35,203 nucleotides of DNA from Candidatus Moraniibacteriota bacterium (GTDB lineage Bacteria > Patescibacteriota > Minisyncoccia > Moranbacterales > GCA-2747515). The stretch's first letter is position 1; every line of letters begins with the position of its first letter. The translations under genes and the position numbers were made by a program. The stretch is taken from assembly GCA_018401135.1 (NCBI GenBank), contig JAGYLL010000005.1, forward strand, positions 1 through 35,203, given 5' to 3'. Under the pieces are notes generated by a model, which was not told the DNA's origin, did no database searches, and saw only the letters and a list, made by a program, of their open reading frames with translations. This document shows, piece after piece, positions 1-35,203 of the stretch.

Positions 1-962
1 ACAAGCTTCATTTTCGCAAGAAAAGAATCAAGCTCTTCTTGAGAATACAGTTCGATCGTGATTTTTGCACCAGAGGATCCTATTTTTTTTACACCCACTT
101 TTGTTCCCAGAATTTCATTGAGATCTTCTTCACTTTTTTTGAGATAAGGATCTCGATCCAAAGAACGCTCGTGAAAAGTCTTGGGAGAAGAAATGAATAA
201 ACGAAGACGACTTTCTGTTTGTCTTACTGTAAGACCTTCTCGAAGAATAACCTCATAGAGACCTCTTTGTTTTTCCAAATTATTGAGTGACAGAATAACT
301 TTAGCGTGTCCAGGAGTAATTTTCCCCTCCTCAAGTCCTTTTTGAATGTCTAAAGGGAGATCAAGAAAGCGAACACAGTTGGCTATAGAACTTCGTTTTT
401 TCCCCATACGAAGAGCTACTTCTTCTTGTGAAAGATCGAATTCCTCCATAAGACGCTTATAGGCTCGAGCTTCTTCTAGAGGAGAAAGATCATGACGTTG
501 GATATTTTCGAGTATGGCTATTTCAAATTTTTCTTGTTCCTTCGTATCACGAAGTATCACAGGAACCTTGGTAAGTCCTGCAAGACGAGAAGCTCTCAAG
601 CGACGTTCTCCAGCAATCAATTCATATTCTCCTTCTTTTTGTGTTTTGGTAACAACAAGGGGCTGTATAATACCGTGTTTTGTGATAGAGTCCGCGAGTT
701 CTTGGAGCTTTTCTTCATCAAAGGAAATGCGGGGTTGATGAGAATTAGCTACAATGTTTCCTATTTCCACCTCCAAAACACCATCTATTGATTTCACTTT
801 TTTTGACGATGATCCTGTATCCGAAACGGTATAGGAAGTATCTTCATCTTGGGTATGAAGTCGAGAAGGCGCTCTAAGAGGACGAGGTTGTATTTTGGAA
901 GAAATTGCTTTGGAAGGAATCAGTGAAGAGAGTCCCCTTCCAAGTCCATATTGTTGAGGCAT
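1..962 (-). CDS. parB: ParB chromosome-partition protein (3' end cut by window edge)
   Basis: ParB/Spo0J family CTP-dependent clamp that loads at parS sites and works with ParA in chromosome segregation. Translating the minus strand from the ATG at 960-962 gives an N-terminus MPQQYGLGRGLSSLIP, the usual ParB opening that contacts ParA. A linker of about 50 residues follows. The core contains NSHQPRISFDEEKL, the GERRLRA arginine box, ENIQRHDLSPLEEA, and a helix-turn-helix around LSQEEVALRMGKKRSSIAN. About 320 residues are visible and the reading frame is still open at base 1; the last part resembles the short C-terminal dimerisation segment, so only a few residues are missing. It starts 19 bases after the parA stop and is almost certainly cotranscribed with it. 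No full parS palindrome was seen in the window. Family assignment is secure. Confidence 0.95.
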   Translation of the reverse strand, partial: MPQQYGLGRGLSSLIPSKAISSKIQPRPLRAPSRLHTQDEDTSYTVSDTGSSSKKVKSIDGVLEVEIGNIVANSHQPRISFDEEKLQELADSITKHGIIQPLVVTKTQKEGEYELIAGERRLRASRLAGLTKVPVILRDTKEQEKFEIAILENIQRHDLSPLEEARAYKRLMEEFDLSQEEVALRMGKKRSSIANCVRFLDLPLDIQKGLEEGKITPGHAKVILSLNNLEKQRGLYEVILREGLTVRQTESRLRLFISSPKTFHERSLDRDPYLKKSEEDLNEILGTKVGVKKIGSSGAKITIELYSQEELDSFLAKMKL

Positions 963-981
963 AAGGTTTTTATAAAAAATT

Positions 982-1770
982 TTATTTTTGCACTGAAGTA
1001 TCTTTTTCTACCGCATCCATAACCTCTCTTGCCAAAGCCTTGTATGACCTTGCTCCTTTGGAAAAAGCATCGAAATCAAGAATAGATTTTCCAAAACTTG
1101 GTGCCTCTGCAAGTCGAACACTACGAGGAATAATAGAACGAAAAACAGGTCCAGGAAAATGGTCTTGAACTTCTTTTACCACCTGACGACTCAGTCGATT
1201 TCTCTTATCATACATAGTAAGAAGTGCTCCCATAATAAGAAGGTCGGGTTGAAGATTTTCACGAACAAGTGCTATGGTTTCTAGGAGTTGACTCAATCCT
1301 TCCAAAGCATAGTATTCTGCTTGAACAGGAATAATAATTTCATCACTTGCAACGAGTCCATTAACCGTGAGAAGTCCTAGGCTTGGTGGACTATCAATAA
1401 TAATATATTCATACGAATCGCGAAGTTGTCGCAAAACATCATAGAGTCGGTATTCGCGATTCTCCAAATGGATGAGTTCAACCCCCGCACCAGCAAGATC
1501 TGGAGATGCGGGAAGGATATCGGGATATCCCTCTGGTCCATGAAGAATCGCCTGAGAGGGATGTGCTCCAGAGATCATAGCTTCGTAAAGACCTCCTTTA
1601 TCAAGAAGAGAAACATTCACCCCTAAACCAGAAGAAGCATTTCCCTGAGGATCAAGGTCTACTAAAAGAACCTTTTTTCCTTCTCGTGCGAGATAAACAG
1701 AAAGGTTTACGGTAGAAGTTGTTTTTCCAACACCTCCTTTTTGATTGACAAGAGCGATAATTTTTGACAT
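982..1770 (-). CDS. parA: ParA chromosome-partition ATPase
   Basis: ParA/Soj ATPase of the MinD/ParA deviant Walker family; ATP-bound dimers bind DNA nonspecifically and move ParB-parS complexes. The 262 residues include the deviant Walker A motif KGGVGKTTSTVNL near residue 11, Walker A' LLVDLDPQGNASSGLG (about residues 36-50), Walker B-like IIIDSPPSLGLLT, and the C-terminal PRSVRLAEAPSFGKS typical of chromosomal Soj. Length matches the family. First gene of a parA-parB pair. A TATACT hexamer lies exactly 8 bases before the ATG, so the transcript may be leaderless. No irregularities seen. Confidence 0.97.
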   Translation of the reverse strand: MSKIIALVNQKGGVGKTTSTVNLSVYLAREGKKVLLVDLDPQGNASSGLGVNVSLLDKGGLYEAMISGAHPSQAILHGPEGYPDILPASPDLAGAGVELIHLENREYRLYDVLRQLRDSYEYIIIDSPPSLGLLTVNGLVASDEIIIPVQAEYYALEGLSQLLETIALVRENLQPDLLIMGALLTMYDKRNRLSRQVVKEVQDHFPGPVFRSIIPRSVRLAEAPSFGKSILDFDAFSKGARSYKALAREVMDAVEKDTSVQK

Positions 1771-1778
1771 ATATTAAG

Positions 1779-1806
1779 AGTATACTATAAAAAAAAGGAA
1801 AGGCAA
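1779..1806 (-). promoter_or_regulatory. Probable parAB promoter
   Basis: On the minus strand TTGCCT (1806-1801) is followed after 16 bases by TATACT (1784-1779), a good sigma-70 -10 match. The parA ATG begins 8 bases further on, so transcription would start at or next to the start codon. Inferred from sequence only. Confidence 0.45.
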
Positions 1807-1868
1807 AGATGCCGAATTGGCACGAAGAGAAAATGAAAGATTTTAACAAATTTTAAGGAAAAACAACC

Positions 1869-1896
1869 TTGAAAATTATGCTAAAAGGTGTAGTAT
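1869..1896 (+). promoter_or_regulatory. Probable tRNA-Leu promoter
   Basis: TTGAAA (1869-1874), a 16-base spacer, then TAGTAT (1891-1896) on the plus strand. The mature tRNA begins 28 bases downstream, leaving room for a short 5' leader for RNase P processing. Both hexamers are near the sigma-70 consensus. Confidence 0.45.
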
Positions 1897-1924
1897 CTTT
1901 ATAGAGTCATTGAAAAATATCTAT

Positions 1925-2005
1925 GCCGAAGTGATGGAATGGTAGACATGCACGACTCAAAATCGTGTGAGGTAACTCATGAGGGTTCAAGTCCCTCCTT
2001 CGGCA
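1925..2005 (+). tRNA. tRNA-Leu (anticodon CAA)
   Basis: Cloverleaf folded by eye. The acceptor stem GCCGAAG (1925-1931) pairs with CTTCGGC (1998-2004), with discriminator A at 2005. The anticodon stem CACGA/TCGTG encloses loop CTCAAAA, giving anticodon CAA (reads UUG). A class II variable arm (TGAG, loop GTAA, CTCA) identifies a leucine or serine type; A73 and the anticodon say leucine. The T arm is GAGGG/CCCTC with TTCAAGT in the loop. The 3' CCA is not encoded. It stands alone between the divergent parA gene and the convergent folD gene. Confidence 0.96.
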
Positions 2006-2011
2006 CTACAC

Positions 2012-2049
2012 AAGAAAAACTCTTTTACTTATAAAAGAGTTTTTCTTTT
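2012..2049. terminator. Bidirectional intrinsic terminator between tRNA-Leu and folD
   Basis: A perfect 16-bp inverted repeat (2012-2027 with 2032-2047) encloses a 4-base loop. T-rich sequence follows in both directions. It ends the tRNA transcript on the plus strand and the glmS-uppP-folD transcript on the minus strand. The folD stop codon (2029-2031) lies in the loop, so the hairpin overlaps the 3' end of the gene. Confidence 0.85.
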
Positions 2050-2865
2050 ATATGCAAGTAATACATTTTCTACAAGACAAGCTACTGTCACTGGTCCAAC
2101 TCCCCCTGGAACAGGAGAAAGGTAAACATCTTTTTTACTAAAACTTTCTTGATCTACATCACCTTGAATTTTCCCCTCTTTTTTCTCTATACCACCATCT
2201 ATAATAATAGCATTTTCCTTTACCATATCAGCTGTAAGAAAAGAAGCTACACCCACAGCAGTAATAATAATATCATAGAGAGGTGTTATCGTTTCAAGTT
2301 TCTCTTTGTTCTCAAAAAGACTATATTCAGCAATAACTTTTTCTTTCTCCAAAAGCACTTTCATATACATTCCAAATTCATCTGAATTTGTAATAACAAG
2401 AGCCTTTTTTGCATCATTATTTTCTTCACACGATCGTAAAAGGGTAAGGATAGCTTTGGGGAAAGGACAAAGAAAGCCCTCTCCTTTTTGAAGAAGCTCT
2501 TGATTGACCGTCGTAAGCCCATCTACATCTTTGGAAGGAAGGATCGTTTCGAGAATCTCTCTTTTGTCAAGATGAGAAGGGAGAGGAAGTTGCACAAGAA
2601 TTCCATCGATATCATCATCCGTATTGAGATAATTAATAATTTTTTGAACATCTTCTTGTGTTGATTCTTTTGGGAGAAAATAATCAAAAAAAAGTATTCC
2701 ACATTCTTGCGTAGCTTTTTTCTTCATATGAACATAGGTTTTTGATGCCTCATCATCTCCTACCAAAAGAATAGCAAGTCCAGGCATTTTAGATAGATGT
2801 TCGGTTTGTTTTTTCACCGTGATCAAAATATTTTCAGCAATACTCTTTCCTTCAATAATGTTCAT
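2029..2865 (-). CDS. folD: Bifunctional methylenetetrahydrofolate dehydrogenase/cyclohydrolase, divergent
   Basis: FolD interconverts 5,10-methylene-, methenyl- and 10-formyl-tetrahydrofolate in cytosolic one-carbon metabolism. The ATG at 2863-2865 gives 278 residues beginning MNIIEGKSIA, as in other FolD proteins; an upstream in-frame TTG (2901) would overlap uppP and is unlikely. Folate-site and catalytic features are kept: VGDDEASKTYVHMKKKA with Tyr44 and Lys48, GILVQLPLP (Gln92), KDVDGL (Asp115), and the C-terminal PVPGGVGPVTVACLVEN. The nucleotide-binding half is unusual: the family GRSxxVGxP loop reads TNSDEFGMYM (residues 159-168) and the usual CHSxT segment is not recognisable. Folate chemistry is probable, but NADP use is uncertain. 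Last gene of the glmS-uppP-folD run. Confidence 0.88.
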   Translation of the reverse strand: MNIIEGKSIAENILITVKKQTEHLSKMPGLAILLVGDDEASKTYVHMKKKATQECGILFFDYFLPKESTQEDVQKIINYLNTDDDIDGILVQLPLPSHLDKREILETILPSKDVDGLTTVNQELLQKGEGFLCPFPKAILTLLRSCEENNDAKKALVITNSDEFGMYMKVLLEKEKVIAEYSLFENKEKLETITPLYDIIITAVGVASFLTADMVKENAIIIDGGIEKKEGKIQGDVDQESFSKKDVYLSPVPGGVGPVTVACLVENVLLAYKRKTLL

Positions 2866-2890
2866 AGCTAGACAAATATAAATAAAAAAT

Positions 2891-3691
2891 TTAACGAACA
2901 AAGAAAAAAACTATACCCGCAAAAATACATCCATACCAAACGAAAATATCATATTTTATCCGTTCAATCCACCCCAAGAAGAAAGAAATGGTGCTATAGG
3001 CTATAACAAATGTAATAAGTACAGTAATGATACTTTCTATTGCTAATCCTTGTTGAAAAATTTCTGGTAAAGAAACAAGAGATGCCCCTACAGTAATCGG
3101 AACTGCCATAAGAAAAGAAAATCGAGCGCTATCTTTACGAGAAAGTCCCAAAAAAAGCCCCGTTGCCATAGTTATTCCTGATCGAGATATTCCAGGAAGA
3201 AGAGAAAGTGTTTGTACGCATCCCATAAGAAACGCTTTACCAAAAGAGATATTCTCAAAAGCAAGATCCCCTCGAAATTTTCTTTCTGCTTGCCAAAGGA
3301 CTATCGACCCTATAAGTATAAAAAATGCCATTAAAGATGCTGATGGAATATGTGTCTCAAAATATTCTAAAAATAAAAATCCAAAAAAAGCTCCTGGAAG
3401 TGTGGCGACACCGAGAATCCATAATGTCTTTTTTCTATATCCTTTTTCTTGTCCACCGAATTTCGTTTCTTTGCCAAATGCTAACAAAAATATATCCACC
3501 CAATCTCGCCAAAAATACAAAACGACTGCAAAGAGCGTTCCCAAATGGAGAGAGGCAACAAAAGAAAGACTTTGACTGCTAAAATCAAAAAGCTGGGGAA
3601 TAACCATCAAATGCCCCGAGCTTGATATAGGAAGAAATTCCGTAAATCCTTGAACAAAGCCTAAAATAAGCATTTCGTATATGATTTCCAT
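2891..3691 (-). CDS. uppP: Undecaprenyl-diphosphatase UppP/BacA
   Basis: Integral membrane phosphatase that converts undecaprenyl diphosphate to the monophosphate lipid carrier for peptidoglycan and surface glycans; it also underlies bacitracin resistance in characterised homologues. The 266 residues are hydrophobic with about eight membrane segments. Both catalytic signatures are present: QGFTEFLPISSSGHL near the N-terminus and PGISRSGITMATGLFLG in the middle (about residues 165-182). Length is normal. It starts 24 bases after the glmS stop and ends 25 bases before the chosen folD start, so the three genes probably form one transcript. Context fits envelope-precursor supply. Confidence 0.96.
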   Translation of the reverse strand: MEIIYEMLILGFVQGFTEFLPISSSGHLMVIPQLFDFSSQSLSFVASLHLGTLFAVVLYFWRDWVDIFLLAFGKETKFGGQEKGYRKKTLWILGVATLPGAFFGFLFLEYFETHIPSASLMAFFILIGSIVLWQAERKFRGDLAFENISFGKAFLMGCVQTLSLLPGISRSGITMATGLFLGLSRKDSARFSFLMAVPITVGASLVSLPEIFQQGLAIESIITVLITFVIAYSTISFFLGWIERIKYDIFVWYGCIFAGIVFFFVR

Positions 3692-3715
3692 AGGATATAA
3701 TTTTATTTACATTTT

Positions 3716-5575
3716 TCACTCCACCGTCACACTCTTTGCAAGATTTCTCGGTTTATCGACATCGAGATTACGTTTGGAAGCTATATAATACGAAAAGAGT
3801 TGCAAAGGAATCACGCTCAAAATAGGCGTAAGCATCTCAAGGGTTTTGGGAATTTCCAAAACATCATCTACCATCTTGGATACTTTTTTATCTCCCTTAG
3901 TAACCAACGCGATCGTCTTTCCCGATCTCGCTTTTACCTCTTCTATTCCTGTTACTGATTTTTCATACACACTATCATTGAGTGCAAGAAAAAAAGAAGG
4001 AAAGTTCTTGTCTATCATAGCAATAGGACCGTGTTTAAGTTCTCCTGTAGCAAGACCCTCTGCATGAATATAGGAAATTTCTTTGAGCTTAATAGAACCT
4101 TCTAAAGCTACTGGGTAATTATATTTTCTTCCAAGAAAAAACATACTTTCAAACGCACTGTATTTTTCTGCAACTTTCTTTATCTTTTTAGCATCATCCA
4201 GAATAGATTGAATCTTTCGAGGAAGTGTTTGTATTTCTCGAAGAATTCTTTTTCCCATAACCAAAGACATACCGCGTTGTCTTCCTAAATATACGGTAAG
4301 GAGTGCCAGTACTATCAATTGAGAAGTAAATGCCTTTGTAGAAGCAACAGCTATCTCTGGACCAGCATGATTGTATATTCCCGCATCCGTTTCTCGTGCA
4401 ATAGTTGAACCTACCACATTGACAATGCCCAAAGTCAAAACGCCTTTTCGCTTTGCCTCTCGAACAGAAGCGAGGGTATCGGCAGTCTCTCCTGATTGAG
4501 AAAGAACGATAACTGCTGTTTTTTTGTCCAGAAGTGACTTTTTGTATCGAAATTCATGAGCATATTCTACTTCTACAGAGATACCAGCATATTCCTCTAT
4601 CATATATTCCCCCACAAGTGATGCGCATCGTGCTGTACCGCACCCAACCAAAACAATCTTGGTTATATTTCTCAATTTTTTCTCCACAGAAGAAAGTCCA
4701 CCCAAACGAACCATACCTTCTTCAAGAAGAATTCTCCCTCGCATCGTATCTGTAAGAGCATGTGGCTGTTGGAAAATTTCTTTGAGCATATAGTGAGCGA
4801 ACCCTTCTTTTTTGGCTTGGTCAGAAGACCATTCTAGCGTTTCTATTTTTCTCTCCCCTTTGGCTCGATTAGAAAATGTTCTCAAAGAGTATCCCTGTGG
4901 CGTAAGAAGCACCGCTTCATTATCCTCAATATAGACAACCTTATCTGTATATTCTACAAGAGCCGAAACATCTGATGCCAAAATATATTCTTCTTTTCCC
5001 ACGCCCAAAACCAAAGGACTAGAGAATCGTGCTGCCAGTATTTTTTCAGGATCACTTGGGCTTACAGCTACCACAGCATACGCACCTCGAAGTTCTTTCA
5101 AGGTCAAAAAGAAAGCTTCCTCAAATGATTTCGTTTTCATTTTATCTCCGATGCATTGTGCTATCACCTCACTATCTGTCTCTGAGACGAAGGTATGTCC
5201 CCTTTTTTCTAATTTTTCCTTGAGCTCTTTGTAATTTTCGATAATTCCATTGTGAACAATAGCAACATATCCACCATCATCTTGATGAGGATGCGCGTTT
5301 TTTTCTGAAGGCTTTCCATGTGTCGCCCAGCGTGTATGAGCAATACCTATATGAGAAGAAAGTTTTTCTTTACTCAATTTCTCCTCAAGACACATTACTT
5401 TTCCCACAGCTTTTATCACTTTCAAAAAAAATTGTTTTTTTTCTGATAGATCTTCCTTATCTTTCATCAAAGCAATTCCTGAACTATCATAGCCCCTGTA
5501 TTCCAAGCGCTTTAAACCCTCCAAAAGTACTTCTTGTGCATCTTTTTTTCCTATATAACCAACAATTCCACACAT
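3716..5575 (-). CDS. glmS: Glutamine--fructose-6-phosphate aminotransferase (isomerizing)
   Basis: Makes glucosamine-6-phosphate from fructose-6-phosphate and glutamine, the first step to UDP-GlcNAc. It has 619 residues, close to the usual 609. The N-terminal Ntn glutaminase domain starts MCGIVGYIG, with Cys2 becoming the nucleophile after Met removal, followed by LEYRGYDSSGIAL, HTRWATHG and HNGIIENY. Two SIS isomerase domains follow, with GCGTARCASL, SQSGETADTL, STKAFTSQL and EGSIKLKEISY. It ends LAKSVTVE then TGA, the canonical C-terminus, and this confirms TGA as a stop in this genome. First gene of the minus-strand glmS-uppP-folD run. No glmS ribozyme core was recognised in the 243 bases upstream. 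Confidence 0.98.
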   Translation of the reverse strand: MCGIVGYIGKKDAQEVLLEGLKRLEYRGYDSSGIALMKDKEDLSEKKQFFLKVIKAVGKVMCLEEKLSKEKLSSHIGIAHTRWATHGKPSEKNAHPHQDDGGYVAIVHNGIIENYKELKEKLEKRGHTFVSETDSEVIAQCIGDKMKTKSFEEAFFLTLKELRGAYAVVAVSPSDPEKILAARFSSPLVLGVGKEEYILASDVSALVEYTDKVVYIEDNEAVLLTPQGYSLRTFSNRAKGERKIETLEWSSDQAKKEGFAHYMLKEIFQQPHALTDTMRGRILLEEGMVRLGGLSSVEKKLRNITKIVLVGCGTARCASLVGEYMIEEYAGISVEVEYAHEFRYKKSLLDKKTAVIVLSQSGETADTLASVREAKRKGVLTLGIVNVVGSTIARETDAGIYNHAGPEIAVASTKAFTSQLIVLALLTVYLGRQRGMSLVMGKRILREIQTLPRKIQSILDDAKKIKKVAEKYSAFESMFFLGRKYNYPVALEGSIKLKEISYIHAEGLATGELKHGPIAMIDKNFPSFFLALNDSVYEKSVTGIEEVKARSGKTIALVTKGDKKVSKMVDDVLEIPKTLEMLTPILSVIPLQLFSYYIASKRNLDVDKPRNLAKSVTVE

Positions 5576-5763
5576 CTGAAAGAAGAATCTCGACCAAGCC
5601 TTATTTTTGATAAGTCTTGATGTCGATTATATAAATATAGTACTTTTAGTGTACATCTTTTCCCTATACAAGTCGAGGCGCTGTATAAGGCCACCCTAAA
5701 TAGCACTTTTGAGATACATTACCATTATGAGACTCTCATAGAACAATGAATTGTACAGGAGAG

Positions 5764-5800
5764 AAAGAACATTACCTTTAGGGATACTGTTCTTTTTTTT
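5764..5800. terminator. Possible intrinsic terminator downstream of the decayed surface gene
   Basis: AAAGAACA (5764-5771) pairs with TGTTCTTT (5788-5795), and part of the loop can pair further (TACC with GG..TA). The plus strand runs directly into eight or more T residues; the minus-strand side is only moderately T-rich. Its position just after the last stop of the surface-protein remnant (5819) suggests it once ended that transcript and insulated glmS. Confidence 0.4.
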
Positions 5801-5818
5801 GTTTTTTTCTCTCATTTT

Positions 5819-7667
5819 TTATGGGGTAACTTCTCTGTATGTAGGTATTTCTTGAGAAGAAGTTGGGGGGAGACCTCCAAAAGGATCTATTACTAAAGTG
5901 ACTTCAACTGAAGAAGTATACCCTGCTTTTGTCGCTTGTATAGTAATGGTCTCTCCCTCAGATCCCTTTGCAGTAAATTCTCGGCTTTGGGCAGTGTCAT
6001 TATCTGAAGGATCTCAAGTGCCTGTTGTGGATTAGCAGTCAGGTGGTTCTGGATATCCAGATATCTGAAGCCTGGTTTCTTTATTTTACTCAGTGAGTGG
6101 GGCTTTGTGTCTACCACTCAATGTTCTTTACCAGTCAAGTCTGGTGTCTGGCAGTAATCGCAATTTTCCGAAACATCTTATACCTCCTTAAACCGAGGAC
6201 ATTGCCAAGTGGCAAAGCTCTCTGGATCAGGGAAGATTGGTTCTGATGGATTAGGATTTCCTGATAAACAAAGGCCGTTGATCTAGTCTGGATATGCTAG
6301 GTCACTGGTACTATCTTACACATTCTCTCTGCACGATCCATTTTTTTTGAGCTCCCTCATATGCAGCTATATAAAATGACTGCTCAGTAGTTCCCCCTAG
6401 ACCTGAACAGAGTGTATACTTCTTAGTTTCGATAAGATCTCCTGTTGATTCATTTCCATTTATTAAAGATTTAGATCCAGACCAAGCACCCGATGCTGTA
6501 CAAGAGGTCGCATCAGTTGAATTCCATCAGAGCATCGTTGCTGTACCATAAGGAATCTGATGCTGATCTGCGAAAAGGTAATGGTGGGTTTTGTGGAAGT
6601 AGGCGAATCTTTTACTATTCAAAGTAAAAGTGATTGCGAGGGCGATATCGCGACAGTTTCGAGGGCACAAATTGTCCATCTACCCATTTGCAGTAAAGTT
6701 CGATTTTCAGAGTGTTTGTTACCATTACATCAAACCTTCCATCTTGATTCCTCAAATATTCCAATTATCAAGGGATCTATTCTCCTTATTCCATCACAAA
6801 CAGAGAGGAGTAAAAAAAAGAATCTTCTATAGCCATTTCTTTATAAGGAAAAATTCTTGGTCCAATACAGTTAGTTCCTTCTTTGAAAACAATTCTTGGG
6901 AGATGGTATCATCTACACATTAAGCACAGTCATCTGTGATGCATCATGGCATCCTGCTTTTGTTGCTTGAAGGTTATTGATGTGCATTTTCTCCTTTGTG
7001 CAACAAAAGTCCTGGTTGGGATGTATTCATATTTTGGTAAAAGCAGTTGTTTGACCCGAAACATTCCACAGAGCAGGGCTCACGTTGGCATTATCTTTAT
7101 CATACCGCTATAGTGAGAGATGTTCCCTTTTCAACGAGGAACAGAAGAAGAAATTTCTGTTCCCGAACAGAATCTCGTTTTAATTTAAGATTACCACCCC
7201 TGATTGCTCTCTTCTTGCAGAGCAATAGGCGTTCATTCCACCACACTGTCCATCACACCTCCATGAAATGAACCGCTCTCAGTAGTAAATATATTCAGGT
7301 TCCTTGAGGAGCCGAAAGTGTTGTCCGGGTGGTCCAGGATCTGAATATAATCTCCCATGAGTAGATCCATGAAGCCTACATTTACACGACAGATTCACTT
7401 CCCGTTCACTTACTGAGTGGAAGCGAGATAGTAGCACTGGTCACTGCCAATAGTTCCGTGATGCAGAATCTTCCCATTCAGCCAGAAACTGAATAGTTTC
7501 CAGGTGGCCTACAGCTCCGGTGCATCGAGGTGGGTTGACCATAAACTCCACTTTTGTATGGAATTTGTACATGGTATTACTGAGATAATAGTTAAAATAC
7601 TAAAGTTTCTTTCCAGCAGAATATCTTAAATTTTCTACTGTGTGGCATTTACAGTAAGACTAACATT
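5819..7667 (-). pseudogene. Decayed 3' half of a large repeat-type surface protein
   Basis: About 1.85 kb without an intact gene, but with recognisable protein fragments in changing minus-strand frames. At 7638-7667 a shifted frame reads NVSLTVNATQ. Near 7215-7264 is WRCDGQCGGMNAYCSA, the W.C.G..GG.NA.CSA repeat of Patescibacterial surface proteins. About 6345-6540 holds STDATSCTASGAWSGSKS and a following NESTGDL segment. About 6181-6315 holds NGLCLSGNPNPSEP and FATWQCPRF. The terminal piece (5819-6013) reads FTAKGSEGETITIQATKAGY and ends at TAA 5819-5821. A second Ig-like copy with QATKAG lies near 6900-7080. Stops (for example TGA 6014-6016) and frameshifts separate the pieces. Inferred to be the continuation of the open reading frame at 7660-9336, inactivated and drifting. 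Exact domain borders are approximate. Confidence 0.75.
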
Positions 7668-9336
7668 TCTGTACATGGCACGGAAAAGTTCCTGGTCCAC
7701 TAGGACATAACCAAATATTACCTTCACCTCTTCGTTCCCATCCTTCCGTATGATAGCTATTACAATTAACTACATCGTAGGATAGATTATTGACTGGGTA
7801 AGTTATACAAATACCATACTCTACATCTTTTGAAGCGCCCTCTACGCTCTCAGGAAACAGAGGAAAAACAGAGAGAGCTATTCCTAAAAACAAAAGAGGG
7901 GTTAGAGTATTTCCCTTACTTCTCATCTTTTTTTTACTAAGAAAAACAAAGATGATAACAATACTGATGAGAAGGGTTGCTCCTAGTAAAATAAGAAATA
8001 CCATTTCTTTATTAAATCTTCCTTCTTTCGTGTCAGCAAGATTCTCTCGTAAATCATCAATTCCTGATTCTTGAATGTTTAAAAAAGAATAGTTTTTTTC
8101 ATCTAAAATCCTTCCACCATCACCTGTAATTTTCACCTGCACCTGATAGGAAGGGCAATCCCTTGCTATAGGGACATCTGTTAATATTCTCGTTTTATTC
8201 GTTGTACCCAAATCTACATTCACATTTTCAGAACAAGCCAATCCTTCCTCATTGGTAAAAAGAATACTTACCATCGTTTTTTCTTTTTCCCCCATCAAAA
8301 CTCCTGCTCGAGATCCAAAAAAACTATCAGCCGACCCAGCCAGAAGAAGTTCAGTTTTGGCACTATCTCCAGATGTATACGCCTTTTTGTCTACAAGAAA
8401 ATTTGAAATGGTTGCACTTGATCCTTGTACGACATAATGAATCGTGATCTCATTAGAAGGAATAGTGCTTTCATTGAGAAGAGAAAGTTTTGTATCATAG
8501 GCCTGAGGAACATCTGCTTTTGGAACCGTTATACTTAGTTCTTTAGTCTCTCCTGCTTTAAGAGCAAAAGATTCTTTACTTATTTGAGAAACATCGATAA
8601 GTTCACCAAAAGTATTTCTTTTGAATGTCTTGAAATCTGGAGTGAGAATAAGATCTTTTTCAGAGTTGTTTTGTAGGGAGCATATGACAAGCATTGTTTC
8701 TTCTTTGCTCACATCAAGTCCTTGATGTAGGGTATAGTTATTGGTAGGGTCTTCTTTTACTCTAAGTTTACAACTTGCGCTATCGATAAAAACATAGGGT
8801 TGAGTAGAAGTAAGGGTTACTTTTCCTTCTCCTACTGTATTGAGACTCAAAAGTCTTCCTGAACTATTGGAGGCAAAAATTGAAAGCGTATATTCTCCCG
8901 AAAGAAACTCTGGTGCCGTATAGGTAATTTGTTTTCTTATGGAGGCGTTTTCACCAAGGGAGACGATTTCGGGATAAACTTTCTCATCAAGAGTGGCAAA
9001 GTAAAAATCATTCGTTACTCCATCAACAAGACGAATGCTGTAACGAACATCTGATTGTATACCTTTTCCATTCGTAAGAGAAAATTCTATATCAAAAATA
9101 TTGTTTTTTTGAGAGAGAATGATAGCATCGATAACTTCAGTAGTAGTGTCAGGTGCAGATGTTTCTAATTCTTTTTGTATAAATTCTTGAAATACTTCTT
9201 GTCCTTCACCTTCAGAAATTGATTCGACAACAATATTTTCATCAAAGATAAATTCTGAGGTTTCTTGTGCTTGTGCATAAGAAAAGCATATGAAGCCGAA
9301 AAAGGAAAGGATTAGCAAAGAATATATTTTTTTCAT
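7660..9336 (-). CDS. Secreted or membrane-anchored surface protein, 5' part of a broken gene
   Basis: 558 residues. A signal peptide (MKKIYSLLILSFFGFICFSYAQA) precedes an extracellular stretch (about 30-440) rich in beta-strand, Ser and Thr that looks like several Ig-like or CARDB-like domains. A membrane helix (about 446-467, LLGATLLISIVIIFVFL) with a KKK stop-transfer sequence follows. After it comes a second signal-like segment starting at Met471 (TLTPLLFLGIALSVFPLFP), then a cysteine-rich tail. The stop (7660-7662) results from a frameshift in the short A-run at 7666-7668: the neighbouring frame continues NVSLTVNATQ, the normal extension of this repeat type. So either one long protein or two adjacent genes fused at residue 471 once existed here. 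Exact function is unknown; a cell-surface role is inferred from the signal peptide and repeats. Confidence 0.7.
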   Translation of the reverse strand: MKKIYSLLILSFFGFICFSYAQAQETSEFIFDENIVVESISEGEGQEVFQEFIQKELETSAPDTTTEVIDAIILSQKNNIFDIEFSLTNGKGIQSDVRYSIRLVDGVTNDFYFATLDEKVYPEIVSLGENASIRKQITYTAPEFLSGEYTLSIFASNSSGRLLSLNTVGEGKVTLTSTQPYVFIDSASCKLRVKEDPTNNYTLHQGLDVSKEETMLVICSLQNNSEKDLILTPDFKTFKRNTFGELIDVSQISKESFALKAGETKELSITVPKADVPQAYDTKLSLLNESTIPSNEITIHYVVQGSSATISNFLVDKKAYTSGDSAKTELLLAGSADSFFGSRAGVLMGEKEKTMVSILFTNEEGLACSENVNVDLGTTNKTRILTDVPIARDCPSYQVQVKITGDGGRILDEKNYSFLNIQESGIDDLRENLADTKEGRFNKEMVFLILLGATLLISIVIIFVFLSKKKMRSKGNTLTPLLFLGIALSVFPLFPESVEGASKDVEYGICITYPVNNLSYDVVNCNSYHTEGWERRGEGNIWLCPSGPGTFPCHVQKC

Positions 9337-9476
9337 ATGTTTATTTACTCACTTTTTTACTTTTTCTAGTTTAGCATTTTTTTATTTTTGTGTACAATAG
9401 CTTTGAGATATGTATCGATGTTTTTTCTTTCTTCTTTCCCCTGCATTTTCTTTTCTTCCTCACTCCTCTCTTCCCT

Positions 9477-9562
9477 CCCCCGCGTAGGCGGGGGTCCAGC
9501 ATTTTCTTTGTATTTCTTTTCATAATACCAACACTGGATCCATCCCGCCATCGCGGGACAGG
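9477..9562. repeat. Two inverted REP-like GC-rich palindromic units
   Basis: Hairpin 1 (9477-9494) pairs CCCCCGC with GCGGGGG around GTAG. Hairpin 2 (9543-9558) pairs TCCCGC with GCGGGA around CATC. Each is flanked by a CTGGA/TCCAG motif, and the two units face opposite directions, so the 86 bases can also fold back as a whole. They lie in the 263-base gap between two minus-strand genes and are far richer in G+C than their surroundings. Similar TGGATCCCCGC-type palindromes are common dispersed intergenic repeats in bacteria. They may also stop or protect transcripts. Confidence 0.65.
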
Positions 9563-9599
9563 GGAAAATACAAGAGAATAAGAAAAAGAAAATTTCTCT

Positions 9600-11138
9600 C
9601 TAAAAAGAAATCTCTTCATTCCCCTCCAAAAGATTAATACATTCTTCTGCTTTTTTTCCTTCTCCACAAGAAAAAGATGAGAATAATGCAATATTACTAT
9701 TTTCTACATCGATCGATTTCCCTTTTTCTTCAACCAAAAGGGAAATATTCTCCCAAGCAGTCTCTGAAAGACCATCCAGAAGACTTTTTTCTTTCGAGTT
9801 AAGAGTAATGTCTCTAAAGTACATTCCCCCATTAACAATATTTTCTTGAGAAAAATTTTTCAAGAAAAAAGCTCTTCCCTCAACCTCTCCTGTAATGCGT
9901 GAGAAGAAAAAATCAAGAAAAAGTGTATCATCTATTTGTTTTTGTCCTAAATCAATAAGTTCATCCGGACTTACGACATCAAAAGAAATACCGTCTCCCG
10001 AAACAGCCTTAAAAGAAATATCCTCGAAAAGAAAATGTCTCAACTCTCCCCCTACGCCACGAGGAATTCTTGCGTATATACCATGAGTAGCATTGTTTAT
10101 CTGTATATTTTTCACAACTATACGATTCATTCCAGCAGACATTGCTCGATCAAGAGAGAGTGCGTTTTTAGAATTTTCTATAGTACTGTCCTGTACAAGA
10201 ACCATTTTTAGAGGATGTTCGTCCATTCCTCTTCCTTCAGCATTGAGTCCCGATTGAAGAGATATTCCATCTCCATTTTTGGATGAAAAATAACTTTTTT
10301 CAACACGAACAAGAGAGGAAGAATCAAGAACAAGAGCATCTCCGTCAAGAGCTTCTGTTGTAATGTTTATGTCAGAAAGCGTAACATTATCACTCATAAG
10401 AATACGCATCGCACTTCTTGGAGCATTCTCTAGCGTAATTCCTTCGATAAGAACTTTTTGACAAAGAAAGACCCCTATAATTTCAGGACGAAATACTTTG
10501 TCTGGAAAACTAAAAACAGTTCTTTTCTCTACTTTTTCCCTTCTTTCGCTTTCTCTATAAAGGAGAGAAAATAATTCTTTTTCTTTTTCAACAAATGCAT
10601 CCCACGAAGCTCTATTTCCCCTAATAATTCCCTTTCCTGTGATAGAGACATTTTGACATTCTCTAGCTTGAAGAAGAGGTTTTGTCATAAAAGCTCGTAT
10701 GCCCTCAAAACGCCAAAGATCTGTTTCTTTATAAGAAGAAAGATTGGTATCAAAAACAAGAGTAGCACCTTCTTCTAAATAAAGATGGGTATTATCTAAA
10801 AGAGTAAAGGGATAGGTAGTCCACACACCTGCACTAATGTTTATCTGACCACCTTTACCAAAAGAAGAACAATCTTTGATAGCTTTTTCAATGGCGAGTG
10901 TTGTAGCCAAAGGATTATTTTTGATAGCTCCGTACGATTCAATGAAACATTCCTTGTCTTCCATTTCTACTGCGAAAGGTTGTATAGTTAATTCTTGTAA
11001 GTCAGCAAGTGTTTTTTCATCAAAAGAAAAAAAATGAGACTGATTACTTGGAAAAAATTCGAAGAAAAAAAGAGCTCCAATAAGTGATAAAAGAGATACT
11101 AAAGAAACTATACCCAAAATAAATCTTGTTTTTTTCAT
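9600..11138 (-). CDS. GH28-like (polygalacturonase-fold) beta-helix protein, probably not a standard hydrolase
   Basis: 512 residues. The N-terminus is one membrane helix or uncleaved signal (about residues 5-27), so the protein is membrane-tethered outside the cytoplasm or exported. Residues 63-136 match the start of family GH28: AIEKAIKDCSSFGKGGQINI, then ISAGVWTTYPFTLLDNTHLY and LEEGATLVFDTN. Parallel beta-helix coils follow, including ITGKGIIRGNRASWD. In GH28 the catalytic set is three Asp, one His and an Arg-Lys pair. Here Asp265 (EALDGD) and Asp290 (NGDGISLQSG) align with two Asp, but the first Asp of the GDD pair is Gly289, the GHG histidine segment reads KNALSL, and RIK reads RIP (357-359). 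It diverges from the GT-C gene at 11186 with 47 bases between. Polysaccharide binding or altered catalysis is plausible. Confidence 0.7.
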   Translation of the reverse strand: MKKTRFILGIVSLVSLLSLIGALFFFEFFPSNQSHFFSFDEKTLADLQELTIQPFAVEMEDKECFIESYGAIKNNPLATTLAIEKAIKDCSSFGKGGQINISAGVWTTYPFTLLDNTHLYLEEGATLVFDTNLSSYKETDLWRFEGIRAFMTKPLLQARECQNVSITGKGIIRGNRASWDAFVEKEKELFSLLYRESERREKVEKRTVFSFPDKVFRPEIIGVFLCQKVLIEGITLENAPRSAMRILMSDNVTLSDINITTEALDGDALVLDSSSLVRVEKSYFSSKNGDGISLQSGLNAEGRGMDEHPLKMVLVQDSTIENSKNALSLDRAMSAGMNRIVVKNIQINNATHGIYARIPRGVGGELRHFLFEDISFKAVSGDGISFDVVSPDELIDLGQKQIDDTLFLDFFFSRITGEVEGRAFFLKNFSQENIVNGGMYFRDITLNSKEKSLLDGLSETAWENISLLVEEKGKSIDVENSNIALFSSFSCGEGKKAEECINLLEGNEEISF

Positions 11139-11185
11139 AATTGTAGCCTACACTTATTACTATAAACTTTTTAGAGAAAAAGGCA

Positions 11186-13285
11186 ATGTTTAGAAACTAT
11201 TTTTCTTCTTTTTTCAAAAAACCATCCCATTGGGTGTGGCTAGGGATAGGAATTTTTTTTCTTATTGCTTTACCAACCTCCATAAAATACACAACGGCAG
11301 ATGAGCATTTTTGGCTCCCTAATCTTGGTGAAGAAAGGGTGCTTGATTATTGGCGAGAGCTCCTCTCTGGAGATTGGGAAGATACTCGTATAAATGATAA
11401 ACCAGGAATAACCCTTGCCTATATTTCAGGAATAGCCATTCCTTTCACTCAAGATCTTTATGCAAATCAAAAAATAAAAACAGATGGATCAAAAATTGTT
11501 CAGTATAATCCCGAAATAACAAAAAAACTCCATTTTGCTTTTCGACTCCCCCTCATTCTTTTTATAGGATTCTTTTCTCTCTATTTTTTCTGGATACTCA
11601 AAAAAATTACCCAAAGTGAAGAAATATCCGCTCTTAGCGCTCTTCTCATTCTCCTCTCCCCCATCCTTCTTGGAATTTCTCAAATTGTTAATCCTGATAC
11701 GCTTTTTTGGGTTTTTGGCTTAGCTACTCTACTTACTTTTACTGCCTATACAAAAAAAAGAGAGAGAAAATTTCTTTTTCTAACAAGTCTTTTTTTTGGA
11801 CTTACCCTTGCTAGTAAATATGTAGCTGTGATTTTTATCCCTTTCTTTCTTTTTATTCTCATAGCAAGTTATCTTTTTTTTCATAAAATATATACAGAAG
11901 ATTCTCAAAATTTCCATAAACGTGTATTAAAAGATGTTTTTGGATATTATGGAATTCTTTTTGGTGGCATCCTCCTCTTTGCCCTTATGATGCCCGCCTC
12001 TATTGTAGATCCTGAAGTTCTTTATGAAAGCACCATTGGCTTTCCAGGAATGCTTCCTATTTTTATAGCAAGTATTCTCTTTACAGTGCTCCTTTCCCTT
12101 GACGCATTCTTTTTTCGTTCGAAAATGCTCTTATTTTTCATTCGCGTTTTTTCTTCAAAGATACAACATATAGAAAGAATACTCCTTGGGGTTCTTCTTC
12201 TTTTTTCTCTTTTTGTTTTTCTTAATTGGCTAACCAAAAATAGCCTCATTGATCTCTCTCATATCCCTTATTATGCCAAAACTAAAGCCTCCTTTACTGA
12301 AGATAATCCTTACCTTATCCGTTTCGTTATGCAATTCGTTCCCCTTGTCTTTGCTCTCACGCCCATAACATTTTTCCTTCTCATTTTCTTTTGGCTTAAG
12401 TCTTTTTTCCTTTCCACACAGCAAAGATTCCTTTCTTTTATTCTTTGTTCTTTTTTTATTATTTTCTATATAGCGGTAGTTGAGCAAGGACTTTTAGTAA
12501 CCGTTCGCTATAGCATACTTCTTTTCCCTATGGCACTCATTCTCGTTTCCATAGGAATTATTGAAACATTCAAAGAAATTCCCTCTTTGGGGAAAAAACA
12601 TCTTCAAATTCTTTCCTCTCTTCTCTTTTTTATTTTTATAAGTTTCTGTTCTTCTTTTATTCTGGATTTTCTTATTAACATACACGAAAAAAATTCTGTA
12701 GAATTCCAACATCAGGTAGAGCTTCTTATAGGAAAAAATAGTCTCTTCTTATCACTTATCGCACTTATACTCGTCATAGGTATTTTTTGGATTGGATGGA
12801 GCTATGGAGAAAAATATCTCACTCGATATAAAAATATCCCCTTTTCCTTTCTCGCCACAGGAACTATTCTTGTAAGCCTCATATCCCTCGCTGGTGCCTA
12901 TCCCCATTTTTTTCTCTATACCAATACCCTCCTTCCAGATAGATATGTTCTCAATAATCCCTGGGGTTACGGAGGGTATGAGGCAGCTCAATATCTCAAT
13001 ACACTTCCTAATGCAAAAGACCTCACTCTTTGGGCAAATTCTCATGGCGTATGTGAGTTTTTTGTGGGTAAATGTATACGAAGTCAAAAACTTGATACCG
13101 AAAAATATCCTGTTGATTATTTCTTTTTCGCCCATCGAGGAGCTCTGGCAAATAAATTTGAAATTTCAGCAACAACCGTTTGGGAGTATTTTCCCGATAA
13201 AAGAAAAACAAATTATGTTCGTTTGCAAAAGAACAACTATTATGAAGCTCCTTCTCCTCTCGAAGTAAAAAATTCTTCTGAATAA
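11186..13285 (+). CDS. Membrane GT-C glycosyltransferase, GT39/ArnT-like (paralogue 1)
   Basis: 699 residues with roughly a dozen membrane helices. The GT-C plan is visible: a first helix, then an extracytoplasmic loop with the acidic pair TTADEHFW (catalytic Asp/Glu in this superfamily), followed by DTRINDKPGITLAYISG, which corresponds to the KPPL-type motif of GT39/ArnT/PMT proteins. SPILLGISQIVNPDTLFW and LASKYVAV mark the next conserved helices. Such enzymes move a sugar from a polyprenyl-phosphate carrier to a protein or lipid outside the membrane; donor and acceptor cannot be told here. The soluble C-terminus contains WGYGGYEAAQYLN and CEFFVGKC, shared with the two paralogues at 13297 and 15282. 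The next gene begins 12 bases later on the same strand. Confidence 0.82.
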   Translation: MFRNYFSSFFKKPSHWVWLGIGIFFLIALPTSIKYTTADEHFWLPNLGEERVLDYWRELLSGDWEDTRINDKPGITLAYISGIAIPFTQDLYANQKIKTDGSKIVQYNPEITKKLHFAFRLPLILFIGFFSLYFFWILKKITQSEEISALSALLILLSPILLGISQIVNPDTLFWVFGLATLLTFTAYTKKRERKFLFLTSLFFGLTLASKYVAVIFIPFFLFILIASYLFFHKIYTEDSQNFHKRVLKDVFGYYGILFGGILLFALMMPASIVDPEVLYESTIGFPGMLPIFIASILFTVLLSLDAFFFRSKMLLFFIRVFSSKIQHIERILLGVLLLFSLFVFLNWLTKNSLIDLSHIPYYAKTKASFTEDNPYLIRFVMQFVPLVFALTPITFFLLIFFWLKSFFLSTQQRFLSFILCSFFIIFYIAVVEQGLLVTVRYSILLFPMALILVSIGIIETFKEIPSLGKKHLQILSSLLFFIFISFCSSFILDFLINIHEKNSVEFQHQVELLIGKNSLFLSLIALILVIGIFWIGWSYGEKYLTRYKNIPFSFLATGTILVSLISLAGAYPHFFLYTNTLLPDRYVLNNPWGYGGYEAAQYLNTLPNAKDLTLWANSHGVCEFFVGKCIRSQKLDTEKYPVDYFFFAHRGALANKFEISATTVWEYFPDKRKTNYVRLQKNNYYEAPSPLEVKNSSE

Positions 13286-13296
13286 ATACACCCCCT

Positions 13297-15210
13297 ATGA
13301 TTAAACTTCTTTCTTTCCATAATATGCTTCTTTTTTTAGAAAAAAATATACTAAAGATTACGGTTACTTTCTTTTTTATACTCTATCTTTTTGTGGGAAT
13401 TCCTCATTTAGGAAAATTTCAAACTGCGGATGAAGATCTTTGGTTTGCCAATCCAACAGAAGGTCGCATTCATGAGTACTGGAGAGCTTTAAAGTACGGC
13501 TCTTGGGAAGATACTCGTATAAATGATAAGCCAGGAGTAACGACCGCTCTCTTAGGGGGAATGCTAGGACTTCCCTATGATCAAGAACCTGGCAAAAAAA
13601 TGCTTCGTAATGGAAATCTTGTTGATCAATTTTACCCAGAATACTTCGAAATAGCCTCCTTTTTTTATCGACTCGGTATATTCCTTGTAAATGGACTCCT
13701 CATTCTCATAATAACGTGGTTCGTTTGGAAAATAACGGAAAATATATTTACCACACTTCTCACTTCTCTTTTCCTTTTTCTCTCCCCTATTTTACTGGGA
13801 ATTTCTCAAATTGTTAATCCAGATGCTACGCTTTGGTCATTCGGCTTTGCTGCTACTGTAGGTTATCTTGCTTTTATTCTAAAGGGACATTGGTGGTATA
13901 TCCTTCCTTCTGGAGTATTTTTTGGCTTCGCTATTCTTTCTAAATATACAGGGTCACTCCTCTTCTTTCTTCTGTATCTTATTACATTTGCTTCTTTTCT
14001 TTTTATAGGAGCCTCTTTTGAAGAGAAGAAATTGTTTCAAAAATTTGTTTTACAACGTCTTTTTGGCTATATTCTTTTGTGTGGTATTGCGATTGCTACA
14101 TTTGCAATTCTTATGCCCGCTGTTTTGGTAGAGACAGAATATCTTTACAAAGGAACCTTTGGATTTAAAGGAGCTCAAAATATAGACACTCTTCTTATTT
14201 TTTTGGGAGGATTTTTTGGAATAGTCCTCTTAGATGCACTTGTATTCAAAGCAACAATTTCTTTTTTTATAGCAAGAAATCTTCGATTTTTGAAACAACC
14301 CCTTTGTTGGATACTATCTCTCATTCTTATAAGTGGAGTTTTTTTCACCCTTCTCACATGGTCAGGAGGCAATCCTTTTGATTTTCAAAACGTTCCTTTT
14401 GATGCTGGTAAAGAAAAATCATATAGAAATATCCTTGATAGAGGAAATCAAATAGCGCTTCAAACAAAACCCATCGTTTATACAATAACCCCTATTATTC
14501 TTGTATTTTTTATATCTCTTCTCCTCTACCCCTTTTCTTTCTTGCAAAAGAATTCTTCAATAAAAGACGAAAAAAAAGATCGTATTCTCTTTTTCATTTT
14601 CGTCTTCGGTCTTTTTATTGTAGCTTTTTTTTACGCTGCTATTTTTCAAAGAGTACTCGTTCATGTTCGCTATAGTATACTTATATATCCTTTTGTCTTG
14701 TTTCTTTCAGCATTAGGAGGATCTCTTATTATACAATTTTTATGGAAGAAACATATATTTCTCGGTGCACTCTCTAGTGGAATAGTCTTTTCTCTTCTTT
14801 TTGCCTCTCTTCTTGCAGATAGACCTTTTTATTTTAATTATACCAATGATCTTCTTCCTCGTGATCAGGATATTGTGGGTGCATGGGGTTATGGAGGTTA
14901 CGAAGCAGCTCAATATCTCAATAACACCATTCCTTTTCCTGAATATCTCACAGCATGGTCAGATTATGATGGTTTTTGTCCCTTCTTTGAAGGTCGTTGT
15001 ATAAAAGGAAGTAATATAAAATGGTATAATAAAGGAACATTCGAAGGTATTGATTATTTTGTTGTCAGTAGACGAGGTCTTATCCGAAATGAAAGTTCTT
15101 GGAAAAAACTCAATAAAAATGACATCATCAATCCCAAACCTATCTGGACACTTTATATCGGGGATAGACCTGGGAATTTTGTAGAAGTGTACGAAAGAAA
15201 AAATAAATAA
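13297..15210 (+). CDS. Membrane GT-C glycosyltransferase, GT39/ArnT-like (paralogue 2)
   Basis: 637 residues, multi-membrane, clearly related to its upstream neighbour: TADEDLWFANPTEGR, then WEDTRINDKPGVTTALLGG, LLGISQIVNPDATLW and ILSKYTGSL. The C-terminal domain repeats WGYGGYEAAQYLN and CPFFEGRC and ends RPGNFVEVYERKNK. The shared motifs in identical order show tandem duplication followed by wide divergence of the membrane helices. The acidic pair in TADED is the expected catalytic site facing outward. It is probably cotranscribed with 11186-13285 and converges on 15282-17282 with 71 AT-rich bases between, where an A/T-only foldback (about 15239-15278) might end both transcripts. The substrate is unknown. 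Confidence 0.82.
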   Translation: MIKLLSFHNMLLFLEKNILKITVTFFFILYLFVGIPHLGKFQTADEDLWFANPTEGRIHEYWRALKYGSWEDTRINDKPGVTTALLGGMLGLPYDQEPGKKMLRNGNLVDQFYPEYFEIASFFYRLGIFLVNGLLILIITWFVWKITENIFTTLLTSLFLFLSPILLGISQIVNPDATLWSFGFAATVGYLAFILKGHWWYILPSGVFFGFAILSKYTGSLLFFLLYLITFASFLFIGASFEEKKLFQKFVLQRLFGYILLCGIAIATFAILMPAVLVETEYLYKGTFGFKGAQNIDTLLIFLGGFFGIVLLDALVFKATISFFIARNLRFLKQPLCWILSLILISGVFFTLLTWSGGNPFDFQNVPFDAGKEKSYRNILDRGNQIALQTKPIVYTITPIILVFFISLLLYPFSFLQKNSSIKDEKKDRILFFIFVFGLFIVAFFYAAIFQRVLVHVRYSILIYPFVLFLSALGGSLIIQFLWKKHIFLGALSSGIVFSLLFASLLADRPFYFNYTNDLLPRDQDIVGAWGYGGYEAAQYLNNTIPFPEYLTAWSDYDGFCPFFEGRCIKGSNIKWYNKGTFEGIDYFVVSRRGLIRNESSWKKLNKNDIINPKPIWTLYIGDRPGNFVEVYERKNK

Positions 15211-15281
15211 AAAACAATCACTATTTTTATGTATAACAAAAAGAAAATCTTTCAAAAGAAGAACATTTTTTTTCTTTTTCA

Positions 15282-17282
15282 TTATCTATTTCTTTCTTCT
15301 TTATTCTTTTCTTCTTTGTGAAGTTTTATAATTTTTACATAGTTTCCAGGACGATTTCCTATAAGTAATTCCCATTCGGGAGTCTCGAATACTTCTGTAT
15401 AATAATAAGAAGAGTCGTAATGTTTTCCTTCTGGATATTTCCAAGAGAAGTGATTTCCTCTTGTAACATTTCTCCTAGAAATTACTATGTAGTCGGGTTG
15501 TACACGAGAAAGATCAAAAGAATCGCTTTTGAGACACTTCCCTACGAAATAACGACAAAATGCCTGTCTATCAGACCACACTTCTAGATATTGAGCTAAA
15601 GGTTTATTGTTGAGATATTGAGCGGCCTCATAAACACCGTAGCTCCACGAATCTGCCAAAGAAAGTGATTGTGGAAGAAAAATATTTTGATAATTAAGAT
15701 AGTAGGGTTTAATACTTAAAAGAGAAGATACCATACAAAGAAAGCCGATACATAATGTACCAAGAAAAATAGTTTGGCGATGTGTCGGACATCTTTTTCC
15801 TAATATGCGTAGTATATCTACAAGAAAAATAACTGACAAAAGGGCGATAAAAGGTTGTATGAGTATAGCATAACGAGCATTGACAAAAACTCCAGAAATA
15901 ATCCCCCCTACAAAAAATATCCAAGGGAGAGCGAGAGCAACAAAAACATATTCTTGGTAAGAAGTTTTTCCTTTCCACAGCATTCGAATGAGACCTATAA
16001 TGAGAACAAAAAAAATAAATGACGGTATGGAAAAAATGGTACTTGCTGACTGTGCCATAATTTTTTTCACAAAAGCTATGAGAGCATTGTCATCCTGAGC
16101 ATAAGGAAATGGCAATGTTTTGTTGTATTTTTCTCCATTTAACTCCCCTCGCGTGATTTCTTTTATATCATCTATAGGAACAAAATTCCCTCCAGAAAAG
16201 GCATTTATGAGATGAGAGAAAATGAGAATGAGAAAAATACTTGCAAAAAATCTCAGAAAAAAACGATTGTACACCCTCAAAAAAGAACTTAGGGTAAGTA
16301 CAAAAAAAGACTTGAAAATAAAAATATCAATCACAAGAAAGATAAAAAATCCAGCTATAAAAGGTAAGATAGGTATAAGTCCAGGAGAAAAAAGTGTACC
16401 GCTCCAAAAAAGAGAAGGTTCTTGAAAAACAGCAGGCATAAGAAAGGCAAAAAGAACATATCCCAAAACAAGAATACTTACAAATTGTAAAAGAGTGTGA
16501 CGAAATATTTTTTGAGCTTCTTTTTTGGTACGTTTTGAAAAACGAAAAATAAAAAAAACACTAAGTGTCATAAGAAATATAGGAACGAGAAGATTGGCGG
16601 TATATTTAGAAGACACAGCAAGTCCAAAAAAAATACCCGAAAGAAAAACGTATCTCCATTGTTGCTTCTCCAAACAAAGAAAAAAAGCTAAAGAAGCGAT
16701 AAAACTGCTTATCCAAAAGATAGTATCGGGATTAAGGATACGAGATATACCAAGAAGAAAAGGATTGAGAAAGAAGAATAAAGCACTAAAAGAAATAATG
16801 AGAAAAGAGTGTGTCCAGCGAAAAATAAGAAAAAGAAGAAATGCAAAGGCCAAAAGAGAAAAAATAGCCACAGGCAAACGAAGTCCGAAATTTATAGACT
16901 CAGACCATTCTGTTTTGAAAGATCGATAGAGCCAATCTCCACCAACCTTTCCAGAACGAACATATTCTCCAATTTCTGGTACAAAAGGAAGTCCAATGCC
17001 AGATATAAGAGCAAGTCCTACGCCAGGCTTATCATTAATGGCTGTTTTTGACCAATCACCTTCACGAAAACCCTCTTTTATCCCTTCCCAATAAGAAGGG
17101 ATGCGATCTTCTTTCCAATAATCCTCATCAGACGTTTCAAATTGTGCCAAATTCTCAAAAAGAAAAAAAGATCCTACTCCAAAAACAAGAATAAGAAAAA
17201 AGAAGAAGAAATAAAGCTTCTTTTGTGTTAAAAACTTTAAAAACGTATCACCTTCTTCTCCTGCTCTATCGGTACATTGCAT
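15282..17282 (-). CDS. Membrane GT-C glycosyltransferase, GT39/ArnT-like (paralogue 3)
   Basis: 666 residues; third member of the local family, on the opposite strand. Conserved points are ETSDEDYWKEDRI, TAINDKPGVGLALISG, FLLGISRILNPDTIFW, AVSSKYTANLL, and in the C-terminal domain WSYGVYEAAQYLN, CRYFVGKC and NRPGNYVKI. It differs from the other two by a cytoplasmic-looking extension before the first helix (MQCTDRAGEEGD) and a highly charged end (HKEEKNKEERNR). It begins 2 bases after the stop of the 109-residue gene and so sits at the 3' end of the secD-secF cluster. GT39-like transfer of lipid-linked sugar is inferred from motifs only. Confidence 0.82.
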   Translation of the reverse strand: MQCTDRAGEEGDTFLKFLTQKKLYFFFFFLILVFGVGSFFLFENLAQFETSDEDYWKEDRIPSYWEGIKEGFREGDWSKTAINDKPGVGLALISGIGLPFVPEIGEYVRSGKVGGDWLYRSFKTEWSESINFGLRLPVAIFSLLAFAFLLFLIFRWTHSFLIISFSALFFFLNPFLLGISRILNPDTIFWISSFIASLAFFLCLEKQQWRYVFLSGIFFGLAVSSKYTANLLVPIFLMTLSVFFIFRFSKRTKKEAQKIFRHTLLQFVSILVLGYVLFAFLMPAVFQEPSLFWSGTLFSPGLIPILPFIAGFFIFLVIDIFIFKSFFVLTLSSFLRVYNRFFLRFFASIFLILIFSHLINAFSGGNFVPIDDIKEITRGELNGEKYNKTLPFPYAQDDNALIAFVKKIMAQSASTIFSIPSFIFFVLIIGLIRMLWKGKTSYQEYVFVALALPWIFFVGGIISGVFVNARYAILIQPFIALLSVIFLVDILRILGKRCPTHRQTIFLGTLCIGFLCMVSSLLSIKPYYLNYQNIFLPQSLSLADSWSYGVYEAAQYLNNKPLAQYLEVWSDRQAFCRYFVGKCLKSDSFDLSRVQPDYIVISRRNVTRGNHFSWKYPEGKHYDSSYYYTEVFETPEWELLIGNRPGNYVKIIKLHKEEKNKEERNR

Positions 17283-17284
17283 AC

Positions 17285-17614
17285 CTAAAGAAGTCCTAAT
17301 TGTTTTTTTATTTGAAATACTTGATGCCTATCCATTTGACCAGATTTTTCCATAGCATCTAACATTTCTATAATTTTATCCTTATTTTTAGCAATATTTT
17401 TTGGATCAAGTGCTTTTTTCATAACTTTTTCCTGTTCTTCTGGACTCATTTTCTCAAATTGCTTCATTGCCATTCGAGAAAAAAATCCCATATTTTTTGG
17501 ATCTGTAGGATCTTTTGTGCTATTTTTATTTCCTGTATCTTTTACAACACCCGTATCTTTCGTATCTTTTACTATATTCTTATCTTTCGTGTCTTTTTTA
17601 AAAGGATTCCACAT
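17285..17614 (-). CDS. Small charged protein of unknown function in the secDF cluster
   Basis: 109 residues, not recognised. Residues 7-40 are a low-complexity tract built on KDT units (KKDTKDKN, VKDTKDTG, VKDTGNKN). The rest is predicted helical and basic, with FSRMAMKQFEKMSPEEQEKV and a C-terminus QVFQIKKQLGLL. There is no signal peptide or membrane helix, so it is probably cytosolic. It lies 10 bases after secF and 2 bases before a GT-C transferase, so it is almost certainly translated from the same transcript. The tight packing and clean start (ATG, MWNPFKK) support a real gene. Any link to protein export is only a guess from position. Confidence 0.7.
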   Translation of the reverse strand: MWNPFKKDTKDKNIVKDTKDTGVVKDTGNKNSTKDPTDPKNMGFFSRMAMKQFEKMSPEEQEKVMKKALDPKNIAKNKDKIIEMLDAMEKSGQMDRHQVFQIKKQLGLL

Positions 17615-17624
17615 AAAAGTTTAT

Positions 17625-18527
17625 TTATGAATTACGTTTTGTATATTTTATAAGAGAACTCGTAACGAGTAAAGAAGATGCTACAAAAATAGAAGAATAC
17701 GTTCCAATAAGAACACCGATAAGAAGTGCGAGAGAGAAAGCAAAAATAGTTGTTCCCCCGAAAAGAATAATAGCCAAAAGAACAACAACAACCGTCATTG
17801 AAGTATTAAGAGATCTTCCGATTGTTTCCAATACCGAACGATTAATAATAGATTCAAAATCTTCTTTTCCGCTATGACGCAAGAGATTTTCACGAATTCT
17901 GTCATAAACAACTATAGTATCGTTAACACTATAACCAAGTACCGTAAGAATAGCAGCAATAAAAGGAATTCCTATCTCCACACCATAAAAATTTCCCAAA
18001 AAAGAAAATACTCCCAAAGTAATAACAACATCGTGAACAAGTGCAATAAGAGCGCCTAATCCGTATTGCCAAGAAGGTATGGGACGAGAAAGTTTCCTAA
18101 ATGCCCATGCTATATAAAGAGCTATTACTATGATCGCTACAATAACAGCTTCGATAGCTTTTTCTGTTAATTCCTTAGAAACAGAAGAACCGAAAAAATC
18201 TGTTCGCACAATCTCAGCCGATTCATGAATACCAGTAAGTGCTGTTCGTACTTGTTCATTCTTTGCTTCATCTGAAGAAAGATAACGAATAAGAAAAGAA
18301 TTATTTTCTCCTTGTTGAAGAGAAGTGCTTTGAAGCTCTAAACCAGTGAGAGATTCTTCTACTTTTTGCTTTTCTATATTTTCAGAAAATCGTACTTCCA
18401 TCAATGTTCCTCCCTGAAAATCAATACCCAATCGCAACCCCCATAGAGAAAGAGCTATCACACTTATCGCGAAAAGTGTAAGAGAAAAAATATAAGCATA
18501 TCTACGTTTTTGAATAATGGCAATCAT
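17625..18527 (-). CDS. secF: Protein translocase subunit SecF
   Basis: 300 residues, normal for SecF. With SecD it forms a proton-driven complex that helps SecYEG complete export and release substrates. It has a first membrane helix, then GIDFQGGTLMEVRF (the SecF form of the conserved D-F-x-GG motif), a small extracytoplasmic domain, and five further helices. VHDVVITLGVF, LGYSVNDTIVVYDRIREN and SVLETIGRSLNTS are the family's conserved stretches; Asp residues in the first two correspond to those used for proton coupling. It starts 2 bases after the secD stop, indicating coupled translation. Confidence 0.97.
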   Translation of the reverse strand: MIAIIQKRRYAYIFSLTLFAISVIALSLWGLRLGIDFQGGTLMEVRFSENIEKQKVEESLTGLELQSTSLQQGENNSFLIRYLSSDEAKNEQVRTALTGIHESAEIVRTDFFGSSVSKELTEKAIEAVIVAIIVIALYIAWAFRKLSRPIPSWQYGLGALIALVHDVVITLGVFSFLGNFYGVEIGIPFIAAILTVLGYSVNDTIVVYDRIRENLLRHSGKEDFESIINRSVLETIGRSLNTSMTVVVVLLAIILFGGTTIFAFSLALLIGVLIGTYSSIFVASSLLVTSSLIKYTKRNS

Positions 18528-18529
18528 AT

Positions 18530-20233
18530 TTACATATTTTTCTTATTCTTTTTAGGAAGAGACGTTATGAGCCAAAGGTGTTTACTAAGAAAACTCATCG
18601 GCATAGCATTAAGAATTACTCTCACAATAACAACCGCAGTAAACATAGATAAAGAAACTCCTATAAAGAGAATAGTGGCAAAGCCTTGTACAAAACCCGT
18701 ACCGACCCAAATAAGGACTATTGCGGTAAGGAGCGTCGAAACATTACCGTCAACAATGCTTGTCCATGCTCTACGAAAACCTTCTCGTACGGCATTTTCT
18801 ATATATTTTCCATATCGCAATTCTTCTTTTATTCTCTCAAAAATCAAAACATTTGCATCTACAGCCATACCGATAGAGAGAATAAAACCAGCAATTCCTG
18901 AAAGTGTAAGCGTTATAGACCAATCCGAGCCAAGAAAGGAAGAGAGTTTGAATATGCTTATGAGCATAGATGCGTACATAAGAATGGCGATACTAGCAAC
19001 AAATCCAAATAAACGATAGTAAAAAATCATATAAAGCATAACCGCGAGAATTCCTATCATGCCAGCTTTCAAGCTTTTAGAAAGTTCTTCTTGTCCAAGG
19101 GATGCCTCTATACTCTGTTGTCCAACAAGTTCCAAAGGAACAGGTAAAGCACCTTCATCTAAACGAGCTTTTAATGCTTGTGCTTCTTCTAGTGTATACT
19201 GACCTGTTATCGTAGCTACACCATTAGGGATAACATCTTGAACGGTTGGTGCTGTTTCAATCTCACCATCGATAAATATTGCCAGAGGCTTTCCGATATT
19301 TCGTTCGGTTATCTCTTTGAAAAGCTGAGTTCCCTCTTCATTAAAATTCAAAATAACGGTAGGTTCACCAAGTCCGTATCCACCACCAAAATCTACGGAA
19401 GCCCTCTCTAGATACCTTCCTGTAAGCCCTGTTTCTTGATATTGAAAATCAGGAATGTATTCTCGTGTAATTTTTCCAAAAAGAATATGTCGAGCTCTTA
19501 CCTCTTTTTCTTCCCCCTCCCCTCTTCGCTCTTCTACCTTTATAATATGCCAACCAAAATCTGACTCTACAAGCTCTGGATATACTGATCCCAATGCTAA
19601 CGTTTCATCAAAAACTACTGCTTCGAATTCAGGAACAAAGGTTCCTTTTTTTACGAAATCCAAATCCCCCCCATTCTCTTTTGATCCGGGATCTTGACTG
19701 AATTCTTTGGCAAGCTCTGAAAAATCTTCTCCGGACTTAACTTTTTCCAAAACCTCTTTTGCCTTTTCAAGGGTAGGTGCATTAAACTGTTCTAATGAAC
19801 GAATTACTTCGGGATCATCTTCAGGACGTTCTTCTTTGAACTCTAGGGTTGGAGTTTCTTTTATTAAACTTTTCGCCTCTTCTATATCTTTCACACCAGG
19901 TAATTCTACGATGACACGATAGGTATCTTCTGATTGGGCTGTTTGAACAAGAGACTCTCCTACACCAGAAGGATTTACTCGACGTTCTACAACAGCCTGT
20001 ACTGCTGAGATAGCATCAGATCTCTGGTCAGAGGGTATTGTGCTCACATCAGCATTATACTCAAGGTGGACACCTCCTTGGAGATCTAATCCCAGAGAAA
20101 CCTTTAATTGATTCACCTTTTGATAGAGGGGATCAAAAAATATAACTGATTGTGGATAGGCAATCACACCAGAACATACTCCAAGGAGAATTACACCCAA
20201 AATCTTTAACTGCATTTTTCGTCGAAATGTCAT
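18530..20233 (-). CDS. secD: Protein translocase subunit SecD with an inserted parvulin-like domain
   Basis: SecD partners SecF in the export-assisting motor. The ATG at 20231-20233 gives 567 residues; an in-frame TTG five codons upstream is less likely. Order: membrane helix 1 (about 8-26), GLDLQGGVHLEY, first extracytoplasmic part (DAISAVQAVVERRVNPSGVG), then an insert (about 153-253), then normal SecD again from about 265 (TGLTGRYLERASVDF, TVILNFNEEGTQLF, LKARLDEGALPVPLE), and five membrane helices with LSIGMAVDANVLIFERIKEE. The insert matches PpiC-type rotamase (KSGEDFSELAKEFSQDPGSK, NGGDLDFVKKGTFVPEF, FGWHIIKVEE), but its RHILF strand follows the rest of the domain instead of preceding it. 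Head of secD-secF. Confidence 0.95.
   Translation of the reverse strand: MTFRRKMQLKILGVILLGVCSGVIAYPQSVIFFDPLYQKVNQLKVSLGLDLQGGVHLEYNADVSTIPSDQRSDAISAVQAVVERRVNPSGVGESLVQTAQSEDTYRVIVELPGVKDIEEAKSLIKETPTLEFKEERPEDDPEVIRSLEQFNAPTLEKAKEVLEKVKSGEDFSELAKEFSQDPGSKENGGDLDFVKKGTFVPEFEAVVFDETLALGSVYPELVESDFGWHIIKVEERRGEGEEKEVRARHILFGKITREYIPDFQYQETGLTGRYLERASVDFGGGYGLGEPTVILNFNEEGTQLFKEITERNIGKPLAIFIDGEIETAPTVQDVIPNGVATITGQYTLEEAQALKARLDEGALPVPLELVGQQSIEASLGQEELSKSLKAGMIGILAVMLYMIFYYRLFGFVASIAILMYASMLISIFKLSSFLGSDWSITLTLSGIAGFILSIGMAVDANVLIFERIKEELRYGKYIENAVREGFRRAWTSIVDGNVSTLLTAIVLIWVGTGFVQGFATILFIGVSLSMFTAVVIVRVILNAMPMSFLSKHLWLITSLPKKNKKNM
19475..19777 (-). other. Inserted, apparently circularly permuted parvulin domain in SecD
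   Basis: Codes for about residues 153-253 of SecD (numbered from the ATG at 20233). Ordinary parvulins begin with an RHIL strand and end with a GYHIIKV strand. Here the helical part and GGDL...FVPEF come first, then FGWHIIKVEE (His229), a charged linker (RRGEGEEKE), then VRARHILFGK (His249). Both active-site His residues are therefore present with strand order changed. The first and last strands of parvulins are neighbours in the sheet, so permutation is structurally reasonable. The alternative is a complete-minus-one-strand domain plus the stump of a second copy. Confidence 0.75.
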
Positions 20234-20314
20234 AAAAAAATCTATCAATATTTTCTATCTACCCTATCCTATAGCATTATCTTTTTTTATTCAAGAGTCA
20301 ACTCCAAAACTTTT

Positions 20315-21268
20315 CTAGGAAAGATCTTTCTCAAGATATTCTTTCAGGGCATCTTTCCATGACCGAAGAAGCTTTACCTTTGTATTAAGAAGAATTGATT
20401 GTGATGGTCTTTGTGCATCTCTTGTAAAAAAAGACGCTTTCACAGGGAGTATTTTGGTAGAAAGTCCGGTATATTCGAAAAGATACTGCACAGCCTCAAA
20501 CCATGTGACAGCACCTTCATTTACAAGATGATACATTCCAAAAGCAGTCTCTTCTTCAAGAAGATTTTTTGTTGCCAGTGCCAAATCAGGAGCATAGGTA
20601 AAGCAACTTTTTTCATCATCAATAACTTCTATACTATCTTGTTTCCTTCCCTTTTCTAAAATTATGCCAAAAAAGCTTTTTTTGGCATATTCTGATTGGG
20701 CAGGTTTTCCAAAAAGTTTAGAAAGACGTATAATGTAATATTGATCTGTTTTTTTCTCTATTTCCATCTCTCCATCATATTTTGTCTTTCCATAGCGAGA
20801 AAGTGGTTGTGGTCTATCGTGTTCACGATATCCATCAAAAATTCCATCTTTGCGAAAATATGAGCATCCCATACATCCACTCCCACAACAACCTGGCGCT
20901 CTCCCCTCTCCTTTATAGCGAGGTACTTTTCCATCAAAAACGTAATCTGTGGAATAGTGAATGAGTATCGCACGAAGTTCTTGGGAAATTTCTGCCAAAA
21001 GAGAGGGTATTCTTGTATTTATAACTACCGCCTTACGATACTCTTCTTCATCTTTTTGACAAAGATCTACAAAATTATACGCTGAAGCATTGATAATGAT
21101 ATCAGGCCACGCTTGTGTAATTTTTTTCCACACTTCCTCTTCATAAGTAAGATCAAGATCTTCCCTGTCCCAAGCAAGTACTGTATAAAGAGTATCTTCT
21201 GAAAAGACCTTTACAAGAGCTTGTCCAAGCATTCCTTTTGCCCCAAGTATTAAAATGGTTGTTTTCAT
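20315..21268 (-). CDS. RmlD-like NAD(P)-dependent sugar reductase with cysteine-rich insert
   Basis: 317 residues, extended short-chain dehydrogenase of the dTDP-4-dehydrorhamnose reductase type. The Rossmann motif GAKGMLGQAL begins at residue 9. NASAYNFVDLCQ replaces the usual NAAAYTAVDxAE, STDYVFDG (106-113) holds the catalytic Ser/Thr, and YGKTK (159-163) is the YxxxK pair. RLSKLFGK and the C-terminal RDAQRPSQSILLNTK are also RmlD-like. Between RYKG and the PLSRYG helix is an insert of about 26 residues with CCGSGCMGC (127-135), not part of normal RmlD and resembling a metal or Fe-S ligand cluster. No rmlA, rmlB or rmlC partner is in the window, so the exact sugar is unknown. It lies 81 bases upstream of secD on the same strand, divergent from pyk. 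Confidence 0.82.
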   Translation of the reverse strand: MKTTILILGAKGMLGQALVKVFSEDTLYTVLAWDREDLDLTYEEEVWKKITQAWPDIIINASAYNFVDLCQKDEEEYRKAVVINTRIPSLLAEISQELRAILIHYSTDYVFDGKVPRYKGEGRAPGCCGSGCMGCSYFRKDGIFDGYREHDRPQPLSRYGKTKYDGEMEIEKKTDQYYIIRLSKLFGKPAQSEYAKKSFFGIILEKGRKQDSIEVIDDEKSCFTYAPDLALATKNLLEEETAFGMYHLVNEGAVTWFEAVQYLFEYTGLSTKILPVKASFFTRDAQRPSQSILLNTKVKLLRSWKDALKEYLEKDLS

Positions 21269-21443
21269 ATATACAAAAATTCTCTTTTCACTTTTATTCT
21301 ATATCCTAACAAAAAAGAATGCGCTTATCGTATTTTTTCTCATTATAGCAAAAACACCTAACAAAGCACAATGCTTTACTTGCTTTCTTTTCTCATTCTC
21401 GCTACAATACTTCACGAACATTATTTATATAAAATATCTTTTT

Positions 21444-22856
21444 ATGATGAAAAAAACAAAGATTGTTGTTTCTCTCGGACCAGTAAGTCAAGAAATTTCT
21501 GTTATGACGAAACTCCTTCGAGAGGGTATGAATGTTGTGAGACTAAACTTTTCTCATGGCAATCACGAAGAGCATCAAGAAAGACTCGATAAGCTTCGCC
21601 AAGCATCCAAACAAACTCGACTTCCCGTTGCCGTTTTACAAGATCTTGGAGGACCAAAAATACGAACCGGAGACTTTGAAAATGGAGAAGTAATGTTAAA
21701 AAAAGGTTCTTTATTCACTTTCTTTTCCAAAAAAATACAAGGAACTTCTGAAAAATGTTTTATTTCTTATACGGATCTCTGGAAAGAAGTGAAAAAGGGA
21801 CAAATAATTTTTCTTGATGATGGGAAGAAGTCTCTCCAAGTTATTTCTGTAAAAAAAGATGAAGTTCATTGTAAGGTGATTGCTGGAGGAATTATAAAAA
21901 GTCGTCGAGGAGTGAATATTCCCAATATACAATTAAAAAAAATATTTTCTCTCACAGCAAAAGATAGAAAGGATTTAGAATTTGGACTCAAAAATAATGT
22001 TGATTTCTTCGCTCTTTCTTTTGTTCAAGATGCCAAAGACATACAACAACTTCATACCATTCTTAATAAAAGAAAATCTCAAGCTAAAATAATAGCAAAA
22101 ATAGAAACAGCAAGTGCCATAAAAAATATAGACGCTATCATACAAGAAGCTGATGGTATTATGATAGCTCGAGGAGATCTCGCTGTGGAAATACCCCCTC
22201 AAGATGTCCCCCTTATTCAAAAAGAAATTATCGCAAAATGTAATCGAATAGGAAAACCTGTTATCGTTGCAACGCAAATGCTTGCTTCTATGGTTTCCTC
22301 CCCTCGACCATCACGAGCAGAAGTAAGTGATGTTGCCAACTCCATTCTCGATGGAGCCGATGCTATTATGCTTAGTGACGAAACGACTATAGGAGAATAT
22401 CCTGTAGAAACTGTTTCTATTATGAGAGCTATTGCCGAAAAAATAGAAGAGACATTTCTCATCAATAAAAATTACAGAAAAGAAATAATGCGCTGTGAAA
22501 TTGACGACGCTGTTTCTCACTCTGCAATAAAAGTTGCCCAAGAAACAGGAGCTCGCTATATTATAGCCCTTACAGAAACAGGAAGAACCGCTCGACTTCT
22601 TTCAAGATTTAGACCAACACAACCTATTATAGTCCTCTCTCCTCACGAGCAAACACGCACACAAATACTTCTCAACTATGGATGTCTTTCGTATGAAACA
22701 AAACCGTTTTCTGATGTATTTGAGGCAATTGATGCTATACGACAATCAGTTATAAAGTATAAAATTGCCAAAAAAGGAGAAGTTTTCGTTCTTGTTGCAG
22801 GAATTCCCTTTGGAAAGTCAGGAGCAACTAATACTATTATGGTACAAAAAATATAA
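21444..22856 (+). CDS. pyk: Pyruvate kinase
   Basis: Converts phosphoenolpyruvate and ADP to pyruvate and ATP, the last glycolytic step. Starting at the ATG pair 21444-21449 (MMKKTKIVVSLGP) gives 470 residues, the normal length; the open frame upstream (from 21255) has no homologous sequence and overlaps the divergent rmlD-like gene. Motifs: MNVVRLNFSHG, LQDLGGPKIRTG, KIIAKIETASA with the catalytic Lys, MIARGDLAVEIP, ATQMLASMVSSPRPSRAEVSDVAN, and AIMLSDETTIGEYP. Two positions differ from most family members: RGDLA for RGDLG, and SDETT for SxETA. A C-terminal alpha/beta domain is complete. A TAAAAT hexamer ends 8 bases before the ATG, so the mRNA may be leaderless. Confidence 0.96.
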   Translation: MMKKTKIVVSLGPVSQEISVMTKLLREGMNVVRLNFSHGNHEEHQERLDKLRQASKQTRLPVAVLQDLGGPKIRTGDFENGEVMLKKGSLFTFFSKKIQGTSEKCFISYTDLWKEVKKGQIIFLDDGKKSLQVISVKKDEVHCKVIAGGIIKSRRGVNIPNIQLKKIFSLTAKDRKDLEFGLKNNVDFFALSFVQDAKDIQQLHTILNKRKSQAKIIAKIETASAIKNIDAIIQEADGIMIARGDLAVEIPPQDVPLIQKEIIAKCNRIGKPVIVATQMLASMVSSPRPSRAEVSDVANSILDGADAIMLSDETTIGEYPVETVSIMRAIAEKIEETFLINKNYRKEIMRCEIDDAVSHSAIKVAQETGARYIIALTETGRTARLLSRFRPTQPIIVLSPHEQTRTQILLNYGCLSYETKPFSDVFEAIDAIRQSVIKYKIAKKGEVFVLVAGIPFGKSGATNTIMVQKI

Positions 22857-22872
22857 TCTTTTTTCTTCAAAA

Positions 22873-22910
22873 AACAAAAAAGTATTTCTTAAAAGAAATA
22901 CTTTTTTGTT
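22873..22910. terminator. Bidirectional intrinsic terminator between pyk and the GT4 gene
   Basis: An 18-bp perfect inverted repeat (22873-22890 with 22893-22910) with runs of A on one side and T on the other, 16 bases after the pyk stop and 20 bases before the stop of the convergent glycosyltransferase gene. It serves both transcripts. Confidence 0.88.
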
Positions 22911-22930
22911 ATAACGTTTTTCCTACCTTC

Positions 22931-24103
22931 TTATGCCCATCGACGAGCAAACATATGTTTTTCTTGAGATTTTTCTTTTTTTTGAAGAATATTTTTGTAT
23001 ACGGAGAGAGTCTTTTTGGAGATAGTGTCCCAGTGATATTCATCTTGAGCTCTTTTTTGTGAAAGTATTCCTTTCCACATAACATCATCTGGTTCGTCTA
23101 TAATTTTTTCAAGACTTTTTTCAAGGCTTATTTCATTTCCACTTTCAAAGGTAAATCCAGCGGTTCCAATAGCTTCTCTATTCTCAGGAATATCACTTAC
23201 TAAAGGAGCTATTCCGTATCCCATAGCTTCTAAGAGTGCTATAGAAAGACCCTCAAAAAGTGATGGCTGAACAAAAGTATAGGCATGAGAAAAAAGCTCT
23301 TGCAATTCTCTTCCCGAACGTTCTCCTGCTAAAATTACAGAACCTTCTTTACCCTTTAATTGAGAAAGCTCCTTTACATAATCATCTGTATGAGAAGATC
23401 CCCCAACAATAACCAATTTCCAATCTTGCAAATCTTCTCGTCTTTTTTGTATCTTCAAAAATGCTTTTATGAGAAAATGTATTCCCTTATGACGAACAAT
23501 TCTGCTTACCGTCAGAATATATTTTTTTGGCTTCAATCCCAAATCATTAAGGACTTCTTGTGAAGCAAGGGGTTGGACGGAACATCCATTTGGTATATAT
23601 ATCGCTGATCGTTTATGATTTTTCCGTACATAATCACGAAGAGATTGGCTTATCGTGATAGTAAGATGGGGAAAGGTACATGTAACCCATTCACCAATAT
23701 GAAAATATAATTTAGCAAACCATCCCCATTTTTCATGAAAATAATCAAGTGAGTGAAAGGTTGCTATAACTTTTGTCCTTGGTTTAAAAAAACGTATTAT
23801 CCACAAAAGAGAAGATGGTCCTATACCGTGATAATGAACAATATCGTATGAGTGAAACACAATATGTATTGTTGCTAGAAAAGTTGATGTTATAGCATCA
23901 AGATTTTTACTAGTAATACTAGGAAATCCCAAAACCCGAACACCTTTAAAAAAACTCTCTCGGGGAAGTCCATAGCTTTTTCGTCCATACACCGTCACTT
24001 TATGCCCCAAAGAAGCAAAACGAATCGCAAGTTCTTCAACATGCCTTTCGACTCCACCTGAACGTGTAGGAATACCTTTTGATCCGATAATCGCTATTTT
24101 CAT
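22931..24103 (-). CDS. GT4-family glycosyltransferase
   Basis: 390 residues, GT-B fold retaining transferase using a nucleotide sugar, probably in surface polysaccharide or glycolipid synthesis at the inner face of the membrane. N-terminal acceptor domain: GSKGIPTRSGGVERHVEELA (the glycine-rich opening of this subgroup), DIVHYHGIGPSSL and ATFHSLDYFHEKWGW. C-terminal donor domain: ILTVSRIVRHKGIHFLIKAF, and FEGLSIALLEAMGYG, which holds the EX7E pair of family GT4. No membrane segment. Specificity cannot be read from sequence. Monocistronic as seen: its 5' side is a 313-base gene-free stretch and its 3' side the shared terminator. Confidence 0.9.
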   Translation of the reverse strand: MKIAIIGSKGIPTRSGGVERHVEELAIRFASLGHKVTVYGRKSYGLPRESFFKGVRVLGFPSITSKNLDAITSTFLATIHIVFHSYDIVHYHGIGPSSLLWIIRFFKPRTKVIATFHSLDYFHEKWGWFAKLYFHIGEWVTCTFPHLTITISQSLRDYVRKNHKRSAIYIPNGCSVQPLASQEVLNDLGLKPKKYILTVSRIVRHKGIHFLIKAFLKIQKRREDLQDWKLVIVGGSSHTDDYVKELSQLKGKEGSVILAGERSGRELQELFSHAYTFVQPSLFEGLSIALLEAMGYGIAPLVSDIPENREAIGTAGFTFESGNEISLEKSLEKIIDEPDDVMWKGILSQKRAQDEYHWDTISKKTLSVYKNILQKKEKSQEKHMFARRWA

Positions 24104-24416
24104 ACATTTTTCAATATTAATCTAAAACAATAGCATTTTTAATAGAATTTGTCAATAGCTGTACAGTTAACAATAAGAGGTAACATTTGCTACTCTAAGG
24201 GGTAATGCTACTGGCTATGAAAAAGGGTGTGTCAATTTTAGTAAGACATTCTCAAGAAAAGAATCAATCTTGACGATCACTGACAAACAACTAAGTCATT
24301 AGTCTAAAGATTTTGACGTGTTTATATATAAGAATGTCTCTGTTTAGAAAATATAACCTTTCCATATTGAAAAAGTATAAAATAATCTTCGAAAGAATTA
24401 TATCGCCTCTCTCCTA
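24104..24416. other. Gene-free stretch with a possible IS-end remnant
   Basis: 313 bases between the GT4 start and the recJ stop. No convincing coding sequence. It must hold the GT4 promoter: TAATAT lies 10 bases before the ATG on the minus strand. Around 24177-24216 two short units share GGTAA...TGCTACT and resemble the right end of the insertion sequence at 29611-29635 (AGGTAAC..TTGCT.C). This could be a degraded end left by an earlier insertion; the match is short and uncertain. Confidence 0.35.
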
Positions 24417-26144
24417 TTATGAAAAATTCTCTTCTTTGGATCGTATATCTTCTATCATAATTTGGAGAGATGTCCTTCCATTCCATTCATTTTCTTGGAA
24501 CTTTCCGATAATATGAACCGTATCTTTGGGAGCTAGGTGACGAAATTTTTCTCCAAGAGAAAACCCTATAGCATCAATAATAAGCATATCATTTCCTTCT
24601 CCTATGCGGAGTTTGATCTTAAGATGTTTATTATCACTTCCGAGAAATCGCACATCTGTAATTACAGTATTTCTCACAAGAAAAAGTGGCTCTGGATTTC
24701 CCTCTCCAAAGGGTTCAAATCTCCGTAGACTTCGAAGAAAATCTTTGTGAAGATGCTGAGTGAGAAGCTCTGCATCGATAAGGCGAGTTATGTCTTTCTT
24801 TTCATGGAGGAGTTCTTGGGAAACCAAGTCTTCGAAACGCTTTTGAAGTAAAGGGAAGTTTTTGTGAGAAACGGTGAGACCAGCGGCCTGAGCATGTCCA
24901 CCATATTTTTCCAAAAGATCTTCGCATTGTTTGAGAATCTCTACCAAGTGAATACCTCGAGCACTTCGCAAAGATCCCTGCGAAAATTCTTTCCCTCGCG
25001 TAAGAATCATCGTCGGTTTGTGAAATTCTTCTGCTATTTTTCCTGCTATAAGACCCACTATACCTAAAGGATACCCCTCGTCTGAAAAAACAATGGTATT
25101 TTTTTGCAAACATTCCTTCTTTACTCTCGTTTGTATTTGTTTGGCAATTTTAGCACTAAGTTTTCGTCTATCGTTATTGTGAGCTTCCAATTCTTTGGCA
25201 AAGACAGATGCTTGATCATCGTTTTTTTCTACCAAGAGATTGTGAGCAAGTCGAGCATGAGCCATACGACCAGCCGCGTTGATACGAGGTGCTATTTGAA
25301 ACGCTATCATCATAGCATCAGGATGACGAGAATCATCGATAGGAATTCTTCCTATCTCATAAAGTTTTTGAAGCCCTATTCGACGAGTTTTTGCCAAAAC
25401 AACACAACCATAGCGAACAAAAACGCGATTCTCATCTACAATAGGCATACAATCAGCAACAGTCCCTATAGCTACTGCATCCAAAAGCCATTTAAGTTGA
25501 TCCGTTTTTTGAGGAGCAAGTTTTTGATAAAGTCCCTGTGAAACTTTGAAAGCTGTTCCGGCTCCGCAAAGATCAGCAAAGGGATATCCGCTCTGAGGAA
25601 CTTTTGGATTTATAATAGCAAGAGCATCGGGCATTATTTCAGGAACGTGATGATGATCGATAACAATACATTCCAGACCCCTCTCTTTTGCAAAAGCTAT
25701 CTCTGCAATATTCGTAATCCCACAATCAACCGTAAAAAACAAACGTGCTCCTGCATTTTTAAATACCTCTATCCCTTCTTTACTCAAACCATGTCCTTCT
25801 TTATGTTTATCGGGAATATGAACAACAACTTCAAGTCCTAGTCCCTCAAGGGCTTCTCTGAGAACGACTGATCCCGTCACACCATCAGCATCATAATCAC
25901 CAAAAACACCAACGGTTTCTTTATCAAGAAGTGCCTTTCGTATGCGTTCTATGATACGAGGAAGATCGGTAAAAAGAAAAGGATTGTGAAGATGTTTCTC
26001 ATAATCAGGTGCAAAAAAATCTTCAACTTTTTGAGAAGAATCTATACCTCGACTCAAAAGGAGATGAGCAATAAGAGATTCTGTACCAAGATCTTTGGCA
26101 AAAGTATCTGAGCGTTTATCAAATGGTTGTATATTCCAGAGCAT
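24417..26144 (-). CDS. recJ: Single-stranded-DNA-specific exonuclease RecJ
   Basis: 5'-3' single-strand exonuclease for recombination and repair. From the ATG at 26142-26144 (MLWNIQPF) it has 575 residues; a second ATG six codons upstream (26162) is possible. DHH-domain motifs are intact: GDYDADGVTGSVV (Asp ligands of the metal pair), TVDCGI, IDHHHVPE, and INPKVPQSGYPFADLCGAGTA. The DHHA1 part contains RINAAGRMAHARLA and EKYGGHAQAAGLTV. A C-terminal OB-like domain follows. A TATACT hexamer lies 8 bases before the chosen start, which favours that start and a leaderless mRNA. A terminator hairpin from the upstream gene ends 31 bases before the start. Confidence 0.96.
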   Translation of the reverse strand: MLWNIQPFDKRSDTFAKDLGTESLIAHLLLSRGIDSSQKVEDFFAPDYEKHLHNPFLFTDLPRIIERIRKALLDKETVGVFGDYDADGVTGSVVLREALEGLGLEVVVHIPDKHKEGHGLSKEGIEVFKNAGARLFFTVDCGITNIAEIAFAKERGLECIVIDHHHVPEIMPDALAIINPKVPQSGYPFADLCGAGTAFKVSQGLYQKLAPQKTDQLKWLLDAVAIGTVADCMPIVDENRVFVRYGCVVLAKTRRIGLQKLYEIGRIPIDDSRHPDAMMIAFQIAPRINAAGRMAHARLAHNLLVEKNDDQASVFAKELEAHNNDRRKLSAKIAKQIQTRVKKECLQKNTIVFSDEGYPLGIVGLIAGKIAEEFHKPTMILTRGKEFSQGSLRSARGIHLVEILKQCEDLLEKYGGHAQAAGLTVSHKNFPLLQKRFEDLVSQELLHEKKDITRLIDAELLTQHLHKDFLRSLRRFEPFGEGNPEPLFLVRNTVITDVRFLGSDNKHLKIKLRIGEGNDMLIIDAIGFSLGEKFRHLAPKDTVHIIGKFQENEWNGRTSLQIMIEDIRSKEENFS

Positions 26145-26174
26145 AGGCAAAAAGTATATCATGAAAACGACAAA

Positions 26175-26207
26175 ATAAAAACCCTTGATATTATCAAGAG
26201 TTTTTAT
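26175..26207 (-). terminator. Intrinsic terminator downstream of the KH-domain gene
   Basis: 15-base arms (26175-26189 and 26193-26207) pair with one mismatch, and the minus-strand arm ends in a T-rich run. It lies 22 bases after the stop of the KH-domain gene and directly before recJ, so recJ should be transcribed separately from the start-proximal TATACT. Confidence 0.75.
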
Positions 26208-26228
26208 CTTTTCTTTATCAAGAGAAAA

Positions 26229-26639
26229 TTATAAGGTAATGTCATTTACAACATCGTCTACACTTCGTTTCACTTCTTCTTGTTGAGGTTCTTTTTTTGC
26301 ATACTCCTCTTTCTTTACTCCTTCTTTACTCACCTCTTCTTTTACTTCTTCTTTTCTATCTTCTCTCTTTATATGCGTAGAACCTTCTGGTTCATTAATC
26401 CTAAGATTTACACGAGCATTGTGACGAGCTCCTATAACACGAAGTAGAGTTCGAATTGCTTTTGCCGTAGCTCCATCTCGTCCAATAATCATACCCATAT
26501 CCTGTGGATTGACATCGAGAGTTATAAGCACACCTCTCTCATCAATTCGTCGCTCTACTTTTATGTCCTCCGGATGATCAACCAAAAGTTTTGCAGAAAA
26601 CTCCACAAACTCTTGATCTGTATATTTTTCTTCAGTCAT
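26229..26639 (-). CDS. khpA: KH-domain RNA-binding protein KhpA-like, with charged tail
   Basis: 136 residues. The first 80 or so form a KhpA/UPF0109 single KH domain: FAKLL-like FSAKLLVDHPEDIKVE, then GMIIGRDGATAKAIRTLLRV with the GxxG-type loop that grips RNA, and NARVNLRINEPEG. Characterised KhpA proteins pair with KhpB/Jag to bind many small and messenger RNAs and affect cell division. The usual family member ends near residue 80; here a tail of about 55 residues, almost entirely Lys and Glu (KREDRKEEVKEEVSKEG), is added, probably disordered. Not adjacent to rpsP, its frequent neighbour. It is followed by its own terminator. The 150-base gap on its 5' side shows no gene. Confidence 0.88.
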   Translation of the reverse strand: MTEEKYTDQEFVEFSAKLLVDHPEDIKVERRIDERGVLITLDVNPQDMGMIIGRDGATAKAIRTLLRVIGARHNARVNLRINEPEGSTHIKREDRKEEVKEEVSKEGVKKEEYAKKEPQQEEVKRSVDDVVNDITL

Positions 26640-26789
26640 GTCGGTATTGTTATTAACATATTATTTTTTTTCGTTTTTGCGCTCTTTTTTTGACGGTTCG
26701 ACCTCCGTATTTTGGAACGTATCTCTATTGTATAAAATCGTTGCCTATGATGTCAAACGCACATCTGAAAAAACAAGAATATTTTCTTT

Positions 26790-28511
26790 CTAATCAATAA
26801 TTTTTCTTAATTCTTCTTGGATATATTCTACCGAAAAAGGACTTCCGTCATAACTTCGTATACTGTATTCAGGCTTTCTATTACACTCTTTGTGTAAAAG
26901 TGAGGCAAATTGTCCTGTCATATTATTTTCTACAACGATAATTTTTTGTGCTTTTTGTATACGATGTTTCACATCTTGCCCCAAGGGAAACACTTGGGAT
27001 ACATGCATATATCCGAGACAAGAATTTGAAAGAATTTCCATAACTTCTTCTAGTACACCATAGGTTGATCCCCAACCTACAATGAGAAAAGAAGGGTTTT
27101 CATTCCCTTGATATTTCGACGGAAGGACTTCTTCGGCAAGAAGTTCAAGTCTATACATTCTCTTTTCCATCATCTTTACCCTTGTCTGAGCATCTTCGAT
27201 GATACGACCATCCTCGTTATGCTCATCACTATCTATATGAACAAATCCTTCTCCAAAACCAGGTAAACCACGAGGAGAAATTCCATCATCAGTAAAAGCA
27301 TAGCGTTTATATTTTTCATCTGTTTCTATGAAATATTTTTGTGGTTTTTGAGAAAAATCTACTACACTTTTTTTAACTTCACATAAAGACTCCAAGAGGA
27401 ATTGATCGGTCATAATAATAACAGGAACTTGGTATTTATCTGCTATATCAAAAGCTTTTCTCGCATATGTAAAGCATTCTTCTGGTGTTCCTGGTGCAAA
27501 AATTGCTCGAGGAAATTCTCCGTGTCCAATATGGAGAGCAAAGGCAAGATCACCTTGTTCTGTTCTTGTGGGAAGTCCTGTTGATGGGCCGGGTCTTTGT
27601 GCAAGATGAACAACAACAGGATTTTCTGTCATACCAGAAAGAGACATACTTTCTGCCATAAGAGCAAATCCACCACCTGATGTCGTGACGAGAGCTCGCG
27701 CACCAGCGTACCATGCACCAAGTGCCATAGTAATTGCGGTAATTTCATCCTCTACCTGTTCCACGATAAGAGGAATCTCTTGCGAATATTCGGCCAAAGC
27801 ATTGAGAACGCCCGTAGACGGAGACATAGGGTAAGAAGAAATAAAATTACAACCTCCTGCCAAAGATCCAAGTGCTAGAGCACGAGAACCATCCAAGAGT
27901 AATGTGTGGGGGGATGTTTGTTTTTTTATTTTTAGAGAAATACCCATATCTTTCAAAATCGCTTTCCCTAAATCCCTTCCTTTTTTGGCAGTTTCGATAT
28001 TTTTGGTAACCATCTCTTCTCCCTTCTGAGAAAAAGTTTTTCTGAGATACTCCAAAAATGCTTCTTCTTTTATTTCAAATATTTTTAGAATAATTCCTGC
28101 TACTAAAGTATTGAGAAACATTTTTCCTCCAACTGTATCTACCGTCTCAAGAAGAGGAAGAAAGGAAAATGTTCCTTGTATTTCCTTGCAATCGGCAACA
28201 AAAGCCTTGTCAGTAATAATAATCGTATCTTCATCAAATCGATCACTCAATCGCATACATGATTCTTTGTCCAAAGGAAAGGCAATATCGATTTTTCGGA
28301 CAAAAGCTTGTTTCTTCTTTGAGCCCAATCGAATTTCTATAGAGTTACTTCCTCCACGAACACGCGACATCAATTCTTCTGTAGCAAAGACGTGATACCC
28401 TTCTTTTTTAAAAATCTGAAGAAGAACTCTTTCTATAGTTTGCAATCCCTGTCCAGCACTTCCACCCAATACCAAAGAGATGTCTTCTTCGTACACTCGT
28501 TTTTTATTCAT
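26790..28511 (-). CDS. 2-oxoacid:acceptor oxidoreductase, fused gamma-alpha subunit (KorA-like)
   Basis: 573 residues. Residues about 8-185 form the gamma domain (VLGGSAGQGLQTIERVL, EELMSRVRGGSNSIEIR). Residues about 200-570 form the alpha chain with the pyrimidine-binding TPP domain: SLAGGCNFISSYPMSPSTG, EQVEDEITAITMALGAWYAG, ALVTTSGGGFALMAESMSL, RPGPSTGLPTRTEQGDL, then a C-terminal ENNMTGQFASLLHKEC. In characterised enzymes this subunit works with a beta subunit carrying TPP and an Fe-S cluster to oxidise 2-oxoacids to acyl-CoA with ferredoxin. No beta subunit is present in the window: the next gene downstream is khpA and upstream is a dead IS. The 2-oxoacid specificity (glutarate, pyruvate or other) is not decidable. 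Confidence 0.9.
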   Translation of the reverse strand: MNKKRVYEEDISLVLGGSAGQGLQTIERVLLQIFKKEGYHVFATEELMSRVRGGSNSIEIRLGSKKKQAFVRKIDIAFPLDKESCMRLSDRFDEDTIIITDKAFVADCKEIQGTFSFLPLLETVDTVGGKMFLNTLVAGIILKIFEIKEEAFLEYLRKTFSQKGEEMVTKNIETAKKGRDLGKAILKDMGISLKIKKQTSPHTLLLDGSRALALGSLAGGCNFISSYPMSPSTGVLNALAEYSQEIPLIVEQVEDEITAITMALGAWYAGARALVTTSGGGFALMAESMSLSGMTENPVVVHLAQRPGPSTGLPTRTEQGDLAFALHIGHGEFPRAIFAPGTPEECFTYARKAFDIADKYQVPVIIMTDQFLLESLCEVKKSVVDFSQKPQKYFIETDEKYKRYAFTDDGISPRGLPGFGEGFVHIDSDEHNEDGRIIEDAQTRVKMMEKRMYRLELLAEEVLPSKYQGNENPSFLIVGWGSTYGVLEEVMEILSNSCLGYMHVSQVFPLGQDVKHRIQKAQKIIVVENNMTGQFASLLHKECNRKPEYSIRSYDGSPFSVEYIQEELRKIID

Positions 28512-28555
28512 AAAACTTTATATCATTTTTTCCAAATAGCTCATAAATATATAAT

Positions 28556-29553
28556 TTAGTATATCACGAAGCTTCTTTGTATACAAAAAATGTACTGTTG
28601 CATAGTCAAGGTTACATTTTGAGGACTTTCATAATTAATGTTACTTAACGAATAAAACAGTGTTGATGCAATCTTTTGTTTTGGTGTCATCCTGTCCATA
28701 CCATATCCTCCATGACGTCTGTTTGTGTTGTAATGATAAAGCCATCCTTGGTATTTGTATTCTATTTCTTCCAGCAAATCATGAAATGATACATATTTAT
28801 AGAAGAACTCTTTCTTCATCGTTTTGTGATATCTCTCTTCATAGTGGTTATAATGATTGTGGTAAAAAATCATTCCACCATACTACTTCTATACCAATGG
28901 AGTTACAGAATGTTTTGAATTCTTCAGATCTGTTGTCTACACGAATACGTTCTATAGTGAAAGGAACTCTTGAATGATGTGCTGTACAAATTAATAGCAT
29001 TTCTCGCATTTTCTTTATAAAGCTTGGCAATGACATATCTGGAAACAATCATCAAGGCATCAAAACTCATCATTTTCTTTGTCTTCCGGAATGAATAACT
29101 TCCATCCATTTGAAGCTCATTCCAGTTTATCAAGGCAATAGAGTTTGGGTTCTTTCTGTATCCATCTCTGTATTCATGCGTGTAGCGAATCTTTTCTCTT
29201 TTCAGAATTCTGTATACGGTTGATTGGTCTCTCTTTATGCCATATTCATCCAATTGCTCTGTTATACCGCAATGGTCCTTTGTTTCTCTGGGAAAGAGCA
29301 ATGTGGATAATAATGTCTTGAATATATATTATTGGTGTTTTATTGTGAATTGGTCTATAGCTTTTGGTCCTGGTTTTTGTGGGATAAGAGCATTTCTTCC
29401 TTCTTTCTTGTATCTTGATGTTATTCTAGAAACGGCGTTTGGATGCATATGCAACATATTTGCGATTTGAGTTCTGTTTATAGACTTTTGGATATATTTT
29501 TTCAAGATGCTTTCTTTCATATGTAAGGCTTCCTCGAGGGTGGATCGTTTCAT
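28556..29553 (-). pseudogene. IS481-like DDE transposase, inactivated
   Basis: One transposase broken into pieces. 29329-29553 codes for an N-terminal helix-turn-helix (NRTQIANMLHMHPNAVSRI). A TAA at 29329-29331 interrupts it, and the same frame resumes (28924-29301) with a second helix-turn-helix (KRDQSTVYRILKREKIRYTH) and the first catalytic Asp (NELQMDGSYSFRK). A frameshift near 28985-28992 moves to the frame with the second Asp (ERIRVDNRSEEF). A further shift near 28883-28890 moves to the last part with the Glu (YHKTMKKEFF) and YNTNRRHGGYGMDRMTP, the usual rve-core ending. All three catalytic residues are still present but not in one frame. The last frame runs past the proposed left end of the element. 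Confidence 0.85.
28838..28888. repeat. 51-bp direct repeat, copy A (inside transposase)
   Basis: Perfectly identical to 29549-29599. This copy lies within transposase coding sequence, between the second catalytic Asp and the Glu, at the second frameshift. The unit contains internal inverted segments (AATGATT with AATCATT). Confidence 0.95.
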
Positions 29554-29599
29554 AGTGGTTATAATGATTGTGGTAAAAAATCATTCCACCATACTACTT
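29549..29599. repeat. 51-bp direct repeat, copy B (at transposase start)
   Basis: Perfectly identical to 28838-28888. It overlaps the ATG of the first transposase piece (29551-29553) and fills the space up to the proposed right end of the insertion sequence. An internal coding segment appears to have been copied to the 5' border. Confidence 0.95.
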
Positions 29600-29658
29600 T
29601 AGATCTAAATCCGAAAGGTAACCCTAATTGCTGCAATTGTAACAAAAACACCAATTTT

Positions 29659-31458
29659 TTACTTTTTCAGAATAGACAAAAATGTCTCCGAAGGAATATG
29701 CACTCGCCCCATTGAAGCCATTTTCTTTTTCCCACGTTTTTGTTTTTCAAGTAATTTTCGTTTTCGCGTTATATCTCCTCCATACAGTTTTGCGATAACA
29801 TCTTTTCGGAAAGGACTTATCGTTTCTCGTGCAAGAATTTTCCCCCCTACAGCAGCTTGAAGAGATACAGTAAAGCTTTGTTTTGGTAAAGCTTCTTTTA
29901 ATTTTTCTACTAACCTCTTCCCTTCTGAATAAGCTCTTTCTTTTGGAACAATTCTTGAAAGTGCATTTATTAAATCACCGGCAACAAGAATATCAAGCTT
30001 CACAAGCTCACTTTGACGATATCCTATAGTTTCATAAAACATAGAGGCAAATCCGGAAGAGATACTTTTTAGATCATCATGAAAATTTACAATTATTTCT
30101 GAAAGGGGATTTTCAAATTGCAATACGACACGAGTTTCATCAAGATACTCTGTATTTATATAAGATCCTCGGGCTTTTGTTGCAATATCCATAACCGAAC
30201 CCACGTACTCTTGAGGAGTAACGATTTCTAGCTTCACATACGGTTCTTGCGTCATCTTTATCTCAGAAGGATCTGGATAATCAAGTGGTGAATAAAGAGA
30301 AATAAATTTATCAGCTCCTGTTTTCATTATTCTATAAACAACACTTGGTGTCGTAACCGTTGGATCAAAAGCATATTCTCTCAATAAGCGCTCCCGAATA
30401 ATTTCCAGATGAAGCATTCCCAAAAAACCACAACGAAAACCTCTTCCTAGCGCAAGATTACTTTCTGGCTCAAAACTAAAAGCAGCATCGTTTAATTTAA
30501 GTTTTCCCAATGATTCACGCATAGCATTATAATCTTCCCCATCATTTGGATAAAAACTTGCAAAAACCATCGGTTGAACCTCCCTATATCCTTCAAGCAT
30601 TTTTACTTTTCCAAAAGCTGAAACAAGTGTTATGGTATCTCCAACACGACATTGATCAATACTTTTTAATCCTGTGGCAATATATCCAATAGATCCCGTT
30701 TCAAGATTTCCTTGTGCAAAGAGTGTAGGTGTAAAAACCCCAACCTCACCCGCCTCTGTTTCATTTTTTGTCGCCATCATTATAATTTTTTCACCTGATC
30801 GTATAGTTCCATCTACGACACGAACATACGCTATCACACCCTTATAATCATCATACTGACTATCGAAAATCATAGCTCTAAATATTTCATGAGGATTTCC
30901 TTTTGGAAAAGGAATTTTTCGTATAATTTCTTGTAATATTTTTCCTACTCCTTCACCTGTTTTTCCTGAAGCACAAAGAATATCTTCTTCTTTACATCCC
31001 AAAAGGTGGATAATCTCTCTTTTTGTTTTTTCTACTTGTGCATTAGGAAGATCAATTTTATTTACCACAGGAATAATCTCAAGATTTTGTTCGAGAGCAA
31101 AATAGAGATTAGAAAGAGTTTGTGCCTGAACACCCTTTGTTGCATCTACAAGAAGTATGGCTCCCTCGACAGCAGAAAGTGATCGAGAAACTTCATATTG
31201 GAAATCAACATGTCCTGGTGTATCGATAAGATTGAGTACATACACCTCCCCTTCCATCTCATAGTGCATTTTTACAGGCTGAAGTTTTATGGTTATTCCT
31301 CGCTCACGCTCCAAATCCATTTGATCAAGAAGTTGTTCTTTCATTTTCCTATCCTCAACTGTGTGTGTATGTTCCAAAAGACGATCAGCTAAGGTGGACT
31401 TTCCGTGATCAATATGAGCTATGATGCAAAAATTTCTTATAAAAGACAATCGGTTCAT
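29659..31458 (-). CDS. lepA: Elongation factor 4 (LepA)
   Basis: Translational GTPase that binds the ribosome like EF-G and acts in translation and ribosome assembly. The 599 residues match the family length. G1 AHIDHGKSTLADRLL (residues 14-28), switch I RERGITI, G3 DTPGHVDFQYEV, G4 NKIDLP, G5-like CASGKTGEG. Then the EF-G-like domains and the LepA-specific C-terminal domain: ARETISPFRKDVIAKLYGGD, and KRKLLEKQKRGKKKMASMG. It ends 24 bases inside from the edge of the dead insertion sequence, and the reading frame is intact. The upstream 136 bases to the end of the restored murJ frame hold only the likely promoter (TATTAT near 31485). Confidence 0.98.
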   Translation of the reverse strand: MNRLSFIRNFCIIAHIDHGKSTLADRLLEHTHTVEDRKMKEQLLDQMDLERERGITIKLQPVKMHYEMEGEVYVLNLIDTPGHVDFQYEVSRSLSAVEGAILLVDATKGVQAQTLSNLYFALEQNLEIIPVVNKIDLPNAQVEKTKREIIHLLGCKEEDILCASGKTGEGVGKILQEIIRKIPFPKGNPHEIFRAMIFDSQYDDYKGVIAYVRVVDGTIRSGEKIIMMATKNETEAGEVGVFTPTLFAQGNLETGSIGYIATGLKSIDQCRVGDTITLVSAFGKVKMLEGYREVQPMVFASFYPNDGEDYNAMRESLGKLKLNDAAFSFEPESNLALGRGFRCGFLGMLHLEIIRERLLREYAFDPTVTTPSVVYRIMKTGADKFISLYSPLDYPDPSEIKMTQEPYVKLEIVTPQEYVGSVMDIATKARGSYINTEYLDETRVVLQFENPLSEIIVNFHDDLKSISSGFASMFYETIGYRQSELVKLDILVAGDLINALSRIVPKERAYSEGKRLVEKLKEALPKQSFTVSLQAAVGGKILARETISPFRKDVIAKLYGGDITRKRKLLEKQKRGKKKMASMGRVHIPSETFLSILKK

Positions 31459-31594
31459 ACCACTGTTCTTTTTTCTAAAAATAATATTTCCTTACGCAAA
31501 GGATTTTTTCTTCTTCAAACATACCAGTATAGAAAGAAATAGGCAAATAAAGAAATTTTTACCTCTTTCGAGCAAAATAAGATATACTCTATTT

Positions 31595-31765
31595 TTACAT
31601 ACCTTCTATATCTTGTTGTTGTGAAACAGCAAGTGTCCGTGGTCTTCCAAAAATACGAATATATACTTTGTTTCTAAAATCACAAAATTCTTCTATTTTC
31701 AATAAATGACTCATAACTATGTATATAAGTAGGCCAAAAAATCCGAAAACAAGTTGACCAAAAAA
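31595..31765 (-). other. Out-of-frame natural C-terminus of murJ
   Basis: If the six-A run at 31760-31765 (T on the coding strand) loses one base, the frame reads IEIFGQLVFGFFGLLIYIVM, then SHLLKIEEFCDFRNKVYI and ends IEGM, TAA at 31595-31597. This supplies the final membrane helix and the short basic tail expected of MurJ. The intact coding potential beyond the current stop points to a very recent mutation, slippage, or a sequencing or assembly error in a homopolymer. Confidence 0.7.
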
Positions 31766-33242
31766 TTTCTATAAACGTATCGATTTCTATAAAACCCCAA
31801 AAATTTTTTACTGTCTGAATAGCTAGAGCAGAAATAATGGTTGCAAAAATAATACGTACAAGAGTAAGAAAAAGATTATGGGTATCAAAAAAAGTAAATT
31901 GTTTTCTTAGAACAAACAAAAGAAGAATTATTTGAACGATACTAGCTACTGAAAATCCTATAGCCAAAGAATAAACTCCCCACAGAGGTAAGGTGATGAT
32001 TACAATGATAATATTTACTGCTTGTGAGAATAAGGCTATAAAAAATGGAGTTTTTGTATCTTCCAGAGAATAAAAAGCTCTCACAACAAGAGGGAGAAGA
32101 CTTTGTGCAAAAAGACTTAAAGAAAGTATCCCTAAAACTTGAGAAGTAAGTACTGTATCTTTCCAATCAAAAATACCTCCACCGAGAACGACGCGAACAA
32201 TTTGAGCCCTAAGAAGAATAAGGAATACTGTTGCGGGGATAACAAAATAAAGAATTCTTCGTAGAGTTTTAAGAAATGCTTCTGTGAATTCCTTCATATT
32301 ACCATCACTCGCTGATTGACTCAATTTTGGAAAAACAGCAACTGCGAAAGAAATTCCAATAAGTGCCAAAGGTATACTTTGAAGATTATTAGCAAGGTTG
32401 AAAACAGCAAGAGATCCCGATGCCATAAGAGAAGCAAAAATGGTTATAATCCAGAAATTAATCTGATGAGAGGCTACCGAAAAAATTTGAGGAATCATTA
32501 AAAATAATATTTTTTGCACCTGTTTATTCTTCCAAGGAGCTTCTTTGGGTAGAGAAAATATATATCCATTTCGAAAAGTTGCTGGCATCTGAACACAAAA
32601 ATGCATCAAAGCACCAAAGACAACTCCCCATGCCAATCCAGAAAGTCCCCACATATCAACAAGAACAAGTGCTCCGAAAATAATCCCTATATTGTAAAAA
32701 ATAGGAGCCAAAGAATATGCTAAAAAGGATTTTCTTGCTATAAGAACACCTCCAAAAACAGCACTTGCACCCAAAAGAATCGGGCTAAGAAGCATAATTC
32801 TTGAAAAAAGAATTGTCATTTCTCGCTTCTCCCCCTCAAAGCCGGGAGCGATTCCATAAATAAGCAAAGGCATAAAAATCATAGCAAAAAAGCCTATAAC
32901 GCTAATAGCTCCTACAAGAAGAATAAGAAAATCTGAAGTAAGTTTCCATGCGTTTTGAGGAGCTTCCTTTGTGTATACTTTTGTGAAAATAGGAATAAAA
33001 GCAGCACTTAGTGCCCCGAGGACGAGAACTCCGTAAAGAAAATCAGGTATTCGAAAGGATGCGTAGTAAATATCAAGAACATCCCCTGCTCCAAACATAG
33101 AAGCAAGAATTCTATCTCGAAGAAGTCCGAGAAGGCGACTGAGTAAACCAGCCACAGCCAAAAGTAAGGCAGCTCCAGCTACAGTAGAAATTGGATGTGT
33201 ACACCAAAAAAAACATGAGGGTAAAAAAGACTTTTTCATCAT
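31680..33242 (-). CDS. murJ: Lipid II flippase MurJ (MVF family), C-terminus displaced by a frameshift
   Basis: Flips lipid-linked peptidoglycan precursor across the membrane. From ATG 33240-33242 it has 520 residues and about 13-14 membrane helices. Motifs: AGLLSRLLGLLRDRILASMFG, DIYYASFRIPDFLYGVLVLGAL, FNLANNLQSIPLALIGISFAVAVFPKLS, and FYSLEDTKTPFFIALFSQAVN. The start overlaps the stop of the DUF4012 gene by one base (TGATG), showing translational coupling. The last 30 or so residues in this frame (STCFRIFWPTYIHSYESFIE) do not look like MurJ; a one-base change at the A6 run 31760-31765 restores a typical ending (see next entry). The protein may be shortened or changed at its last helix; the core is intact. 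Confidence 0.93.
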   Translation of the reverse strand: MMKKSFLPSCFFWCTHPISTVAGAALLLAVAGLLSRLLGLLRDRILASMFGAGDVLDIYYASFRIPDFLYGVLVLGALSAAFIPIFTKVYTKEAPQNAWKLTSDFLILLVGAISVIGFFAMIFMPLLIYGIAPGFEGEKREMTILFSRIMLLSPILLGASAVFGGVLIARKSFLAYSLAPIFYNIGIIFGALVLVDMWGLSGLAWGVVFGALMHFCVQMPATFRNGYIFSLPKEAPWKNKQVQKILFLMIPQIFSVASHQINFWIITIFASLMASGSLAVFNLANNLQSIPLALIGISFAVAVFPKLSQSASDGNMKEFTEAFLKTLRRILYFVIPATVFLILLRAQIVRVVLGGGIFDWKDTVLTSQVLGILSLSLFAQSLLPLVVRAFYSLEDTKTPFFIALFSQAVNIIIVIITLPLWGVYSLAIGFSVASIVQIILLLFVLRKQFTFFDTHNLFLTLVRIIFATIISALAIQTVKNFWGFIEIDTFIEIFWSTCFRIFWPTYIHSYESFIENRRIL

Positions 33243-35203
33243 CACAATGTTTCAAAAACAATTCCTGTAAAAATATCTTTATTCCAATTTCCTGACTGAA
33301 ATAATTTACCATTTCCTTTTTCTTCTAATTGAGATGTTTTCCAAATAACATCCCATGTTTCAGGATACGTTATTGAATAAGAATATTGCCTCTCTTTAAG
33401 TCCTGGTTGTTTTTGAGAAAGAAGAGAAAATGTAGAGGGAGTTTTTGTATTTTGCATATCAAAATGAAATGGCAATTTATAGGTATAAGTAACGGTAACA
33501 CTTTCCTTCGGGCTTACATAAACCCAATTTCCAAAAACTGTTTTTTCAGATTCTTCAAAAACTTGCGTTCCTGATTCTTCATGTACACGAAGAGTTTCAT
33601 CAATTTTTTTGAGATCTGCGTCTATCAAAAACCCAAGTGTTTTATAATCTAATGGATCACGAACTTGTTCTCGAGTATGTCCAGAAACCGAAAGGAGTTC
33701 GGATCCTTTTGGAACATATATTCTCATATAGTCAGCATTCACTTGATTATACCAATAATAAGGAGTATCTCCACCAAGATGTTCCCTACGAATAGTTACG
33801 GTATCTACTATGGATCCATCCGTGCGAATTTCCGAGCTATGTTTAATCATCTCATCAATAACACGATCTGTCTTAAAGCCATTAATATTGGAGTGGACGA
33901 CATTCAAATAGTTATACTCTGTTTTTAACACTTCTCCAGCCCAACCAGCTGAACTATACAACTCTTGTATTTTATCATTACGAGAATAGAGCAAAATTTG
34001 TTTTTCAGCAAGTGCCTGATAGAGAATCTCAAGAATTTCTGATGCGTGTATACTCTTAGAATTTTCAAACACTCTTTTAACAAGAAGAGGTGCGAGATCA
34101 TCTAAAATCTTTTTTGGAGCATTTTCTTCTTTATCATAACCTTCTTCAACTTGATACTGCAAGGATTCCATAAAATTCTTTTCATCTACAGAAATATCAT
34201 ATTCTTCTAAATAAATAGGTCCTGTTATGCGAAGAAAATACTTTAATAGTTCTGGTGTTATAGCAATAACCCCATCAACAGTTGGTCCTCCTCCTTTTTC
34301 ATAAAAATGCATAGCTTTTTTTGCAGAAGAAGGAAAATCTGCAAACCAATTACTATCGTGCAAACTCCAACCAGAGCTTATTTTTCGTATTGGTTCAGGT
34401 GGAATAACATCAACAGTAAGTTGTCCGTCTGGATTAAAAATACCATCAATAAAAAAATCTTGTATATGCCCATTTTTCATACTTAAAAGCCCATAACTCC
34501 CAATAAATCCCCCTGTTGCACGTATTTCATGAGGATTTTGCAAAAGAAAGAGGTATTTTCTTGGTCCATTGGCTCCGAGCATATCTTCAAAAACTTCCAT
34601 ATTTTCAATATATTGATTCATAAGTTCTTCGGCAGTAGGAAGAGATGTTTTTATAAGAAGGAAAGCCTCCTTTTTTTCTTCAGGGAGATGGTCTATACGA
34701 ATATTCTCTATATTTTCATAGGCTTTTGAAATATGACCTTTCGCAACAACTATATGTTTTGAAAAAGTCCGGAGTATTTCTAATAATGTCGTATCATGAA
34801 TATCTTGAATCTCAAAAGGATTTCCTATGCCAACTATAGCTTCTACCGCCCTATTCATTTCTTTTCCGGCCAAAGAAAGTTCCGTGGCAGCCTCAAGAGC
34901 ATTACTTCCTGAAGAAATTTTAGAAAGAAAAGGAAGTGATTTACTTGAATTTTTAAGAAGCCCTGCCCATGCATCAAAATCTGTTGCGATATAAGAAAAG
35001 CGTTTCGCAGCATTATCAAAAGAGTCTCTTGACTCAACGAAATTTAATCCTTTCATTTCTTCTATGGCAGTAAATACATCCCCCATACCCTCACTACTTA
35101 CGCCAAGAACATACCCTTGGAGAGAAATTCCTCGAAAAATAAAGAAACTCATTGAAATAAATAGGAATAAAAAAGTTGCTGTTATAGAAAAAAATGAAAG
35201 GTG
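33242..35203 (-). CDS. DUF4012 surface protein (5' end beyond window)
   Basis: The frame is open to the right edge, so the start lies outside; 653 codons are visible. An internal ATG at 35152 exists, but the 17 upstream codons continue a membrane helix (ITATFLFLFISMSFFIF), showing that the true start is further upstream. After the anchor comes a helical region (EGMGDVFTAIEEMK, SLAGKEMNRAVEAIVG), then the DUF4012 core: YLFLLQNPHEIRATGGFIGS, NGHIQDFFIDGIFNPDG, GPTVDGVIAITPELLKYFL. A beta-rich C-terminal part follows (RIYVPKGSELLSVSG, VTVTYTYKLPF). The family is widespread in Patescibacteria and some Actinobacteria and Chloroflexi; its function is unknown. One-base overlap with murJ suggests an envelope role. 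Confidence 0.88.
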   Translation of the reverse strand, partial: HLSFFSITATFLFLFISMSFFIFRGISLQGYVLGVSSEGMGDVFTAIEEMKGLNFVESRDSFDNAAKRFSYIATDFDAWAGLLKNSSKSLPFLSKISSGSNALEAATELSLAGKEMNRAVEAIVGIGNPFEIQDIHDTTLLEILRTFSKHIVVAKGHISKAYENIENIRIDHLPEEKKEAFLLIKTSLPTAEELMNQYIENMEVFEDMLGANGPRKYLFLLQNPHEIRATGGFIGSYGLLSMKNGHIQDFFIDGIFNPDGQLTVDVIPPEPIRKISSGWSLHDSNWFADFPSSAKKAMHFYEKGGGPTVDGVIAITPELLKYFLRITGPIYLEEYDISVDEKNFMESLQYQVEEGYDKEENAPKKILDDLAPLLVKRVFENSKSIHASEILEILYQALAEKQILLYSRNDKIQELYSSAGWAGEVLKTEYNYLNVVHSNINGFKTDRVIDEMIKHSSEIRTDGSIVDTVTIRREHLGGDTPYYWYNQVNADYMRIYVPKGSELLSVSGHTREQVRDPLDYKTLGFLIDADLKKIDETLRVHEESGTQVFEESEKTVFGNWVYVSPKESVTVTYTYKLPFHFDMQNTKTPSTFSLLSQKQPGLKERQYSYSITYPETWDVIWKTSQLEEKGNGKLFQSGNWNKDIFTGIVFETL

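Follow-up and report, generated by a model that had tools for sequence, protein, structure and literature searches.

SecDF draws polypeptide chains out of SecY with the proton gradient, the head of its extracytoplasmic P1 domain moving. In canonical parvulins, the first strand of the chain lies in the sheet between the GGDLDF-type and GWHII-type strands; the parvulin of PpiD has the normal strand order. E. coli SurA, a separate soluble periplasmic protein, binds the SecYEG-SecDF-YidC holo-translocon, with both of its parvulin domains placed against the P1 head in AlphaFold models; parvulin action at SecDF has been proposed for it from binding, EM and AlphaFold data (PMC9987972). PpiD associates with SecYEG, and PpiD-YfgM contacts SecG (PMC9643414). 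The SecDF structures 3aqp, 5yhf and 5xan contain the SecD core with the P1 base and head, but no parvulin between them.

The window, meaning the whole 35,203-nucleotide stretch that was analysed, encodes a SecD that has this core in common with those structures, whose alignments skip an insert present here. A PpiC-type parvulin sits between the base and the head of the P1 domain. With the PF00639 parvulins (PrsA, the SurA repeats, Pin1) it shares the body fold, the GGDL motif and both histidines, but its first strand comes last, and it lies inside SecD rather than in a separate foldase. With SurA it has in common that parvulin domains are placed by the P1 head of SecDF, close to the exit of the translocon (PMC9987972), although here the domain is covalent and permuted. 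PpiD-YfgM resembles it as a membrane-anchored parvulin-domain protein at the Sec translocon (PMC9643414), and differs as a separate protein. No description of a SecD with a parvulin, or of a circularly permuted parvulin, was found in the open-access papers searched, although public domain-architecture databases may list SecD plus Rotamase uncommented. What is new, in that it is undescribed in the open-access literature searched, is the arrangement of known domains and the topology of one of them. The features of the locus are as follows, in window coordinates.

18530 to 20248, minus strand: secD, an open reading frame of 572 aa matching TIGR01129 and Pfam SecD_1st, SecDF_P1_head and SecD_SecF_C.
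17625 to 18527, minus strand: secF, directly 3' of secD and completing the SecDF pair, assigned from its open reading frame and sequence only.
19829 to 20107, minus strand: P1 base (N-terminal half), residues 48–140, ending in TPTLEFKEE.
19775 to 19828, minus strand: linker, then the beginning of the long helix that runs into the parvulin body (residues 141–158), from alignments.
19520 to 19774, minus strand: parvulin body, residues 159–243, with helices, the GGDLDFVKKG strand and the GWHIIKVEERR strand (PF00639, PF13616).
19691 to 19693, minus strand: D186, parvulin active-site position (D in 76 of 81 aligned P1 domains).
19547 to 19549, minus strand: H234, second active-site histidine (H in 78 of 81).
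19475 to 19504, minus strand: displaced first strand VRARHILFGK, residues 249–258, from the profile gain on moving it back and a high-pLDDT strand in both structural models.
19487 to 19489, minus strand: H254, first active-site histidine (H in 75 of 81).
19139 to 19435, minus strand: P1 head resuming, residues 272–370, from about TGLTGRYL (PF22599).

The protein is a full-length SecD (TIGR01129, 369.1 bits against a cut-off of 244.4), with PF21760 SecD_1st at residues 83–140 and PF22599 SecDF_P1_head at residues 272–370 on either side of the parvulin insert, and SecD_SecF_C at residues 377–548. The P1 subdomains, SecD_SecF_C and the adjoining secF, the last read from its sequence and not from a family scan, are all present and mark it as a SecD with a predicted role in export. 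The start codon is TTG, with an in-frame ATG at codon 6. H234 and H254 are taken to be the equivalents of Pin1 H157 and H59, and D186 to occupy the position of Pin1 C113.

An earlier sequence-only reading had placed a parvulin of circularly permuted strand order at 19475–19777, and these positions do encode SecD residues about 158–258 on the minus strand. The PpiC-type match it had recognised was borne out by PF00639 Rotamase, which matched residues 157–239 with E = 6e-21 (75.7 bits, cut-off 21.7); the motifs it quoted were all found, and both catalytic-site histidines, H234 and H254, are retained as it had said. The PF00639 match begins at profile position 16 of 97, departing from the canonical first-strand-first order, and that of PF13616 begins at position 37 of 116. 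The order along the chain is parvulin body, GWHIIKVEERR (residues 232–242), VRARHILFGK (residues 249–258) and then SecD sequence again, just as the sequence-only reading had described. All parvulin elements are present, with the first strand at the C-terminal end, and this arrangement is conserved in homologues.

A canonical parvulin profile was built from 21 parvulins of other bacteria. The natural SecD segment covers profile positions about 9–88, and placing VRARHILFGK before the body extended the match to 1–88 with a gain of 8.2 bits over the body alone, a value that depends on a join trimmed to canonical spacing, which the controls received identically. When 452 further 10-mers from this SecD were moved likewise, the best of them gained 4.4 bits, and 2 of 1000 shuffles of VRARHILFGK reached at least 8.2 bits. 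With a longer strand piece moved and the linker left untrimmed, the gain was only 2.3 bits over the body alone and was not separated from shuffles. Whole SecD proteins of 78 genomes were also scanned with the canonical first-strand motif; its top match lay just downstream of GxHII in 74 of them, 72 of these matches falling within 45 residues of it and two, with longer linkers, at 46–47; the remaining four SecDs showed no strong first-strand match anywhere in the protein. Linker residues 141–158, ahead of the body, contain no first-strand motif, the best match being downstream instead.

AlphaFold2 models were produced for the P1 domain, using 81 sequences, and for the insert alone. The P1 model had a pLDDT of 91.5, with most 10-residue blocks across the parvulin at 95–98, and the isolated insert gave a pLDDT of 94.0 and a pTM of 0.87. 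Residues 249–258 were assigned as strand by DSSP in both models, six residues after the 232–242 strand, and the GGDLDFVKKG strand was also paired. The RHIL strand apparently forms a hairpin with the GWHIIKV strand in the models, and it would fill the canonical first-strand slot of the sheet, with which the hairpin spacing and the partnered GGDLDF strand agree. The sequence-only reading had held that its proposal would fail if RHILF lay outside the sheet; as far as DSSP tells, this is not the case, the segment being modelled as a strand. The SecD parvulin body superposed on PrsA 6vj6 with 1.2 Å over 83 columns. Foldseek matched the insert to the Bacteroides PPIase 8hm3/8hm4 over 117–121 columns (TMq 0.64–0.69), which could mean that the RHIL strand overlaps the strand of the next repeat there. 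Three lines of evidence favour circular permutation: the order of elements in the profile match, its conservation within Moranbacterales and beyond, and the confidently predicted AlphaFold2 strand.

A search of 96 relatives returned SecD matches in 95, a few being only other parvulins, and the close SecD matches were Moranbacteria/Moraniibacteriota. In alignments, the body-then-strand order was common to the insert-bearing Moranbacterales SecDs covering the region. Both histidines were present in 75 of the 81 aligned P1 domains, which are drawn from the order and other lineages, while three had lost both and three only the HIL histidine; these sequence counts are not independent events, and Fisher values on histidine co-retention are descriptive only. 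The insert can persist without an intact active site, since six SecDs (L119, L121, L149, L152, L155 and L156) lack one or both histidines and keep it. Of these, L121, L149, L152, L155 and L156 belong to the same family as the source genome, with active-site residues lost and the permuted insert retained. Two Moranbacterales genomes of one family, L113 and L114, encode a SecD without the insert in which linker remnants are still present, indicating that the insert was lost there and that it is dispensable for SecD in those genomes. The two proteins offer a natural deletion comparison for the parvulin insert.

The homologue search suggested with the original proposal, for the same insert in the same order, found it across Moranbacterales and in other Patescibacteria. 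A profile of the insert plus flanks, used to search the class and the phylum, revealed single permuted copies in SecDs of other families of the class and of other classes of the phylum (L203–L206). Most sampled class members gave no match to this profile, and the insert-less class SecDs examined were mostly about 450 aa long with a short linker and no HIL-like strand. No parvulin insert was seen in the examined alignments of Bacteroidota and Actinomycetota SecDs.

Other Patescibacterial lineages carry a longer P1 insert, consisting of a first body, an HIL strand, a full second body, a second HIL-like strand and then SecD. As judged from their sequences, these tandem SecDs hold a permuted parvulin whose body and displaced strand enclose a second, nested parvulin that is complete and in canonical order. 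This reading follows from histidine concordance. Among 23 tandem SecDs, strand 1 and body 2 retain their two histidines in 21 proteins and have neither in two; for strand 2 and body 1, neither histidine remains in 21 proteins, one protein has the two, and one is mixed; summed, 22 pairs were both kept, 23 both lost and one mixed, Fisher values on this pairing again being descriptive. Pfam matched the nested copy of L213 over profile positions 1 to 96, which is canonical. The alternative of each body pairing with the next strand was rejected, as the histidines are discordant under that pairing. Separately, L254 and L255, from one family, have a P1 insert of ~460 residues with one intact canonical parvulin flanked on both sides by long diverged stretches.

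The permuted order extends to stand-alone SurA/PrsA-like foldases of Patescibacteria, which were permuted in 39 of 40 cases overall. A phylum search listed 21 stand-alone domains, one of them unscored, and in 19 of the 20 scorable domains the strand occurred only after the body, the other being canonical; in the class search, all 20 proteins, read by eye, place a related strand behind the body, with none ahead of it. L224 consists of a SurA_N_3 domain plus a permuted parvulin, and the stand-alone foldases stop shortly past the displaced strand. Glutamine replaces the first histidine in 15 of the 20 class proteins (L286–L305; e.g. LRQIFV), whereas the SecD copies keep histidine. In bacteria outside the phylum, where the motif was readable, the strand lies ahead of the body or two parvulins stand in tandem; this set was chosen largely by body peptide, hence blind to strand order, and includes ~10 domains without a readable motif.

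The tandem forms suggest how the order may have arisen. A single unbroken alignment matches the SecD insert to repeat 1 of E. coli SurA, the linker after it and the opening strand of repeat 2; its SurA side ends in EVHARHIL and its SecD side in EVRARHIL. Retention of the first body of a tandem parvulin together with the first strand of its second repeat would give the permuted order seen. The parvulin-body tree, with 83 columns, is too short to order single and tandem forms. The single, tandem and insert-less forms are interleaved in a tree of the SecD core, where losses occur within Moranbacterales and singles within a tandem clade.

The sequence-only reading had itself named, as something that would refute it, homologues in which RHILF begins a second complete parvulin copy lost only here. 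This is half borne out: the tandem SecDs of other Patescibacteria do start a second complete parvulin at that very position, which changes the history of the insert, not its permuted reading. The single permuted form, whose conservation, histidines included, extends through Moranbacterales to several other families, is no remnant 'lost only here'. That RHILF survives from a lost repeat and has no part in the fold is very improbable: I255 is conserved in 79 of 81 sequences, L256 in 74 and H254 in 75, no other first strand was found in the domain, the strand is confidently modelled even in the isolated insert, and the stand-alone foldases end soon after its equivalent. It is scarcely credible that the segment is ordinary SecD sequence resembling a parvulin strand by chance, as its immediate continuation into SecD sequence might suggest, because Patescibacterial SecDs that lack the insert show only a short linker there, L113 and L114 lost the strand together with the insert, and almost every SecD has its best first-strand match at that place. 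The linker of the insert-less SecDs contains no strand of this kind.

What the domain does is a separate matter. The likely explanation is that SecD of this Moranbacterales-type genome contains a natural circularly permuted PpiC-type parvulin, derived from a tandem, between the P1 base and head, where it would isomerise emerging chains. From its place in P1 the parvulin would be located where chains leave SecY, its position and homology suggest that it receives and holds the emerging chain, and its retained active-site residues point to isomerisation of X-Pro bonds, so that proton-driven P1 movement and a folding helper would act on one chain. A real permuted fold that is non-catalytic, serving as a docking or chain-holding module whose proline site is a mere binding groove, is rather unlikely. 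It would accommodate the 6 of 81 aligned SecDs that keep the domain without one or both histidines, the tandem SecDs, most of which combine an intact nested domain with a decayed permuted one, and the glutamine of most class stand-alone copies. However, most single-copy SecDs, even deeply diverged ones, retain both histidines, D186 and the GG-L motif, and SecD holds the only parvulin found in the source genome with both histidines, the single other PF00639 protein (286 aa) having glutamine for the first. Because several relatives in the same family have lost one or both histidines, prolyl isomerase activity of the SecD parvulin is a prediction from these residues, and the domain most likely handles and isomerises chains leaving SecY as a covalent version of SurA docking on SecDF.

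The source genome also encodes trigger factor, a lipoprotein cyclophilin and an FKBP anchored in the membrane, and SecD therefore shares with other isomerases the task of serving the cell envelope. Together with the second parvulin-type protein, they weaken the earlier suggestion that separate foldases are few in this cell.

In SecD, a folding helper that is usually separate from the export machine appears as part of it. The fusion constitutes Rosetta-stone evidence for parvulin foldases acting on SecDF at the translocon exit, and the permuted SecD offers a compact single-chain system for asking whether SecDF hands an emerging chain to a folding helper. As a natural permutant, the domain would be a test case for the tolerance of the parvulin fold to rewiring and for the origin of permutation; one phylum contains its single, nested-tandem, decayed and lost states. 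A broader proposal, put forward tentatively as a possibility, is that Patescibacteria harbour a phylum-wide lineage of permuted parvulins in membrane-anchored SurA-like foldases and in SecD, where an active isomerase would be mechanically coupled to proton-driven P1 head movement, making chain pulling and proline isomerisation one machine.

Elsewhere in the window, a dTDP-4-dehydrorhamnose reductase-like protein (20315–21268, minus strand) contains a cysteine-rich stretch, CCGSGCMGCSYFRKDG, that resembles an insertion. Three neighbouring large membrane glycosyltransferase-like open reading frames at 11186–17282, two on the plus and one on the minus strand, are alike in sequence, carry the motifs NDKPG, LGIS..NPD and YG.YEAAQYLN, and look like a local gene family.
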